DNA of 64,000 nt from a virus: the IMG/VR virus record IMGVR_UViG_3300026521_000003, positions 1 to 64,000 of that record, one strand, 5' to 3'. Under the pieces are notes generated by a model. It was not told the origin of the DNA. It was given only the letters and a program-made list of their open reading frames with translations, and made no database searches. This document shows positions 1 through 64,000 of the stretch, piece by piece (within the stretch, counting starts at the first letter, position 1; each line of letters starts with the position of its first letter). A program made the position numbers and the translations under genes.

Positions 1-237
1 TCAGTTAATACTCGACTTGAATCAACCTTTGCATCTAATTCAGTTTGTGTTTTATCTGATGAATATACTGTGGTTGTACTAGGTGTTGTATCATCTATTA
101 CTGTAATTGTATCAGTAAATACTGCCCCTGATGGAACATCAGTTAATACTCGACTTGAATCAACCTTTGCATCTAATTCAGTTTGTGTTTTATCTGATGA
201 ATATACTGTGGTTGTACTAGGTGTTGTATCATCTATT
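1..237 (-). repeat. 138-bp in-frame tandem repeat
   Basis: Bases 1-99 recur without a mismatch at 139-237, a period of 138 bases (46 codons). The unit encodes IDDTTPSTTTVYSSDKTQ..., then VDSSRVLTD and VPSGAVFTDT. Identity at the DNA level implies recent duplication or gene conversion. The array continues left of the window, so the copy number is unknown. Confidence 0.9.
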
Positions 238-1241
238 GAAACTGAAGATGTTGCAGCACTTATATTTGAACTAGTAATTATTGCTTCAAATGCGCCATTA
301 CTATTTTCAACAAAAAGTCCAGCAGGATAAGTTTTGGAATCGATTGTTGCCCCTTCGCCTAAATAACTTAAATCCCTCCATTCATTAGCTTTTGAATCCT
401 TAAATTTTATTAATCCACTATCAGTTTGAATAAATGTTTTTGCATAAATATAATCACTACAAAATATAGCCTTGTCTGTACCCAAATAGCCATGAAATTG
501 TGTGTTTGAAGGTATAGAAAGCCCATTTGATAATCTAGGGCCGGTCATTGTAATCATCTTATATTCTGAGGGGTGTGGACTAGGATTATTTTTCATATTA
601 AAAACTACAGACGGATTACCACTACTATCAGTATTTTCCATTGTAGTATTTTCAAAGTCAAAAGTTCCAGTAGAATCTACCTTTGGGATTATAGGGGTCA
701 ATATTTTCTTATCTATAATATTAAATTCTAGTTTACTTATGTCACCTTTATCGTATGTATCTTCAGAAAGTGAACCAAATTTAAAATATTTAAAATCTCC
801 TGTTGGTAAAGATACTTTAATATCGGATATAGTTTCAGTATTTTCTAATCTAGTAGTAGCAAAAATAATCCAATCAATATTATTTTCTGAACAATAAAAA
901 TTTATAACGGGTGTGTATTGCCAATTTTTAGACGTTAGTTTTATTCTGTCAAATTCTTGAGCTGATGCAAAAGTAAAATAAACAAAATTACCATCAGGGG
1001 TGTTATCTAAAGCATTAAGGGTTACAAAAGTCGTACCACCATCAATTAAATTTTCAATATTTCCAGATACTATATCAAAAGTACTCGTTATACTAATTAA
1101 TGTACGTCTATTCCCCGAATTATAAGCTGTGTTAGCAGGTACTATTTCATCTGAACTATATACAATACCATCAGATGTAATATCCAATGGCATCCCGTTA
1201 TACTCAAAACTTTTCGGTCTAAAATCACTTAAATATATCAT
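1..1241 (-). CDS. Tail fibre/adhesin, C-terminus beyond window
   Basis: Open minus-strand frame from ATG at 1241 (RBS GGAG just upstream) that runs off the window start, so the protein has at least 413 residues. The first third (about residues 45-120) contains NLIDGG, DRIKLTS and INFYCSENNIDW, which resembles an F5/8 type C (discoidin-like) carbohydrate-binding fold; this is an inference from pattern. The end visible here has a 46-residue tandem repeat with the phage tail-fibre phrase VLTDVPSGAVFTDT. The start overlaps the stop of the upstream fibre gene by 4 bases (ATGA), so the two are translationally coupled. A plus-strand open frame across the same bases is a shadow. Likely role: host surface recognition at the tail tip. 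Confidence 0.75.
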   Translation of the reverse strand, partial: MIYLSDFRPKSFEYNGMPLDITSDGIVYSSDEIVPANTAYNSGNRRTLISITSTFDIVSGNIENLIDGGTTFVTLNALDNTPDGNFVYFTFASAQEFDRIKLTSKNWQYTPVINFYCSENNIDWIIFATTRLENTETISDIKVSLPTGDFKYFKFGSLSEDTYDKGDISKLEFNIIDKKILTPIIPKVDSTGTFDFENTTMENTDSSGNPSVVFNMKNNPSPHPSEYKMITMTGPRLSNGLSIPSNTQFHGYLGTDKAIFCSDYIYAKTFIQTDSGLIKFKDSKANEWRDLSYLGEGATIDSKTYPAGLFVENSNGAFEAIITSSNISAATSSVSIDDTTPSTTTVYSSDKTQTELDAKVDSSRVLTDVPSGAVFTDTITVIDDTTPSTTTVYSSDKTQTELDAKVDSSRVLT

Positions 1242-3118
1242 AAAATTCTCCAATCATTATTTATAAATACTAGTTCAAACGTCTCATCATTTGTATTTAC
1301 TATTAGAGGAGACGATGATTTCATAAATGTATTATTCGATTCAATAGTTAAATTATTTACTGAAAAATCACCTGCTAAACAATGTATCAATATCCTATCA
1401 AAATTACTAACACTACTATCAGGCAAGATAAGTGTTATGGGATTATTTGTAACATCAACATAATACCTAGTACCAATAACAGCCGTAGCATCAGAAGTTA
1501 AAATAACATCAAATTTTAGTTGATGTATGTGGTTTAATTTTAATTCTAATTCTGACGTTAGTTGATTATCTACTGCAACTCTAGTACTAACTTCATTATT
1601 AAAATCAGATGTCAAAGTATCAATTCTATCAGTTAAATTATTATCTGCTGTTGTTCGATTTACTTGTTCCGTAATTATTTTATTATCTAAATCAGTCTTA
1701 TTATCTTTTATTATAGTTTCTATTTTTAATAATGTATCATAATCAGTACTTACACCATCTAAAATAGATATTTTTGAATTGTTAATATCATTCGTTATAT
1801 CAATATATGATTTTAGACCTGAACCATTAGGGTCTGTATAAATATATTTACTAGAATAAACACCACCTTCACTCTTAACTTGGTCTTTAATATCTGTATA
1901 ACTAAAAGTGGAAAGTGTATCCGCATTTACAGCTGCATCAACTTTTATAGCTTTAACGTTTAATTTAACATCATTATTACTGAAAAAACCATCAGCTTCA
2001 TTTGTAGTTAAATTTGATGATGCATTAGTTAATATTCTACTTCTGGTAGTAGAAATAATATTTTCAGCACTATTACCATTTAAAGTATCCGCCTCTTTAG
2101 CATTATTAACTTTTGTTGTTAAGATTTCAGCTCGAAATTCAGTTATAGTCTTATTATCGTCTGCATCACCAAAACGTACTGCTCTATTTGCAGTATTAGC
2201 ATTTAAAGCTGCGACTTTATTGCTGAAATCAACACTATTAATAACCCAGGTCTTATATTCTACCCCCGTATAAATTTCACTACTTGATACTACAAATCTA
2301 GTAGCTTTATAAATTTCTGAATTGCTATCCGTCTTTAATTCATCTTTTAATTCATCCCAAGATTTTGTATTTCCATTTGCCATTTTTAAACCATTAGCAG
2401 TAAACGCATTATAAACAAGTACTTCTTTTGCTTGTTCGGAGCTAAGAATATAATCTCGTAGTTCTATTAAATTGTAATCAACCGTACCATACTTTATATG
2501 GTTTGATGCATAAACAATTAGTTCAGTCTCCCCTACTAAATCACCATTACTTCTTTTTAATTTAAGGGCTTGATTTGCCTCTTTTACTACTAACTCAGAT
2601 TGTGATGTATTATCTAATAGATATGCATTATCAGCATTAACAGCAGTCCTTACATCCAAAGTATCTTCAGTCTTCCCAGCCAATAAAGCAGAATCTTTTA
2701 CACGTCTTAAATTCACATCACTCATTAAACTAGCAACAGTAAATGTAGGTGAGTCAGGTAATTCTCCTGCTTTTAAACGCCTAGAAATATCTACTTCTAA
2801 GTTAAAGGGTTCTAAACCTCTAACCATTTCTGTATTATAAACACTAAGAGTATTTTCTGTTTTATATACCGGTTCACCATTAATATTTACTGTTGGTTCA
2901 CCATTAATATCAACACTTCTTATTTTTTCGGCATTATCTGAAAATACTGAATGATTAACATTAAGAGAACTTTCCGTTTTCCCACCTAATTTAGATGAAT
3001 CTAAAACACTTAAATTACGTTCATATTTTCCACCTAATTTAGCGGCATCTCCTACTCTTTTTGTTCCAAAATATATTTTATTAAATTCAGTTATTATTCT
3101 ATCAAAAATTAATCTCAT
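1238..3118 (-). CDS. Tail fibre protein with LGGK repeats
   Basis: 626-residue structural protein. The N-terminal third carries repeated motifs of the type AAKLGGKYERNLSV and SSKLGGKTESSLNV, with later variants LLAGKTEDTLDV and ADTLNGNSAENI. These are the degenerate xxLgGKxxxxL repeats common in phage tail fibres. Residues about 480-530 look like a coiled coil (TEQVNRTTADNNLTDRIDTL), followed by a beta-rich C-terminal tip ending NNDWRIL. It sits between a small carbohydrate-binding-like gene upstream and the partial fibre downstream, all minus strand and tightly spaced. Exact position in the tail is unknown. Confidence 0.75.
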   Translation of the reverse strand: MRLIFDRIITEFNKIYFGTKRVGDAAKLGGKYERNLSVLDSSKLGGKTESSLNVNHSVFSDNAEKIRSVDINGEPTVNINGEPVYKTENTLSVYNTEMVRGLEPFNLEVDISRRLKAGELPDSPTFTVASLMSDVNLRRVKDSALLAGKTEDTLDVRTAVNADNAYLLDNTSQSELVVKEANQALKLKRSNGDLVGETELIVYASNHIKYGTVDYNLIELRDYILSSEQAKEVLVYNAFTANGLKMANGNTKSWDELKDELKTDSNSEIYKATRFVVSSSEIYTGVEYKTWVINSVDFSNKVAALNANTANRAVRFGDADDNKTITEFRAEILTTKVNNAKEADTLNGNSAENIISTTRSRILTNASSNLTTNEADGFFSNNDVKLNVKAIKVDAAVNADTLSTFSYTDIKDQVKSEGGVYSSKYIYTDPNGSGLKSYIDITNDINNSKISILDGVSTDYDTLLKIETIIKDNKTDLDNKIITEQVNRTTADNNLTDRIDTLTSDFNNEVSTRVAVDNQLTSELELKLNHIHQLKFDVILTSDATAVIGTRYYVDVTNNPITLILPDSSVSNFDRILIHCLAGDFSVNNLTIESNNTFMKSSSPLIVNTNDETFELVFINNDWRIL

Positions 3119-3129
3119 TTATACTTTCC

Positions 3130-3780
3130 TTAAATATTTTGATTGATATTATCATCAGCAATATTCTCATTAAATCTATTAATTAATGATTGTTGGTAAC
3201 TATCAGATGAATCTGAAACAAAATAATCAATAGCATATTGTTCAGCTTCTATTTTAGAATCATTTATCAATTCAGTATAATCATCTTTTATATTCTGGAG
3301 TGACCAATCTTCTAATAACTTAGCATTAACATTATTAATATATTTTAATATCAAGTTATCAGTTTCTTGCTTTTTATAAAAGTCGGTAATAAGGCTACCA
3401 CCAAGAATATCCTTAGATATTTCAGCTAGGTTTTTTCCTTCTAAAGTTACAGCATTTACATTACTAAGATCAACTAGTGGATGCCACCAAAATGTACCGT
3501 CGGTTGGTATATTCCCTTTATTCTGATTTTGTTTTGATACATACATTGATCCATTGTATCCAACAATATCATCAACTAAATACTTGTATTCAGAATCCCA
3601 AACAGCAACTTTTACACCTGAAGTGGTATCTGTTGTACTCGTACTAGTGTCCGTTATATCAGTACCATCTGAACTTTGAATACTGGATATATACCATTGC
3701 CCATCATCCCAATCAAGTATAATTTTTGCTTCTTGTGCTACATCTGGTATTACAATATTGAGATTAGTTTCATCTGCCAT
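3130..3780 (-). CDS. Small tail protein with CBM5/12-like motif
   Basis: Start chosen at the ATG at 3780 (MADETNL), preceded by GAGGTG; an ATG five codons upstream lacks a good RBS. Residues about 60-100 read VWDSEYKYLVDDIVGYNG, then MYVSKQNQNKGNIP and FWW. This is the pattern of carbohydrate-binding module 5/12 (W...Y..GD.V.Y.G..Y.......G..P...W), a chitin/polysaccharide-binding fold common in phage fibres. The C-terminal half is helical and polar. It is first of the minus-strand fibre group 3780 to 1, and a TATAAATA-like box lies upstream. Function as a fibre or receptor-binding accessory is inferred. Confidence 0.65.
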   Translation of the reverse strand: MADETNLNIVIPDVAQEAKIILDWDDGQWYISSIQSSDGTDITDTSTSTTDTTSGVKVAVWDSEYKYLVDDIVGYNGSMYVSKQNQNKGNIPTDGTFWWHPLVDLSNVNAVTLEGKNLAEISKDILGGSLITDFYKKQETDNLILKYINNVNAKLLEDWSLQNIKDDYTELINDSKIEAEQYAIDYFVSDSSDSYQQSLINRFNENIADDNINQNI

Positions 3781-3808
3781 ATTTTTGCACCTCATTAATT
3801 ATTTCTAT

Positions 3809-3816
3809 TATTTATT
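3809..3816 (-). promoter_or_regulatory. Possible T4-type late promoter box
   Basis: Minus strand reads AATAAATA, one base from the T4 late -10 TATAAATA, 29 bases upstream of the start at 3780. Weaker than the exact boxes found elsewhere in this window. Confidence 0.3.
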
Positions 3817-3829
3817 ACTAATATTAATA

Positions 3830-3841
3830 TTTTTGTATAAT
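3830..3841 (+). promoter_or_regulatory. Sigma-70-like promoter (-10 TATAAT)
   Basis: TTTTTG followed directly by TATAAT, the same T-rich plus TTG context seen before many plus-strand genes here. It lies about 35 bases upstream of the start at 3876. Confidence 0.5.
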
Positions 3842-3875
3842 GATTAAGATATTAAACATGAAAGAAGGAGAGATA

Positions 3876-4409
3876 ATGTCAAAGCGAAAAAGTATAAAAA
3901 AGAAATCATTAATTAAGCCAAGACAATTAGCTCAAACTTATGTTGAAGATACTTTTGATTTTGAAAATATAGAAATTAAAAATGAAATAATCATAGAAAA
4001 TAATGTTAATGTCATTAATAAAAAAATAGTATCGGAAAAGGATCTATTAAATAATAAACAATTCGATTACAAACTAAAAGTTATTATTTCAAAAATTGAA
4101 TTTGAAAAATCCTTTGAGTTTCTTTTTGATTATGTTAAAAGTAGTCAATTATATAGAATATACTATATTGATGAAAATAAAGACGAATATGATATAATAT
4201 TAGATAAAATTAGCCTCCATTATATTAAAAGACTAGCTAAAATAAATTTAAATTATAATGATTATAAAAATATTTTATTCTATTTTGATAATCTGAAAAG
4301 ATTATATGGGCTATTTAAAAGAGCTTCTTTTAATGAAAAAGAGGAACTTAATAAAATACTAAAGAAGATTAATACTATGCATGACTATGTTGCTACATTA
4401 ATATTTTAG
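3876..4409 (+). CDS. Hypothetical protein
   Basis: Not recognised. Start taken at the ATG at 3876 because GGAGAG lies directly upstream; an ATG 36 bases earlier has no RBS. The product is about 177 residues, with a very basic N-terminus (SKRKSIKKKS) and a mostly helical, Lys/Glu/Ile-rich body. First gene of a plus-strand group leading into the polymerase fragment. No membrane segment or known motif is visible. Confidence 0.6.
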   Translation: MSKRKSIKKKSLIKPRQLAQTYVEDTFDFENIEIKNEIIIENNVNVINKKIVSEKDLLNNKQFDYKLKVIISKIEFEKSFEFLFDYVKSSQLYRIYYIDENKDEYDIILDKISLHYIKRLAKINLNYNDYKNILFYFDNLKRLYGLFKRASFNEKEELNKILKKINTMHDYVATLIF

Positions 4410-4421
4410 AATTTATAATTG

Positions 4422-4427
4422 TATAAT
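4422..4427 (+). promoter_or_regulatory. Sigma-70-like -10 (TATAAT)
   Basis: TTG-TATAAT, 22 bases before the start of the polymerase N-fragment at 4449. A GGGGG run about 8 bases before the ATG serves as RBS. Confidence 0.45.
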
Positions 4428-4448
4428 TAGTATAAAATTGGGGGTTAT

Positions 4449-5252
4449 ATGAGCAAATTAGAAGAATTGATTAATGAATTAACAGATGACGAACTTGAAT
4501 ATTTACAAGAAACCGTATTTACTGATGATGGCACAATTATATCAAAAAAAGAGTTTGAGAAGATATTGCATTATGAAACAACTATGGAATCACAACAGGA
4601 TGCAGTACAATTTGCTCTTAAAATCAATCTTAATAGTGTATATGGTGTTCAAATTATGCCACATTTTAAATTTGCTGATGAATGGCAAGCATTAGGCGCT
4701 TCAACTACTTTAACAGGAAGAATTTTATCAAAATATGGCCTTATTGAAACCATAGAGCAATTTTTTAATCCTGAAAGAGAAAGTAGATTTGAATTCCCAT
4801 TACTTGATAATATTATTGTTGCTGCAGATGATGATGAGTTCTTTGAAAATCCAGAATCACAAAAATTAAGAAGTGCAGTAATTTCCGATACTGATAGTGT
4901 AACAAAAGATGCAACTATCGAAACGGATTTATTCGGTGTTATTACATTTGGTGAATTAGAGTTAAAAGCATCACATGTTAAAACTGAAAATAATAAAGAG
5001 TATTTTTATTTTGATTCTCCTTTACAAGTAACGAATTACATAGATAATAAAGTAGTATTCGATGAAGTTCAATATCTATATGCACATAGAGTTGAGAAAG
5101 AAATTTTTGAAATAGAATTAGAGGATGGTAGTTCAATCAAGGTGACTGAAGACCACTCTATAATGATTTTGGATAAAAATGGAGAACCAACTATTAAAAA
5201 GAAACCATCAGAATTATCAGTAGATGATGTATGTATGGTTTATACTAAATAA
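4449..5252 (+). CDS. DNA polymerase (family B) middle fragment fused to split-intein N-half
   Basis: Residues 1-149 are a piece of a T4 gp43-like polymerase palm/fingers. Motif B is present as KINLNSVYG (about 58-66) and the segment ends in the catalytic motif C, VISDTD. From Ser150 the sequence becomes an intein N-half of 118 residues: SVTKDATIETDLFG (block A) and SSIKVTEDHSIM (block B, T..H). The gene stops there. The matching C-half lies at 25479-26633; ligation would restore DTD-SCYF at motif C. The N-terminal exonuclease domain and motif A are absent, so a further piece must be encoded outside the window. Two zinc-binding hypothetical genes follow on the same strand. Confidence 0.88.
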   Translation: MSKLEELINELTDDELEYLQETVFTDDGTIISKKEFEKILHYETTMESQQDAVQFALKINLNSVYGVQIMPHFKFADEWQALGASTTLTGRILSKYGLIETIEQFFNPERESRFEFPLLDNIIVAADDDEFFENPESQKLRSAVISDTDSVTKDATIETDLFGVITFGELELKASHVKTENNKEYFYFDSPLQVTNYIDNKVVFDEVQYLYAHRVEKEIFEIELEDGSSIKVTEDHSIMILDKNGEPTIKKKPSELSVDDVCMVYTK

Positions 5253-5260
5253 GGTAAATT

Positions 5261-5977
5261 ATGTTTAAATGTATGTGTGGTAAAACGTATAAAACTGAAA
5301 AGGGACACCTAAAACATATATCATCTTGTAAATATAATAATATAGATTTAAAAAAAATTTATAGATTAGGATTGATTATACATGAAAATAATAAATTTTT
5401 ATTTCATGTACACTTTGGAAAAATTAATAAATTAAAAAAAGAAGGTAATTACACTAAAAGTGAGGCCGAAGAAATATTACTAAAAGAAAATATTTTTAAA
5501 TATCGAAAGTCGCTATGGGATATATTAGAAATATGGCAAGATGAATTATTGCCTAGTGAATATCGATCATTCACAGAATGGGCATTTAAAACATATAAAG
5601 ATATTACATTATTATCTTTAAAAAATACTCTTGGTAATAGAAAAGTAATTTATCGTTTTAATTTAGAAAATACAAACAAGATGATTAAAAAACGTATAGA
5701 TGATAGTTTACTATACATTCATAACAATAAGACATTTTATAACGATTTTGATTTTGTAGATGTTTTAATTACTGGAAATATTTCTATGTATTATGTATTA
5801 TTCAATGATTGGCTTGCATCAGAATGGTTTGGACGTTTAGAAATCGATTTACAGCATGAATTAGAATATTATGTGTCTATAGCTTCTAAAATTATTATTG
5901 ACCGTTTATCTCACGATGAATTTGATGAATTACAACAATTAGCAAATTCAGACACTCCAATAATTTATGAGATGTAA
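5261..5977 (+). CDS. Hypothetical protein with N-terminal C2H2-like zinc finger
   Basis: About 238 residues. The first 25 residues contain C-x-C, then H-x2-H and a following Cys (FKCMCGKTYKTEKGHLKHI), a C2H2-type zinc-finger-like pattern. The remainder is helical and unrecognised. It begins 8 bases after the polymerase fragment and precedes another unknown gene by 1 base, suggesting one operon. Possibly nucleic-acid binding; this is an inference from the finger alone. Confidence 0.6.
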   Translation: MFKCMCGKTYKTEKGHLKHISSCKYNNIDLKKIYRLGLIIHENNKFLFHVHFGKINKLKKEGNYTKSEAEEILLKENIFKYRKSLWDILEIWQDELLPSEYRSFTEWAFKTYKDITLLSLKNTLGNRKVIYRFNLENTNKMIKKRIDDSLLYIHNNKTFYNDFDFVDVLITGNISMYYVLFNDWLASEWFGRLEIDLQHELEYYVSIASKIIIDRLSHDEFDELQQLANSDTPIIYEM

Positions 5978-5978
5978 T

Positions 5979-6410
5979 ATGAAATATCTATCTGGTGAAC
6001 CTATATATACATGGTTTTTTAATATGTCAGGTGAACTTAAATATCATAGAGTAATTATAGAAAATTATGAATATATGGATGGTATGCAATGGGAAGTAAT
6101 CGACACTTACAAATGCTACTATTTAAAACCTGAAAAATTTTTATATATATTTACGAAATATAAAAAAAATTATATAAAAGTACAGGGACATATGGTACAC
6201 AAAGATAAACTAACAGCTAAAATTATTTTCTTACAATCAATTTTAAAAAAATTTAAAATAAACACGTCCACAAGCAAGGAATTGAAAGTTATAATTGATT
6301 ATGCGAGTAAAACTCTTAGTCAATATATCGATAAATACCCTGAAAAGATTTTAGAAGCCTTACAAATATCTAAAATAAGTACTTCATCAGATTTTTCTAT
6401 TTGGAGATAA
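5979..6410 (+). CDS. Hypothetical protein
   Basis: Not recognised. Start set at the ATG at 5979, just after the previous stop, with weak GAGATG upstream. About 143 residues; the N-terminal half is aromatic-rich (YTWFFNMSG, MQWEVIDTYKC) and the C-terminal half is helical and basic. It overlaps nothing and lies 2 bases from the next start at 6413. Confidence 0.55.
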   Translation: MKYLSGEPIYTWFFNMSGELKYHRVIIENYEYMDGMQWEVIDTYKCYYLKPEKFLYIFTKYKKNYIKVQGHMVHKDKLTAKIIFLQSILKKFKINTSTSKELKVIIDYASKTLSQYIDKYPEKILEALQISKISTSSDFSIWR

Positions 6411-6412
6411 CT

Positions 6413-6916
6413 ATGGGTATGTATGATACTTTTGAAGTTAATAAGACATTAACATGTCCTCATTGTTCTAAAAAATTTCAATTAACACAAGGATTACAAA
6501 GTAAGAATTTTGAAAAAGTTTTAGAATACTATGAAATTGGTGATTTTATTGAATATGATGATAAAACATTTATCACTAATGAATATGATTGGTGTCCTTA
6601 TTGTAATAATATGGTTGATCTATATATTGGCGCACACAAAGGTATTTATATTGGTGTAGAACAGAACAAAGATATTATGAATGAAAAAATAGTTAATATA
6701 GATATACTAAAATTTTATAAAAAAACATTTAAAAAATATAAAGAAACAGATATAAAGTATCGCAAAATATATAATAGTATATCAAATACTATTGAACTTT
6801 TTAGTAAGTCAAATAAAAATAAATTTATGATCAGTCTTTTATTAAGTAGAGATGATGTATTTGATTATAGCATTATCACCACGTTAAAAAATATTATTAA
6901 TAAATTCAAAGGTTAA
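6413..6916 (+). CDS. Hypothetical protein with zinc-ribbon motif
   Basis: Start at the ATG at 6413 with GGAG 8 bases upstream. About 167 residues. The N-terminus holds two CPxC knuckles, CPHC (about residue 15) and CPYC (about residue 61), separated by about 42 residues, which indicates a zinc ribbon. This resembles small phage and bacterial zinc-ribbon proteins that begin MGMYDTF. The C-terminal half is helical and Lys-rich. Function unknown. Confidence 0.6.
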   Translation: MGMYDTFEVNKTLTCPHCSKKFQLTQGLQSKNFEKVLEYYEIGDFIEYDDKTFITNEYDWCPYCNNMVDLYIGAHKGIYIGVEQNKDIMNEKIVNIDILKFYKKTFKKYKETDIKYRKIYNSISNTIELFSKSNKNKFMISLLLSRDDVFDYSIITTLKNIINKFKG

Positions 6917-6933
6917 TTTAAGTAAAATCTCTT

Positions 6934-6939
6934 TATAAT
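6934..6939 (+). promoter_or_regulatory. Sigma-70-like -10 (TATAAT)
   Basis: TATAAT after a CTCT run, 29 bases before the start at 6969, which has its own GAAGGA RBS. Confidence 0.4.
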
Positions 6940-6968
6940 TTATAAATTAAAAAAGAAGGATTTAAATA

Positions 6969-7523
6969 ATGATTGGAGCATTAAAAACATTAGGGACCGT
7001 TTTAACAATCGCATCAACTGCATCATTTGGGAAAGACCTTTATGATAAACATAAAGATAAAAAAAGAGCCAGACAAATTAACGAAGTTCATAATTTTATT
7101 AGTTCATTAGATTTAGAAGCATTACAAGATGCAATTGAAAGTAAAAATGAAGAGGCTCTTATTGATGCTGTTGAGGATATAATTATAGCTGCAGAAGCTG
7201 TAAAAAGTAAGTCAGAGTTAGAAGAATTAGCAGAAGATGCACAAGAATTAGCTACAAATATTATAGATAAAGTTTCAGTTGTAACATCAACGGTCATTGA
7301 TAAAGTTCAGAATAAAATTAAAGAGCATGAATTTAATGAAGATATCGAAAGACCTACATATAAGGAGTTTAAAAAATTAAAAAAACCCCTTATATTGTAT
7401 TCCAATGATGGTACAAAGTTTATTATAACGGTAGATATGGAGAACGTATTTACCAATAATAAAACTAAATCTGTAACATATATTGTTAGTCCAAAAGAAA
7501 GCATTATAGAAAAATTAGACTAA
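6969..7523 (+). CDS. Hypothetical protein, possible membrane-anchored helical protein
   Basis: Not recognised. 184 residues. The N-terminus MIGALKTLGTVLTIASTAS is small and hydrophobic, compatible with a short membrane anchor or signal. It is followed by a charged helical section (residues 35-110, many Glu/Ala heptads) and a beta-like C-terminus. Its stop overlaps by 4 bases the stop of the convergent primase gene. Confidence 0.5.
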   Translation: MIGALKTLGTVLTIASTASFGKDLYDKHKDKKRARQINEVHNFISSLDLEALQDAIESKNEEALIDAVEDIIIAAEAVKSKSELEELAEDAQELATNIIDKVSVVTSTVIDKVQNKIKEHEFNEDIERPTYKEFKKLKKPLILYSNDGTKFIITVDMENVFTNNKTKSVTYIVSPKESIIEKLD

Positions 7524-8662
7524 CGTTTAATTTTTCTACGCTTACTGATACCAATATTAGCTAATTTAGATTTTAAGGTTAAATTGGTATCACCTTTTAC
7601 TACCCCATTCATAATCATATCATATGTTTCTAACCACCCAAATTTTTCAAAACTCTCACCCACATCTTTTGCAGGCGAAGTAAATTTCGGATACGATACA
7701 ACCCATTCTGGTACGTTTGCTTTTAACACAGCTTTACCTAATTCTAACCCCTTCAAGTCTGTATCCCACTTAAAGTTTATTTTATCTTTATCCAAAACAA
7801 ACATAAGTTTCTTTTTTTGGAAGTTAAAAGATTTCAAAATTTCCATTTGTTCATAAGTTATGTTTTTGGATAGTACCGCCATACCATCAAAAATCCATGC
7901 ATCGACTAATGACTCGGTTATAAAAATTTGTTTAATATCTTCTGATTTAAATAATTTATCAAGCCCATAAATTATTCTTCCACGATCATTATAATCCTCG
8001 TCCGAAGGAGGATATAAATATTTAGTTTTTGTGGGAAAAAGTGCTCTCGCAGCAAACGAAATAAGTTTTCCGTTAAAATAAATTGGGAAAATTAATCTAT
8101 TACTATAATCCCCTTCCAAACAAATAAATAACTCTTTAGAGGCTGATATATCATCCAAACCATGGTTTTTAAGGTATTCTTTAGCTTTTTTTCTGTTTTC
8201 AATAAATCTTTTTCTATATTGCATTGATATTTTATCTTTTTTCATATTTAAGTTGATTGATACATCTGGCAATTCAATTTCTTTATATGTAATAAGTTCT
8301 ATTTTATCATCATCAACTTCATCTTTTAATTCTTCTTGATCTTTTAATTCCGCTTTTGGAAATAATTTCTCTTTTTTAATTTCAAGAAGAATAGCACCTA
8401 CTTTTTTCCATGCTGATTTTGATATGAAGTTAGCCAAGGTATTAATGTTTGAACCAGTAAATCTGTGTTTTCTCCCACAATTAAAACATTGAAATCCTAT
8501 TTCATCATGTTGAAATAAAAAGTGGCTTCTTGGATTTTTACTGCGACCATCATGACAATATGGACAACCTGTTAAGTTTTGTCGCCACCCCTTAGATGAT
8601 GTATTACCCATTCTAAAATATTGAGTTATAAATCCTTCTTGTTTAATTCCGTAATTTATCAC
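7520..8662 (-). CDS. DNA primase (DnaG/T4 gp61-like)
   Basis: 380-residue primase that makes RNA primers at the phage fork. N-terminal zinc-binding module: CPYC at about residue 33 and CFNC at about residue 59, with the TxCPYCHDG and GFQCFNCGR context. TOPRIM catalytic core: FITESLVDAW supplies the conserved Glu, and MFVLDKDK supplies the acidic pair. The C-terminus ends in a basic tail (SKRRKIKR). No helicase domain is fused. The upstream small gene overlaps its start by 20 bases, so translation is probably coupled. Confidence 0.88.
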   Translation of the reverse strand: MINYGIKQEGFITQYFRMGNTSSKGWRQNLTGCPYCHDGRSKNPRSHFLFQHDEIGFQCFNCGRKHRFTGSNINTLANFISKSAWKKVGAILLEIKKEKLFPKAELKDQEELKDEVDDDKIELITYKEIELPDVSINLNMKKDKISMQYRKRFIENRKKAKEYLKNHGLDDISASKELFICLEGDYSNRLIFPIYFNGKLISFAARALFPTKTKYLYPPSDEDYNDRGRIIYGLDKLFKSEDIKQIFITESLVDAWIFDGMAVLSKNITYEQMEILKSFNFQKKKLMFVLDKDKINFKWDTDLKGLELGKAVLKANVPEWVVSYPKFTSPAKDVGESFEKFGWLETYDMIMNGVVKGDTNLTLKSKLANIGISKRRKIKR

Positions 8663-8990
8663 TTAATTCCTTTAATATATCTGCTAATTTATTTTTTAAA
8701 TATTTCTTATATTTTACAATTTTAGTCATTTTCTCAAACTCACCTGAGATAATTTTTTTATCATTTATAGAAAATTTAATCTTTGATAAAGAATCTGTAT
8801 TTTCAAATGTCACAATAGATTTAATAAAGGACCAGGATACAATTACATAATTATATCCCTCTATTTCAAATGTGCCAAACCGATATAAACTTTTAGTATT
8901 TTTATTAATTTTTTTATGATTAAATTTGATACCTGATAAAATTAAAGCATCTATTAAAGTGCCAAGATATTCTTTATCTTTCTCTGTCAT
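8643..8990 (-). CDS. Hypothetical protein
   Basis: Not recognised. 115 residues, basic, with a central hydrophobic strand region (YNYVIVSWSFIKSIV). It overlaps the upstream gene by 4 bases (ATGA) and the primase by 20 bases, placing it in the primase operon. Confidence 0.5.
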   Translation of the reverse strand: MTEKDKEYLGTLIDALILSGIKFNHKKINKNTKSLYRFGTFEIEGYNYVIVSWSFIKSIVTFENTDSLSKIKFSINDKKIISGEFEKMTKIVKYKKYLKNKLADILKELSDKLRN

Positions 8991-9313
8991 ATACTACCTT
9001 CTTTTATTTTAAGTAAATGTGAATTATTTCCCGAACCCATTATCATAAAAGCTATTTCAGGATATTCTTTATCAAAATTTGAAATCAGTCTATTTTTTGC
9101 TATTAAACTCAAAGGCGTTAGATCTAAAATTAAATGTTCTTCTTTAGTATATAACATATCAAATATATCATATTTTTTTAATACTGTGTCGGTCAATACA
9201 ATTAAAATATTATCATTAAAACGTTCTAAAAATTTAGCATTATCAATCATTATGTTTTTTATCTCATTAGATAAGGCATTAAGGGTTCGCCATTTAATTT
9301 CGATTATTAACAT
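8987..9313 (-). CDS. Hypothetical protein
   Basis: Not recognised. 108 residues with a Rossmann-like run of alternating strands and helices (ILIVLTDTVL, LILDLTPLSL). It sits 1 base after the upstream gene in the minus-strand primase operon, hinting at a replication or recombination accessory role by context only. Confidence 0.5.
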   Translation of the reverse strand: MLIIEIKWRTLNALSNEIKNIMIDNAKFLERFNDNILIVLTDTVLKKYDIFDMLYTKEEHLILDLTPLSLIAKNRLISNFDKEYPEIAFMIMGSGNNSHLLKIKEGSI

Positions 9314-9314
9314 T

Positions 9315-9773
9315 TTAATACATTATATTATGTTGAATTTTATGAAGATCTATAATCCCTTTGACTTTCCAGTCAAAAGCCGATAATTCTTTTTCTTTTG
9401 TCTGCATAGCATGAATAGTTTGCTCCATTTTACGCAATAATGATTTAGTAGCTTTATATTCTGATAGTTTTCTAATTTCTCGTTCATAGTCTTTAGTAGT
9501 TTTTAAGAGTTCGGGAAATCCATCATAATCTTCTGCTATACTATGAAATTGTCGTGAATGCCATGATTCAAATTCTGTCTCTAAATCAGCATACATCAGT
9601 CTAATCTTAAACATTATCTTTGTAAGTTTTGATTGGTGGAATGATGCAAGAGCTATAGACTCTTGCAATTTTTCAAGATCAATTTTTGGATCTAATGAAA
9701 AATTCATTATTTCAGTTAGATCATCAAATTCATAATCAGTCAGGACTTCTTGAAGAAATTCTAATTGTGACAT
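9315..9773 (-). CDS. Hypothetical protein, possibly UvsY-like recombination mediator
   Basis: 152 residues, almost entirely helical and highly charged. The order of a short acidic N-terminus, a long helix with aromatic and basic residues (FHQSKLTKIMFKIRLMYADL), a YDGFPELLKTTKDYE segment and a C-terminal helix (FDWKVKGIIDLHKIQH) recalls T4 UvsY (137 residues), which loads UvsX onto gp32-coated DNA. No diagnostic motif exists, so this is a tentative match. It shares the strand and spacing of the primase group, and a TGTAAAAT promoter lies just upstream. Confidence 0.4.
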   Translation of the reverse strand: MSQLEFLQEVLTDYEFDDLTEIMNFSLDPKIDLEKLQESIALASFHQSKLTKIMFKIRLMYADLETEFESWHSRQFHSIAEDYDGFPELLKTTKDYEREIRKLSEYKATKSLLRKMEQTIHAMQTKEKELSAFDWKVKGIIDLHKIQHNIMY

Positions 9774-9802
9774 ATACTTTTCCTTATTTTAAATATAAGG
9801 TA

Positions 9803-9808
9803 ATTTTA
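9803..9808 (-). promoter_or_regulatory. Sigma-70-like -10 (TG-TAAAAT)
   Basis: Minus strand AAAAATG-TAAAAT, 30 bases upstream of the start at 9773, drives the primase group. Confidence 0.45.
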
Positions 9809-9820
9809 CATTTTTATTAA

Positions 9821-10156
9821 TTATTCTTCACTAAAATAAGTTACGTTTAAATCATCTAATTCAAAACCATAATTTGCAGCCGCTTGTTCTAAGTCCAATA
9901 CTGTATAATTTTCACCAGATTTTACTTTTCTTATTGCTGTTAAAGCGTTCTTATATAGAAAAGTATCAAATGCCTCAAACATAAATTGTTTATCAACTCC
10001 TGCTTTTTCTGCATATGATTCTATGACACTTATTGTAATATCCCCAGGTTTTATAGTTTTATTAATTTCTTTTACGACCTCTTGGAATTTTTTAGCTTGT
10101 TTTTGTAATGAAGCTGTTGTTGATTTAGTTGTATCTTTTTTCCTAAACATAAACAT
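9821..10156 (-). CDS. Hypothetical protein
   Basis: Not recognised. 111 residues, small and acidic at the C-terminus with a basic N-terminal tip (MFMFRKKDTTK). Predicted to be helical. AGAGAGGA upstream is an adequate RBS. Divergent from the ligase gene at 10239. Confidence 0.5.
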   Translation of the reverse strand: MFMFRKKDTTKSTTASLQKQAKKFQEVVKEINKTIKPGDITISVIESYAEKAGVDKQFMFEAFDTFLYKNALTAIRKVKSGENYTVLDLEQAAANYGFELDDLNVTYFSEE

Positions 10157-10205
10157 ATGATTAATCCTCTCTTTAATATATTTCTTTTATTTATTCATTT
10201 TTTTG

Positions 10206-10211
10206 TAAAAT
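10206..10211 (+). promoter_or_regulatory. Sigma-70-like -10 (TTG-TAAAAT)
   Basis: TTTTTTTG-TAAAAT, 28 bases before the ligase fragment start, which has AAGG as its RBS. Confidence 0.5.
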
Positions 10212-10238
10212 ATCTCTAAATAAAAATAAGGCTTAAAA

Positions 10239-11600
10239 ATGAAAATAATAAACAAAGAATTATTTGAAAAACCTAGTTGTAAATTTAAATTTCTAGCAAA
10301 AGAAGGCTTTAATATACCTAATTTTTATGAAGTTGAATCAACTGATGAAATTCTTGCTATATACAAAGAATACACAGAAGGTAAACGTGAGAACCTATCT
10401 TATGATATAGATGGTTTAGTTGAAGAAGTTAATGATTATGAAATTCAAGAAAAATTAGGATATGAACCAAACGGTTTAAACCCGAAATTTGCTACAGCTA
10501 TAAAATTTGATAGTATATCTAAAAGTACGGAATTAGTAGATATAAGATGGACTGTTGGTATGACTGGAAAAATTATCCCAACTGCTATTTTAAAACCTGT
10601 AGACATTATGGGAGTAACCATTACCAAAGCATCAATGCATAACTTTGATTATTTAATGGATTATATAAACAAATATGATATTGGTATTGGAAGTAAAATG
10701 ATAGTTGCAAGGAAAGGCGATGTTATACCACAAATAATAGGTGTTGCTGACAATAAAAAAATATCGGATATACAAATACCTGATTTATGCCCAATATGTC
10801 ATGAAAAAGTACATAATTTTTCAGTTGATTTAGTTTGTGAAAATCCATTTTGTGAAGCTAAGACTAAGGGAATCTTTACTAATTTCTTCGGAACATTAGA
10901 TATAAAAGGATTAAGTGAAAAATTTATAGATAAAGCTATTGAACAATTCAATATTAAAACTATCGATGATCTTATGAAACTTACGATTGATGATATAGAA
11001 TCTCTTGAAGGCTTTGCTAGAAAATCAGCAGAAAAAGCATACAACGCCATTCATAGTGTTAAAGAAGTGAGTCCAGAACAATTTATGGCATTATTAAATA
11101 TACCAAACCAAGGTGTTCGAGTATTTGAGAATTTATTATCTGAAACACCAATAGAAAAATTACTAGATCCAGATTTTAAAGCTGAAGATTTATTAGATAC
11201 TAAAGGAATTGCAGAAAAAACAGCTCAAGCTATATATGACGGCATTCAAATGAATTTAGAAAGAATACGTGAAAATGCTGAACATTTTACCATAATAACA
11301 AAGAAAAATAAAATTCAGCATTCAAGTAAAATTACAGGAAAGTCTTTCTGTATAACAGGTACTTTGAATAAAGGGAAAAGGAAAGATTATGAAAATTTAA
11401 TTAAATCTATGGGTGGATTAGTTTCTAGTGTTAATAAATCATTAAATTATTTAGTTACAAATGACCCTGAAACGACTTCTAGTAAAATGACTAAGGTATT
11501 AAAACTTAATGCAGAATGGCATAATAATGGTGAAGATAGATCAATACAAATAATCAATGAAGATGATTTAATAAATTTAATAGGAGATAGTAATGAGTAA
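10239..11600 (+). CDS. ligA: NAD-dependent DNA ligase, C-terminal portion (lacks KxDG half)
   Basis: 453 residues matching LigA from the middle of the adenylation domain to the end. YDIDGLVEEVND (about residue 54) equals the PYEIDGVVIKVN block and ATAIKF is motif V. Then come an OB-fold, a four-Cys zinc finger (CPICHEK and CENPFC), helix-hairpin-helix repeats, and a C-terminal BRCT (GKSFCITGTL, IKSMGG). Domain Ia and the nucleotidyl-accepting Lys (KxDG) are missing and not encoded upstream, where a minus-strand gene lies. Whole LigA is about 670 residues. It must be completed by a separate N-half to seal nicks. No intein C-half precedes it. Confidence 0.87.
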   Translation: MKIINKELFEKPSCKFKFLAKEGFNIPNFYEVESTDEILAIYKEYTEGKRENLSYDIDGLVEEVNDYEIQEKLGYEPNGLNPKFATAIKFDSISKSTELVDIRWTVGMTGKIIPTAILKPVDIMGVTITKASMHNFDYLMDYINKYDIGIGSKMIVARKGDVIPQIIGVADNKKISDIQIPDLCPICHEKVHNFSVDLVCENPFCEAKTKGIFTNFFGTLDIKGLSEKFIDKAIEQFNIKTIDDLMKLTIDDIESLEGFARKSAEKAYNAIHSVKEVSPEQFMALLNIPNQGVRVFENLLSETPIEKLLDPDFKAEDLLDTKGIAEKTAQAIYDGIQMNLERIRENAEHFTIITKKNKIQHSSKITGKSFCITGTLNKGKRKDYENLIKSMGGLVSSVNKSLNYLVTNDPETTSSKMTKVLKLNAEWHNNGEDRSIQIINEDDLINLIGDSNE

Positions 11601-12057
11601 AATGGAAGAAATAGAAGTAAATGAAGCACCAGAAGAAGGATTAACGGATTTACAGGTATATGGTATATCTGGAACTGTTGTACAGCTTTTAGGATTAGTT
11701 AAGAAATATTCAATACTTGCACAAATGCAAAAAGAAATAATGAATAAATTGCCGCAAACTCAACCGATAATGAGGGAGATTTATCAATTTGAAGAAACTA
11801 AACTAATAATGGATATTCGCACACAATTTGATATGGTTTATGTTTATACATTAGATAAAACGATTGTAAATAATTTTCAGGTATTAAGAGATGGATTTGA
11901 ATCAGCAATTTTATTTTTAACTACAAATTTACAAGATGTTACAAATTTTACAGACAAAAATTATATTGAGATCCTTGATGAATTTACAGATAAACTAACC
12001 ACCCTAGCCGATGCTATAGCTACAAAATCTATTTACGAATCAAATTTTAAAATTTAA
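11593..12057 (+). CDS. Hypothetical protein
   Basis: Not recognised. 154 residues, helical. Overlaps the ligase stop by 8 bases and has GGAG upstream, so it is probably translated from the same message. Lies between the ligase and the clamp loader, suggesting a replication-associated role by context only. Confidence 0.5.
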   Translation: MSKMEEIEVNEAPEEGLTDLQVYGISGTVVQLLGLVKKYSILAQMQKEIMNKLPQTQPIMREIYQFEETKLIMDIRTQFDMVYVYTLDKTIVNNFQVLRDGFESAILFLTTNLQDVTNFTDKNYIEILDEFTDKLTTLADAIATKSIYESNFKI

Positions 12058-12067
12058 AAATTATTTG

Positions 12068-12073
12068 TAAAAT
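12068..12073 (+). promoter_or_regulatory. Sigma-70-like -10 (TTTG-TAAAAT)
   Basis: ATTTG-TAAAAT, 33 bases before the clamp-loader start, which has AAGGAAA as RBS. Confidence 0.5.
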
Positions 12074-12105
12074 ATCATTAATACAATTTATAAAAAAGGA
12101 AAATA

Positions 12106-13074
12106 ATGAGTAATCTAAAAGACCAAATATGGGTTGCGAAATATGCACCATCAAACTTGAATGAAACTATCATGACTGATGAAATTAAGGAAAAAATGGA
12201 AGATTTTGTTAGAACAAAAAATATTCCTAATCTTCTTTTTGCTGGACCTGCCGGTACAGGTAAAACAACAACAGGTAAAGTATTATTGGATTCATTGGGA
12301 GTTGATGATGGAGATATTATGTTTTTAAATGCTTCTGATGTAAATAGTGTAGATGCTGTAAGAAATATGATTAAACCCTTTGCTATGAGCATGAGTATAA
12401 ATCAGGAACTACCAATTAGATTTATTTTTCTTGATGAAGCAGACCATTTATCACCACAGGCACAGGCTGCTCTAAGAAATCTTATTGAATCTAGTTATAA
12501 TTCCGCTAGATTTATTTTAACGGCAAATTATCCTAAAAAAATTATTCCTGCTTTACATAGTAGATTACAGGGATTTACTTTGGAGAAACCAGCTTTAGAG
12601 CCTATATTAGAAAGAGTTATCACAATATTAGAAAATGAAGAAGTCGAAATAGAAAATGAAGATGATTTAGTAAGTTTAATTAAAAATAATAGTACAGATA
12701 TTAGAAAATTAATTCAATTATTACAACAAAATACGATTGATACAGAAGAAGGTAAAATTTTACGCATAGTTATTAAAGAAAGTGGAGGATCAAAACTTTT
12801 TGACGATTATAGTAAATTATTCTGCAAAGGTGATGCTAAAGCATTACGAAATTTAGTTTTTTCTAAATTTACTGATAGTGATTGTGCTGAATTTTGGGAT
12901 TTAATGGTAGATGATATTATTAAATCACCTGAAAAATATGAGGAAGTTGGAGCTGGCCTTGATAATATTATTTATAATTTAAATGAAGGTCAAAAAACAC
13001 ATGAAATTGTAGCAAATAAACAGTTAAATGTTCTGGGATTTACTCTTTTAGCTTTAATTGATGAGGAAGAGTAA
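12106..13074 (+). CDS. Sliding-clamp loader large subunit (T4 gp44-like)
   Basis: 322-residue AAA+ ATPase. Walker A is GPAGTGKTT (about residue 46), Walker B is FLDEADHLS, and the arginine-finger segment is SRLQGF (SRC-like). The N-terminus WVAKYAPSNLNE matches the RFC/gp44 W..KYRP start. It loads the gp45-type clamp that gives the polymerase processivity and, in T4-like phages, activates late transcription, which fits the TATAAATA boxes in this window. The small partner (gp62) and the clamp (gp45) are not recognisable here. The following exonuclease starts 2 bases after the stop. Confidence 0.9.
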   Translation: MSNLKDQIWVAKYAPSNLNETIMTDEIKEKMEDFVRTKNIPNLLFAGPAGTGKTTTGKVLLDSLGVDDGDIMFLNASDVNSVDAVRNMIKPFAMSMSINQELPIRFIFLDEADHLSPQAQAALRNLIESSYNSARFILTANYPKKIIPALHSRLQGFTLEKPALEPILERVITILENEEVEIENEDDLVSLIKNNSTDIRKLIQLLQQNTIDTEEGKILRIVIKESGGSKLFDDYSKLFCKGDAKALRNLVFSKFTDSDCAEFWDLMVDDIIKSPEKYEEVGAGLDNIIYNLNEGQKTHEIVANKQLNVLGFTLLALIDEEE

Positions 13075-13076
13075 TA

Positions 13077-13694
13077 ATGGTGTATATAAGTATAGATTTA
13101 GAAACAACTGGTTTGAATCCTGAAACATGTCAAATTTTAGAATTTGGAGCTGTCTTGGAAGACACTAATAATATCAAACCTTTAGATGAATTACCAACAT
13201 ATCATGCATATATCAAACATCCTGGCGGAAATATTTCTGGAAATATATATGCTTTAGATCTTAACAAGGAAATTATCAGTAACCTTAAAAATGAGAAAGA
13301 CTTAAAAGATAAATATAATTTTATAAAAGTTGAGGATTTAGCTGATGATTTTCTTGCATGGTGTAAAATTCAAGGATTGGAAATCAAAGAAAGTACGCAT
13401 AAAGGTGGAACAAATTTTTCATGCACAATTAATGTTGCAGGGAAAAATTTCTCCGGATTTGATCGTAAGTTTTTAGAAAATGTACCAGATTTTACTAAGA
13501 AAATACGTATGCGACAAAGAGTAATTGATCCAGCCATTTTATTTATTGATTGGGAAAATGATACTTCAGCCCCACATTTAGAATTATGCAAACAAAGGGC
13601 AAATATATCTGGAGTTGTTACACATTTAGCAGTCGATGATGCAATGGATGTAATTAAATTATTACGAACTCAATATGCTAATAAACCAAAGTAA
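13077..13694 (+). CDS. DnaQ-like 3'-5' exonuclease
   Basis: 205-residue DEDD-family exonuclease. ExoI is SIDLETTGLNP (D-x-E) at the N-terminus, ExoII is GKNFSGFDRKFL, and ExoIII is HLAVDDAMDVI (H-x4-D type, DEDDh). Length and layout match stand-alone epsilon-type exonucleases or oligoribonuclease-like phage enzymes. Immediately after the clamp loader, with GAGGAAGAG as RBS. It could supply or supplement proofreading; the polymerase exonuclease domain itself is not in the window. Confidence 0.85.
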   Translation: MVYISIDLETTGLNPETCQILEFGAVLEDTNNIKPLDELPTYHAYIKHPGGNISGNIYALDLNKEIISNLKNEKDLKDKYNFIKVEDLADDFLAWCKIQGLEIKESTHKGGTNFSCTINVAGKNFSGFDRKFLENVPDFTKKIRMRQRVIDPAILFIDWENDTSAPHLELCKQRANISGVVTHLAVDDAMDVIKLLRTQYANKPK

Positions 13695-13977
13695 ACTATT
13701 AAATAGTCTTAAAGAGATGTCACCGGATATTTATTTAAAACTAATATCTGTTTTACCAAATCATGAGAGTTTGGACAATTTTATAAAAGATAATAAGATA
13801 CAAAGTTATGATGAATTTAATATGGATCTATTTCAAGCATATTTAAATATTTTAAACCATATATCATTTAATACTAATAATAATTCACCAGTTAAAGGTG
13901 AATTATCTCTTAATAATACTTCGGGTGAATTGTTAATATTCGATGGTAGTAATTGGATAAATATTTCTACTAAATAG
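13675..13977 (+). CDS. Hypothetical small protein, structural-like C-terminus
   Basis: 100 residues, overlapping the exonuclease gene by 20 bases. The C-terminus KGELSLNNTSGELLIFDGSN followed by W is similar in style to the G-W-Y-D-T...G..W module of the tail proteins in this window, so a minor virion role is possible. It converges with the tail gene at 13970 with 8 bases of overlap. Confidence 0.45.
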   Translation: MLINQSKLLNSLKEMSPDIYLKLISVLPNHESLDNFIKDNKIQSYDEFNMDLFQAYLNILNHISFNTNNNSPVKGELSLNNTSGELLIFDGSNWINISTK

Positions 13978-14689
13978 ATAATGTCTCATATGACTTTATT
14001 ATATATCTAATAGCTTGAGACTCACTTAATTGGATCTTGATTCTATTTTCATCCAATAAAATAAGTGGCACTACATCTCTTTTCCAATATTTAGTACCTT
14101 GTACATCATCATAAGTATATAATATAATATCTAAATCAAATGTAGCCATATTATGTTGTATTATATATTCAGTTGATGGTTGATCTATACCTAATACAGC
14201 TTTAACAATCGATCTATTTTCAGAATCAATATATTGTGCAACAGTACGACCAATATACCTATAAACACTAACAGTAATATCTCCTACTGGAGGAGAATTT
14301 TCAAATGATAAAATACCGTTAGTATAATCAAACAAAGGTTGGGACGGATGTGAGGTTGGTATTTTTACACCATTTGCAAAAATATTAATAGAATAATCAA
14401 TACCATATGATGGTGGTATCAACCCATTAATAAGCTCAGAATCAATTATTAACTTCCAAGCTTTACGATCTTGTACAGTTGTATCCTCCGTCATAATAAT
14501 ATTATCTAAATATTCTATATTATTTAAAGCTGTATCTGGAGTAGATGGAATATAATCAATCCAAACTTCTTTTGCATGTGGATAAATTAAGAGGCCATCA
14601 TCCTCTTCGAACCATTGTTTATTATTTGATGTATGGCGTTTATTAACTATTTTTTTATGTGAATAATTTATTTTTGTAATGTCTGTCAT
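13970..14689 (-). CDS. Putative tail/baseplate structural protein
   Basis: 239 residues, acidic and beta-rich. Contains TVAQYIDSENRSIVKAV, close in form to VAQYIDSDTSRIFDIV of the 2376-residue protein at 45461-52591, so the two share a domain. It starts 3 bases after the stop of the large upstream structural gene. Virion association is inferred from this shared segment and context. Confidence 0.6.
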   Translation of the reverse strand: MTDITKINYSHKKIVNKRHTSNNKQWFEEDDGLLIYPHAKEVWIDYIPSTPDTALNNIEYLDNIIMTEDTTVQDRKAWKLIIDSELINGLIPPSYGIDYSINIFANGVKIPTSHPSQPLFDYTNGILSFENSPPVGDITVSVYRYIGRTVAQYIDSENRSIVKAVLGIDQPSTEYIIQHNMATFDLDIILYTYDDVQGTKYWKRDVVPLILLDENRIKIQLSESQAIRYIIKSYETLSI

Positions 14690-14691
14690 TT

Positions 14692-16668
14692 CTATCTCCA
14701 GTTATCTGAAATTTCTTCAATTTCACTTATTTCAATATCACTATATAGAACGATTTTTAAAAAATATCCGTAATTAGAATCTACCGTTGAATTTGCACCA
14801 ATCGTCCAACCAATTTCAAGTCGATCACCAATCTTATTAATATCAGTTGCGCAACCTGTACCATCTACTGTACTATTATTTGAAAAATCCTGAACATCAT
14901 ATAAAATATTTAAATCCAGCCAGCCTGTTAATGATGGAAATTTAATAAATATATCAAAATCTACACCTATATTACCCAATGTTAGTATTTTGATACGTCC
15001 ATTAGAATTAGATTTTAATGGTGCTTGAAATGACCTATAATAAAATTGGTTATCTGATGAAAATAAACTATAATCTACTGCAATACCGTAATTAGTATAA
15101 TCAGTATTCGCTTTTTTAAGTTTTCCTAAAAATTGTTGAGCATTATATTGTTCTAATAATACTTCGCTATCCCATATACTCTTCGAACCAATTAATGTTA
15201 TATCATCAAAATTTATTGAATCTGGCAATCGATAATCTTCGTCTTTAAATGTCTCTTTTAATAAATTTGAATTATTATTAATATTATTAGTATCAATTAA
15301 TAAATCTATTTTGAATGATGTAGTAGGACCCCATCCTGTTGTGACTTTTCCACCTTTTGCATATATTTCTACTTTATCAAGCATAACACCGGTTCCAGTA
15401 AAGTTAATTACATAGTCAGTTAGAATCAATCTATCATTCCAATTAGGTACTAATTCTCCAGCTAAATTACTAGATGAATCATTCCAAATAACATTACCTG
15501 CATCAGAATAAGCTAATGTTAAACTTAAAGGATGATCCCAATAAGTATTAGCAAAAATATTTTCAGCTGTTAAACTTAGATTAAATGCAATATTATCATA
15601 GAAAAACTCCACCCCAGAAATGCTTTTTGTAATCCCACTTTTTAAATAAAAATTATCAATTATAGTATTTACAATAGTTTTATCATAATCATAAAATATT
15701 TCCGATATATTAGTTGAGTAATCTCCACCCACTACATCAATATGCTTAACATAAAAGGAATGTTTCCCTGGAGAAATCGATGTTTGTCCAGATATAGTAC
15801 CTATATTTAATTCACCCGTTCCTCGTTGCCATTTTTTAAAATCATTATAACGTTCAACGGTATTTATTGTTAATATTTGTGTAGAACTACGATATAAATC
15901 TTTATTCGGATTTGCTATAATATTAGTACTTGTTCCATCATTAAGAGTTATCGTTTGATTGATATCTGGTAAAAACCCTTGAACTACACCATAATAATCT
16001 CTGCTTGTTTCATTAAAATTATTAAACAAATCAATACCATTATCAACTTCTATATTATCATATACCGCAACAATAGTACCTTGATCTGCTCTACCGAATT
16101 GTAGTTGTTGCTTATCTTTTACCATATATCCATTTATAGGCAATTCAGCAGAAAGTTTATTATCAGTTATAATATACGTTATATAATCACCATCGGATAA
16201 ATCATCTAGTCGTAATAATTCAGGGATTTGATCATTTTGTTTAGCTATTTTTCCTGATTTAAAGCCACCCACAACATTAATTACTAAATCCCCGAATAAG
16301 GGTGACGCTTCTGCTGGTGCTAAATCTTTCAATGCTTCATTAATTTCATCTACTGCTGTTGATATTTTTGTAGTAGTACTGAATTCAAACAAACCATCTG
16401 GATAATATTCGCCATCTCTTGTAAAACCAATTTCATCCGAACCCAATAAAACAACTTCTAATATATGAGGTTCATAGGGTAGTCCAGTCTGTGGATCTAA
16501 TTTCAGATTAACACTTTGAAATTTTCCAATAGAAGTATTATACCATATTCTGCCTAATCGCCACTCCGATTCAGGTGGTACAGCATTTAAAGTTTCTGGT
16601 ACTAAATTTTTAATTTTAGCATTCGGGCTCATATTTAGATGTTGTTTTAAATAAAAATCTGCTGACAT
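14692..16668 (-). CDS. Putative tail structural protein
   Basis: 658 residues, beta-rich and acidic, no signal peptide. The N-terminal section has PPESEWRLGRIWYNT (about residue 36), the P..P..G..WYdT module found in the other virion proteins of this window. The long C-terminal part has few landmarks. Likely part of the tail or neck; exact homologue not recognised. Confidence 0.6.
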   Translation of the reverse strand: MSADFYLKQHLNMSPNAKIKNLVPETLNAVPPESEWRLGRIWYNTSIGKFQSVNLKLDPQTGLPYEPHILEVVLLGSDEIGFTRDGEYYPDGLFEFSTTTKISTAVDEINEALKDLAPAEASPLFGDLVINVVGGFKSGKIAKQNDQIPELLRLDDLSDGDYITYIITDNKLSAELPINGYMVKDKQQLQFGRADQGTIVAVYDNIEVDNGIDLFNNFNETSRDYYGVVQGFLPDINQTITLNDGTSTNIIANPNKDLYRSSTQILTINTVERYNDFKKWQRGTGELNIGTISGQTSISPGKHSFYVKHIDVVGGDYSTNISEIFYDYDKTIVNTIIDNFYLKSGITKSISGVEFFYDNIAFNLSLTAENIFANTYWDHPLSLTLAYSDAGNVIWNDSSSNLAGELVPNWNDRLILTDYVINFTGTGVMLDKVEIYAKGGKVTTGWGPTTSFKIDLLIDTNNINNNSNLLKETFKDEDYRLPDSINFDDITLIGSKSIWDSEVLLEQYNAQQFLGKLKKANTDYTNYGIAVDYSLFSSDNQFYYRSFQAPLKSNSNGRIKILTLGNIGVDFDIFIKFPSLTGWLDLNILYDVQDFSNNSTVDGTGCATDINKIGDRLEIGWTIGANSTVDSNYGYFLKIVLYSDIEISEIEEISDNWR

Positions 16669-16717
16669 ATATGCTCTCCGTTTTTATATCATTTTTATAT
16701 ATTTATTCGATTTTTTG

Positions 16718-16723
16718 TAAAAT
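16718..16723 (+). promoter_or_regulatory. Sigma-70-like -10 (TTG-TAAAAT)
   Basis: GATTTTTTG-TAAAAT, 29 bases upstream of the dUTPase start. Confidence 0.5.
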
Positions 16724-16751
16724 ATTATTAATTCAATTAAAGAGGAACTAT

Positions 16752-17480
16752 ATGAAAAAAGAAACACTAGATGAATTAACTAAATTACAAGATGCGCTAA
16801 ATGAGTTAATAACACCAAATTGGAAAACTAATCGTAACGAATTAGATTTTATGGTTGCAAATCATCAGGAAATGGCAGAATTAATTGATACCGAATACGT
16901 CGATGCTAATGGACAAAAACATGCATTAGGTTGGAAATGGTGGAAAGGTGCTGAAGGTCAAAGGACTATGGATTCTGTTGATTGGGATTCAATGCATACG
17001 GGAGTAAAAAATAATATTAAAATCGAATTGACCGATCTACTATTTTTTACACTATCTCAAAAGGTACTTGGTGACCTGACTGGTGAAGATGAAACTGTAC
17101 AACTTAGTGAAAATGATTGGATTAACTTTGTAAGTATTTCAGCAAATAATTTACTACAACGTCCTGGTGCAGCTTTAATGCTAATCCTAGAATTGGCAAA
17201 TAAAATCGGTTTTAATATAAGTGCATATTATATCGCAAAACACACTTTAAATCATATCAGACAGCTATCAGGATATAAAGATGGAACATATGTAAAGGTT
17301 AATAAAGGTATTGAAGATAATGAATTACTACACTCTGTTATTGAAAATATTTCTATCGAAGATATAGATAATAACTTTACAAATACAGCTGATAAAATTA
17401 TTGATGATACATATGACATTTTTAATGTTGATAATAAAGATAGAATGACTGTTCTAAAATGGAAAAATATTCTAAAATAA
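16752..17480 (+). CDS. Dimeric dUTPase (dUTPase_2 family)
   Basis: Hydrolyses dUTP to dUMP and PPi, keeping uracil out of phage DNA and feeding dTMP synthesis. Start at the ATG at 16752 with AGAGGA upstream; the longer open frame back to 16671 has no RBS and a promoter runs through it. The product is 242 residues. All-alpha signature: EMAELID, LGWKWWKG and KIELTDLLFF, matching the E..E and E..D metal-binding helices of the Campylobacter/Trypanosoma dimeric enzymes. First gene of a long plus-strand run. Confidence 0.8.
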   Translation: MKKETLDELTKLQDALNELITPNWKTNRNELDFMVANHQEMAELIDTEYVDANGQKHALGWKWWKGAEGQRTMDSVDWDSMHTGVKNNIKIELTDLLFFTLSQKVLGDLTGEDETVQLSENDWINFVSISANNLLQRPGAALMLILELANKIGFNISAYYIAKHTLNHIRQLSGYKDGTYVKVNKGIEDNELLHSVIENISIEDIDNNFTNTADKIIDDTYDIFNVDNKDRMTVLKWKNILK

Positions 17481-17490
17481 AGGTTGAGAT

Positions 17491-17916
17491 ATGGAAGATA
17501 AAAATCTTGAAGAATTATCGGAAAATGAAATAGTTGATGCATTAATCACACCCATACAACCTCCAGCTAATTCTTTAGAAGAAAGTGGAGATGAATTAAG
17601 AGCTATGGGGTTTAGAGATATTTCAGAGGCTGATGATAAACAAGTCATGGAAGAAGCTATGAAAAATATTCAGATTACTAAGCTTTTATCAGATTCATCT
17701 CGGGGGACAAAAGATAAAAAATCTATTAAAGATTATTTAGAACACCATATTAAATTTTTAGAAAGTGTGTCTCCAGGTAAATCATTAAAAGACATTGTTG
17801 AAAAAATAACCGTTGAACATGCAAAGGCAATTTTGAAAACAACAGCAAAACAAACTGATATTCCCGATTCAGTAATAAAAAAACATTTGAAAACATTGAA
17901 AAAAAAATATAGTTAA
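17491..17916 (+). CDS. Hypothetical protein
   Basis: Not recognised. 141 residues, acidic N-terminal half, basic helical C-terminus ending HLKTLKKKYS. Ten bases after the dUTPase gene; weak GGTTGAG upstream. Perhaps DNA binding at the C-terminus. Confidence 0.5.
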   Translation: MEDKNLEELSENEIVDALITPIQPPANSLEESGDELRAMGFRDISEADDKQVMEEAMKNIQITKLLSDSSRGTKDKKSIKDYLEHHIKFLESVSPGKSLKDIVEKITVEHAKAILKTTAKQTDIPDSVIKKHLKTLKKKYS

Positions 17917-17919
17917 TTG

Positions 17920-17925
17920 TATAAT
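17920..17925 (+). promoter_or_regulatory. Sigma-70-like -10 (TTG-TATAAT)
   Basis: AATTG-TATAAT, 41 bases before the start at 17966. Confidence 0.4.
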
Positions 17926-17965
17926 TATATATGAAAACAAATTAAAAACAAAAAGGATTTAAAAA

Positions 17966-18262
17966 ATGGCAATAGAATTTGATACAGAAGTTATGGAAAA
18001 TGCAATGAGAGCATCACTAATTATCGCTCAACAAGAAGAAATTTTAAATGAAGCTTTAGGTACTCTTGCAGCAGACTTTGGTGTAAGTAAAGGCATCGCT
18101 AAAAAAATAATTAAAGCTTTTGCAGCAGATAAAATTGAGAAAACTCAAGAAAAAATGGAAGATGAAAGAAGTGCATTAGCAAACGCAGATCTAATGTTAG
18201 AAGCTGTTGAAAATATGTCTTTTGAACCGGAAGATTTATTAGATGAAGAAACTGAAAACTAA
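17966..18262 (+). CDS. Small helical protein, possibly DsbA-like
   Basis: 98 residues with AAGGATT upstream. Central segment TLAADFGVSKGIAKKIIKAF resembles the core of the T4 dsDNA-binding protein DsbA (a helix, an LGV/FGV turn, then basic helix) and sizes agree. The acidic C-terminus is also seen in that family. This is a tentative match from a short protein. Confidence 0.4.
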   Translation: MAIEFDTEVMENAMRASLIIAQQEEILNEALGTLAADFGVSKGIAKKIIKAFAADKIEKTQEKMEDERSALANADLMLEAVENMSFEPEDLLDEETEN

Positions 18263-18284
18263 AATTTAAATTAAGGTTTATTTT

Positions 18285-19112
18285 ATGAAAAATATCAAAC
18301 AGAATCAATCTCATAATGAATATGAGATTGAAATCCCTTTACCAATAACAAAGCCTAAAAATATATCTGTCTTTGACGATCAACAAAGAAATATAGCAGT
18401 TTTACGCATATATGGCGAAATCGATGAACCTTCAGAATATATTGAGGAGCTTTCAAAATTAAATAATTTATCACATCAATATGATGTTATTGAAATTACC
18501 CTTAATTCACCGGGTGGAAGTCTTAATACTGCTGTTGACTTAGCTTCAATAATCAATAACTTTCAACATGTTGTAACTATTGGTAAAGGTGAAGTAGCTT
18601 CTGCAGCATTTATGATTTGGACTATGGGAGATATTAAGGTTGTTACTGATTACTCCATGTATATGGCTCATAGAGAATCATATGGTATGTATGGAAAAAC
18701 TTCAGAACATAAAGCTGCTGCTAATGTTTTTGGTGAAGTATATGAAGAATTATTTGAAGATTGCTTTGGTAATATTTTAACTGAAGAAGAAAAACAAATT
18801 GCAGAAAGAAGCGAAGCATGGATTTCTTATAAAGATTTATTATCTCGCCCAGGTGTAATTTCGTATGATAGTTATATTGAACCAGCTAATCCATATTCTA
18901 TTATGGATACTTATATTTCAAATGATGGTAAAATGTTTATGTTTGATAATGAAATCGGAGCATTTAGGACTATCAAAATTAAATATGGTAATGAGATTAT
19001 TACAGATATGACCGATTACCTTTATGGAATTACGACAATTACAAAATTGCCAAAAATCAAAAATAAACCTTCTAAAAATGTAAAATTAAAGAAAAAGAAG
19101 GATAACAAATGA
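18285..19112 (+). CDS. ClpP-like serine protease (S14), divergent
   Basis: 275 residues. LNSPGGSLNTAVDLA is the oxyanion-loop block. GEVASAAFMIW carries the nucleophile Ser and YMAHRES the His of the triad. The expected Asp context (ERDxFMS) is ERSEAWIS, so the third residue is uncertain. A C-terminal extension ends in a Lys-rich tail (KNVKLKKKKDNK), unlike canonical ClpP of about 200 residues. Context is nucleotide metabolism, not head genes, so a prohead-protease role is not supported. A second, canonical ClpP lies at 61081-61716. Confidence 0.8.
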   Translation: MKNIKQNQSHNEYEIEIPLPITKPKNISVFDDQQRNIAVLRIYGEIDEPSEYIEELSKLNNLSHQYDVIEITLNSPGGSLNTAVDLASIINNFQHVVTIGKGEVASAAFMIWTMGDIKVVTDYSMYMAHRESYGMYGKTSEHKAAANVFGEVYEELFEDCFGNILTEEEKQIAERSEAWISYKDLLSRPGVISYDSYIEPANPYSIMDTYISNDGKMFMFDNEIGAFRTIKIKYGNEIITDMTDYLYGITTITKLPKIKNKPSKNVKLKKKKDNK

Positions 19113-19999
19113 TACAAAATCAACCAGTAAAAGTAGATGTTGAAGAAGCACAAGATTTAGCAAATATTAAAACATCGAAAACAAAAATATGTTTAGACGA
19201 TATAGACAATTTTATTAAAGATGAAATCAGAGATAGTTTTTATATGAAATTTTCCAATGGGGATTTTGAAAAATCTTGGACAGAATATAAAACAATTCCT
19301 GTATTTTTAGCAAAAGGGAATATCTATGATTTAGTACCAGAAGGTATTTCTAAAGAGACGCATTATGTATTACGTTTAGTTGCAACATGGCATGTTGAAA
19401 AAGCATTAAACGCTTTAAAATTTGATACTGATAATGACGATAATCTCAAGATAGATAATTCCATGGGTAATATCGGCACTGCTGGACGTATAGCAAAAAT
19501 ATGGGCTGGAAATACTTTAGATTCTGAAAATATTAGAGAATATGGTGATGGAAGATTTACAAAAATGCCTAGACTTGCAGCATTTCCAGCATCTGAAAAA
19601 GATAGAAAACGTCCTGTTACGGTCAATATTGAAAATGCTGGGATTGGAAGTGTCTGTTCACATCATTTCTTACCATTTAGTATAACTAATGATAGTAATA
19701 GTAGAATTGTAATTTCATATATTCCTAAAGATAAACTATTAGGTTTGAGTAAAATTGGAAGATTCGTAGAATGGTGTTTAAATAGACCATCTTTACAAGA
19801 AGAGGTAACTGCACTAATTCACGAAAAAATTTCTAAAATTGCAGAAACTGAAGATGTATATGTTGGGCTTTTTAATATTGTTCATTCCTGTGAAACAACT
19901 CGTGGCGCAAAACAATATTCCACTACTACAACTGAAGATTATAGTGGTGTATTTGATGATCCAATTATGAGAAATACTATTTTAGATGGAATCAAATAA
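19109..19999 (+). CDS. folE: GTP cyclohydrolase I
   Basis: 296 residues. Converts GTP to 7,8-dihydroneopterin triphosphate, the first step of folate and of queuosine/7-deazaguanine synthesis. VCSHHFLPF supplies zinc Cys and substrate His residues, YIPKDKLLGLSKIGRFVEW is the family core, and SCETTRGAKQ carries the second zinc Cys. An N-terminal extension of about 100 residues precedes the usual core. Overlaps the protease gene by 4 bases. Several phages use FolE for 7-deazaguanine DNA modification; no QueC/D/E or DpdA is visible here. Confidence 0.88.
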   Translation: MIQNQPVKVDVEEAQDLANIKTSKTKICLDDIDNFIKDEIRDSFYMKFSNGDFEKSWTEYKTIPVFLAKGNIYDLVPEGISKETHYVLRLVATWHVEKALNALKFDTDNDDNLKIDNSMGNIGTAGRIAKIWAGNTLDSENIREYGDGRFTKMPRLAAFPASEKDRKRPVTVNIENAGIGSVCSHHFLPFSITNDSNSRIVISYIPKDKLLGLSKIGRFVEWCLNRPSLQEEVTALIHEKISKIAETEDVYVGLFNIVHSCETTRGAKQYSTTTTEDYSGVFDDPIMRNTILDGIK

Positions 20000-20453
20000 A
20001 ATACAGATCGGAGGTTATGATACACATAACCTCAGCGATAATTCAGTTTTTTTTGCATCAAAACAAAAAAAATCAAAAATATCCTTCATTATTCACAACA
20101 TTGTAATTATAAATGATTCAGAAATATTTAAAATTTTATTAAAAAATAAGTTTATTATTCGTATAATGAAGTTTAAAGATGAAGAAACACAACAACCGTC
20201 ACTTGTTATAGACTTTGTTGATACAATATCAAATCAAATTAAGTTTAAACCTGATAAAATATTTTATAATGGTGTTGGTGTTGGTGGATTCTTATTTGAA
20301 TTAAATTATATTTCACAATGGGAAATACCTATTGTTGATAAATTACTGAGATCTTTTGTTATAGGTTCAAAAGAAGATTTTTTGGAAGTTATTAACACTT
20401 ATAATTTATTTTTAAATAGTGAGACACAGTTATTCATCGAAACCCATTTTTAA
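19986..20453 (+). CDS. Hypothetical protein
   Basis: Not recognised. 155 residues, overlapping the folE end by 14 bases. Mixed strand/helix with GVGVGGFLFEL in the middle. Between folE and the PD-(D/E)XK nuclease on the same strand. Confidence 0.45.
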   Translation: MESNKIQIGGYDTHNLSDNSVFFASKQKKSKISFIIHNIVIINDSEIFKILLKNKFIIRIMKFKDEETQQPSLVIDFVDTISNQIKFKPDKIFYNGVGVGGFLFELNYISQWEIPIVDKLLRSFVIGSKEDFLEVINTYNLFLNSETQLFIETHF

Positions 20454-20463
20454 AAGGTTTAAA

Positions 20464-21180
20464 TTGAGATATTCACCATATTCATTTTCCAAAATTAACA
20501 CGTACAAGCATTGCCAAAAAAAATTTGAATGGACTTATGTAAATAAAAAAAACATTGATAAAAATTATAGCGATCCCGCATACTTTCAACGGGGTCGATT
20601 TATACACCAATATATCGCAAAACGATTATTAGGCCAAAATATAGAAATAAATGGTTATGCATCAATAGAAATAGATGATAAATTAAATTTGATAAACCAA
20701 GCAGATGAAGCGCTAGAAAACGACTATATAAATATAACATTCGACTTTGATATTACGGAAGTAGAGCAACCTATCAAATTAGATAAATCTTGTAAAATTT
20801 CTAAATCAAAAAAAGATAGTATGTTTACTGGTTTTATAGATTATTATGCAGTACATGATAATCTAGGTGTAATTGTTGACTGGAAAAGTGGAAAATTCAA
20901 AGACCGACCAAGTTTTGAACAATTGCAATTATACTCTATATGGTTAATAGAAAAATATCCACAAATAGATGAAATTGATTTACTTTTTTATTATATCGAA
21001 CATAATAAATTTAATATCATTACAATAGATAAACAGTCAATTATTAAATTTCGAGATAATCTATTATCCGATATTTCCACAATAGAAAAAACTGATACTT
21101 TTTCTATCAATCCATCTAAACAATGTGTATATTGTCCTTTTTTTGAATCTTGTTTAGATGAATTTAATATTTTAATTTAG
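20464..21180 (+). CDS. PD-(D/E)XK nuclease, Cas4/RecB-like with Fe-S cysteines
   Basis: About 238 residues from TTG at 20464, chosen because AAAAGG stands 8 bases upstream; a GTG at 20419 would overlap the previous gene by 35 bases and lacks an RBS. RGRFIHQYIAKRL gives the conserved His. GFIDYYAV with VDWKSGK is the D...(D/E)xK core and QLQLYSIWL the QxxxY motif. One N-terminal Cys (YKHCQKKF) and three C-terminal Cys (CVYCPFFESC) form the 4Fe-4S-type cluster of Cas4/AddB-like nucleases. Probably recombination or end processing; there is no CRISPR locus nearby. Confidence 0.82.
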   Translation: MRYSPYSFSKINTYKHCQKKFEWTYVNKKNIDKNYSDPAYFQRGRFIHQYIAKRLLGQNIEINGYASIEIDDKLNLINQADEALENDYINITFDFDITEVEQPIKLDKSCKISKSKKDSMFTGFIDYYAVHDNLGVIVDWKSGKFKDRPSFEQLQLYSIWLIEKYPQIDEIDLLFYYIEHNKFNIITIDKQSIIKFRDNLLSDISTIEKTDTFSINPSKQCVYCPFFESCLDEFNILI

Positions 21181-21519
21181 GACATCTTGTTCTTGAATTA
21201 GACTAGATAATGCATTTTTAAGTATATCTTCATATTTACTTTTTGATGCAGGGCCTGCTAAATTACCATAGACCTTACCTTTTTTCATAAATAATACCGC
21301 CGGTAATGTATTCATTTGGAAATATGAAGCTACTTTATGTTGTTCTAATATACGACATAGATAAATATCTACTTTCCCTTTTAAACGACCATCAAATTCT
21401 TTAAATATTTCTAAAATCTGATTCTTAGTAGGTATATCATCCGAATAAAATAGTATGTACTGTGCTTTATCTTCTAATAAAACCCTATCAATATTTTCAT
21501 CTGTTAAATTTTTTATCAA
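21172..21519 (-). CDS. Thioredoxin-fold protein without CxxC
   Basis: 115 residues. NTLPAVLFMKKGKVYG is the cis-Pro and beta-strand region of thioredoxins, and the preceding EQHKVASYFQM equals the VAxxFxV helix. The active-site position reads YSDDIPTKNQ with no CGPC, so it cannot be a normal redox thioredoxin. A structural or polymerase-processivity role (as host Trx in T7) is speculation. Convergent with the nuclease by 9 overlapping bases; divergent from the topoisomerase IA gene. Confidence 0.65.
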   Translation of the reverse strand: MIKNLTDENIDRVLLEDKAQYILFYSDDIPTKNQILEIFKEFDGRLKGKVDIYLCRILEQHKVASYFQMNTLPAVLFMKKGKVYGNLAGPASKSKYEDILKNALSSLIQEQDVLN

Positions 21520-21546
21520 TTCTATCTCCTTTGTTATATTAGATTA

Positions 21547-21568
21547 ATTTTACATTTTTTTGTAAAAT
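21547..21568. promoter_or_regulatory. Divergent palindromic promoter pair
   Basis: ATTTTACA, six T, TGTAAAAT: one TG-TAAAAT -10 box on each strand (minus 21547-21552, plus 21563-21568). It serves the thioredoxin-like gene leftward and topoisomerase IA rightward. The two boxes are also inverted repeats and could bind a dimeric regulator. Confidence 0.5.
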
Positions 21569-21594
21569 ATTAAAAAAGAAAATAAGGAATATAT

Positions 21595-24123
21595 ATGAAT
21601 AACCTTTCTAAAAAGGCAATCGAATATTTAAAGCAATTAAATGACTTAGACATTGCATGGTTTGAAGATAAAGATAGAAAATTTGTTATGCTATTTGAAA
21701 AGCCCTCACAAGTAAAAGCTATAAAGCCCGTTATGGGATCTACAAAAGATACAAAACATATTAAAAATATTTCGCTTGCTGGTCATACTATGAGACTAAA
21801 AAATTTTGATGAATATAATCCTAAGCTAAAGGATAAATCATGGTATAAAATGGTTAAAGATAAAGATCTACCATTTATACCTGATAACTATGAGTTAGTT
21901 GTTAAAGAAAAATCAACAGGCAAATTTAAAACTGATTATCAGGAAATGGTTTTAAATGCTAAGCGAGCATTTGATGAAGCTGATTGGATTGTACTAGGTG
22001 TTGATCCTGATAATGAAGGTTGTGCATTAGGTATGGAAGTTATTATGGAATGTAATGCTGAAGATAAAGTAATCGGCATGGTTAATATGTCCAAACTTGA
22101 TTTTCATTCATTAAAAGAGGAAGTAAAAACTTTAGACAAAATACCTTTTTGGAATATGGCACAAAGTGGTTTTGCTAGAGGAGAATTTGACTGGGCTTTT
22201 GGCTTAAATAATACTATTTTAGCGTCTGTTTTATTGGGTGGTGGTCAAACATATCATGTTGGTGGTGTGAAATCACCTGTTATAAGAATGGTAGTAGATA
22301 GACTAAATCATATTAAGAATTTTAAACCTGTTAAATATTGGAGATTCGGGGGTTTAGCAAAACATAAAGAATCTGGTGTGGAATTTAATTATATTATAAA
22401 AATTAAACAAGATGATACAGATATTATCAAAACTCAAAAAAATATAGATAAACTTGAAAAGGAATTAGAGTCTATCGATAAAGATGATGAAGTTAATAAA
22501 GATAAAGTTTCATCATTATATAATGAATTAGGCAAATTAAGATGGAAATTAAATGAATTAGTTAAAGAATTTGAGAGTTCAGAAAGAGATATTTATTCAA
22601 GTAAAATGAGAAAAAAAGTAGAAAATGCCATAAAAATAGGTATGAATTTTAAAGTAAGTAATTTCACACAAAAAAATAATCTTACCCAAAATCCACCATT
22701 AGCATATTCACTAACTGACTTACAATCAGAGGCAGGTAATTTACATAATTTTACACCTGCAAAAACATTAGCTACGGCGCAAAAGTTGTATGAAGGACAA
22801 TGGCAATCTTATCCTAGAACAGATAATAGATATTATGCTAGTGGCGAAATGTCAAATATTAAAAAGATAATACCAAATTTATTAAATCTATCATCATTTA
22901 AAAATGTTAATATTCCTACTCCATTTAAAGTAAAAACTGGAGTATTTAATAGTGCAAAAGTATCAGCTCATACAGGTTTAGCACCTACAGCAAAAGAAAT
23001 GACTGACAAATCATTATCCGGAGAACAAAAAATTATTTTTGATATGGTTGCAACAAGATACCTTATTCAATTTATGGATAAATTTGAATACTATAAAGTT
23101 GAAATGGATGCCGATATTGATGATGAAATATATTTGACTACTTTTCAAAATATTCAAACTAAAAAAGGTTGGAGAGAGTTATATAATCCAGCTAATATGT
23201 ACGGTTTTACTTACGTAGAACAACAAACCTTACCAACAATGAAAAAAGGTGATAATATTGAAATCATTACGATAGAAAAAGAATCATTAGAAACTAAACC
23301 CAAACCTATGTTTAGTGAATTTAGCTTATTAAAAGGAATGGAAAATATTTCACGTATATATCCAGAATTAGAAGGATTAGAAAAAGGCATTGGTACTCCT
23401 GCTACAAGAGCAAGTATTTTAGATTCTTTATTTAAATCAAAATACTTAATCAAAAAAGGTAGAGTTATTGATGCTAGTGAAAAGGCAATAACACTTACAA
23501 ATTTATTACCTGATGAAATGACTAATCCTAAATTAAGAGCCGATATGGAAGCAAAACTTAATCAAATTGTTGATGGTAGTTTGACAAAAAAAGAATATGA
23601 ATTAGAATTTAAGAAAATGGTAGAAGAACAGGCTAAAAAATTATATGAGATAGGTGAAAAAAATAATATTGAAATAATTGATAAAGCTACTTTACCACCT
23701 AGTGAAGCACAATTAAAATTTGCAAAAACTATGGAGAAAGAATTAAATATAAAAATCCCTAAAGAAGCCTTAGAACTTAAAGATGAATTAACCAAATGGC
23801 TTAAAAAACATGAGAAAAAAATGCCTAATTTACTTTCTGATAAACAAGTAGCATTTTTAACTGAATATGGTCAAGACGATGAAGAAATCGTAGCGATTTT
23901 AGATGCAAATGCTAAAAGAGAAATGACAAAAGAACAAAAATTTAAAGCCTCTAAATGGTTAGGAACTTATATGCGAACTAGTGAATATCAGAAAAAGAGA
24001 GCTGCAAAAGCGGCAGCAACAAGAAAACGTAATAGAGAAGCTAAAATGAAAGCTATGGGTATTGAAACACCAACAGTTTCTATAAAACGTCCACGTAAAA
24101 AGAAAGAGAAAAAAGAAAAATAA
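21595..24123 (+). CDS. DNA topoisomerase IA (TopA/TopB-like)
   Basis: 842 residues; relaxes negative supercoils and decatenates single-stranded links. N-terminal TOPRIM: FEKPSQ supplies the Glu and VDPDNEG the D-x-D-x-E. The catalytic Tyr is in QSYPRTDNRYY. GIGTPATRASILDSLF is the conserved motif after the toroid. No C-terminal zinc fingers; instead a SDKQVAFLTEYGQ repeat-like segment and a very basic tail (KRPRKKKEKKEK), likely for DNA binding. Strong promoter at 21563; AAGGAAT serves as RBS. Confidence 0.9.
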   Translation: MNNLSKKAIEYLKQLNDLDIAWFEDKDRKFVMLFEKPSQVKAIKPVMGSTKDTKHIKNISLAGHTMRLKNFDEYNPKLKDKSWYKMVKDKDLPFIPDNYELVVKEKSTGKFKTDYQEMVLNAKRAFDEADWIVLGVDPDNEGCALGMEVIMECNAEDKVIGMVNMSKLDFHSLKEEVKTLDKIPFWNMAQSGFARGEFDWAFGLNNTILASVLLGGGQTYHVGGVKSPVIRMVVDRLNHIKNFKPVKYWRFGGLAKHKESGVEFNYIIKIKQDDTDIIKTQKNIDKLEKELESIDKDDEVNKDKVSSLYNELGKLRWKLNELVKEFESSERDIYSSKMRKKVENAIKIGMNFKVSNFTQKNNLTQNPPLAYSLTDLQSEAGNLHNFTPAKTLATAQKLYEGQWQSYPRTDNRYYASGEMSNIKKIIPNLLNLSSFKNVNIPTPFKVKTGVFNSAKVSAHTGLAPTAKEMTDKSLSGEQKIIFDMVATRYLIQFMDKFEYYKVEMDADIDDEIYLTTFQNIQTKKGWRELYNPANMYGFTYVEQQTLPTMKKGDNIEIITIEKESLETKPKPMFSEFSLLKGMENISRIYPELEGLEKGIGTPATRASILDSLFKSKYLIKKGRVIDASEKAITLTNLLPDEMTNPKLRADMEAKLNQIVDGSLTKKEYELEFKKMVEEQAKKLYEIGEKNNIEIIDKATLPPSEAQLKFAKTMEKELNIKIPKEALELKDELTKWLKKHEKKMPNLLSDKQVAFLTEYGQDDEEIVAILDANAKREMTKEQKFKASKWLGTYMRTSEYQKKRAAKAAATRKRNREAKMKAMGIETPTVSIKRPRKKKEKKEK

Positions 24124-24134
24124 ATAATTTTTTC

Positions 24135-24142
24135 TATAAATA
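24135..24142 (+). promoter_or_regulatory. T4-type late promoter box TATAAATA
   Basis: Exact TATAAATA, 21 bases before the start at 24163. Confidence 0.4.
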
Positions 24143-24162
24143 AATCAAAAAGGATGATATGA

Positions 24163-24468
24163 ATGACATTACTTGAATTAAATGAATCACTTTCTCTAAA
24201 CTTTGAAAATGGAATTATTGTATATTTAGATAAATCGAATAAAACATTTAGATTTGTAGATTCAAGCGATAGTGCTCGCCGAGGATTAACAACAACTATA
24301 AAAAATAAAAATGATTATAAAAAATTAACACGACAATATAAGATTGATAGTAGTTTTGATGAATTTATACCTTTAAGTAATGATTTTAAGAAAAATAATA
24401 AGTCATCTGAAATGAGGAAAGTTTTAGCTGCTATGCAAAATGACATCCTCAATCTAAATAGAAGGTAG
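24163..24468 (+). CDS. Hypothetical protein
   Basis: Not recognised. 101 residues with AAGGATG as RBS. N-terminal beta pattern (NGIIVYLDKSNKTFRFVDSS). Six bases before the next gene. A late-type box upstream suggests late expression. Confidence 0.45.
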   Translation: MTLLELNESLSLNFENGIIVYLDKSNKTFRFVDSSDSARRGLTTTIKNKNDYKKLTRQYKIDSSFDEFIPLSNDFKKNNKSSEMRKVLAAMQNDILNLNRR

Positions 24469-24474
24469 TTAATA

Positions 24475-25428
24475 ATGGGTTATGGGTATTATTCTCGACG
24501 TTATTCATACGAAAGTCCTTCTCCCATAGAAATGTCAGATAATGACATAAATACATTAATCAATACTCTCAAAGAACAAATAGAAAATAATAAATTAAAA
24601 GATATAAGATCAACATTATCCAAATTGAAATTATCCACAAATGAAAAATATAAAGATTATGTTGGATTTAATGCTGTAATTTTAGCATACGTATATGCAT
24701 TAAAAATAGGCAGTAGTAAAACAATAAGTAGTTTGGAAAAAACTATTTTTAAAAAAAATTTTACAGTTGACGGGTTAAATATTTTATCACTTTCTAAGAT
24801 TCTAAAAAATGATTTTAAACTATTTATGGATCATTATCTAATAGATAAAAATACAATATACACAATAGATGATAATGAAACTATTACCTTTTTATTCTCA
24901 AATTATCCTACTGAAGCAGAAGTAATTATTAAAAATGGTAAAATTAGTAAATTTATAAAGGGCGAGGATAGATTAAATGTAATACTATCAATAATTAAGT
25001 ATTCTGAATTATTTGAGACTATTATAATCGGTTTAACAACTTTATATGGTACCGATTATGTAGATAAATTTTCAATCAAATATGACACTTTAAAAAAAAT
25101 CCACGATGAAATAATCTTAAAATCAAAACCTCTATTAAAGTCTCTCTTAAATGATTTTTATTATATTATTTATAAAGAATTTATAACTGCAGATATTTTA
25201 ATTTATGATTTAGAACATAAGTTGTTATTAGAAAATACACAAAAAAAATATATTGAATCTATATTAGATATAAGCGAAAAAAAACTTTTTGAATTATTAT
25301 ATCTGATTAAAAATCATGAATTACGTACTAATTTTATAGCTAATTCTGAAAAAGTATTATCATTAATTGTTAAAAATGGAGATCCCACACTTATACCTAA
25401 TGAAATAAAGGACATATTTCTTTTTTAA
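24475..25428 (+). CDS. Hypothetical protein
   Basis: Not recognised. 317 residues, Tyr-rich N-terminus (MGYGYYSRRYSYES) then a helical, Leu/Ile/Lys-rich body that looks like helical repeats. GAAGG upstream as RBS. Precedes the polymerase C-fragment. Confidence 0.5.
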   Translation: MGYGYYSRRYSYESPSPIEMSDNDINTLINTLKEQIENNKLKDIRSTLSKLKLSTNEKYKDYVGFNAVILAYVYALKIGSSKTISSLEKTIFKKNFTVDGLNILSLSKILKNDFKLFMDHYLIDKNTIYTIDDNETITFLFSNYPTEAEVIIKNGKISKFIKGEDRLNVILSIIKYSELFETIIIGLTTLYGTDYVDKFSIKYDTLKKIHDEIILKSKPLLKSLLNDFYYIIYKEFITADILIYDLEHKLLLENTQKKYIESILDISEKKLFELLYLIKNHELRTNFIANSEKVLSLIVKNGDPTLIPNEIKDIFLF

Positions 25429-25436
25429 AAAAATTG

Positions 25437-25442
25437 TAAAAT
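25437..25442 (+). promoter_or_regulatory. Sigma-70-like -10 (TTG-TAAAAT)
   Basis: AAATTG-TAAAAT, 37 bases before the start of the intein/polymerase C-fragment. It gives that fragment its own transcription unit. Confidence 0.45.
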
Positions 25443-25478
25443 ATTATACAAATAACATAGTATAATAAGGTATTTACA

Positions 25479-26633
25479 ATGACACTATCTCACAAAAAAA
25501 TAAAATCTATTAAAAAAGTTAAATATTATGACAAAGTATATGATATAACTATGAAGTCCAACCCACATACATTTTTTGCTAATAATATTTTAGTACATAA
25601 CAGTTGCTATTTTAGAATAATGGAGGCAGAAAATTTGGAGGAAGCTCAAAAAATTGGTGCCGATGTTGTAAAAGCATGTGATGAAGGTAGTATTCCAATG
25701 TTGGTTAAAGATATTTTTAATGGTGATGATGTCATGAGATCCGATTTTGAAGCTATTGCCCGTTCAACATTATCATATGGTAAAAAGAAACAATATGCAT
25801 TTCTAAAAGGTTGGGAAGATGGTGAAGTACTTCCAAAGCCAAAATTAGGTATTACCGGTCTATCTATTAAAAGATCTGATTCACCCAAACAACTATCTAT
25901 GGAAATGAAACCGTTCTTTACTGAAATTATGAAAGGTTTAAAACATGAGCAAATCAAAGAAGCTATGGATAAAATTGAGTCGGATTATGATGATCTAAGC
26001 TTATATGATTTATCTGCAAAACGTTCAGCGAATAATTTAGGTAAATATTTAAAAGCATTCAATTATGAAATTGAATATAAATCTAGACCTTATAATATAG
26101 AAAAAATTGATGAATTTTTAAAAGAAGAGTACCCTGATATAAAAATTAAAATAAATGATAAAATATATTTTGATTTTATGAGAGAAGGTAGAGGTCGTTA
26201 TTCATTAGAAGATGGTGAATTAATAAAAGATGTTAATGGCGAAATTTATATTGAAGCAAAGGTAAAAATGGTTGTACCATTTCATATAAAGGCGTCTATT
26301 TTATATAACTATCTATTAGATGAATATAATTTATCATCCGAGTTTAATCAAATATTAAACGGTGAAAAAATTAAACTTTTTTATATTAAACCTACAAAAA
26401 TAAATATAAAATATACAAATAGTGATGGTGAAGTATTTGATATGATACAAGAATTTGATTGTATTGCATTCCCTTCTAGTTCTAAACACATACCATCATT
26501 TATTAATGATTTTACCCCAGATAAAAAGAGAATGCTAGAAACTTATTTCTTTGGTAAAATGGAAACTATTTTTGATGTTATTGGATTTAGCAAAGAAAAA
26601 CTTGAAAATATAGCTATGGATTCACTATTCTAA
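25479..26633 (+). CDS. Split-intein C-half fused to DNA polymerase (family B) C-terminal domain
   Basis: Residues 1-41 are an intein C-half: KVYDITMKSNPHTFFANNIL (block F type) ending VHN (block G). Ser42 starts the C-extein SCYFRIMEAENLEEA, which continues motif C of the fragment at 4449-5252. The rest (343 residues) matches the palm/thumb end of T4 gp43: KKKQYAFLKG, GLSIKRSD, VPFHIKASILYN, IAFPSS and a C-terminal MDSLF tail equal to the clamp-binding SLDFLFG end of gp43. Protein splicing in trans would join 149 plus 343 residues. No homing endonuclease is in the intein. Confidence 0.9.
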   Translation: MTLSHKKIKSIKKVKYYDKVYDITMKSNPHTFFANNILVHNSCYFRIMEAENLEEAQKIGADVVKACDEGSIPMLVKDIFNGDDVMRSDFEAIARSTLSYGKKKQYAFLKGWEDGEVLPKPKLGITGLSIKRSDSPKQLSMEMKPFFTEIMKGLKHEQIKEAMDKIESDYDDLSLYDLSAKRSANNLGKYLKAFNYEIEYKSRPYNIEKIDEFLKEEYPDIKIKINDKIYFDFMREGRGRYSLEDGELIKDVNGEIYIEAKVKMVVPFHIKASILYNYLLDEYNLSSEFNQILNGEKIKLFYIKPTKINIKYTNSDGEVFDMIQEFDCIAFPSSSKHIPSFINDFTPDKKRMLETYFFGKMETIFDVIGFSKEKLENIAMDSLF

Positions 26634-26663
26634 ACGTATAATTAAAAACTATATACGTTTAGA
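26629..26663. terminator. Bidirectional hairpin between convergent genes
   Basis: Perfect 12-bp stem (TCTAAACGTATA / TATACGTTTAGA) with an 11-base loop, covering the stop of the polymerase C-fragment and the stop region of the minus-strand gene at 26642. Low GC, no long T tract. Confidence 0.55.
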
Positions 26664-27028
26664 CTATCTATAAATTCATTCCATTCTTCGATACTATTAT
26701 TACTAAATTGTTCAGCATTTTCTTTATCAAATGTAAATCCGATATTAGGAACTTTCTCTAAAATACGCTTATAAAAATTTATATCTTCAAACGTATTTTT
26801 AATTGAAATTTTTATATTTGTTTTTTTTAATTTATTTAATGTTGTTATTATTGTAGACATACGTTCACCACGTTTAAAACCTGTTACTTTTTCCGATAAA
26901 TCACCTACTATAAAATATTTTATACCATGCTCATTAGCTGTTTCTAATTCTTGCATTAATTTTAAATTAATACTCTCAATTTCTTCATTAAATTTATATA
27001 AACCTAGTACAGTATTTAATTCATTCAT
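26642..27028 (-). CDS. Hypothetical protein
   Basis: Not recognised. 128 residues. A mixed alpha/beta pattern (IKYFIVGDLSEKV, NIKISIKNTFEDI). Monocistronic, with its own upstream promoter and a hairpin at its end. Confidence 0.5.
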   Translation of the reverse strand: MNELNTVLGLYKFNEEIESINLKLMQELETANEHGIKYFIVGDLSEKVTGFKRGERMSTIITTLNKLKKTNIKISIKNTFEDINFYKRILEKVPNIGFTFDKENAEQFSNNSIEEWNEFIDSLNVYSF

Positions 27029-27118
27029 AATAATCCTCTTGTTTAGTCCTAATTTGTATTATTATTTAGTTAAGTTTTTTACTTTATTATAAAGTTTATT
27101 TCTATATATTTTAAAGGA

Positions 27119-27124
27119 ATTTTA
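27119..27124 (-). promoter_or_regulatory. Sigma-70-like -10 (TTTG-TAAAAT)
   Basis: Minus strand CATTTTG-TAAAAT, about 90 bases upstream of the start at 27028. Confidence 0.35.
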
Positions 27125-27157
27125 CAAAATGTTATTTTTAACCCCTTTAAAATATGA

Positions 27158-28117
27158 CTATTTATGGAGCCAAGATTTAATAATTTCTTTCTGTTTTTGA
27201 CTAAGATCAACATAAAAAATTTCTATTTCTACTATAAAATCCCCGATTTTATCTTTATTAATTGACTTAATACCTTTTTCTTTAAAAACTAATTTCTTTT
27301 TATTTTTTATATCATTGGTGTCAATAGTAATTTGTTCATCAACACCATCAATAATAATTTCATCTTCTATTAAAATATCTAACACATTAAGTTTTAAAGT
27401 CTTATATATATCTAAACCATCTCTCCTAAATTCACTATCATTATTAATATTAAGTTCAATATATAAATCACCTTTTATATTATTAATTTTATTAGCTTTA
27501 CCTCTCATAACTAAACGGGTATGATTGTCGACTCCTGATGGTACAACACATTTTAATTTTATAATCTCTTCTTTGAATCCTAGACCATCACAGCTACTAC
27601 ATGAATATATTTTTGTATATCCTATACCTTTACAGTTTGAACATAATATATTTGTAGTAACAAATCCACTCTTACTTTGAATAGTGCCATTACCGTCACA
27701 ATTTGGACAGGGCTTAAAGTTACCACCATACCCGTTACATTCATTACATTCACTCTTTTGCTTAAATTCAAATGGTATTTCGACACCAATGATTGATTCA
27801 TAGAAATTAATGTGCATTTGAATTACTTCATCTTTTTTAAAAGTTTTTTTTAATTTCTTTTTGATTTCTTTCTTTGGGTATCTAAAAATTGTACGTGTAT
27901 TTTTATTATAACTATAATAAAGTTTATCATAATCAGAACGTTTTTGTGAATTTGAAAGAATATCATAAGCCGCATTAATCTTTTTAAAGATAGTTTCAGC
28001 CTCTAAGTCTTTATTTAAATCTGGGTGATATTTTTTTGCTAATTTTCTATACTTATATTTTATATCCTCTAATAAAGCATTAGGAGATATTTCCAAAATC
28101 GCATAATAATCAATCAT
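27158..28117 (-). CDS. dnaJ: DnaJ (Hsp40) co-chaperone
   Basis: 319 residues from the ATG at 28117, chosen for GGAG upstream and for the standard start MIDYYAIL. J-domain with the HPD tripeptide (KKYHPDLNKD), then four CxxCxGxG-type zinc motifs (CNECNGYGG, CPNCDGNG, CSNCKGIG, CSSCDGLG), then the C-terminal client-binding domain (VPSGVDNHTRLVMRGKAN). The Gly/Phe linker is short. It would recruit host DnaK. T4-like phages use chaperones in head and tail folding; here it neighbours the flagellin operon divergently. Confidence 0.92.
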   Translation of the reverse strand: MIDYYAILEISPNALLEDIKYKYRKLAKKYHPDLNKDLEAETIFKKINAAYDILSNSQKRSDYDKLYYSYNKNTRTIFRYPKKEIKKKLKKTFKKDEVIQMHINFYESIIGVEIPFEFKQKSECNECNGYGGNFKPCPNCDGNGTIQSKSGFVTTNILCSNCKGIGYTKIYSCSSCDGLGFKEEIIKLKCVVPSGVDNHTRLVMRGKANKINNIKGDLYIELNINNDSEFRRDGLDIYKTLKLNVLDILIEDEIIIDGVDEQITIDTNDIKNKKKLVFKEKGIKSINKDKIGDFIVEIEIFYVDLSQKQKEIIKSWLHK

Positions 28118-28195
28118 AGTTACTCCATTTTTAAGATATTTATTTAAGGAAATTAACATAAGTATTAATTTTGCAATATTTTTGCCATTTTAGTT

Positions 28196-28222
28196 TAAGT
28201 TTTTTGCACTATAACCGATATT
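28196..28222 (+). promoter_or_regulatory. Sigma-28 (FliA) type flagellar promoter
   Basis: TAAG, then 15 bases, then ACCGATAT. The FliA consensus is TAAA-N15-GCCGATAA, and Campylobacter flaA-type promoters use CGATAT/CGATTT. Spacing is exact. It lies about 100 bases before the flagellin start, in the place expected for class 3 flagellar genes. No TTG-TAAAAT phage-style box is seen between it and the gene. Confidence 0.75.
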
Positions 28223-28321
28223 CTAATTGTAAGAGAAATATATACTACATTATATCATATTTCTCTTTAAATTAAACTTAAATGGAAAAGGAATTTCCAC
28301 TTTACACATTGGAGGTGTATC

Positions 28322-29125
28322 ATGTTTAATTTAGGACAAGCTCAATCAATTTTAGGGATTAATAATTCAAATGATCAAATTTATAGATTAAATGAGCAGT
28401 TACAAACAGGTAAAAGAATTAACAGAGCGGCAGATGATGCTTCTGGTATGGCTATCGCAAACCAACTTAAATCACAAGCTAATGGTTTGGGTCAAGCCAT
28501 TAGAAATTTAAATGAGGCAATTTCATTAACAAACATAGCTGATGGAGCTTTAGAAGAATATACTAAAGTCCTTATGGAAATTAGAGATAAAGCGTCTCAA
28601 GCAATTTCTGATTCAAATTCAACCGAATCTAGAACAGCTTTACAAAATGATATTAATGAAATGATTAAATCTGCGGAAGCTATAGCAACTGATACGTCTT
28701 ATAATGGTATTAAATTATTAGATGGTACTTTTACAAATAAAGTATTCCAAACTGGGGCATATAGTGGACAAACAACATCTATATCAATTTCTAGTGTTAA
28801 AACAGCTGATTTGGGTATTGATGCGTTGACAGTTGATACTTCTACAAACGCTGCAACAGCATTGGATAATATCGATGCTGCTCTTAAATCTCTTGACGGT
28901 ATTAGAAGTGGTATCGGTTCTGTTACACAAGGTCTTGAATCTAAAGTTAGAAATATGCAAGTAACACAACAAAACGTCTTATCTGCAGAATCTAATATTA
29001 GAGATGTAGATGAAGCACAAGCAAAAGCTGAATTAGATAACTGGACTGTTAGAAATCAAGCTGCAATGTTCGCATTTAATATGGCAGCTCAACAACAACA
29101 AAGTATTCTAAGATTATTCCAATAG
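28322..29125 (+). CDS. Flagellin
   Basis: 267 residues, preceded by a strong RBS (GGAGGTG). N-terminal D0/D1: LQTGKRINRAADDASGMAIA and IADGALEEYTKVLMEIRDKA. C-terminal D1/D0: VRNMQVTQQNVLSAESNIRD and QQQQSILRLFQ. The central variable region is only about 60 residues (SISSVKTADLGIDALTV), so D2/D3 are absent. Both assembly ends are intact, so the protein could polymerise into the host filament and present a minimal surface. Flagellin is not a virion protein; its promoter is flagellar and FlaG-like coding follows. Likely taken from the host and kept for host modification. Confidence 0.95.
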   Translation: MFNLGQAQSILGINNSNDQIYRLNEQLQTGKRINRAADDASGMAIANQLKSQANGLGQAIRNLNEAISLTNIADGALEEYTKVLMEIRDKASQAISDSNSTESRTALQNDINEMIKSAEAIATDTSYNGIKLLDGTFTNKVFQTGAYSGQTTSISISSVKTADLGIDALTVDTSTNAATALDNIDAALKSLDGIRSGIGSVTQGLESKVRNMQVTQQNVLSAESNIRDVDEAQAKAELDNWTVRNQAAMFAFNMAAQQQQSILRLFQ

Positions 29126-29139
29126 AATATTAAGATTAT

Positions 29140-29164
29140 AGGAGGGTTATTAACCCTCCTTTTT
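29140..29164 (+). terminator. Intrinsic terminator after flagellin
   Basis: Perfect 9-bp stem AGGAGGGTT / AACCCTCCT with an ATT loop, followed by a short T run. Placed 15 bases after the flagellin stop and before the small gene and FlaG-like gene, so it may lower their expression relative to flagellin. Confidence 0.8.
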
Positions 29165-29182
29165 AATTAAAAGGAGATTATT

Positions 29183-29467
29183 ATGGGTGGATATGCTAAT
29201 GACGTAAGTAGTTTTTTATCAATTTTTTATTTTCGCATGGAAGAGAAATTAAATGAATTAATAGAATTGAGTAAAGATAAATCATTTGATAGTACTAAGA
29301 AAAGTGTTGCAATTAAAGACAAATTAATCGAAGCATTAGATATGCTTACAATGAGTGCATCAGATGATAAAATAAAAGAATTTACTGATTATCTAAGTAC
29401 GAAAATTATTCTAGGTAAAGTAGAAGATTTAGAGGACGCAAAACGTGTATGTAAACTAATACGGTAA
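29183..29467 (+). CDS. Hypothetical protein in flagellin operon
   Basis: 94 residues with AAGGAG upstream. Helical and charged (MEEKLNELIELSKDKSFDST, LIEALDMLTMSASDDKIKEF). Its place between flagellin and a FlaG-like gene, and its size and helix pattern, allow a FliS-like flagellin chaperone, but no diagnostic FliS residues are present. Treat that as a context guess. Confidence 0.5.
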   Translation: MGGYANDVSSFLSIFYFRMEEKLNELIELSKDKSFDSTKKSVAIKDKLIEALDMLTMSASDDKIKEFTDYLSTKIILGKVEDLEDAKRVCKLIR

Positions 29468-29478
29468 AGGAGATAACT

Positions 29479-29799
29479 ATGATTCAGGAATTAACAAAAT
29501 CATTATCTAATTCAATACCTTCTATAAACTATACTGAACCACAATTAAATAATATACAAGAAAAATCTTTTAATGAAATACTTGATATTGAGAAAAGTAT
29601 AAATGAAGTTAATGAGTTATTAAAAGAAAAGAATCTAAAAGTTGAGTTAAATAGAGATATTAATATGATACAGATAAAAGAATTTGATGAAACTGGTGAA
29701 ATAGTATTAAAATCTACTCCACCAGAAGAATATATAAAAAGAGTTAAATACTTTAAAGAAAATATTCTTCCTAGTTTATTATTGGATGAAAAGGTTTAA
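29479..29799 (+). CDS. flaG: FlaG-like flagellar protein
   Basis: 106 residues with AAAGGAG as RBS. The C-terminal half follows the FlaG pattern: an INEVNELLKEKNLKVELNRD helix/strand, MIQIKEFDETGEIVLKSTPP (the V.v.D..TGEvIrqiPpE core), then a helix ending ILPSLLLDEKV similar to the IVGIIFDKKG end in Campylobacter. In Campylobacter, FlaG limits filament length. It shares the flagellin strand and direction, and overlaps the convergent NMN adenylyltransferase stop by 4 bases. Confidence 0.75.
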   Translation: MIQELTKSLSNSIPSINYTEPQLNNIQEKSFNEILDIEKSINEVNELLKEKNLKVELNRDINMIQIKEFDETGEIVLKSTPPEEYIKRVKYFKENILPSLLLDEKV

Positions 29800-30563
29800 C
29801 TTTTAGACTTTAATTTTTCAAAAGCTAGTTTTTCCGCTTCAACATCTATATTATTAGATAATCTCAATTCGGTTGGGAAAGTATTTTCAATATACGGTGT
29901 TAAAACTGGTGGAACAAACTCTTTCCATTCATCAGATTCATCCATAATAGCTTTTCGGATTTCTGTTCCGCTCATACAAATACTTTCTTTTAGTCTATCA
30001 ACAATATGTATTTGAATAGTATTTTCACCATATTCTTCATTTAGAGCATTAAACCAACTTGCATCATGCTTAGAACCAGCATAGTAATGATTTGGTTTTG
30101 GTAGGTTCATACCATCAATTTTACCAAATACAAAAGAAGCCCAGGCAATTTTAGAAACCGCACCAAGATCTTTAAGCTCTATAATTTTTAATTTAGATTT
30201 TTTACCTGTTACACCAAAAACTTTTTCAATCATCTCTCTACGTTGTTTCGGTGTAAATGGATTATTAATATTGCCACTTTCTTGAATTGAACCTAAACCA
30301 ATAATGACAATATCCATTTCTTTCATCATACGAGAAATCAATTCAAAGTGACCATTATGCATAGGTTGCATTCTCATTACAGCTAATCCAACGTTTGGAA
30401 GCATTTCAATGTTTGTAACCTCTAAATCATCATCTTGATAATCTTCTTTTAATATCTTGATAGCAGCTTGCTCGGAATTTGCTTTCACAGTTTCTATTTC
30501 ATCATATGTAGAATTAAATTCATCTTCATATTTAAAGCTAATAGTGTAGGTATTCATAATCAT
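29796..30563 (-). CDS. NMN adenylyltransferase (NadM-like)
   Basis: 255 residues; joins NMN and ATP to NAD. The nucleotidyltransferase core starts near residue 57: MRMQPMHNGHFELI (H-x-G-H motif), FTPKQRREMI, and SGTEIRKAI (the ISTMT-equivalent). This is the archaeal/phage NadM layout. An extra N-terminal module of about 55 residues (YTISFKYEDEFNSTY) precedes it. Phages use such enzymes to rebuild NAD during infection, including against NAD-depleting defences; no NAMPT partner is visible in this window. RBS GGAGAAAAAG. Confidence 0.85.
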   Translation of the reverse strand: MIMNTYTISFKYEDEFNSTYDEIETVKANSEQAAIKILKEDYQDDDLEVTNIEMLPNVGLAVMRMQPMHNGHFELISRMMKEMDIVIIGLGSIQESGNINNPFTPKQRREMIEKVFGVTGKKSKLKIIELKDLGAVSKIAWASFVFGKIDGMNLPKPNHYYAGSKHDASWFNALNEEYGENTIQIHIVDRLKESICMSGTEIRKAIMDESDEWKEFVPPVLTPYIENTFPTELRLSNNIDVEAEKLAFEKLKSKS

Positions 30564-30619
30564 TCTTTTTCTCCTTAGTTATACTTTTTAACTTTGGTTA
30601 AATACTATAACAGTTTTTT

Positions 30620-30974
30620 CTTTATGCACCACGCTGAGAAAACCCAATGATCTTTAGCCATTGGGATGAATCAGCAATAATGTTGTTAATTATATCAAAT
30701 TCAATATTAATTTTGTATTAATTTTACATTAAAATAATGTAAAAAGTATATAGATATAAAGTTTAAGGAGATCGGATTGAAATTAAATCGCAACTACAAA
30801 TATAGATTACAACCAAATACCAAACAATCCGATTTCCTTAAACTTTATTTCTTTACTGCAGATCAATCAGAATCTTTGTATCGAGAATGTCAGTTAATTC
30901 TGAAATTCGATGATTGGAGTGCCTCTCGGCACTCCCTTAGAAGCCCAATCGTCTTTAGCGGTTGGGTAGTTCAC
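30620..30974 (+). mobile_element. Decayed IS200/IS605-family element (about 0.35 kb)
   Basis: Left imperfect palindrome CCCAATG-ATCTTTAGC-CATTGGG at 30643-30665 and right palindrome CCCAATC-GTCTTTAGC-GGTTGGG at 30944-30966, ending TAGTTCAC at 30967-30974. These are the paired subterminal hairpins with CTTTAG loops typical of IS605/IS608. Between them is an internally deleted tnpB; tnpA is absent. The left boundary is approximate. Flanks: NMN adenylyltransferase and a small membrane protein gene. Confidence 0.75.
30721..30744. promoter_or_regulatory. Palindromic TAAAAT-type promoter region inside the IS relic
   Basis: Perfect 10-bp inverted repeat TTTTACATTA / TAATGTAAAA with AAA loop. It gives a minus-strand TG-TAAAAT box at 30721-30726 and a near-match on plus. 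Could serve the NMN adenylyltransferase leftward or the tnpB remnant rightward. Confidence 0.35.
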
Positions 30975-31016
30975 TATACTAAATTATACATTAAAATTAT
31001 TTTAACTCACATCTAG
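30777..31016 (+). pseudogene. TnpB (IS605 OrfB) remnant with internal deletion
   Basis: Starts at TTG with AAGGAG upstream. Residues 1-17 (MKLNRNYKYRLQPNTKQ) are the standard TnpB N-terminus. The remaining 60 or so residues are translation of the element's right end, ending RSPIVFSGWVVHY, which is the read-through of the terminal hairpin. The RuvC domain and zinc finger (about 350 residues) are gone, so there is no nuclease. Confidence 0.8.
30916..30990 (+). ncRNA. Omega-RNA-like right-end RNA (putative)
   Basis: Two successive hairpins: GGAGTGCC-TCTC-GGCACTCC (30916-30935) and CCCAATC...GGTTGGG (30944-30966), then TAGTTCAC (to 30974). This is the TnpB guide-RNA scaffold layout; the next 16 bases (30975-30990) would be the guide. 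No intact TnpB is nearby, so activity would need a protein supplied elsewhere. Confidence 0.5.
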
Positions 31017-31365
31017 AAAGGTGAAATGTAGAACTAGGTATATGTCCTTGTTTTTTATCATATATTTGCCAACCATTAACAGGATCATTAAAGATTTCAT
31101 AAGTTTTAGTATGATAAATACGTATTGCCCCTTGGGGTGATAAACATATTAAAGTGGGATAATCATTTCTAACAAGATTAAGGGCATTTTCTCTAAAATT
31201 TGTTTTTTTAAAGAAATCTAGTTTAATAAATATTACGGAAATAATTAAAATAGGAACAATTATTGCACTCCATATCTTCACTAATATAAAAAAATCTGAA
31301 ATATATATTTTTTTAAGTCTATTTTTAATTAAAGCATATTTATTTTTATTATCTTTGATTGTCAT
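30997..31365 (-). CDS. Small membrane protein, unknown
   Basis: 122 residues. One transmembrane segment (about residues 28-48, VKIWSAIIVPILIISVIFI) after a basic N-terminus, so a cytoplasmic N-terminus and external C-terminal domain. C-terminal part (ICLSPQGAIRIYHTKTYEIF) is unrecognised. It starts at the stop of the CCA enzyme gene. Its C-terminus ends at the IS605 relic, so some of its end may derive from that insertion. Confidence 0.55.
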   Translation of the reverse strand: MTIKDNKNKYALIKNRLKKIYISDFFILVKIWSAIIVPILIISVIFIKLDFFKKTNFRENALNLVRNDYPTLICLSPQGAIRIYHTKTYEIFNDPVNGWQIYDKKQGHIPSSTFHLSRCELK

Positions 31366-32588
31366 TATTTTAAAACCTTTAATAATTGTTCTTTAGTATT
31401 TAATTCCGGTTTATCAACTACTATTTTCAGAAGCATATTCAAATGCATTCCAATTTCCGGTCCTTTAAAACCAAGGTTTATCATATCTACACCATTTACT
31501 TTTAGTTGAGTAACTTTATATGGTTCTTCATCAACCGTACCCACCTTATTTTTAAGGGTTTTTAGAGTGATTAAACCGGCTTTATGATTATTCTCCTTAT
31601 TAAGAGTTTTAAACGTGTTTAAAAGTCGTTCACATAACTCGAAATTACCATCTGCTAATCTAAGCAGTGCTTTGACCGTTGCTTGATCTGAAAAATCTCT
31701 CCCCTCAAATCCATCTTGAAATGTAATGAAAAGTGTGTATAACGCTTTATATTCAGAACTCAATTTAAGTGCTTGAATAGACCCTTTCATTTCAAGTAAA
31801 AGTGGTAAGTAATCAAATGTCTTAAATATATCTACGAGTACCATTTTATGAACTTCTTTATCTTTAATAAATCTATGGAATATCCTCATATCATGTAGAG
31901 TATCAATAACAAAGTTTAAAGAATAAGAATCCTTTTTAAGAATTTTGAACATTGAGTTTAGCTCCTGATAAAGCCGTTCTACTGAAACAATAGAGTTATC
32001 ATACGTATAAATAGCTGCATCTAATTGATCTCTTGTTGTAGTAAAACCAAGACTATCAAATCGTGAGAGAAATCTCACAAATCGAATTGAACGAAGATTA
32101 TCTTCTTTAATCCTTTCAGTTGCGTCCCCAACAAATCTGATAATTCTATCATCAGAGTCTTGAATGCCATTAGTAGGATCTTTAAGTTCATTTGTTATAG
32201 GATTATACCCAACTGCATTGATAGTGAAATCTCTACGTTTTGCGTCTTCTTCAAAATTATCAGTAAAAGCAATGGTAGCATTTCTACCATCACAAGATAC
32301 ATCATATCGATACCGTGTTACCTCATATAGTTCTTTACCGATTTTAATAGATACAGTTCCATGCATTTCGCCAGTTGGGATGACAGTTTTAAATAATTTA
32401 TTAGTTATTTCTATTGGACAATTTGTTGCAAAATCAATATCTTTTGGACTAATACCAAGATATAAATCTCTAACAGGTCCACCAACTATAAGACATTCAT
32501 AGCCTGCATCCATAAAAGTTTTAGTAATAAAAAGTGTATCTGATTTAAAAGGCTCTGGAAGTTGATCAAAATATCGTTTAAAATTCAT
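31365..32588 (-). CDS. CCA-adding tRNA nucleotidyltransferase / poly(A) polymerase family
   Basis: 407 residues. LIVGGPVRDLYLG with DIDFAT is the G-G-xVRD...DxD active site of class II nucleotidyltransferases, RRDFTINAVGY is motif C, and RSIRFVRFLSRF the following RNA-binding block. Length matches bacterial CCA enzymes. It would repair or mature tRNA 3' ends, yet no tRNA gene was recognised in this window. RBS GGAAGATA. Stop overlaps the start of the small membrane gene. Confidence 0.88.
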   Translation of the reverse strand: MNFKRYFDQLPEPFKSDTLFITKTFMDAGYECLIVGGPVRDLYLGISPKDIDFATNCPIEITNKLFKTVIPTGEMHGTVSIKIGKELYEVTRYRYDVSCDGRNATIAFTDNFEEDAKRRDFTINAVGYNPITNELKDPTNGIQDSDDRIIRFVGDATERIKEDNLRSIRFVRFLSRFDSLGFTTTRDQLDAAIYTYDNSIVSVERLYQELNSMFKILKKDSYSLNFVIDTLHDMRIFHRFIKDKEVHKMVLVDIFKTFDYLPLLLEMKGSIQALKLSSEYKALYTLFITFQDGFEGRDFSDQATVKALLRLADGNFELCERLLNTFKTLNKENNHKAGLITLKTLKNKVGTVDEEPYKVTQLKVNGVDMINLGFKGPEIGMHLNMLLKIVVDKPELNTKEQLLKVLK

Positions 32589-32664
32589 TATCTTCCTTTA
32601 ATATATCAATTAATATATTATATTGATTCTATACTTAAAACTACTTAAAAAATTGATATTGGGG

Positions 32665-32672
32665 CATAAATA
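32665..32672 (+). promoter_or_regulatory. Late-promoter-like box CATAAATA
   Basis: One base from TATAAATA, 32 bases before the endonuclease start at 32704. Confidence 0.3.
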
Positions 32673-32703
32673 ATTATATAGTTTAAAAATATAGGATTTA
32701 CAA

Positions 32704-33593
32704 ATGAATTTTAAAAAATTTAGAACACAATTTTTTGATACTTTTAACTTTGAAATTGATGGAAGATTACATTATGTATATAGAATTACAGAAATCGATA
32801 CAAATATGTCATATATTGGATCTAGAACATGTAATAGGTCTATCCACGATGCATATACTACATGCACCAATGATTTAAAATCTTATGGTACATCATCATA
32901 TAGAAAAGAATTTATAAAAGCAAACTTAGATAAATTTAAATTCAAGATATTACGAATTTTTGATAATTCGGTTGACAAAATATTATTTGAATCATTTATA
33001 CATCAGAAATTTGACGTTAAACATAATAATAAATTTTGGAATAAATCAAATCACACACCTAATGGTTGTGATACTACTGGAAGACAATTTACTCATAGTG
33101 AAGACCATATTAAAAAGAGAACTGAATCGAGATCAAAAACGATGTTGGAAGTTGGTGAAGATGGATTAAATAGGTATCAGAGAGCAAGTATAAAAGCAAA
33201 TAAAACAAAATTAAAGAAAGATAAGAATGGGTTAAGTCAATATCAGAAATTAGCTAAGAAAGCTTGGACGACAAAAAAGAAAAAGGATTTAAATTTACTT
33301 CAAAAAATAATCCACGTTTAAATACAATAATAATTATGAATGATAATGATGAAATTATTGAGATTATTGAAAGCTCATTTACTACTTTCTGCAAAGAACA
33401 TAAATACCCTATGAATGCGTTTAGGAAATCATATATTGCTAAAGGCAAAAAAATATATATTGATTTAGATAATGGTAATTTAAAGAAAATGAAAGATACT
33501 TTTGAGTATAATACATTTAAAGGGTGGTACGCTATAAAATATATAGATCTTTCCGATGAATTAATTAAAAAAGTAAAGGAGTTTAAAAGGTGA
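32704..33593 (+). CDS. GIY-YIG homing endonuclease, split by a -1 frameshift
   Basis: Frame 1 (32704-33321) has the GIY-YIG core: LHYVYRITEIDTNMSYIGSR, with later NKFWNKSNHTPNGCDTTGRQ typical of phage Seg-like nucleases. Frame 2 (to 33593) encodes the C-terminal DNA-binding part: TTFCKEHKYPMNAFRKSYIA and FKGWYAIKY. The frames meet at the heptamer A-AAA-AAG (33273-33279), in phase for -1 slippage, with a second G-AAA-AAG at 33279-33285. A -1 shift gives a product of about 297 residues. Either programmed frameshifting, a homopolymer indel, or a pseudogene. Confidence 0.75.
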
Positions 33594-33964
33594 AATTTTT
33601 AGTAGTAGATGATTCATCAACAATGAGACGAATTATAAAGAATACAATTATAAGATTGGGGTATAAAAAAGAAAATTTATTTGAGGCAGAAGATGGCGAA
33701 GTAGCATTAAATTTATTTAGAGAAAAAGGGAATGATTTTTTTGGGATAATTTTAACAGATATAAACATGCCGAATAAAAATGGATATGATTTAATAAAAG
33801 AAGTAAGAAAATTGGATGAGAATATACCAATCGTAACTATCTCAACAGAGGGTGGAAAATCTGAAGTTTTGAAAGCTTTAAAACTTGGTTCGACAAATTA
33901 CATCGTTAAACCGTTTACACCACAAGTACTTAAAGAAAAATTAAAAGATATACTTGGAGAATAA
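33590..33964 (+). CDS. cheY: CheY-type response regulator
   Basis: 124 residues, a single receiver domain. Acidic pair D7-D8 (VVDDSSTMRRII), phosphoacceptor D57 (ILTDINMP), the Ser/Thr switch in ISTEGGKSEVL, and K107 in NYIVKPFTPQVLKEKL. The STMRRIIKNT and KPFTPQVLKEKL blocks match Helicobacter/Campylobacter CheY almost letter for letter. CheY-P binds the flagellar switch FliM to set rotation. Starts at GTG with AAAGGAG upstream and overlaps the endonuclease stop (GTGA). No kinase, CheB or CheR is encoded nearby. Confidence 0.92.
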   Translation: MKFLVVDDSSTMRRIIKNTIIRLGYKKENLFEAEDGEVALNLFREKGNDFFGIILTDINMPNKNGYDLIKEVRKLDENIPIVTISTEGGKSEVLKALKLGSTNYIVKPFTPQVLKEKLKDILGE

Positions 33965-34525
33965 TTAAATTTCTCTCAAGTATTTTTTTTCTAGTAATTT
34001 TAATAATCCAAATTCAAAACCTTGAAAATCACCAAATTCAATAAATTCATTTTCTTTTCTAATTTCATTCATTAAATTAACTTCTATTTCTAACTCTTCA
34101 TCTACACCATCTTTAATAGGCATAATCATTGTAAAAGGATTAATAGTGTTATCACGAATAAATTTTGTACATCTACTAATTTTCCAAACTGGAAAATTGT
34201 CTGATTCTTCATCGATTTCAAAATACAGATAGCTATGTTCTAAACCATCATCTTCTTCATAAAATTCATTGAATGCAACTGTAAATGGAGTATCTTCTGG
34301 GAATCCCTCCATTCTTTTCAACATATCATCTAACTCTATATTTGAATCTAATTTCCAATCACGTTTAAAATAATCAAGGGGTATTTCTTGTTCGATATTT
34401 AAACCTGCTAAACAAATGATAAATTTATCTTCAATCTTGATAGGTGATATTACATAATTAAATAATCTCTTATGTCTAAATACTTTACCTATCGCATCTT
34501 CCATCTTAAATAAGTTCGGTTCCAC
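33965..34525 (-). CDS. Hypothetical acidic protein
   Basis: Not recognised. 186 residues, acidic, mixed alpha/beta. Start is GTG at 34525; an ATG at 34504 is possible. Adjacent to the next minus-strand gene by 1 base and end-to-end with cheY. Confidence 0.5.
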   Translation of the reverse strand: MEPNLFKMEDAIGKVFRHKRLFNYVISPIKIEDKFIICLAGLNIEQEIPLDYFKRDWKLDSNIELDDMLKRMEGFPEDTPFTVAFNEFYEEDDGLEHSYLYFEIDEESDNFPVWKISRCTKFIRDNTINPFTMIMPIKDGVDEELEIEVNLMNEIRKENEFIEFGDFQGFEFGLLKLLEKKYLREI

Positions 34526-34526
34526 C

Positions 34527-35510
34527 TTAATTTTTCTCGCTATCTATTCGTTTTTGTTCTCTATTTGAATCTTTAAATGACCATTCATCATATAGATGAC
34601 TTTTCATACCACGAGACTTAATTCGATTAACTGGCATATCATAATATTTCTTAACTAAATGATCAATGAATTCATCGACTGCTGTCATATCATCCCCAAA
34701 CCCCTCACCTTTTTGAGCCATTTCTTCCATTACTTTTTGTTCAGTTGCTAAAAAAGATAGCATTTCATGTTGAACAAATGATGGATTAATACCTAACTGT
34801 TCGAGCCATTCTTGATTTGGTTCATTAATATGATGAATTTGTCTACAACTTCTTAAAGACTGATAAAAACATCTACGTAAATTGTAATCAATATCTGCCT
34901 TTTCCATATCAACTTCATCCCAGTTTTCTAATCCAAAGGTTTCAACAATATCATCATATGCATCTTGATACATACCTATTTCTTTAATAGCCTGTTCTAC
35001 ATGAACTCTACCATCCACCATTTTAGATTTTATTTCTTCAATATCAATATCTATACGTTCTAAATCTAATTGTCTGTAATCTTCTGTTGGATATTTTGTA
35101 CCCTCTCCTACTTCAGCGGCTAAAATTTCATCTCTGCGTAGTAGTTTACGTTTTAAATCATTCTGTTGCTTTAATAGTCTAAATTGAGATTCTGATAATG
35201 CACCCCTTTTAGATTCTATCTGTGCATGTATCTGACGTATATTTCTTTCTGGAGTTGCTTCAGATAGAGTAAGTCCCAATGAAACTAATTGAGTATTTGT
35301 TTTAGAAAACGCATTTAATCCTCTATTTATTTCAGTCATACGTTCCGCTATTTTATTCATTTTAGCATCATCAATAGTAACCATGGAAAAGTCTTCTGAC
35401 CCCGCGCGTGTTGTTATTGTATGAAATTCAGAACTTGTAAATTTTTCTAATAGATTATTTTCAGATGTTGTAAGATTTGAAGTAGTATCTTTTTTTATAA
35501 TATCACTCAT
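34527..35510 (-). CDS. Hypothetical helical protein
   Basis: Not recognised. 327 residues, mostly helical with coiled-coil-like stretches (ESQFRLLKQQNDLKRKLLRR, LERIDIDIEEIKSKM). RBS AAAGGAAT, with a TAAAAT promoter upstream. Follows the fibre cassettes, but its own promoter and composition do not prove a virion role. Confidence 0.5.
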   Translation of the reverse strand: MSDIIKKDTTSNLTTSENNLLEKFTSSEFHTITTRAGSEDFSMVTIDDAKMNKIAERMTEINRGLNAFSKTNTQLVSLGLTLSEATPERNIRQIHAQIESKRGALSESQFRLLKQQNDLKRKLLRRDEILAAEVGEGTKYPTEDYRQLDLERIDIDIEEIKSKMVDGRVHVEQAIKEIGMYQDAYDDIVETFGLENWDEVDMEKADIDYNLRRCFYQSLRSCRQIHHINEPNQEWLEQLGINPSFVQHEMLSFLATEQKVMEEMAQKGEGFGDDMTAVDEFIDHLVKKYYDMPVNRIKSRGMKSHLYDEWSFKDSNREQKRIDSEKN

Positions 35511-35542
35511 TTATTCCTTTCCTTTTATTTAATTTTTATTAT

Positions 35543-35548
35543 ATTTTA
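35543..35548 (-). promoter_or_regulatory. Sigma-70-like -10 (TTTG-TAAAAT)
   Basis: Minus strand TTTTTTG-TAAAAT, 33 bases upstream of the start at 35510. Confidence 0.5.
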
Positions 35549-35596
35549 CAAAAAATAAAAGGAAAGTACCGGGAGAAAAGATGATTAATTAATAAA

Positions 35597-36316
35597 TTAA
35601 TTTCCTCTTTGGTTATCGTATTTATAAGTTTCTTTAACTATTTTATTAATTCTTTCTTCTCTTTCTATAATTTCATTGATTTTTTCAATTCCATTTGAAA
35701 GATCAGCTCTCATTTTAGTTTCATTAGATAAAAGTTTTGACGATAATTTATCCATTTTATCTTTATATGATTTTGTGAGTTTTTTTGATTCATCACGCAA
35801 ATTCCATTCATTTGCTAAATAATATAAAACAGTTTGAGCAACAACTTTACTATCTGCTAAATCATCCTCAATATCAATTACATTCCCACGAATATTATTT
35901 CTTAATATAGATTTCGCATTTATTTTTTTAATTGTTTTATAAGCTTCTTTGTATGGTTTTACATCTTCACTTGTAAAGTTTTTTTGTGAACGGTCATCTG
36001 CATCATCAGGTGATACTATTGGAGTACCGTCTTCATTTACTTGTCCAGGATTATTTTCAATACGCAATTTATCCCCAGTCCCACCAATTTCATAAGCAGG
36101 TGCATTATATGCTCCTTCTTCTCTTGGTCCATTTATAGCCTCTATAAAATTATCATCAACTGGTTGTATATCAAATTCCTGTACTGATGAAATCATATCA
36201 TCTGGAAGTTCTACAACATTCCATCCAGATATATCTCCACCAAGTGCAATATCATCACCTTGCGGAGTAGTTCCACCTATCGTTTCAATATCATTTGTTT
36301 TAAATATTCCTACCAT
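35597..36316 (-). CDS. Tail-fibre companion protein (copy 3)
   Basis: 239 residues. The N-terminus IGGTTPQGDDIALGGDISGW corresponds to VGGVHPRGIEIGLAYYEGWN of copy 2 and to copy 1. The C-terminal half is helical (ILRNNIRGNVIDIEDDLADS, KVVAQTVLYYLANEWN) and again aligns with the siblings. Lies 9 bases after its fibre gene, as gp38 follows gp37 in T4. Role as fibre chaperone or tip adhesin is inferred. RBS AGGAGG. Confidence 0.65.
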   Translation of the reverse strand: MVGIFKTNDIETIGGTTPQGDDIALGGDISGWNVVELPDDMISSVQEFDIQPVDDNFIEAINGPREEGAYNAPAYEIGGTGDKLRIENNPGQVNEDGTPIVSPDDADDRSQKNFTSEDVKPYKEAYKTIKKINAKSILRNNIRGNVIDIEDDLADSKVVAQTVLYYLANEWNLRDESKKLTKSYKDKMDKLSSKLLSNETKMRADLSNGIEKINEIIEREERINKIVKETYKYDNQRGN

Positions 36317-36325
36317 TATTTCCTC

Positions 36326-37945
36326 CTAGTTACCTGAATTAGCATCAAAATGATGTAAATGATACGACATATTACCAAAATAAGATGCATTTTGAGGTGT
36401 AGATGTGTTATATTTTCTAATTTGTCTCCAACCACACCAACCATATCCCCATCCACCAGCAACAGTTATAGACGTTCCATTTCCTGATGAAGCCGAATGT
36501 GAAAAATAATTTCCTATATTCCCAAAATATGATGAATTACTAGGACTTGCAATAGTAATAACTTCAATTGACCCTTTTGGATTCCACCATCCACCAAAGA
36601 TAAAACCTTTGATACCATCAGTATTACCAACATTACACCATCTGTGCCATCTTAATCCACCAAAATAAGTTCCATTTGAAGGTGTCGATATAGTGATATA
36701 GTCCATATCTTTTGATACACCCCACCACCACCAATGTTGTCTACCACCGGCATTTACACCTTTAGTACCATCAGTAATATGTGTTTGTGACCATTTTCTA
36801 GCTCTATACGCCGTACCAAAATTCTTTGAATTTGAAGGAGTAGTAATTGTTACATATTCAATATCTGATCTAGCTGACCACCAACTATTCCATCCTCCCG
36901 AAAATACACCTCTTACACCATCAGAAACACCTTGTGCACCTACAGCTCTCCAAGTAGCATTTCCAAAATATTGTCCATTACCTGGGGTAGCAAATGTAAC
37001 ATATTCATAAGTAGAAGACCATTGATGACCCGGCCAACCACCAGTATGCCATAAACCTCTATTTCCACCAGTTACACCAATCGGCGAAAGAGTCATTTGT
37101 CTTGGAGCTCCAAAAAATTTAGCATTCATAGGAGTACTTATCTGCACATAAGTATATTCATTAGGACCTTGACCACATTTCCACCCTCTAGACATAACCA
37201 TTCTATCACCTTGGAAACCTTTAACAATACGTCCTAATTTTACAGCATTATTAACATCATATACTAATTGTCCAAATTTTGCATTTGAACTATCAAATTT
37301 ACCAATACTACGCTTAACAACAGCAGTTCCCGTAGATTTATTCAATATGATAACACCTGTTGGTATTTTTGAAACATCATCCTCATTAGAATTAACTGTA
37401 TAGATAAATGAATCTTTAGTAATATGATATTGCCCTCTATCACCAAGATAAATAGATCGATCTCTAATATAAAGGGTTTTAAATCTTAATGAAAACGAAC
37501 CAAGGTCAAACATTTCATTTCTTGATGGAGTGATATTACCAGAAGTTGAAAATTTTTCTTCAACTGTTAATGCGCCACTAATTGTACCACCAGATTTATC
37601 AAATTTATCATCTAAATTTACATATCCTAGTACCCAATCTTTGATTTCTTGAATACTTTTCCCACCTATTTTACTAACATTAAAACCCCAATCAGTACCA
37701 TTAAATAACTTTAAAGTATTTGTTGATGTATCAAACCACATTTGACCAGGTAATGGATTTTCAGGTTCATCTTCACTTGCTAAATTTTCAAGTATTTTAA
37801 TAAAATTCTGGTTTAAATCTTCAATATATGATTCCGCACCCCTACCTATTAATGCAGTTGATACGACATCTTTTAAGATTTCTTTTGAACTAATATCAGC
37901 TATTACTTCATTTTGAGTATTCTTAACTGTAATTACGGTTGTCAT
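36326..37945 (-). CDS. Tail fibre with six-repeat propeller-like domain (copy 3)
   Basis: 539 residues. Residues 1-100 are a shared attachment module (SEDEPENPLPGQMWFDTSTN). The middle block includes TKDSFIYTVNS and VIILNKSTGTAVVKRS. The C-terminus has six repeats of about 43-48 residues with the core YVTI-TPsN-x-FG...sdG-rGvf-GG, rich in Trp and Gly, which suggests a six-bladed beta-propeller. Ends NSGN. Likely a receptor-binding fibre. Confidence 0.75.
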   Translation of the reverse strand: MTTVITVKNTQNEVIADISSKEILKDVVSTALIGRGAESYIEDLNQNFIKILENLASEDEPENPLPGQMWFDTSTNTLKLFNGTDWGFNVSKIGGKSIQEIKDWVLGYVNLDDKFDKSGGTISGALTVEEKFSTSGNITPSRNEMFDLGSFSLRFKTLYIRDRSIYLGDRGQYHITKDSFIYTVNSNEDDVSKIPTGVIILNKSTGTAVVKRSIGKFDSSNAKFGQLVYDVNNAVKLGRIVKGFQGDRMVMSRGWKCGQGPNEYTYVQISTPMNAKFFGAPRQMTLSPIGVTGGNRGLWHTGGWPGHQWSSTYEYVTFATPGNGQYFGNATWRAVGAQGVSDGVRGVFSGGWNSWWSARSDIEYVTITTPSNSKNFGTAYRARKWSQTHITDGTKGVNAGGRQHWWWWGVSKDMDYITISTPSNGTYFGGLRWHRWCNVGNTDGIKGFIFGGWWNPKGSIEVITIASPSNSSYFGNIGNYFSHSASSGNGTSITVAGGWGYGWCGWRQIRKYNTSTPQNASYFGNMSYHLHHFDANSGN

Positions 37946-37960
37946 CTTTTCTCCTCTCCC

Positions 37961-38566
37961 TTATAGTTTCTTAGTTAAATAATAGTTATCTACTATTTTA
38001 GCTATTTCTACTTCTAAGTCTACAATTTCTTCTATTTTTTCTAAATCATTTTCAATAGTTGATAACGAATTTATACTACCTGAAATAGCTTCTTGAATTG
38101 AAGGAAAAATATCTTTGAATTTACTTTTAGATTTTTCATTCTCATCTTTATCATTCCAATCATCAACCACAAAAACCATTAAAGATTGAACTAATTTTTT
38201 AAGATCCACTAAATCATCTTCAACATCCTTCATTTCTCGTACTTTTGCACGAGTTACAAGTTTCAATTTAATATTATTTATAAAGGTTTTGGCAACTTCC
38301 ATATCACTTTTATCTTTTTCAGATAAATTAAAATTTGTAGATTCTGGCGCACCATCATCTTCTTCTACTTGCGTTGATAATAATTTTAAACCATTTGCTA
38401 CAATAGTATCAACTACAATAAAATCAAATTCTTTATAATTATGAATTTTCTCCATTGGACAATCTGCTAAATTCCAGCCTTCATAATATGCTAACCCTAT
38501 TTCAATTCCCCGAGGGTGAACTCCACCAACTCCAGGAATAATATTTTCTTTATAAATTACATACAT
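37961..38566 (-). CDS. Tail-fibre companion protein (copy 2)
   Basis: 201 residues. MYVIYKENIIPGVGGVHPRG and IEIGLAYYEGWNL match copy 1 (IYKENVIPLVGGVNPDGIEI) closely. C-terminal helices contain KLVTRAKVREMKDVEDDLVD. 12 bases after its fibre. RBS AAGGAG. Function as for the other copies, inferred. Confidence 0.65.
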   Translation of the reverse strand: MYVIYKENIIPGVGGVHPRGIEIGLAYYEGWNLADCPMEKIHNYKEFDFIVVDTIVANGLKLLSTQVEEDDGAPESTNFNLSEKDKSDMEVAKTFINNIKLKLVTRAKVREMKDVEDDLVDLKKLVQSLMVFVVDDWNDKDENEKSKSKFKDIFPSIQEAISGSINSLSTIENDLEKIEEIVDLEVEIAKIVDNYYLTKKL

Positions 38567-38577
38567 CTTATATCTCC

Positions 38578-40650
38578 TTAATTACCTGAAAATGCTGCTG
38601 GGTATCTTACCCCGATTGTAGCATTACCAAATTTTGTAGCAGTACCACCATTAGCATATGAAATACTATCTAATGTTCTAGAATAACTACTACCACCTGC
38701 TGCCACCATTATAGAATCATTTGAAATTGGCGTTGTTGAATGTCTAGAATATGTTAAGTTACCAAATTGACTAGAATTACTAGGTGTTGCTAATGTTAAT
38801 TTTTCTATACTATTCAAGTTACTGCCATTATAATGTCCACCTGCCCATAGACCATGAATACCATTAGAAGATGCTCCAGTCCATCCTCTACTTTGTTGCA
38901 TTTTACCAAAAATAATTGCATTTGATGGAGTTGATAAACTTACATATCTAAATTCTTGATTCGACCAACCATTAACTCCTCTATCAAAAATTGCTTTTGT
39001 ACCATCAGATACAGCCGCATTCCAATATGATGATGTTCCTAAATTTCCGTATTGTACAGCATTCATTGGTGTTGCAAATAGTACATAATTAGAAATCGTT
39101 TGATTATATCGACCACCAAATATAACAGCTCTATTACCATCTGATGCAGCTTCAGCTCTCCAACCACCATAAAATCTTCCAAAATTCACAGCATTCATTG
39201 GTGTAGCTATTGTAACATATTGAATACCCGTATAATTATGTTGATGGAATGATAATCCTCTAGTTGAATCTGATGCTCCTGCTGAATGACCACCAGTTCT
39301 ACAAGTACCAAAATTTACAGCATTAGCTGGTGTAGGAATATTTATTTTTTGAATAACTCCATGGTTCCATGAACCCATAAAAATACCTATATCACCTTTA
39401 AAACTATAATTATTACCACCTATTACCGAACCATATTTTGAATCTTGTGCTAAAGTTCTAAATGTACCATTTGATGTACTAGCTTTAAAATTTGATTTTT
39501 TAACTATAGCTTCCCCTGTAGCTCTATTAAGAATTAATGATCCCGCTGGAACATTAGTAACAGAATCTGTTTCTTTTTCAACAGTATAAACAAATGAATT
39601 TTTATTAAATTCTTTTCCTACACCCATGTAAATCGAAGCATTTTCTGATAAGTGTAAAGATCTATATCTTTTTGATGGTGAACCTAAATCCTGAATTTCA
39701 TTACCCGTTGGTATAATATCTTTAGCAGGGTGTAATGTATTAGATAATACTATTGATCCGTTAATTGTTCCACCCGTTTTATCGTATTTAACAGATAAAT
39801 CTACACCTGATAATATATAACTTCTAAGTGATGATAAATCTTTTCCATCTAATGTTTCTGCCGATAAACTCCATGTATCTCCATCCCAAACTAATAAATT
39901 TGAATTTGGCATAGGATTACCATTTGAGTCCGTTAAAGATGTCAATGCCGTATGAGGACCCATACCTTCAGATGGAACTAATGATTCAAATGCTACTTGT
40001 GCATATGCGTGTTTCTTTTCATCATAACCTTTTAAATCTTCTGATATAATACCAAATTTACCAGTACCAATCGCAGCATATGGATAACGCCAGCTTCTTT
40101 TTACTTTATGCCATGCTTTAGATTTTAATAAATCCATTCGTTTATTCAAATCATTATTAGTACCAATTGCATCATATGACACCATTATAAACATATCATT
40201 TTTAGCAATAGTTCCTAATTTTCTAGCTAACTGTGTTCTAGCCGCATTTGAACCATATGTATCATAATAACCAATAGATTTAACTTTTGTTCTAAAATTA
40301 GAATCAAAAATAACTAATGCTATACCTCTTCGGTTTTTAATTCTAATACCGGTATTACCTGCAAATTGTATATATCTACTAGCATTATAATTTAACCCCG
40401 TACCTCGTACATTAATGATATTAGAACCTTTTTTAGAATACCATAATTGACCAACAACAGGATTAGCAGGGGCTTTTTTTGAGGCAAAATTTTCTAATAA
40501 AGCATAGAAGTTTTCATTGACTTCTTTTAAATATGTTTCTGTACCCTTCCCAAAAAGATTTATAGGTGTTGTTGAACTATCAATCGTTCCATCAGTTATA
40601 GATGTAACAACCTCATTCGATGTATTTCGTATTTCAATATTTCCAGCCAT
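38578..40650 (-). CDS. Tail fibre with ILEI-like insert and six-repeat domain (copy 2)
   Basis: 690 residues. Attachment module with NFASKKAPANPVVGQLWYSK (to residue 74). It is interrupted by an insert at about 75-225: NVRGTGLNY, YYDTYGSNAARTQLARKLGT, MVSYDAIGTNNDL and GTGKFGIISED. This resembles the ILEI/FAM3 fold known from interleukin-like proteins and some phage fibres. The module then resumes (LLVWDGDTW). Six YVTI-TPxN-FG repeats follow and the protein ends FSGN. Confidence 0.75.
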   Translation of the reverse strand: MAGNIEIRNTSNEVVTSITDGTIDSSTTPINLFGKGTETYLKEVNENFYALLENFASKKAPANPVVGQLWYSKKGSNIINVRGTGLNYNASRYIQFAGNTGIRIKNRRGIALVIFDSNFRTKVKSIGYYDTYGSNAARTQLARKLGTIAKNDMFIMVSYDAIGTNNDLNKRMDLLKSKAWHKVKRSWRYPYAAIGTGKFGIISEDLKGYDEKKHAYAQVAFESLVPSEGMGPHTALTSLTDSNGNPMPNSNLLVWDGDTWSLSAETLDGKDLSSLRSYILSGVDLSVKYDKTGGTINGSIVLSNTLHPAKDIIPTGNEIQDLGSPSKRYRSLHLSENASIYMGVGKEFNKNSFVYTVEKETDSVTNVPAGSLILNRATGEAIVKKSNFKASTSNGTFRTLAQDSKYGSVIGGNNYSFKGDIGIFMGSWNHGVIQKINIPTPANAVNFGTCRTGGHSAGASDSTRGLSFHQHNYTGIQYVTIATPMNAVNFGRFYGGWRAEAASDGNRAVIFGGRYNQTISNYVLFATPMNAVQYGNLGTSSYWNAAVSDGTKAIFDRGVNGWSNQEFRYVSLSTPSNAIIFGKMQQSRGWTGASSNGIHGLWAGGHYNGSNLNSIEKLTLATPSNSSQFGNLTYSRHSTTPISNDSIMVAAGGSSYSRTLDSISYANGGTATKFGNATIGVRYPAAFSGN

Positions 40651-40663
40651 TTTTTACTCCTTC

Positions 40664-41311
40664 CTAACCTATCTTTTTCAACATTTCAGTATAATTAGAT
40701 TTAACAATCCTTGAAATAAATGTTTCATCTTTTATAATTTTTGGTATTTTATTTAAAAATTTACTATCATTAATTCTAATATCTTTTTCATTTATTGTTG
40801 ATGTTAAACCATTCATTAGATCTTTCATAGGGAAATTAGCTTTTTCAGATTCTGATTTCATTTCATAATCTTCTAAAATATATCTTAATAAAAATTCTAT
40901 TAACAGTTTAGTATCAGATAAATCATCTTCAAAATCTTTAAATTGTCTTATCTTAGATCGTGTTATAAATTTTAATTCTAATTTATCTATATATTCTTTA
41001 GATAAAGAGATCAATTTTAATTCTTCTTCACTTGAACCAAATTGTTCATTTTCTAAAGCTATTTCGCTTGGCATAACATCCATATCTTCCTGTATAGATT
41101 GATATGTTTCATTATCTAACATCATACCTACCGCTATCGATTTAGGAATAGGATACAGTTTAAATTCTGAATATTTATCGAATTCTTCTTCAACCATAGC
41201 ACACAATTTCCACCCATTATATTCAGCCATACCTATTTCTATACCATCGGGATTAACTCCACCAACTAAAGGTATAACATTTTCTTTATATATTGCATAT
41301 ATTATATTCAT
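40664..41311 (-). CDS. Tail-fibre companion protein (copy 1)
   Basis: 215 residues. IYKENVIPLVGGVNPDGIEI with GMAEYNGWKL is the family N-terminus, and the C-terminus has KFITRSKIRQFKDFEDDLSD, parallel to copy 2. 13 bases after its fibre and 13 before the next. RBS AAGGAG. Confidence 0.65.
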   Translation of the reverse strand: MNIIYAIYKENVIPLVGGVNPDGIEIGMAEYNGWKLCAMVEEEFDKYSEFKLYPIPKSIAVGMMLDNETYQSIQEDMDVMPSEIALENEQFGSSEEELKLISLSKEYIDKLELKFITRSKIRQFKDFEDDLSDTKLLIEFLLRYILEDYEMKSESEKANFPMKDLMNGLTSTINEKDIRINDSKFLNKIPKIIKDETFISRIVKSNYTEMLKKIG

Positions 41312-41324
41312 AATTTTTATCTCC

Positions 41325-42965
41325 TTAATTCCCTGAAGCTCCAGAAGGTCTAGACCCTCTTCGCATCGTCATATTTCCAAAATTAATAGAATTCATAGGT
41401 GTTTGGATAGTTACTGATTCCATAGTATTATCCCACCATGTTGCTGCAGACACACCAGTTATACCGTTTGATAAACCTATTCCCGCACTATTTCTACTTC
41501 TTCTAGTTCTTCCAAAATCAATACCGTTACTAGGAGTAGCTATGGTAATATATTCAATATAATTATTAGTCCAATTACCATCCCAGCCACCAAAGTATAA
41601 TCCTTTGATAGTATCCGTTAGTGCTGATCCAGCTGGTCCTCTATGTCTTCTTGTACTTCCAAAATAAATTGAATTCTTTAGAGTTTGAATAGTAATGTAT
41701 TCTAATCTACTAGACCATCCTCTTCTTGAATAACCACCGAATACACCTCTTGTTCCAGAAGATACAGCTGATCCCCAATATCCTTGTTTGATAGTTCCAA
41801 ATTTAGATGAATTACCAGGTGTTTCTATCGTAATATAAGTTGCAATATAATGGTGTCCTCTAGGACCTGGAGTTCGAGCATTATAACCTGGACCAATAAT
41901 ACCTTTTGTTCCATCTGATACTGATGATGAACCATAATTTTCATATCCGATAGTTCCAAAATATGTAGCGTTACTAGGAGAAGCAAAAGTAACATAATCC
42001 ATTTTTCCATTATGTGAACCATGTGAACCATTCCAACCACCTTGGAAAACTCCTCTGGTTCCACTAGACATACCCGCACCCATATGACTTCTACCATACG
42101 ATAGATTTCCGAATGTTTGACCATTACCAGGTGTTGAAATTGTTATTTTTTCAATTGACGCATTTCTATGACCACCAACAGAACCCCAGCCTCCGGCTAT
42201 TAAACCAATATCGCCTAAGAATTTAAATTTATTCCCACCTATAACAGCTGAATTTTGTTTATCATCAGCTAGTTTTCTAAATGTTTTATTATTAGCACCA
42301 AAAATACCAGTTGATTTCTTAATAATGGCTTCACCTGTTTCCTGATGTAAGATAATTGCACCTACTGGGAATTTCGATACATCAGAATTATCATTTTCAA
42401 CAACATATACAAAGTTATTAGATTTAAATTTTAATCCCTTAGATTCATCACCTAATGTAATACCATCTTCTTTTAAATAAATATTTCTAAATCTATTATT
42501 TTTTCCACCGAGATTTGATTGTTCCGTTACAACAGGCAAAATTGATTTTCGGATTTGTACTGCTCCAGAAATATCTACTTCACCAGTAATAGTACCACCA
42601 GTTTTAGATAATTTTCCAGTTGTATCCAAACCAGATAAAACATACTCACGGACACCATCCAATGTCTTACCACCAATTTTATCAGCATTTGAAAGCCACT
42701 CAGAATTAGTTCTATAATTAATTCTATTATTAGCTTTATCATACCATATTTGTCCCTCAACAACCCCATCATTAGTAGATGCTTGTGGTGGTGTACTCTC
42801 ACCTGCAAAATTTTCTAATAATTTAACAAAGTTGTCATTTATATCACCAATAAAATTCTCAACATTTTCACCAATTAATGCGGTCTCAAATGTTGAATTT
42901 ATAGTATCTTCGGCAATAGTGGCAATTTCTTGATTTTCAGTATTATATACTTTAATTTCAGCCAT
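41325..42965 (-). CDS. Tail fibre with six-repeat propeller-like domain (copy 1)
   Basis: 546 residues, first of three tandem fibre/companion pairs. Attachment module with LIGENVENFIGDINDNFVKL and GQIWYDKANN. A middle section with KSNNFVYVVEN and AIILHQETGEAIIKKS follows. Then six repeats such as YVTFASPSNATYFGT and YITIATPSNGIDFGR. Ends ASGN. An exact late-promoter box (43008-43015) lies 43 bases upstream, so the three cassettes probably form a late operon. Confidence 0.75.
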   Translation of the reverse strand: MAEIKVYNTENQEIATIAEDTINSTFETALIGENVENFIGDINDNFVKLLENFAGESTPPQASTNDGVVEGQIWYDKANNRINYRTNSEWLSNADKIGGKTLDGVREYVLSGLDTTGKLSKTGGTITGEVDISGAVQIRKSILPVVTEQSNLGGKNNRFRNIYLKEDGITLGDESKGLKFKSNNFVYVVENDNSDVSKFPVGAIILHQETGEAIIKKSTGIFGANNKTFRKLADDKQNSAVIGGNKFKFLGDIGLIAGGWGSVGGHRNASIEKITISTPGNGQTFGNLSYGRSHMGAGMSSGTRGVFQGGWNGSHGSHNGKMDYVTFASPSNATYFGTIGYENYGSSSVSDGTKGIIGPGYNARTPGPRGHHYIATYITIETPGNSSKFGTIKQGYWGSAVSSGTRGVFGGYSRRGWSSRLEYITIQTLKNSIYFGSTRRHRGPAGSALTDTIKGLYFGGWDGNWTNNYIEYITIATPSNGIDFGRTRRSRNSAGIGLSNGITGVSAATWWDNTMESVTIQTPMNSINFGNMTMRRGSRPSGASGN

Positions 42966-43007
42966 TATACTTTCTCCTTAAACTTATAAGTTACTCCAAT
43001 TTTTAAT

Positions 43008-43015
43008 TATTTATA
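43008..43015 (-). promoter_or_regulatory. T4-type late promoter box TATAAATA
   Basis: Exact TATAAATA on the minus strand, 43 bases before the first fibre cassette. Confidence 0.6.
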
Positions 43016-43034
43016 CTCTTTAAAACCTTTTTTG

Positions 43035-43040
43035 TAAAAT
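43035..43040 (+). promoter_or_regulatory. Sigma-70-like -10 (TTTG-TAAAAT)
   Basis: CCTTTTTTG-TAAAAT, 32 bases before the 5' nuclease start. Divergent from the late box at 43008. Confidence 0.5.
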
Positions 43041-43071
43041 AAAAATAATTCAATTTAAATAAGAGGTGAAA

Positions 43072-44211
43072 ATGAAAAATTTAATATTAGATTTTGCAAA
43101 TCTAACCGCTATAACTCGTTTTGGCGCTATGTCAAAAGACTCTTCAACATTAATGATGAGTGACGAAGAATGGATAAATTATTTCTTAGATACTATGTTA
43201 GTTAGTATTGCAAACTATGTAAATGTCTTAAAAGCGGACAGAGTTATATTAACATTAGAAAGTCGTTCATGGAGAAAAACATACTATCCACTTTACAAGG
43301 CAAATAGAGATGCTGGAAAAGAGGCCGATGATAAACTAGACCTATTTTATGAGGCTGTAAATAAAGCTGCAGATTTTATGAGGGATTTTACAAATGCTAT
43401 TGTTTTACGAGCCGATGAAGCAGAAGGTGATGACATAATAGCAGTTTTAACTCAAAAATTTTCTGCTGAAGGCGATACTACAATAATAGTTTCCACCGAT
43501 GGAGATTTTAAACAATTATTAAGATATAAAGGAGTTAAAATTTTTAACCCTATTAAAAAAATATATGTATCGGGCGGATATTCACATTTAGATTATATTA
43601 CTAAATTAGTTAAAGGTGATGCAGGAGATAATGTCCCATCATCATACCCTCGTATTAAAAAAGATATTTTAGAATCTATTGCTACGGATAAATCTCGTTT
43701 AGAAGTCGAATTTGATAAAGTGGATAAAATGATTGAAAGGCAAAAATACTATATAAGTAAATTTTTGGAAATTGATGATATTCCAGATGATTTAACTGAA
43801 GAAGAATGGACTGAAGTACTATCAATAGCTAGAGAAAAGAAAGATAAAATAAAGGATGATGTTAAATTAGCAAAAAAAGAAAATAATTTTAAAGACAATG
43901 AAAAATTACAAATAAAAGATAAGCACCTAAAAGACATTATTAAATTGGCTAAAAAAGAGGATATAACCGAAAGTAAATTATTCAATGTTATAAATTCATT
44001 TAGGGACGGATTTAAAAGAAATGAAAAATTAATTTGTTTAAAAATAGATAATATTCCTGAACATGTAACCGATGCAATTCTTAATGAATTAAATAAAGAT
44101 CATTCACAAACAAAACAGTCAGAATTTTTAAAATTTGTAAGGAAACATAAACTACGAGAATTTGCATTTGGTTTTGAATGGAATACATTAAAAAATATAA
44201 AATCAGTTTGA
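43072..44211 (+). CDS. 5'-3' exonuclease / RNase H (T4 Rnh, FEN-like)
   Basis: About 379 residues from the ATG at 43072, with GAGGTG as RBS. The FEN fold: NLILDFANL (first Asp), TLESRSWRKTYYPLYKANRD (the R..Y.Y...R block), LRADEAEGDDIIA (E-A-E-G-D-D metal site), VSTDGDFKQLL and VKGDAGDNVP. The Lys-rich middle (REKKDKIKDDVKLAKKE) is an extension compared with the 305-residue T4 enzyme. Removes RNA primers and flaps during replication. Confidence 0.88.
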   Translation: MKNLILDFANLTAITRFGAMSKDSSTLMMSDEEWINYFLDTMLVSIANYVNVLKADRVILTLESRSWRKTYYPLYKANRDAGKEADDKLDLFYEAVNKAADFMRDFTNAIVLRADEAEGDDIIAVLTQKFSAEGDTTIIVSTDGDFKQLLRYKGVKIFNPIKKIYVSGGYSHLDYITKLVKGDAGDNVPSSYPRIKKDILESIATDKSRLEVEFDKVDKMIERQKYYISKFLEIDDIPDDLTEEEWTEVLSIAREKKDKIKDDVKLAKKENNFKDNEKLQIKDKHLKDIIKLAKKEDITESKLFNVINSFRDGFKRNEKLICLKIDNIPEHVTDAILNELNKDHSQTKQSEFLKFVRKHKLREFAFGFEWNTLKNIKSV

Positions 44212-44240
44212 TTTAAGTTAAAACTTTTTATAATTATTAT

Positions 44241-45179
44241 ATGAATAATCCTTTTAAAAATAAATTTGTAGTTAATCTTCACCATGCTGATTTTGATGGC
44301 GCTGTATCTGGAGCATGTGTTAAAAGTTGTTTGGGTGAAAATGTAATTTCCAAAAGCATAGCTATAGCAAAAGCAGAATCAGAAATAAGAAAAATTATAA
44401 ATGATATTGATATAATTTTATTAACGGATTTAGGCTTATATCCAGATGATAAAAATAACGACTTAATAGATAAAATTAAAGATAATAAAATAATCATTTA
44501 TGATCACCATATTAATCCAGCGTCAGAAGATATGTTTGCAAATTTACCAAAAGCAAACATAAGTGTATTGGAAAATGATATTTGTGGTGCAACATTAACA
44601 TGGATAAAGATGTTAGAATATTTTCCTTCTAATTCTTTTTTATACGAATTGGAGGATATCGTTTATTTAAGTGATGTCTATGATATGTGGCGTATAGATA
44701 ATAAAGATTTTGAATATGCTGTTAAGATTAATGATTTATTAGACTATCAGATTGGATATAACCCAGATCAATTTAGAGATCGATGGTTAAAAAATCCGAA
44801 TCCATTCAAATTAACGAAAAAAGAACATAAAATAATTGATACGAAGCAAATAAGAGGTGAGAGAAATTTAAAAGAATTAGAAGAAAATGCTATTATTTTT
44901 GAATACAAAAATATTATAGTTGTTTTAACGGAGGCATCATCACCAACTGACTTTATAAAAATGAAGTTTATGAATTATGTTTTAGAAGAAGAAAATGTTG
45001 ATATGTTTATATTTAAGTATCCAAATACAACACAATGTTCTGTGAGAATACCACAATCATCATCAATATTAGACTTAAATGATTGGTATGATGACTTTGG
45101 ATGTAAAGGACATTCACATGCTGGCGGAATACCAGTAAATGAATACCCAAAATTAGAAAAAATACTAAAAATTATTTAG
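44241..45179 (+). CDS. DHH-family phosphoesterase
   Basis: 312 residues. LHHADFDGAVSG (HxDxDG), ILLTDLGL (single Asp), IIYDHH (DHH) and GHSHAGG (DHHA1 motif). This is the RecJ/NrnA/pAp-phosphatase superfamily; substrate (nanoRNA, pAp or cyclic dinucleotide) cannot be decided from sequence. No Shine-Dalgarno is seen, and a TATAAT stands only 7 bases before the ATG, so the message may be nearly leaderless or read through from the nuclease gene. Confidence 0.82.
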   Translation: MNNPFKNKFVVNLHHADFDGAVSGACVKSCLGENVISKSIAIAKAESEIRKIINDIDIILLTDLGLYPDDKNNDLIDKIKDNKIIIYDHHINPASEDMFANLPKANISVLENDICGATLTWIKMLEYFPSNSFLYELEDIVYLSDVYDMWRIDNKDFEYAVKINDLLDYQIGYNPDQFRDRWLKNPNPFKLTKKEHKIIDTKQIRGERNLKELEENAIIFEYKNIIVVLTEASSPTDFIKMKFMNYVLEEENVDMFIFKYPNTTQCSVRIPQSSSILDLNDWYDDFGCKGHSHAGGIPVNEYPKLEKILKII

Positions 45180-45405
45180 TAGCTTTTTCTTTCATTAAAA
45201 CTACAGCAGCTTCAATTGCTAAGTTCAACATATGTGATGCAAAATCAGTTCCAAGTTCTTTAGCCTCTGCTATAACTTTCTCTCTCTTTTGCGCACCAGA
45301 TAATTCATTATTCAATGCAACATTATTTACAAGATCTTTTATTTTTCCAAAAACATCTTTACCAATAATATAATTCATTACTTTATCTAATAACCATTTC
45401 CACAT
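45172..45405 (-). CDS. Small helical protein, unknown
   Basis: 77 residues with AAGGAG upstream and a late box at 45440-45447. N-terminus amphipathic (MWKWLLDKVMNYIIG). C-terminal LNLAIEAAVVLMKE resembles the end of LL-H-type phage holin-family proteins, a weak match. Its stop overlaps the DHH gene stop by 8 bases. Confidence 0.5.
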   Translation of the reverse strand: MWKWLLDKVMNYIIGKDVFGKIKDLVNNVALNNELSGAQKREKVIAEAKELGTDFASHMLNLAIEAAVVLMKEKATK

Positions 45406-45426
45406 TTTTAATCTCCTTATTAAAAG

Positions 45427-45454
45427 TTTAGGGTATAATTATTTATACCCTAAA
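45427..45454 (-). terminator. Hairpin after the 7.1-kb gene, overlapping a late promoter
   Basis: Perfect 12-bp stem TTTAGGGTATAA / TTATACCCTAAA with TTAT loop, 6 bases after the stop of the 45461-52591 gene. The minus strand then reads ACTTTTAAT. TATAAATA is embedded in the hairpin. Confidence 0.65.
45440..45447 (-). promoter_or_regulatory. T4-type late promoter box TATAAATA
   Basis: Exact match inside the hairpin, 35 bases before the start at 45405. Confidence 0.5.
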
Positions 45455-45460
45455 TCATAT

Positions 45461-48400
45461 TTATCTAGTTCTTGCTGATTGAGCACCTAATATTTTTTTA
45501 GTTTCAGTAGCTAATAATGTATTTGCTTCTGTTTTTGAATATGTTTGAGTTGCATCAGTAACCGATAAATCATTACCATTAGCATCCGTAAATACATAAT
45601 TAACATCCGTAATACCTTCACCAATATTACTTATATGATTATCTAACCACGCACTAATCTCATATGATGTTGCGCTATCCATACCAGCTAAATAATTTGA
45701 TCCGTCTTTAATTAAAGTATTGATTTGTGTTTTTGTATAATATCTAACGCCATCTGGCATATCTATTGAAATATTTAATCTATCAAACCATTTTTGTATA
45801 TCATCACTATTGATACTATCAATACCATTTGCTAATTGTAATGATTTTCTTATAATTTCGATAATTTCAACTTTATTATAATTTCCTGTTAAATCTGGAA
45901 TAGGTCTAAATTCATCTGCTCTTGGATAAGTATTACCAAATTCATCAGTACCATCTTGAACTTCATATCCTAAAGCACTAAATGTACCTGGATCTGATGG
46001 ATTAATATTATCAATCCAAGCTTCTAAACCAATATTAGTACTATCACCTGTATGGAATAATCGCAGCATATCATCGGTAACATTAGTACCATTTTCTAAA
46101 ATATTATGCGTTATTCTCTGTAAACCTTCTATTAAAATCAATTTAATTTCTAATTTAGTAAAATATCCAGATGCATCACCCTTAATAGTTGATATTAAAG
46201 ACTTCATTTTAGATGCCCAATTATCTAATCTTAGTTTAGTTACTCTTACAGCTTCATCCATATTTGTAGTTGTAACATATTTTATATTATCCGTATAATC
46301 TTTAGGGTTCCATCCTAATTGTACCGCATGCCCACCATATCTTTCAGAATACATAGCATCAATTCTATACCAACCAGCTACAGCAAAATCGTAAGAATAC
46401 GCTGTATCTCTACAGCAATATTTATTTGATGCAATTTTCTCTTCATTTATATAAATCGCGTGTGGATCATCACCATTCATTTTAACATAATCTAATTTAA
46501 AAGGTTTCTCAACAAATATCCAAGTAGTGTATATAGCATGGTAATTATGAACATTACCCCAAACAGTTGGTCCTGCAATATATCCTTTATTCCAAACTTT
46601 TCCTAATCTATCAGTATATGTTTTTGTAAAATCTACTACTTTTACTTCTTTTTCTGCTAACGGAGTTCTACCATTTTCTATAAAATCTTTTTTAAGATCT
46701 AAATGTCTTGTTCCCAACCAACCATCAAATCTAGTACCTTTAAAAGCCCAATTCTCAAGTTTATCAGAACCAACTGGTGGAAGAATTCTAGCAGATGAAG
46801 CTAAAACTAACCCTTCATAAATCAATTCTAATGATTCTGCTCTAGAATATATTTCTGTATCTGCATCTAAAGATAAATCTTTTACAGATAGTCGTCTAAT
46901 CCATCTATCAAGCGTTTCATCATCTAACATTGTTTCACTCACAATAGATTTTAAAACAGTTACTAAAAATTTCATAAATTCTGCTTTTGTATAAGGACCT
47001 TCCATATTTTCAACAAACGAATTTACCATTCCAGTTATTTCATCTCTTGTTGGTCTTGTTCCAGATGTAAATGCATCAGTAGTATTATAATCTGTCAATC
47101 CAAGAATAGTATCTATTAAAAGACTTGTTGAAATATCTTTAGTAAATACATTAGCACTTAAATCGGCTAAATTAATATTAGTTGTTTCAAGACTTTGAGT
47201 TAATTCTTCATCTTTAGCTTCCATATCCTTTCGTACTGAAGCTTCAACTTTTGCTATATTATCATAGATTAAATTTGCTGTTGTATTGATATAACTTGTT
47301 GTTTGATCAAATCTTAAATCAGTAGCAACCGAAAACTCATCTAAATCGTTAAACCCTTTTTTAACATCAGCTTCTAAATCTTCAATTCTTTTTCTTTGAT
47401 CGTTAGCATCAATTCTTAAATCAAAAATGTCTCTAGTATTAATTTCATCATACAATAAACCGTCTGGTCTATAAGTGGTTCTAGATACCATAGAACCCCC
47501 AGCTTTATAATCCGCTGAAAATAACCATTTTAACATCACTTTAAATTTAGCTTTTCTATCTCTACCAACAGAAGAAGTTTCTAAAGTTGCAGCATTTTCA
47601 TCAACAAGTGTAAAACCTGAAATATCATCTGCAAAGTCCTCTATATCTTCAGATACATGAATACCATTAATAAAGAATGATGTTCCATTATCATTGAATT
47701 CTGGATGATAGACACCTTGGTTTCTTCTATTTACAATAGCAACTGGAATTGCATATACATAATTATTATGAGATAAGTCTGTTGGTTCTTCTACGGTAAA
47801 TAGAGCATCATCAAATAATTTTCCTTCTTTATATAATAATGAATTTGGATTACTCGCTTGAATTAATGTTCCACCAGCAAATATTTGTAGTGTTTCAGTA
47901 ATTGGTTGCCCAGTTGCATCTTCTCCAACTTCTTGAGTAACAATTCTACTAGTGACTGGGGATTTCCCTTGGAATCTTAATCCTTCAGACATATATGGTG
48001 ATGTACCTCTAAAAAAGTTATTAAATAAATTCAATCCAACAATTCTAGTTCTATATCTTATTTGTACTAATTTATCACCATCAAAATAAAGGTTGTGGTC
48101 CGCATTATGAAAAATAGTTTTTCTGTCTTCATCACTTAATTCAGATAATTTCCATCCTCTACCAATAGTATTATCTTCAACAAATGTTTCATCAATAAGT
48201 TTCTTTTCTTCATCTGTAACAGAATCAAATTCTGTACCATCATAATAGTTATATACTATATTACTTTTTTGGAATGCTTGACAATATTGTTTTGCTCCAT
48301 CTGGAATTGCTGCTGTTTCACCATTAACAGTATCATAAAATGTATGATCAAAAATAACAGTATCAATATTATCAGATGTAGATCCTTGATATTGTACATT

Positions 48401-51400
48401 TCCAAATGGGAATATAAAATCTGTTTCATCAACAGCTTCATGCCAAACTTCAATAAATACTAAATCTTTTCTTTCTAGTACAACAATATCAATAAGATCA
48501 AATTCATCATTACGTCTAATAGTAACTTCTTGTCCAATTTCCTCAAGCATAGTTAAAGTTAAGTCTTGACCTTCTTGAATATAATCTAATCCTTCAACCC
48601 AATTAATTTCTTCATATATAACTTCAAACGGAATTTCAGTTCCATCATCTTCTTCAATATTAAAATCAATTGCGAATGTAATTTCTCCACCTTCAGAAAC
48701 AACACGTTTAGATGTAAACTCTTCAGCACCAGTAGATAATAGTCTTACAACAACTTGATCTCGATCCTTAGTATCTAGTATAGTAAATGTTTTACCAAAT
48801 CTATAATAACCAACTTTTGGTACGGTTATATTTTCCCATGTATTTTGTAATTCAGTTTCAACGCCATTGATATTACGTACTATAAAGAATCCGTCATCAT
48901 TTTCTTCAACCATAAAAGTTCTAGTATATTTGTAATAATATACAATATTTCCATCTTCATCTAATAATGGGTTTCCATCTCCACCATACTTTATAAGTTT
49001 TAATACAAATTGGTCTAGATCTGTTGATAATATTTCTATGACTTTTTGTTTTTCTGATGGTGTTAAAATATCTGTATCCGTCATATTATTAATCGACTCT
49101 TCATTTAAGTCATTAACCATCTCATTAACCATAGTTTCTTTAGCTTTTTGTAAGTAAGAAACAACTTTAGCATCATCTAAATTTAAAACATTATTACCAT
49201 TACTATCAACAACAAAATATTCTAATGATAAATTATCTTCTGATGATAATTGCTCTGCATTCTTAGCCCATTCAATATCAAAATTACTAAACCAGTTACC
49301 TGTTAAATCTGACTCTATTTCCAAATATTGTCTCAATAACTCTTTTTGTAAATCATCTGATTCTCGTAATAAACTTCTTTTTAATATTGGATTTCCTAAT
49401 GAGTCAACTTTAGTTTGACCAATAAATTTATAAAATTTTAAATTTTCTTTGTCAAAAACTACATCGCCATTTTTAAGTGCTTTACCTTCAGGTAAAGTTT
49501 CACCCATAATCCATGTATATTCGTGCCCTTCAATAACTTGCGGCACAACAATATCAAATTTATTTTTAATAATATCAAATGGTACTGTTACCTTTGGTTG
49601 TGGCTCTTCAGTAATAAAATCTATTTTAAGTTCCGCTTGTGGAGCTTGTATTCTTTTTAATACCATAACATCTGTCATTGAACCAGATAAAAGAGTAAGA
49701 ATATTTTTAGATAAGAAATACCCTTCACCATAAATCATTGCTGGGTCTTCATTTACTGCTACTGTTTGTAAACCAGTTAAACGTAAAGTAAAATCATTTG
49801 CTCTATTCCCGGTATATTCACCAAAATAAGTAATTTTTTCTAATGTAAGAATATATGATTCTAATGATGCATTATCATCTATAAAGAAATTTTGATCATC
49901 TAAAATAAATAAATTTTCGCCATCTTGAGCTGCAATTTTTTCAATAGTATAAGGATCTTTTTCAACAACTGTTAATTCGCCGGAAATACTATCTTGTTCC
50001 CAAACACGTCTAATAATAGTAAATCTAATGATGTCATTCTTATCAGCATTAAAAATTTTATAATTTTGACCTTTTCTTTCATACTCTAATTCTTGAACTG
50101 TTACATCTTCCCAAAACACTCCACCTTCTACAACCGTTACAGTTTTATCATCAACTGGCATATCCTCGTATGAAAGTGCAGAACCTAAATACTGAAAATA
50201 CTTATTATCTTTTTTAACAATATCATTATAATCTAGTTGTTCACTAGGTAATAATTCTTGTCCATCCGTCCAATTAAAACTATTTCCTGTTAAAGGTTCT
50301 GGCATAACAATTATACCATTATCATTAGCCCAATGACCATCAATATCATTTGTTGGTGTTCCTGTTTTTTCTAAACGTAAAATAATATCTTTTTTTCCAA
50401 CACGTTTAATATATAATGTATCACCTTTATTAATTTCTTCATTAAATTCTAAAGGTTTATCTAGACTTAATAAACCATCAATTTCATAATCACTATAAAT
50501 TGAAAGTAATTGACCATTTCTAGTTAATTTGATATTACCTTGTATAATATTGAAATCGACCGGAATAACTAAATTTAATACATCTTCTAATACTTCTTCA
50601 GTTTCAAATACAGGCATTATTTCATTATAAGAAATTGTTATAGGTGTTTCAGTACCATCTTCAGAAATTGTTACCATTTTAAGATTATCTTCAGAATCTA
50701 CATAAACATAAACTTTCGTACTGTCAGTTTTTTTCTCAAAAACTCTATACCCATTAACATCGGTTAATTGTATTTCTTGTTTTGATTCATCTAAAATATA
50801 TGTTCTTAATGATTCACTATCAATATAAAATGTAAGGTTATTAGCAACATAAATCATAATATCTGAGTGTTCATATGTATCAGAATTATCTAATGTACCT
50901 TCAAAAATTTCTTGAACATCATTCGATGGAGTATATAAGTCGCCTTTACTATCAATAAAGTAAATATCACCATTTGATTTTTTATAATATTTTGTACCAA
51001 CTTCATGATAATAATAAAAAACTTTACCTGCACTATGTGTATATATTTCACTATTAAGTGTAGTTATTAAAATATTTTCGGTAGTGATTTTAACAGCTCT
51101 ATTAGCATTAACATCAGTACTGGTATAATTACCATCAGTATCTAAGGTACTAACAATATTACCACCATCACCAACCATTAAAGCATCCACTCTGTAATAA
51201 TTAATTTCAGTCGTATCAATAGTATGTATATCTTTAACGTCGTAATCATCTAAATTATCTTGTACTGTTATAGTTGTAGCAATATTACCATTAGTATCAG
51301 TTATATCTGCTACATCAATATATTTCACATAAGATGTATCAACTACTATTTTAGGTGCTCCGGCTGTTGCAGGAATATAATTTCCATCTGCATCTGTTCG

Positions 51401-52591
51401 TAATGTACCATCTTCATACAACCAAACAAAATCTCCTGATGCATATGTTTCATCATTAAGTTGTTTTGAATAAGGATAATAAAAATATTTTTTTCCTGTA
51501 TTTAAATACATTCTTATATTTTTATCTTCTATATATTCATTTCCATTATTGTCTGTTTGAACTTTAAATCCTTGTTCGGATACAATTACTTTATTAAGAA
51601 TTTCAGTATCAAGCCCATTTATTGTTTGTGTAGTAATATTATATGTTACTAACATAGGTTGTGTTATTTCAGATTCAACCAATACACCATTTTCCTCAAC
51701 AAATCTGGTAACTGTCATTGTATCTAAAAATACATCAGAATCATTATGTTGCAATCTTACCTCTGTAGCATCATTAGAAACCGATGGTACTATATCAAAA
51801 ATTCTTGAGGTATCAGAATCGATATATTGTGCTACAGCTTCAGAATTATAAATTCGTTCAAATTGAAAAGTATTACCAAAATCTATTGAATATCGAGTAT
51901 ATGGTTCCACTAAAGGATCTGCATCTGGATCAGTTTCAATATATGATGTTCCATCTGCTCTTAAATAGAAAACATTACTATCTTCATCCATATAATAATA
52001 TTTTACAACATCACCGTCAATCATTTGATCTATATCAATCTTATATTCATCAGTTATTCTATTAGTTACTGTAATAGTTATTGCAGAATCGGTTATTACT
52101 TTTTCATTAATAACAGTTTTTTTAGGTTGGAAATTTAATATCATATCGTTATCTTCTGGAAAGAAAACTGGAAGATTTGGTGCAATAGGAAGTTGCATCA
52201 TTTTTGATATATCTTGACCAATATCACCTTTAGTATAATTAATATTATATCCTGCTACATTAATACCTCTTTTTTGTCCATCAATAGTTTGTGGTTCAAA
52301 TGGTGATTCATTCTCATCTAAATTTGAAATCCATACACCGGTATCTGCCTGTTCGCCATTTCTAAATGGTACGAAATTTCTATTGATTTCAATAAATCCA
52401 GATTTCTCTAAATTGCGTTTATTAACTTCAATATCTCTTTCAATATGTGTTGTTTCCGGTAATCCAAATACAACATCTATCTCAGCAATTTTTGCTTCTA
52501 AATAATCTGAAAATGCTGCTGAAGCATTATTGAGATCGTTATTAATTTTCTCAAATACTTCACTATGAAGTTGATCTAATCTAATACCCAT
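45461..52591 (-). CDS. Giant tail/baseplate structural protein (2376 residues)
   Basis: Starts RLDQLHSEVFEKINND, like RLNQLHNEIMSKVDEK of the 1094-residue protein, and shares with it DLVFIEVWHEAVDE, FPFGNVQY and DGDKLVQIRYRTRIV. Many Asp/Gly/Asn-rich beta segments fill the first 1700 residues. A segment at about 1950-2110 (DYVKMNGDDPHAIYI, VAGWYRIDAMYSERYGGHAV) resembles a PA14 carbohydrate-binding domain. Repeats with YTKxEI...I are present near the C-terminus. Late promoter at 52765 and a structured leader precede it. Likely a large fibre or baseplate hub protein. Confidence 0.75.
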   Translation of the reverse strand: MGIRLDQLHSEVFEKINNDLNNASAAFSDYLEAKIAEIDVVFGLPETTHIERDIEVNKRNLEKSGFIEINRNFVPFRNGEQADTGVWISNLDENESPFEPQTIDGQKRGINVAGYNINYTKGDIGQDISKMMQLPIAPNLPVFFPEDNDMILNFQPKKTVINEKVITDSAITITVTNRITDEYKIDIDQMIDGDVVKYYYMDEDSNVFYLRADGTSYIETDPDADPLVEPYTRYSIDFGNTFQFERIYNSEAVAQYIDSDTSRIFDIVPSVSNDATEVRLQHNDSDVFLDTMTVTRFVEENGVLVESEITQPMLVTYNITTQTINGLDTEILNKVIVSEQGFKVQTDNNGNEYIEDKNIRMYLNTGKKYFYYPYSKQLNDETYASGDFVWLYEDGTLRTDADGNYIPATAGAPKIVVDTSYVKYIDVADITDTNGNIATTITVQDNLDDYDVKDIHTIDTTEINYYRVDALMVGDGGNIVSTLDTDGNYTSTDVNANRAVKITTENILITTLNSEIYTHSAGKVFYYYHEVGTKYYKKSNGDIYFIDSKGDLYTPSNDVQEIFEGTLDNSDTYEHSDIMIYVANNLTFYIDSESLRTYILDESKQEIQLTDVNGYRVFEKKTDSTKVYVYVDSEDNLKMVTISEDGTETPITISYNEIMPVFETEEVLEDVLNLVIPVDFNIIQGNIKLTRNGQLLSIYSDYEIDGLLSLDKPLEFNEEINKGDTLYIKRVGKKDIILRLEKTGTPTNDIDGHWANDNGIIVMPEPLTGNSFNWTDGQELLPSEQLDYNDIVKKDNKYFQYLGSALSYEDMPVDDKTVTVVEGGVFWEDVTVQELEYERKGQNYKIFNADKNDIIRFTIIRRVWEQDSISGELTVVEKDPYTIEKIAAQDGENLFILDDQNFFIDDNASLESYILTLEKITYFGEYTGNRANDFTLRLTGLQTVAVNEDPAMIYGEGYFLSKNILTLLSGSMTDVMVLKRIQAPQAELKIDFITEEPQPKVTVPFDIIKNKFDIVVPQVIEGHEYTWIMGETLPEGKALKNGDVVFDKENLKFYKFIGQTKVDSLGNPILKRSLLRESDDLQKELLRQYLEIESDLTGNWFSNFDIEWAKNAEQLSSEDNLSLEYFVVDSNGNNVLNLDDAKVVSYLQKAKETMVNEMVNDLNEESINNMTDTDILTPSEKQKVIEILSTDLDQFVLKLIKYGGDGNPLLDEDGNIVYYYKYTRTFMVEENDDGFFIVRNINGVETELQNTWENITVPKVGYYRFGKTFTILDTKDRDQVVVRLLSTGAEEFTSKRVVSEGGEITFAIDFNIEEDDGTEIPFEVIYEEINWVEGLDYIQEGQDLTLTMLEEIGQEVTIRRNDEFDLIDIVVLERKDLVFIEVWHEAVDETDFIFPFGNVQYQGSTSDNIDTVIFDHTFYDTVNGETAAIPDGAKQYCQAFQKSNIVYNYYDGTEFDSVTDEEKKLIDETFVEDNTIGRGWKLSELSDEDRKTIFHNADHNLYFDGDKLVQIRYRTRIVGLNLFNNFFRGTSPYMSEGLRFQGKSPVTSRIVTQEVGEDATGQPITETLQIFAGGTLIQASNPNSLLYKEGKLFDDALFTVEEPTDLSHNNYVYAIPVAIVNRRNQGVYHPEFNDNGTSFFINGIHVSEDIEDFADDISGFTLVDENAATLETSSVGRDRKAKFKVMLKWLFSADYKAGGSMVSRTTYRPDGLLYDEINTRDIFDLRIDANDQRKRIEDLEADVKKGFNDLDEFSVATDLRFDQTTSYINTTANLIYDNIAKVEASVRKDMEAKDEELTQSLETTNINLADLSANVFTKDISTSLLIDTILGLTDYNTTDAFTSGTRPTRDEITGMVNSFVENMEGPYTKAEFMKFLVTVLKSIVSETMLDDETLDRWIRRLSVKDLSLDADTEIYSRAESLELIYEGLVLASSARILPPVGSDKLENWAFKGTRFDGWLGTRHLDLKKDFIENGRTPLAEKEVKVVDFTKTYTDRLGKVWNKGYIAGPTVWGNVHNYHAIYTTWIFVEKPFKLDYVKMNGDDPHAIYINEEKIASNKYCCRDTAYSYDFAVAGWYRIDAMYSERYGGHAVQLGWNPKDYTDNIKYVTTTNMDEAVRVTKLRLDNWASKMKSLISTIKGDASGYFTKLEIKLILIEGLQRITHNILENGTNVTDDMLRLFHTGDSTNIGLEAWIDNINPSDPGTFSALGYEVQDGTDEFGNTYPRADEFRPIPDLTGNYNKVEIIEIIRKSLQLANGIDSINSDDIQKWFDRLNISIDMPDGVRYYTKTQINTLIKDGSNYLAGMDSATSYEISAWLDNHISNIGEGITDVNYVFTDANGNDLSVTDATQTYSKTEANTLLATETKKILGAQSARTR

Positions 52592-52650
52592 TATATTTCT
52601 CCTGTTTATAAAATTTTAAGCTTAAAATTCGTTGATGAAAAGTATGAAAG

Positions 52651-52755
52651 GGCATGAGTGTATTATGAAGAACTGTAAAAGTATATTATAAAAACACTAA
52701 TGCCGACACACCAGTCATTATTTAATCAATTCGAGTCGGTTTCACAGAATTGATT
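52651..52755 (-). promoter_or_regulatory. Structured 5' leader of the giant structural gene
   Basis: Stem A: GGCAT/ATGCC and AGTGT/ACACT (52651-52661 with 52694-52704, one mismatch). Stem B: AATCAATTC / GAATTGATT (52724-52732 with 52747-52755). Stem C: CCGAC / GTCGG (52703-52707 with 52735-52739) crosses stem B, giving a possible pseudoknot; its first two bases compete with stem A. On the minus-strand message stem B would sit at the very 5' end, just after the late box. Probably RNA stability or translation control. Confidence 0.55.
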
Positions 52756-52764
52756 TACTGTTTT

Positions 52765-52772
52765 TATTTATA
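52765..52772 (-). promoter_or_regulatory. T4-type late promoter box TATAAATA
   Basis: Exact match on minus. Transcription would begin near 52757, at the edge of the leader hairpin. Confidence 0.6.
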
Positions 52773-52786
52773 CTTAAATTTACTTT

Positions 52787-53245
52787 TTAATTAGATATTA
52801 TAATTATATCGCTGCGTTTTGAATTGGGAATAATAATACTATTATCTTCTTGACGATATTCTAAAGTAGATAATTTTAACCCATTTCTTGTAACTTCAAA
52901 TGAATTATTTACAATATCGAATGAGGGTGTAAGTTTTTGTTCTTTTTTTCGCAATTTAAATTCATCTCTACGTTTTACAGGTGTCAATTCAACCCATCCA
53001 TCACCATGAAATAATTTTACTGTTTGTTCATTAGTATCATACCATAATTGTCCGGGCATAGGGTTTTCTGGAGGATTATTACCCGCAAAATTTTGTAAAA
53101 TTTTTAATAAATTTTCATTATTTGTTTTAACTATATCGCCTGCACCCTTTCCGACTAATTTTATACCTGCAAGTTCTTTAATCGTTTTATTAGGCACTTC
53201 AACAATAGATGCATGATTATCAGTTTGTGTTAATACAATTCCCAT
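52787..53245 (-). CDS. Small structural protein with tail-attachment module
   Basis: 152 residues. LLKILQNFAGNNPPENPMPG with QLWYDTNEQTVKLFHG matches the N-terminal module of the three large fibres (36326, 38578, 41325) but no fibre shaft follows; the C-terminus is short and beta-rich. It may cap or adapt the attachment site. RBS AAGGAT. A CATAAATA late-type box lies 27 bases upstream (53272-53279). Confidence 0.7.
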   Translation of the reverse strand: MGIVLTQTDNHASIVEVPNKTIKELAGIKLVGKGAGDIVKTNNENLLKILQNFAGNNPPENPMPGQLWYDTNEQTVKLFHGDGWVELTPVKRRDEFKLRKKEQKLTPSFDIVNNSFEVTRNGLKLSTLEYRQEDNSIIIPNSKRSDIIIISN

Positions 53246-53271
53246 AAGGTATCCTTATTTTTATTTTGTAT

Positions 53272-53279
53272 TATTTATG
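53272..53279 (-). promoter_or_regulatory. Late-promoter-like box CATAAATA
   Basis: One base from the consensus, upstream of the start at 53245. Confidence 0.35.
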
Positions 53280-53312
53280 TATTTTTACAGGATATTTTAA
53301 AGAAAGTTATGA

Positions 53313-53337
53313 TTCTATGGGTTTAAAACCCATAGAA
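53313..53337 (-). terminator. Hairpin after structural gene
   Basis: Perfect 11-bp stem TTCTATGGGTT / AACCCATAGAA with TAA loop, 5 bases past the stop at 53343. Only a weak T tract follows. Confidence 0.6.
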
Positions 53338-53342
53338 AAGAA

Positions 53343-54089
53343 TTAGTTATAATCTGCTGATAAAATATCAGAAATGATATTTTGTCTTTCAACGTATTTG
53401 TTTATTGCGTTTGAATCATCAGGTGTTAAGTTCTCACCATTGATTTGTTTAATTAATGCAGTTAATGCATTGGACATATCAGCAATTAAATCTTTATCAT
53501 CACCAACTTGTACATTAATTTCTTGTCTAACAAGAATCTTTTTAATTGCTTGTTCTTTGTCATCACTTAATGATGGTATAGGTCTAGCAGGCGCTGAAGT
53601 AATACCTCTGAACCCAGCTAAATAACCGTTGTTAGATTCTAAATCATTTCTTAATTCTAGTGCAATAGTATAAGGAGTTTGGTGCACCTCTTTAACTTTA
53701 TGTGTTTCTCTAGTATAGTGATCATAAAACTCTTTCTCAACTGTTATTGTTCCTTCAGTACATTCCGCAATTCTAGCCTTAATATTTGCTTGAACATCTG
53801 GTGTTAAAGGATTACCATTTCTATCACCATTTTTTAGTTTTAACTCTAAAGTCTCTCGTTCAGCATCCATTTTTTGTAAATCTGTTTGAGCCTTAAACCA
53901 AGCATCTTCGATACCTATTAATTCTCGTTCTGCTTCACCTTTTAAAGTTGTATTAGCAATAGAATTAATAACTTTCTGGTTGTCAATTCCAGATAATCTT
54001 TCGATTAAATTTTCTGCCGCTGTAAATGAATACTCTGCAACTCTTGTAACTTTTCCATTATTAAATGAATATTTGTATTTTGTAACCAT
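53343..54089 (-). CDS. Putative structural/assembly protein
   Basis: 248 residues, acidic, helical with charged stretches (AERETLELKLKNGDRNGNPL). N-terminus VTKYKYSFNNGKVTRVAEYS is beta-like. No family recognised; placed among late tail genes with its own RBS (AAAGGAG) and closing hairpin. Confidence 0.5.
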   Translation of the reverse strand: MVTKYKYSFNNGKVTRVAEYSFTAAENLIERLSGIDNQKVINSIANTTLKGEAERELIGIEDAWFKAQTDLQKMDAERETLELKLKNGDRNGNPLTPDVQANIKARIAECTEGTITVEKEFYDHYTRETHKVKEVHQTPYTIALELRNDLESNNGYLAGFRGITSAPARPIPSLSDDKEQAIKKILVRQEINVQVGDDKDLIADMSNALTALIKQINGENLTPDDSNAINKYVERQNIISDILSADYN

Positions 54090-54109
54090 TATAAATCTCC
54101 TTTATTAGA

Positions 54110-54134
54110 GTTTAAGGGATAAACCCCCTTAAAC
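54110..54134 (-). terminator. Hairpin over the stop of the 1094-residue gene
   Basis: 9-bp stem GTTTAAGGG / CCCTTAAAC, loop 7 bases; it overlaps the stop codon at 54129-54131 and precedes the next RBS. Could attenuate or process the message. Confidence 0.5.
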
Positions 54135-57100
54135 TGCATCTCCAAAATAATATGGAAGTTTAATTTTTCTATGACCAACCTTAACCATATTTCCTGTACC
54201 GCCATTATCATCTGTTGTTTCTCCATCAACTACAACAAATTGATTATTGTCTAGTTTATATGCAACACCATTAATATCAATATCCATATCTAACTCTTTA
54301 TATAAAAGTTTTAAGAACATCTCACCTCTAACAGAAGTAATATACGGTAAAATTTTAATAGCTGGTCCATTACCTGCTAAGTCAACTTCAGCATGTGTTA
54401 AAATTGACCATTCATCATTTAAAACCGCTCCATCTTCACCCTTATTAACTAGATAAGTTGAAAGTGGAATTCTTTTTGCTGCACCTTTTGAACCAAGTGG
54501 AGCATCATGAATTGAAACTTTATCCATTAGATTAGATATAGCCTTACACCCTAAATCTTGTTTAAGAGCATTACCTAACCATATATCACCTAGCATATCT
54601 ACTTTTGTTGATACAGTAATAGATGTTGGATTAGATGAAACTTCATAATAAATCTCAACTATAGCATCATCTGTGAAAGTTTCCCAGTTAATAGCGATTG
54701 TATTATTATTAGTTAAGTAAACTGAATTTTCAAAACCAAATGTAGCAGGAGTTTCATCTACTTGATCAATAATTGATTTACCATTATTTGATGCTGTGAT
54801 TTGTGTTAAAAAGGCTTTTTTTCCGGCTTTTTTATCAGTTGTTACAATAACTTTTTTGATTGACTCTACTGGTTTAGATAATTTAAAAAATTTAGTATTT
54901 GTATAAACTTGTTTATTTTGATTGCTATCCCATATACCACTAATAACATCTCTTGGCAACATAGAATCACCTTCTTCATTAACAACCATAGCAGTACCTA
55001 AATTCCCATACATTTTCCAACCTTCAGAATAACCACCTTTATCGGTAATATCAATCCAAGTATTTGTATCAGTTTCATCTATTGAAAAATAACCTGCGTT
55101 ATCAGTTTGCGTACCTTGAATATCATTTAGATTTTTTGTAGCTCCTCTATAAACATAATAATTTTGACCTGTAAAAGCAATATTACCATTTTCTAAAATA
55201 GTATCAGCATCTAAATCATTACCAGTATGCATAGATGTACTAAATTTAAACGAATTTCCTTTTGGATCCCCAATTATATCTGCAAATAATTGTGATTTTC
55301 TAGCAGCTCTATCTTTTGGTGAAACTAAAATAAATTCTGTAGCTTCATCAATATAAATTGCACCATCCGAAATTACTATTTTTTGGATTAAATTTCCATC
55401 AATATCAGTTTGTTCTTCACCATTTGTATCTAGAACAGGCATTAATTTTACTTGTACTCTTCTAGTAAACGTATTAGAATAAAAAGGTCTTGGATTAGTA
55501 TCTGTTGGTTCAACACCAGGTCTTACAAATAAAGATGATGTATAACCACTAGTAATATTTGTAGCAATTTTAGCATCCATACCAGTAATTTCGCTTCCAT
55601 CTGCAAGTTTATAGTAAATTGGCAATTCAGTTACATAACCATACCCTTTTACATGCTCACCATTATCCATTAAATATGAACCATCAGCTTGTTGTACTAA
55701 TGCATCTTGAGCAATGTTACCTTCCCATTGATATAGATGATTTTCTTGTTGCCAACCTCTTTGATCACCAAGGATAAATTTATTAAATTCTTGTTCTAAA
55801 ATATATGCTAAATCTAATTGTTTATTAATATCAATTCTTAAATCCTTAATATCAACTTCATTTACTTCATCATAATAAAGACCGTCATATCTTCCAGAAA
55901 TACCAGAATTCATATCACCACCAATAACAAATCCGGCAGCATTATCATATGAAGCTAAGATAGTTGTTCTATCAAATAACCAGTTCATCATAATTTCATA
56001 TTTATCTTCCCAAGTTGCACCAGTTGTAGATGATGCTAGAGTAGCATTAGCAATATCCATTAATGCAAAACCTATAATATCATCAGATTCATCATAATCA
56101 GCAACTAATCTTAATCCATCTCTAAATCTTGCAGATCCATTAGGATTAAATATTGTATCAAAAACACCTGTATTTCTTCTTGAAACTGCAGCTAGAGGCA
56201 ATGCAAATACATATCCATCTTGTGACAAATCAGTTGTATATTCTGTTGAATATGTACCATTAAGTGAATGAGGATTATCTTCATTAAAAGGAGCTAATAT
56301 TTTGTAATTATCATCAGAATTATTAATAGTACCTAGTTTACCTTGTGCTTTAATTACTGATGTTGCATCATTGTCTTTTGTATAACCTAATACAGTAGTA
56401 TCTGTTAAAGGTGTAGCAGGGTTCTTAGCAAAAGAAACAACTCTTACTCTATATCTAATCTGTACAAGTTTATCACCATCTACAAATATATTATGTTTAT
56501 AATTTGCTGCAATTATATTTTTATAAGCTGCTTTTAAATTAGTCCATTGCCAACCTCTACCTTTTGGTTTTTCAGTTGTTGTTTCATTACCATTTTGATC
56601 AATTTCTGTTAGAGTAATTGAATCACCATCAAATGATTCACAGTAACCTACTTCACCTGTAAAATATTCAGTAGCTATACCATCTGCATTTTCACCAGTA
56701 TATTGTACATTACCATATGGGAAAACAAATCCAGTTTCAGTAATGTCCTCTCTCCATACTTCCAAAAATACTAGTTCATCTCTTACTAATTCATCAACTG
56801 TATTTGGAGCATCTGGTAGATTTATCGCCATTAATTTACTATCTGTAATTACTTCACTATTAGGAAGTGTACCTTGTATTGTTAAATTAATACCATCCAC
56901 TAATACTTCAGTTAATTCACCAGTACTTGGATCTAATGTATCTTCAGTATATCCATTAGCATTTAATAAGAAGAAGTTTTCAAACCAAAATTTCTTAATA
57001 GCATCCTCACCTTCTCCAACAATACCTGCAATTCTTGGAATTCCATCATTAGCTAACATTGATTTATTAATAGTTTTAGGACTATTAATTTTACCACCAA

Positions 57101-57413
57101 ATTCTAAGAAACCTGAACCAGTTGTAATTTGTTTTCTTGCTGTTGAAGCAGAATCAATAGCATTTCTTCCTGGTAAATATATAGCATTTGCATTTGTTAA
57201 TTCCCAATCTGCTCCTTCTCCAGTACCATTCCAAATTTTCATTAAACTTGTTGTTGTATCGAACCATCTATACCCTACTGTTGGTGCTGCTGGTGCATCT
57301 GGACCAACAGTATATTGTAAAGACGTTTCAATTTGTTGCTTGATTGCAACGTCTTTCTCATCAACTTTACTCATAATTTCATTGTGTAGTTGATTTAATC
57401 GTATCAAAGACAT
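54129..57413 (-). CDS. Tail/baseplate structural protein (1094 residues)
   Basis: Starts IRLNQLHNEIMSKVDEKD, then APAAPTVGYRWFDTTTS (the P..G..WfDT module). A central block (LVFLEVWREDITET, FPYGNVQY, VDGDKLVQIRYRVRVV) is shared with the 2376-residue protein, so the two are paralogues. Late promoter TATAAATA at 57446-57453, AAGGAG as RBS. Virion role inferred from paralogy, length and late box. Confidence 0.75.
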   Translation of the reverse strand: MSLIRLNQLHNEIMSKVDEKDVAIKQQIETSLQYTVGPDAPAAPTVGYRWFDTTTSLMKIWNGTGEGADWELTNANAIYLPGRNAIDSASTARKQITTGSGFLEFGGKINSPKTINKSMLANDGIPRIAGIVGEGEDAIKKFWFENFFLLNANGYTEDTLDPSTGELTEVLVDGINLTIQGTLPNSEVITDSKLMAINLPDAPNTVDELVRDELVFLEVWREDITETGFVFPYGNVQYTGENADGIATEYFTGEVGYCESFDGDSITLTEIDQNGNETTTEKPKGRGWQWTNLKAAYKNIIAANYKHNIFVDGDKLVQIRYRVRVVSFAKNPATPLTDTTVLGYTKDNDATSVIKAQGKLGTINNSDDNYKILAPFNEDNPHSLNGTYSTEYTTDLSQDGYVFALPLAAVSRRNTGVFDTIFNPNGSARFRDGLRLVADYDESDDIIGFALMDIANATLASSTTGATWEDKYEIMMNWLFDRTTILASYDNAAGFVIGGDMNSGISGRYDGLYYDEVNEVDIKDLRIDINKQLDLAYILEQEFNKFILGDQRGWQQENHLYQWEGNIAQDALVQQADGSYLMDNGEHVKGYGYVTELPIYYKLADGSEITGMDAKIATNITSGYTSSLFVRPGVEPTDTNPRPFYSNTFTRRVQVKLMPVLDTNGEEQTDIDGNLIQKIVISDGAIYIDEATEFILVSPKDRAARKSQLFADIIGDPKGNSFKFSTSMHTGNDLDADTILENGNIAFTGQNYYVYRGATKNLNDIQGTQTDNAGYFSIDETDTNTWIDITDKGGYSEGWKMYGNLGTAMVVNEEGDSMLPRDVISGIWDSNQNKQVYTNTKFFKLSKPVESIKKVIVTTDKKAGKKAFLTQITASNNGKSIIDQVDETPATFGFENSVYLTNNNTIAINWETFTDDAIVEIYYEVSSNPTSITVSTKVDMLGDIWLGNALKQDLGCKAISNLMDKVSIHDAPLGSKGAAKRIPLSTYLVNKGEDGAVLNDEWSILTHAEVDLAGNGPAIKILPYITSVRGEMFLKLLYKELDMDIDINGVAYKLDNNQFVVVDGETTDDNGGTGNMVKVGHRKIKLPYYFGDAV

Positions 57414-57445
57414 ATTATTCTCCTTTTCTTGTATAATTTCACTTT

Positions 57446-57453
57446 TATTTATA
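57446..57453 (-). promoter_or_regulatory. T4-type late promoter box TATAAATA
   Basis: Exact match, 33 bases before the start at 57413. Confidence 0.6.
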
Positions 57454-57502
57454 TCTAATATTCTAAAATTGACTTTTAATAAATACAGATTATAAAATTA
57501 TT

Positions 57503-57508
57503 ATTTTA
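57503..57508 (-). promoter_or_regulatory. Sigma-70-like -10 (TG-TAAAAT)
   Basis: Minus strand AAAAATG-TAAAAT just after the homing endonuclease stop, about 90 bases before the start at 57413; a second, earlier-class promoter for the structural gene. Confidence 0.35.
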
Positions 57509-57515
57509 CATTTTT

Positions 57516-59237
57516 TTAATATTTTTTTAAAATACGTCTTCCACTATCCGTATAAATTAAAAACCCATTCATTATCATATTTTCTTTAATTGTTAAATTT
57601 TCATCATACAAATCTATATATCCCATTATATTAGTATGATCTAAAGTATTATGGGAAATAAATATTTTTTCTTTATTATAATATAATGATTCTGATATTG
57701 ATCCTTCAAAACTAAAGTCAATCTTAAAAAATAAATCCAAATATAAATTAAATCTTCGGTCAATTGATATTATTATAGGCTTATCGGTCGATATTAAAAT
57801 ATCTATAAATGGATTAGTGTTAAAATTTATTTCTGGACATATTATAAAATGTTTAATTTCTATATTATTTTTATGATTAGAAATACCCATTACAGCTAAG
57901 AGTTCACCATTAAAAAATGCACCATACATTTTTATAAATGATAGGTTGATATTATACATATGTTTATTTAAAAAATCAAAACCTATGGAAGTATCAATTA
58001 TTTTGACTTCAAGCTCATTAATATCTAGGGTTTTTATTTTATATTTTAATTTATGGAGTATAATCTGTTTACAATAATCTTCATGATATTCCCATTCATA
58101 TTCATAAAATTGTATCAATGTTATATCTAAATTATCAGCGATTAGACTACTATCAATATAAGATGTATCCCTCGAAGTTGATGGTGACAAAATCTCTATA
58201 AATATATTTGATTTTAAGATTTCTATTTTATCCATATCTACTATCTTAAAGATATACCCTATTGAACTTAAAAAATCTTGGATTTTATTTAAAATATGTT
58301 TTCTATTATTTAATCTAGGATTACATTGAAAACAAACGGGTAAATTATTACTATCAATTAGACTTGTAATTATATTATTACATCTCTTACATTTAAATTT
58401 ATATTTATATTTGTTATCATATACCTGCAAATCATCAATACAAGTAACAAAAATATTATCTTTAAATTTTTCAAAAATTTTATTATTAAGGGTACTATCA
58501 ATTTTTGATAAGGATATAGGATTTTTTTGAGCAGAATAACTATCATATTTTGAAATAATTGTATTTTTACGTTTTTCTAAAATAGATTTATTCTTTATAG
58601 GAAATATAGTTCCGAATTTTTTTAAGTTTGTATTATATGCTTTTTTTCTAATATAATCTAATGATAAAGGGTGTTTAACACCATATTTAATCAAATTGGT
58701 AGTTATCGTTTTATTTCTAATTTCTTGAGATTGTTGTGCATATTCCACCCCATATTTCTCAATCATTGTCTTTTTTATTTTTTCTTTTGTACTATCTAAT
58801 TTTGCAATAGAATCAACACCATATTTTTCTTTAACCGTCTTTTTTATTTTTTCTTTTGTACTATCTAATTTTGCAATAGAATCAACACCATATTTTTCTT
58901 TAACCGTCTTTTTTAATTTCTTTTTTTGTTTTTCATTTTGTAAAGGGTGTTCTGTTCCATAATTTTTAAGAAATGTTATTTTTTGATTATGTTCTTTTGA
59001 ACATCCTAAATTAAATATATTAGTACGTTCATTAAATGAAGCATAATTTGAACAATTTTTAAATTGACATTTTGGAGGAGTATCTAGATCCCTTATCAAT
59101 AAATACCATTGGGCTTTTATAGATAAAGTTGGGTATCTCTCATTAAGATACCCAATAAGTTCTTTTGAAAAGTTTTTAAAATAAATATTTTTTTTAGTTT
59201 TATAATATTCAATTTCTTCTTTTAATTTAGTTTCCAT
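57516..59237 (-). CDS. Putative homing endonuclease with KYG repeats
   Basis: 573 residues. N-terminus: IKAQWYLLIRDLDTPPKC with a C...C knuckle. Then come five or so KEKYGVDS/KYGVEHP-type repeats, the DNA-binding array found in large phage homing endonucleases. A zinc knuckle pair follows (CKRCNN, CFQCNP). A nuclease-like core follows (SNIFIEILSPSTSRDTSYID). The C-terminal domain is NGELLAVMGIS...GFLIYTDSGRRILKKY. Similar to VSR/EDxHD-type enzymes seen beside fractured, split-intein genes. No RBS; it begins 6 bases after the intein-topoisomerase gene. Contains a 69-base tandem repeat. Confidence 0.7.
   Translation of the reverse strand: METKLKEEIEYYKTKKNIYFKNFSKELIGYLNERYPTLSIKAQWYLLIRDLDTPPKCQFKNCSNYASFNERTNIFNLGCSKEHNQKITFLKNYGTEHPLQNEKQKKKLKKTVKEKYGVDSIAKLDSTKEKIKKTVKEKYGVDSIAKLDSTKEKIKKTMIEKYGVEYAQQSQEIRNKTITTNLIKYGVKHPLSLDYIRKKAYNTNLKKFGTIFPIKNKSILEKRKNTIISKYDSYSAQKNPISLSKIDSTLNNKIFEKFKDNIFVTCIDDLQVYDNKYKYKFKCKRCNNIITSLIDSNNLPVCFQCNPRLNNRKHILNKIQDFLSSIGYIFKIVDMDKIEILKSNIFIEILSPSTSRDTSYIDSSLIADNLDITLIQFYEYEWEYHEDYCKQIILHKLKYKIKTLDINELEVKIIDTSIGFDFLNKHMYNINLSFIKMYGAFFNGELLAVMGISNHKNNIEIKHFIICPEINFNTNPFIDILISTDKPIIISIDRRFNLYLDLFFKIDFSFEGSISESLYYNKEKIFISHNTLDHTNIMGYIDLYDENLTIKENMIMNGFLIYTDSGRRILKKY
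58756..58915 (-). repeat. 69-bp tandem repeat in the endonuclease gene
   Basis: The 23-residue unit KKTVKEKYGVDSIAKLDS plus TKEKI occurs twice with identical bases and a partial third, diverged copy (KKTMIEKYGVEYAQQ). Boundaries approximate. Confidence 0.8.
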
Positions 59238-59243
59238 AACATA

Positions 59244-60476
59244 TTATTTTGTAGCTAGCCATTCTTTTCTAATTGATGCATTATCATCAAAAAATATTTG
59301 CATTAATTCATCTAAATGTCCTTGATCAGTAATATTAAAGGCATATTCATCCAAATTTGAAAATACATATTCCCAATCCGGCTTTTGCATAGATCCTAAT
59401 CCTTTAAAGTAATCAATTTTCCACGAATCATCAACCGCACCAGATTCTTTAGCTTCATCAAATTCATGTCTATTTGAATAATATAATACTTTTTTACCTT
59501 TTTTTGCAGCAATCATAGGAAATACAATTCTATTAATAAATGGGTTTTCATGATCCCAAAATAGTTCTGGGAAATATTCATGGAATAAATTAACAACAAG
59601 ATTATTAATAGCACTTCCATCTGGATCAGCATCAGTTGCTATATAAATTTTTGAATATTTCAATTTCGTATCAAAAGCAGGACGTAACCATTTATGAAAT
59701 CTAACTAATTTAGCAGTAGAATCAGCTTTTTTAATCTCTATACTTTGTGTTGTTTTTGGCATTTTTTTAAGTAACATAGACACTTTATGCCATTTTTTAT
59801 CAATATATACTTCATCGATGTCATTGCAAATTAATGTCGTTCTACCTATTTTAACTTCGTATTTAACACCATTTTTTCTAAATCCTCTAAATTCCCATTT
59901 TCTTCTAAAATGAAAATAATCTGGGGCTGAAAGATCAGAAATTGTAGCGTCACTTGTTTCTATTTTTTGAATATATCCACGATATAGTGTTTCATTATTT
60001 ACCAACTCACCAATACTAACCCATTTTTTATTTAAGTGGAATTTATCTTCTGAGCTAACAATTACTGTTTTGATTATAGGTTCACCTTCTTTATCAACTT
60101 CAAAAATACTTTCAAAAGTTACCTCATATATATTCACATTATCACTAATCACCCAATCACCCATTTGTTCATTAAACTCAAGATTTATTGCTGTAATTAT
60201 ATCAGCTACTTCATCATTATTCATTGCATCTATTGGTGCTTTACCATAAACATTTAAAACTTTACCTTTTAATGGCATCCCTGCTTGTGTCTCTGGATCC
60301 CTAATCTCAGTAAATGAAGCTATTGCAGAATTATGTGTTAATAATCCATTTTCAAGAATAAATGTTTCATTATCTTCTACTTGTATATCATTCATATTAA
60401 TGACTTTATTAGTACTATAAACACTATTAATTTCTACCATATCAAATTCATCAATATTTATTTCATTCAATTGCAT
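59244..60476 (-). CDS. Split-intein C-half fused to topoisomerase II large subunit (TOPRIM part)
   Basis: Residues 1-49 are an intein C-half: MNDIQVEDNETFILENG then LLTHN (His-Asn end). Ser50 begins the extein SAIASFTEIRDPETQAGMPL, followed by KGKVLNVYG, which is the EGDS-A...R..pL.GK.LN block of T4 gp39/GyrB. The TOPRIM acidic motif is ATDADPDG. The C-terminal FKGLGSMQKPDW and DDNASIRKEWLA match T4 gp60. The ATPase half ending EGD plus an intein N-half must be encoded elsewhere; none is in this window. RBS AAGGAG, own promoter. Confidence 0.88.
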   Translation of the reverse strand: MQLNEINIDEFDMVEINSVYSTNKVINMNDIQVEDNETFILENGLLTHNSAIASFTEIRDPETQAGMPLKGKVLNVYGKAPIDAMNNDEVADIITAINLEFNEQMGDWVISDNVNIYEVTFESIFEVDKEGEPIIKTVIVSSEDKFHLNKKWVSIGELVNNETLYRGYIQKIETSDATISDLSAPDYFHFRRKWEFRGFRKNGVKYEVKIGRTTLICNDIDEVYIDKKWHKVSMLLKKMPKTTQSIEIKKADSTAKLVRFHKWLRPAFDTKLKYSKIYIATDADPDGSAINNLVVNLFHEYFPELFWDHENPFINRIVFPMIAAKKGKKVLYYSNRHEFDEAKESGAVDDSWKIDYFKGLGSMQKPDWEYVFSNLDEYAFNITDQGHLDELMQIFFDDNASIRKEWLATK

Positions 60477-60499
60477 TTAATCTCCTTATATTATACTTT

Positions 60500-60505
60500 A
60501 TTTTA
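60500..60505 (-). promoter_or_regulatory. Sigma-70-like -10 (TTG-TAAAAT)
   Basis: Minus strand AAAAAATTG-TAAAAT, 24 bases before the start at 60476. Confidence 0.5.
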
Positions 60506-60545
60506 CAATTTTTTATTTTATTATATTATAAAGAAATCAATTTAT

Positions 60546-61091
60546 CTAATTAATTTCTCTAGTAGAATGTATTTTTATTAATTCATCAGGATATTCTTCT
60601 TTGAAGATATTATAAAGTGATTCGAATTTTTTATAATTTGAATCATATATCAATGTAAATTCTTTAGAATTATAATTTATAGATTTATGAGTAGTAAATA
60701 CCAATCTAATAAAATCTAATAATACTTTGTTAATATCATTATTTACAATTTTATTAGTATCAGATAAAATGATGATTTCTTTATTTCGATCTTCATAAAC
60801 AATTAATTCAATATCATATCCTATTTCTAAAGTCAAATTCAATATATATTTTCTAATAATATTAGTGATACCTAAATTGTTAGTTAATACTTTATCAGAA
60901 TTCATTATACTGTCTGGCATTAGTGTATAATGTGTAATTGTAGTTTTTATAGGTTCTATGATAGTTTCAATTTTATATTGGTTCTCAAACCAATCAAATG
61001 ACGGTATAAGAGAAGCGTAGTAAACGTCTTGACCTATACCAAAATAATGTTTTAAGACACCAATAGATTTAAGGTTCTTATTACTGTACAT
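60546..61091 (-). CDS. Hypothetical protein
   Basis: Not recognised. About 181 residues, alpha/beta, Ile-rich (IGYDIELIVYEDRNKEIIIL). Start set at the ATG at 61091; GTG at 61094 is possible. Overlaps the clpP end by 11 bases, so translationally coupled to clpP. Confidence 0.5.
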   Translation of the reverse strand: MYSNKNLKSIGVLKHYFGIGQDVYYASLIPSFDWFENQYKIETIIEPIKTTITHYTLMPDSIMNSDKVLTNNLGITNIIRKYILNLTLEIGYDIELIVYEDRNKEIIILSDTNKIVNNDINKVLLDFIRLVFTTHKSINYNSKEFTLIYDSNYKKFESLYNIFKEEYPDELIKIHSTREIN

Positions 61092-61716
61092 CACTTAAAC
61101 TAGTAATTACCTTATCAATAAAGCCTTCTTCCGCTGCTTCTTCTGGAGATAACCACCAATCTCTATCAGTTTTCTTTTTCATCTCTTCAAAAGAAGTTTT
61201 GCCACCTGTAAATTCTGATAAATATCTATTTAATTTTTCATAAAGTTTTCTCGTTTCTTCAACACTTCTTTCCATATCAACGTACTGCGTACCACCTTGA
61301 ATACCACTCATTACCTGATGATACATTAATCTACTATTTGGAAGTGAATAACGTTTACCTTGTGCTCCTCCAGATACTAAAAATGACCCCATAGATGCAG
61401 CACTACCAATACAAATAGTAACAACATCATTAGGTATTAAATTCATAGTATCCAAAACAGCCAAACCATCAGAAACACTTCCACCCGGAGAATTAATATA
61501 AAAGTAAATATCTGCTTCTGGATCTTCAGAAGATAATACTAACAATTGCATAATAATCGACATAGCTGACTGATTATTTACATCACTATTCAACATAACA
61601 ATTCGGTCTTTTAAAAGTCTTGATGGTAAATCAAAACTACGTTCTCTATCTCCATCATTCTCAATTACAATGGGAGCGTATGCTGCTTTTGGTTTTAAAT
61701 TTTGTTCTAAATTCAT
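61081..61716 (-). CDS. clpP: ClpP protease subunit
   Basis: 211 residues, canonical length. INSPGGSVSDGLAVLD, the nucleophile in GSAASMGSFLV, catalytic His in LMYHQVM, and Asp in KTDRDWWLSPEEA: full S14 triad. The N-terminus has RLLKDRIVMLNSDVN as in bacterial ClpP. It would form a tetradecameric chamber with a host ClpX/ClpA or take part in the host ClpP ring. RBS AAGGAAC. Confidence 0.92.
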   Translation of the reverse strand: MNLEQNLKPKAAYAPIVIENDGDRERSFDLPSRLLKDRIVMLNSDVNNQSAMSIIMQLLVLSSEDPEADIYFYINSPGGSVSDGLAVLDTMNLIPNDVVTICIGSAASMGSFLVSGGAQGKRYSLPNSRLMYHQVMSGIQGGTQYVDMERSVEETRKLYEKLNRYLSEFTGGKTSFEEMKKKTDRDWWLSPEEAAEEGFIDKVITSLSDVQ

Positions 61717-61773
61717 TATGTTCCTTCTAAAATTAATTTAGTATATTATATATTATTCTACATTAATTTTATA

Positions 61774-62190
61774 TTAAATTATTGATATATAATTTATTAA
61801 ATCGTCTGTGATACTTATTTCGGGCTCTAAATATTGTATATCTTGAAAATAATCTTTAAATTTTTCTCTACTAATGTCTATATCTATTATATTTTTTTCA
61901 ATATTAAAACTACCTGGAAAAGATAATTTTTTATATTTTAGTTCATACATATGAAATAATAAATTTCTAGGAGTATTCCTATCACTTATATAAATATACG
62001 TTAATGTATTAAAGCTATTTTTAATTAAATATAATTTTCGATAAAATGGCAGATCCCATAATATATGATGGAATTCATAAATATCCTGATCACTACCTAA
62101 TAATTTTAAAAATAATTCAGGTTTACTCGTTTTTAAAACTTGCATTATTATTTCAAATTGACTTATAGCGGGAATTTCTTGAAGTTTCAT
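61774..62190 (-). CDS. Hypothetical protein
   Basis: Not recognised. 138 residues, Ile/Leu/Tyr-rich alpha/beta. Overlaps the upstream gene by 4 bases (ATGA). Confidence 0.45.
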   Translation of the reverse strand: MKLQEIPAISQFEIIMQVLKTSKPELFLKLLGSDQDIYEFHHILWDLPFYRKLYLIKNSFNTLTYIYISDRNTPRNLLFHMYELKYKKLSFPGSFNIEKNIIDIDISREKFKDYFQDIQYLEPEISITDDLINYISII

Positions 62191-62522
62191 GAAAAAATCA
62201 CTTTACCAGTTATACTTTTATTACTGATATTATTAATATTTCTCCATCGTTTGAGTTTTTCAAATTCATTAGGTATAACATTAACAATAGTTTCCATAAC
62301 CCTTGTCGATGTACCAAACATAGCTTTCTCCTTTTTTGGATTCGCTCTAGGTATTTTTGACATATTGAGATCATTTAATCCTATTTTTTGTCGCATTAAA
62401 TCATATGATCTAACAGATTCAAAATAATTAAGGATTGACTGCGCATATAATAATTCTTTCTTTAAATATTTAATCCTTTGCTGATACCATATCCATTGTT
62501 TTATTCTTTTAATATCAACCAT
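62187..62522 (-). CDS. Hypothetical basic protein
   Basis: Not recognised. 111 residues, basic, helical N-terminus (IKQWIWYQQRIKYLKKELLY). Overlaps the MazG-like gene end by 22 bases. Confidence 0.45.
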   Translation of the reverse strand: MVDIKRIKQWIWYQQRIKYLKKELLYAQSILNYFESVRSYDLMRQKIGLNDLNMSKIPRANPKKEKAMFGTSTRVMETIVNVIPNEFEKLKRWRNINNISNKSITGKVIFS

Positions 62523-62794
62523 TTTTTAAACCCACCCCTTTTTTTAAGCTTATTAATCCTTGCAGACTCTATTTCATCTCTATAAATACCTTGAAATTCA
62601 GCCATAGCATATATAATCTCAATAACATCAGCATACTCTTCAATATCATTAAAAGCTGTTTCGGAAAGCTCTTCTAATTCTTCATATATTTTATCTTTCA
62701 AAAAAATAAATTTTTCTGAAATATCTTCAGCAATATATAGTCGATTAGTATCGATAATAGATTCGTATTTATCTCTAATTAATTTACTCATCAT
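62501..62794 (-). CDS. MazG-like nucleotide pyrophosphohydrolase
   Basis: 97 residues. KLIRDKYESII, then LKDKIYEELEELSETA (ExxE), then EYADVIEIIYAMAEFQG (ExxD) and KKRGGFKKW. This is the phosphoribosyl-ATP-pyrophosphohydrolase-like, all-alpha NTP-PPase family (COG4997 type). Phage MazG-type enzymes may act on (d)NTPs or alarmones; substrate unknown. Confidence 0.75.
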   Translation of the reverse strand: MMSKLIRDKYESIIDTNRLYIAEDISEKFIFLKDKIYEELEELSETAFNDIEEYADVIEIIYAMAEFQGIYRDEIESARINKLKKRGGFKKWLILKE

Positions 62795-62864
62795 TCACCC
62801 TTATAAATTTTTGTTGAAATTCTTCAATAGTCCTAATATATGGATTATGAGTTTTCACAAACAT
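62784..62864 (-). pseudogene. Short open frame, possible gene remnant
   Basis: 26 codons from ATG at 62864 (MFVKTHNPYIRTIEEFQQKF) overlapping the MazG-like start. The frame stays open upstream without a start codon (VDNIWVPAGGYIE) to a stop. It may be the tail of a broken gene. Nothing else was recognised between 62795 and 62980. Confidence 0.25.
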
Positions 62865-62980
62865 TTCAATATAACCACCTGCTGGAACCCATATATTATC
62901 AACTTAAATCGAACAAAAAAATTGAGGCTTATACTTTTTTTTATTTTTATAATGCATATAAGGTATGTTTAGTTCTATAT

Positions 62981-63238
62981 TCAAAGTTGCTCCCCTGTCA
63001 TATCAGCAACATATATAAGTAGATTTAACGTAGATTTACCACTTATAGGATTTACATCAGTAGAAATTTTTAATGTATCAACAATATCAATTGCTAACCA
63101 TTTATTTTTCTTATCTTTCTCAGATAATGTATTTCGTACTTCCGAACTAATAACTTGTTCTAAATCATCTAACATATCTATATCTATTGATACGTTTATA
63201 GCTTTCCATTTTCTATTTTTCCTATACATAGTCACCAT
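62981..63238 (-). CDS. Hypothetical protein
   Basis: Not recognised. 85 residues, alpha/beta (WKAINVSIDIDMLDDLEQVI, STLNLLIYVADMTGEQL). Ten bases after the Hint-like gene. Confidence 0.45.
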   Translation of the reverse strand: MVTMYRKNRKWKAINVSIDIDMLDDLEQVISSEVRNTLSEKDKKNKWLAIDIVDTLKISTDVNPISGKSTLNLLIYVADMTGEQL

Positions 63239-63247
63239 ACTATAACC

Positions 63248-63478
63248 CTATTCTTGAATTAATAGATGATCAATTTGTATTTTTAAATCTTCCATCTTTT
63301 TCATAGTTAATTCTTTAGTTTTAGAATCCCATACACCCCATAAATGCGACGGTGATGATTTGACTATCCGATCTGATGTTTTAAATACATACTTATAAAC
63401 TCTTTCTTCTGGTTTAAATTCAATATCTAATATTGGTAGGGTCTTAAAGATTCTACCATCATCTAATTTAGTAATCAT
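63248..63478 (-). CDS. Orphan Hint-domain (intein-like) fragment
   Basis: 76 residues. ILDIEFKPEERVYKYVFKTS then DRIVKSSPSHLWGVWDSKT and KKMEDLKIQIDHLLIQ parallel the second half of split-intein N-fragments such as Npu DnaE or gp41-1 (block B, S..H). Block A with Cys1 is not in the called protein; in the same frame a Cys codon lies two codons before the ATG, but a stop codon lies just before that. Overlaps the upstream gene by 4 bases (ATGA). Confidence 0.55.
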   Translation of the reverse strand: MITKLDDGRIFKTLPILDIEFKPEERVYKYVFKTSDRIVKSSPSHLWGVWDSKTKELTMKKMEDLKIQIDHLLIQE

Positions 63479-63903
63479 AATACACTTTCAATGAATGAAG
63501 GACAATCAATACTTATTTTTTTATATAAATCATCGTGTATATTTAAAATATCATTCATTTTCTTAATAATGTCATCCGACACATATAAAAAATATTTTTC
63601 AGCATCATCACGAGTTTTAAAAAATTTAATACCTTTTGAATTTGCTTCCCATCTAGATAATTTAGTTCCATCTTTCATTATAAGTGTTAAACGTGTTATA
63701 GAATCATCACCATGCCAATATCTTCGATCGCCTATTTCGATAGAAACTTCTTGAGGTTCAATATAATCAACATCCACATGTTGTTTTTCATCACCTGCAT
63801 ATTTCTCGATTCTTATCCCAGAAACCCAAAACCGCTTATTCTCTTTTTTCATAGCTGAACGCAAAACAGTTTTTGGAGAAACTTGTGTGATTACTCTTGA
63901 CAT
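63475..63903 (-). CDS. Hypothetical protein
   Basis: Not recognised. 142 residues, basic N-terminus (SPKTVLRSAMKKENKRFWVS), central beta segment with YWHGDDSITRLTLIMKDGTK. Starts 2 bases after the stop of the partial gene upstream. Its end overlaps the Hint-like gene start. Confidence 0.5.
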   Translation of the reverse strand: MSRVITQVSPKTVLRSAMKKENKRFWVSGIRIEKYAGDEKQHVDVDYIEPQEVSIEIGDRRYWHGDDSITRLTLIMKDGTKLSRWEANSKGIKFFKTRDDAEKYFLYVSDDIIKKMNDILNIHDDLYKKISIDCPSFIESVL

Positions 63904-63905
63904 TA

Positions 63906-64000
63906 TTAATTACCGTTATTATAATCATATAATTTTTTTGCACCATAAGCTAAAGCCACAGAAATACCACCATCAAATATCCCTGCTATTAGCATAGCTG
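63906..64000 (-). CDS. Partial gene, C-terminus of a hydrophobic protein
   Basis: Only the last 31 or so codons are visible: AMLIAGIFDGGISVALAYGA then KKLYDYNNGN and a stop. The Gly/Ala/Ile-rich stretch suggests a membrane or small hydrophobic protein. Start beyond the window edge. Confidence 0.5.
   Translation of the reverse strand, partial: AMLIAGIFDGGISVALAYGAKKLYDYNNGN

Follow-up and report, generated by a model that had tools for sequence, protein, structure and literature searches.

The window is the whole stretch of DNA analyzed here, 64,000 nucleotides corresponding to bases 1 to 64000 of a 289,880-base (290 kb) phage record. It contains a flagellin gene on the plus strand at positions 28322 to 29125, which is the sole flagellin in the record. 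The gene is preceded by a putative sigma-28-type promoter and a leader with predicted hairpins. It is followed by genes for a FliS-like protein and a FlaG-family protein, and a cheY gene is located 4.5 kb away. The neighboring genes are dnaJ on one side and nucleotide-metabolism genes on the other. Another virus contig, L002 (172 kb), shares this block and its flanks, at 90% DNA identity over 12.3 kb spanning the flagellin locus. Because the flagellin occupies the same place in this second contig, a mis-join at the locus is excluded. A preliminary description of this DNA had named such a mis-join as grounds for rejecting its reading, and an assembly chimera was ruled out by the shared synteny.

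The record encodes the T4-type major head protein gp23 (E value, 4.8e-80), a type II topoisomerase, and a ribonucleotide reductase. It contained PHROGs matches to a tail sheath, sheath stabilizer, head-tail adaptor, and clamp loader, and the genome is T4-like, as first described. The record had no detectable tRNA genes. Neither it nor eight further phage records with a flagellin gave a match to phage integrase (PF00589). It also encodes ClpS adaptor and Clp-protease family proteins at G000 159506 to 159814 and window positions 18285 to 19112 (Pfam; ORFs assigned by eye). An ORF at G000 217910 to 218800 probably matches the anti-Pycsar nuclease Apyc1 (PF23023 hit in the scanned set; ORF picked by eye). 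Window positions 25479 to 26633 encode the C-terminal part of a DNA polymerase. An intein splicing end stands at the start of this part, and the polymerase appears to be split, with remnants of the intein. The start of a short ORF at window positions 30777 to 31016 resembles a longer ORF at G000 265791 to 266981, and the short ORF is possibly a transposon remnant (both by eye).

The flagellin contained 267 residues. It matched Pfam Flagellin_N (PF00669) over residues 11 to 138 (1.4e-35; 122.8 bits, cutoff 26.6) and Flagellin_C (PF00700) over residues 181 to 266 (3.3e-15; 56.6 bits, cutoff 23), which places it among the bacterial flagellins. Pfam detected no outer domain between the N- and C-terminal D0/D1 regions, and the protein is a minimal flagellin without D2/D3, as originally proposed. 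The ends had also been called intact. This holds for the C terminus, which keeps a canonical D0 ending in LRLFQ; at the N terminus, the Pfam model was left unmatched over its first ~11 positions. The match begins at profile position 12, compared to positions 1 to 3 in eight other phage flagellins scanned. The atypical D0 tip has no effect on the family assignment. It may affect assembly behavior, and it could hinder or cap polymerization.

The flagellin is of the Campylobacterota type. Its four best NCBIfam models were of the FlaA/FlaB type, which are Helicobacter and Campylobacter models. The top PDB chains included C. jejuni FlaA (6X80). Compared to its counterpart in L002, the gene had a dS of 0.85 and a dN/dS of 0.062, and it is under strong purifying selection. 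The dS was higher than that of most neighbors outside the module (0.14 to 0.69), a possible sign that the flagellin segment diverged earlier or was exchanged. In the reading favored below, the protein would polymerize into filaments.

A sigma-28-type promoter, TTAAGTTT-N11-ACCGATAT (TTAA-N15-ACCGATAT), is located on the plus strand at 28195 to 28221 and is identical in L002. It places TTAAGTTTTTTGCACTATAACCGATAT 100 nt 5' of the flagellin ATG. The preliminary description gave the promoter as TAAG-N15 with exact FliA spacing. TAAG (28196 to 28199) gives N14, and it is TTAA (28195 to 28198) that stands N15 from ACCGATAT (28214 to 28221). The CGATAT box, described there as the Campylobacterota box, matches the -10 box of C. 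jejuni sigma-28, CGATwt (PMC4626219), which is also given as CGATTT (PMC3656092). The site thus combines a CGATwt -10 box with a TAAA-like -35 element at the right spacing, and it is weak by score alone. A call by consensus score was rejected as not significant, since 6 of 320 ORF upstream regions in this phage scored as well. The promoter call stands because the CGATAT box is present, CCGAT was confined to 2 of the 137 upstream regions, a 63-nt block ending just past the -10 box (28160 to 28222) is invariant in L002, and the boxes enriched in this phage, TGTAAAAT/TGTATAAT (early type) and TATAAATA (late type), are absent from the flagellin leader. This absence had been noted from the outset. 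Nearby genes differ from those of L002 by 13 to 65% at synonymous sites, against no change in the 63-nt block. The divergent dnaJ promoter may account for some of the constraint on this block.

Clear sigma-28 sites precede other phage flagellins, one example being TAAACTTTTTTCTAAAAGTGCCGATAT in the T4-like contig L031. This contig encodes a minimal flagellin (L031:7230 to 8045) behind a near-perfect sigma-28 promoter, TAAA-N15-GCCGATAT, and it carries sheath and gp23 genes. Infection by T4-like phages usually brings host transcription to a halt, and this would limit FliA-driven expression of the flagellin. A promoter for a host sigma factor would work mainly early in infection, or if the phage leaves host transcription running.

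The leader is predicted to form three hairpins on the plus strand. The first, AAGAGAAATAT...ATATTTCTCTT (28231 to 28267), keeps its stem in L002 with a changed loop, and it is overlapped by a TATAAT on the opposite strand, on the dnaJ side. The second, SL1 (TGGAAA-AGGAA-TTTCCA; 28283 to 28299), has GGA in the loop and is a candidate CsrA site. It also forms in L002, and in contig L025 it forms with an entirely different stem. The third, SL2 (TACAC-ATTGGAG-GTGTA; 28303 to 28319), is a second candidate CsrA site. Its loop holds the Shine-Dalgarno GGAGG; the stem is identical in L002 and L025, and the loop varies. The loop in this phage is UUGGA, not the strict ANGGA. The leader thus has two GGA hairpins, one of them covering the Shine-Dalgarno sequence.

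By one fixed rule, the double GGA-loop hairpin was present in 10 of 16 phage flagellin leaders (the window and 15 others). These ten are partly related and represent about three independent groups. The same rule found it at 6 of 320 other ORFs in this phage and at 11 of 257 in the other phage loci, one of which is a phage fliD. The leader of C. jejuni flaA has two ANGGA hairpins, the second over the ribosome-binding site, and its binding by CsrA has been shown (PMC4894983). The phage leader resembles this CsrA-controlled leader by analogy, and its CsrA sites are candidates. No csrA gene was found on the phage. The promoter and leader together argue well for the proposed expression of the flagellin on the host flagellar program.

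A hairpin follows the flagellin stop codon at 29140 to 29160 on the plus strand (AGGAGGGTTATTAACCCTCCT, then TTTTT). It may be a terminator or an attenuator with partial read-through, and transcription may continue past it. L002 has a hairpin of different sequence at this position without the T run.

The next gene, at 29183 to 29467 on the plus strand, encodes 94 aa. AlphaFold2 predicted a four-helix bundle (pLDDT, 85). The six best Foldseek matches to this model among 350,542 PDB chains were all FliS, with probabilities of 0.99 to 1.00 and TM scores of 0.62 to 0.78, but E values of 0.1 to 0.5. The ORF had no sequence-family match in Pfam or NCBIfam, and the FliS profile (PF02561) had no match anywhere in this record. 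On the strength of the model, we describe the protein as a putative FliS-like flagellin chaperone and do not call it FliS. The profile search for FliS in other records gave two weak matches, which coincided with FliD genes and were rejected. The nearest relative of the flagellin (51% by alignment; also in the tree) is encoded by L025, an unrelated myovirus with a tail sheath. It has a 119-aa ORF beside its flagellin on the opposite strand. The model of this protein has the FliS helix order, and its structure matches were FliS plus designed four-helix bundles.

The FlaG-family gene is located at 29479 to 29799 on the plus strand and encodes 106 aa. It matched PF03646 at 2.2e-5 with 25.0 bits, above the cutoff of 23.8; a six-frame search for FlaG in this record gave only 21.7 bits. 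The homologue in L002 was a stronger match (2.9e-7; 31.0 bits), and among the viral contigs, FlaG relatives were present only in L002. The dN/dS values of the FliS-like, FlaG, and CheY genes were 0.25 to 0.37, indicating faster evolution than that of the flagellin.

The cheY gene is located at 33590 to 33964 on the plus strand and has a GTG start (Pfam, 2.5e-24). It encodes the conserved residues of a CheY receiver (DD, the phosphoacceptor D, T, and K) and keeps phosphoacceptor D57 and the KPFTPQVLKEKL face. Its best PDB match was 3GWG, the CheY homologue of H. pylori, at 127.6 bits versus 92.8 for the next group. The other phage CheY was likewise closest to 3GWG (154 versus 107 bits). The gene is not preceded by a sigma-28 site. 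In L002, it lies behind a late-type box, ATATAAATAG, unlike the flagellin. A search for CheY among the remaining flagellin phages found none. The window also contains a GIY-YIG endonuclease-like ORF (by eye) and an 85-aa ORF before cheY (32704 to 33593), both absent in L002.

Outside the window, the record encodes a 114-aa FliM-N-like protein at G000 224104 to 224448 (L011:4104 to 4448). It starts with MADILSQDEIDRLL, a close copy of the N-terminal CheY-binding peptide of FliM. A conserved EIDALL motif at the N terminus is what FliM and FliY use to bind CheY-P (PMC9126983). SQxEIDxL occurs in no other ORF of the record, and the one other EIDxLL lies in the interior of a 2376-aa protein. The rest of the 114-aa protein had no matches among family profiles or viral contigs. 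From its N terminus, this protein may sequester CheY-P. The promoter and the flagellin from the preliminary description held; it had overlooked most of the system, namely the leader hairpins, the FliS-like, FlaG, and CheY genes, and the FliM-like peptide.

The flagellin alignment comprised 28 viral loci. Flagellins were retrieved from about fifteen other viral contigs, in at least four supported clades of a tree that contains phage and a few plasmid flagellins only. GenBank "phage" flagellins (MT83..., OR84..., OR85...) were left out as unannotated scaffolds or fragments that may be bacterial. The L048 flagellin was left out because it overlaps a longer ORF on the opposite strand. Some flagellin contigs also encode gp23 (L029, L031, and L045). 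Four large phage contigs encode the filament cap protein FliD together with flagellin, at L030:3222 to 4595, L033:8805 to 10130, 90059 to 90793 of the L027 record, and 57260 to 58003 of the L051 record. The fliD leader in L030 also has two GGA-loop hairpins. Flagellins are almost absent from isolate phage records, where the only credible one is in Bacillus phage EZ-2018a. It is conceivable, though we would put it somewhat short of probable, that flagellar takeover kits are present in large virulent phages from several lineages unrelated to one another. A kit would consist of a minimal flagellin, a host-type sigma-28 promoter and/or CsrA leader, and a FliS-like protein, FlaG, or FliD. The T4-like phage here would add CheY and a FliM-N mimic, thereby rebuilding the filament and resetting motor switching.

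The host was assigned from protein affinity alone, and it is likely a member of the Campylobacterota because of the FlaA/FlaB models, the FlaA structure match, and the similarity of CheY to that of H. pylori. A flagellin scan of the genome contigs gave only a weak Thermodesulfovibrionales match. We read the phage as a virulent-type, T4-like phage with a Campylobacterota host, within an explanation that, taken as a whole, we consider slightly better than an even bet.

We lean toward the view that the locus is a phage flagellar takeover module. Under host control, it would build or alter the filament of the host, and its CheY would act on the motor. Transcription of the phage flagellin would fall to the FliA form of the host RNA polymerase, in infected cells whose flagellar synthesis is already under way. 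CsrA/FliW would gate its translation together with that of the host flagellin. The FliS-like protein would chaperone it for export, and it would copolymerize with or overgrow the host filament. Along the resulting stretch, the filament would be without D2/D3, the domains that are exposed at the surface and usually glycosylated. The length of the filament would be tuned by FlaG, and motor switching would be altered by CheY, perhaps together with the FliM-N-like protein. Replacement or coating of the host filament, as the preliminary description had suggested, is plausible from the sequence, and it gains weight because FliS-like and FlaG genes lie just downstream. Its suggestion that the purpose is escape from flagellotropic phages or immune escape is speculation. 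Flagellin serves as a phage receptor in C. jejuni, and flagellin makeup affects infection (PMC5126078). Two benefits are likely but unproven. The flagellar docking site would be lost to competing phages and to the phage's own progeny, and the infected cell would be kept swimming on the phage's terms.

The main rival is a regulatory decoy, which we consider unlikely. It would drain the CsrA-FliW-flagellin circuit and alter or halt host flagellar synthesis, with little phage flagellin entering filaments. Either the phage flagellin would bind FliW and the freed CsrA would repress host flagellin, or the leader RNA would soak up CsrA. The two GGA hairpins are conserved and the D0 N terminus is atypical, both consistent with a decoy. 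CsrA is titrated by the flaA leader itself in C. jejuni and is also bound there by FliW (PMC4894983). A pure RNA decoy, however, would need neither a chaperone-like protein nor FlaG, and it does not fit the strong protein-level purifying selection along the flagellin.

A protein decoy acting through FliW keeps some probability. Another rival is a flagellin that stays outside the filament. It would leave through the flagellar apparatus without being built in, like C. jejuni FlaC, or it would cap or poison the filament and so end its growth. This is less probable still. Campylobacterales FlaC is secreted and uninvolved in motility (PMC4863622), and a D0/D1-only protein with an unusual N-terminal tip could resemble it. 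However, many solved flagellins are also of D0/D1 size (270- to 280-aa chains), and the best models here are the filament flagellins FlaA and FlaB. The canonical C-terminal D0 is kept, and filament flagellins typically have a partner of the FliS-like kind. A role as a virion part, with a flagellin-fold protein in the tail or fibers (for example, docking on flagella), is very improbable. It would suit the flagellin of L029, which sits among fiber-like genes, and the use of flagella as a receptor by Campylobacter phages (PMC5126078). The gene here is flanked by dnaJ and nucleotide-metabolism genes, its leader lacks the late-type TATAAATA box, and a sigma-28/CsrA-type leader with FliS-like and FlaG neighbors makes no sense for a virion protein. 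An assembly artifact or a recent functionless host passenger would fit the bacterial gene family and the flagellin GC content (33%, versus 28% for the window), but it is practically dismissed by the independent contig with the same place and flanks, the dN/dS of 0.062, and the invariant promoter block.

The favored takeover module shares features with several known systems. The leader resembles that of C. jejuni flaA (PMC4894983) in its CGATwt sigma-28 -10 box and two GGA-loop hairpins, the second over the ribosome-binding site. It differs in that the 5' UTR is about 90 nt rather than 45, the gene is phage borne, the SL2 loop departs from ANGGA, D2/D3 are absent, and the CsrA sites are candidates. 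Like C. jejuni FlaC (PMC4863622), the protein is flagellin-like, not of the major-filament kind, and has a possible nonfilament role. Unlike FlaC, it scores best with FlaA/FlaB models and has a canonical C terminus and a flaA-type leader. Bacillus phage EZ-2018a (CP027117) also carries a flagellin, which is hag-like. Its record is a 118-kb Jenstvirus, and its 301-aa Bacillus-type flagellin belongs to a different clade. Among solved structures, the CheY from H. pylori (3GWG) stands nearest to the two phage CheY proteins. They keep the phosphoacceptor and C-terminal face; they differ in being phage borne and diverged outside the active site and this face.

Another parallel is FRphi of Enterobacter, a temperate phage in which replacement of host flagellin by phage flagellin has been shown, and its flagellins have been called the first known prophage-encoded ones (PMC13418256). 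Both systems have a phage-borne flagellin that enters the host filament, shown in FRphi (TldR and FliCP) and expected here, and both control flagellin at the level of the host circuit. FRphi phages are temperate, siphovirus-like prophages, whereas this phage is T4-like. The FRphi type is temperate with TldR beside fliC; no integrase was found in this record, and no such gene is adjacent to the flagellin. The FRphi flagellin has enlarged outer domains, and the one here is minimal. In FRphi, the RNA-guided repressor TldR silences host fliC; here, the leader copies host sigma-28/CsrA signals. This phage also adds a FliS-like protein, FlaG, and CheY.

Subscription papers and preprints aside, the literature searched contained no description of a flagellin in a virulent T4-like phage. 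Temperate flagellin-remodeling phages are known, and what appears to be new is a T4-like, virulent-type phage with host-type sigma-28/CsrA signals. The double-hairpin leader offers a simple signature by which such genes could be found in sequence data, and the genes recur in at least four phage flagellin clades. Flagellum remodeling has been shown for temperate prophages, to the benefit of the lysogen. If the takeover reading is true, a virulent phage that remodels the flagellum within a short infection through host sigma-28 and CsrA would follow a different strategy, one that raises questions on superinfection exclusion, the swimming of infected cells, and phage dispersal.
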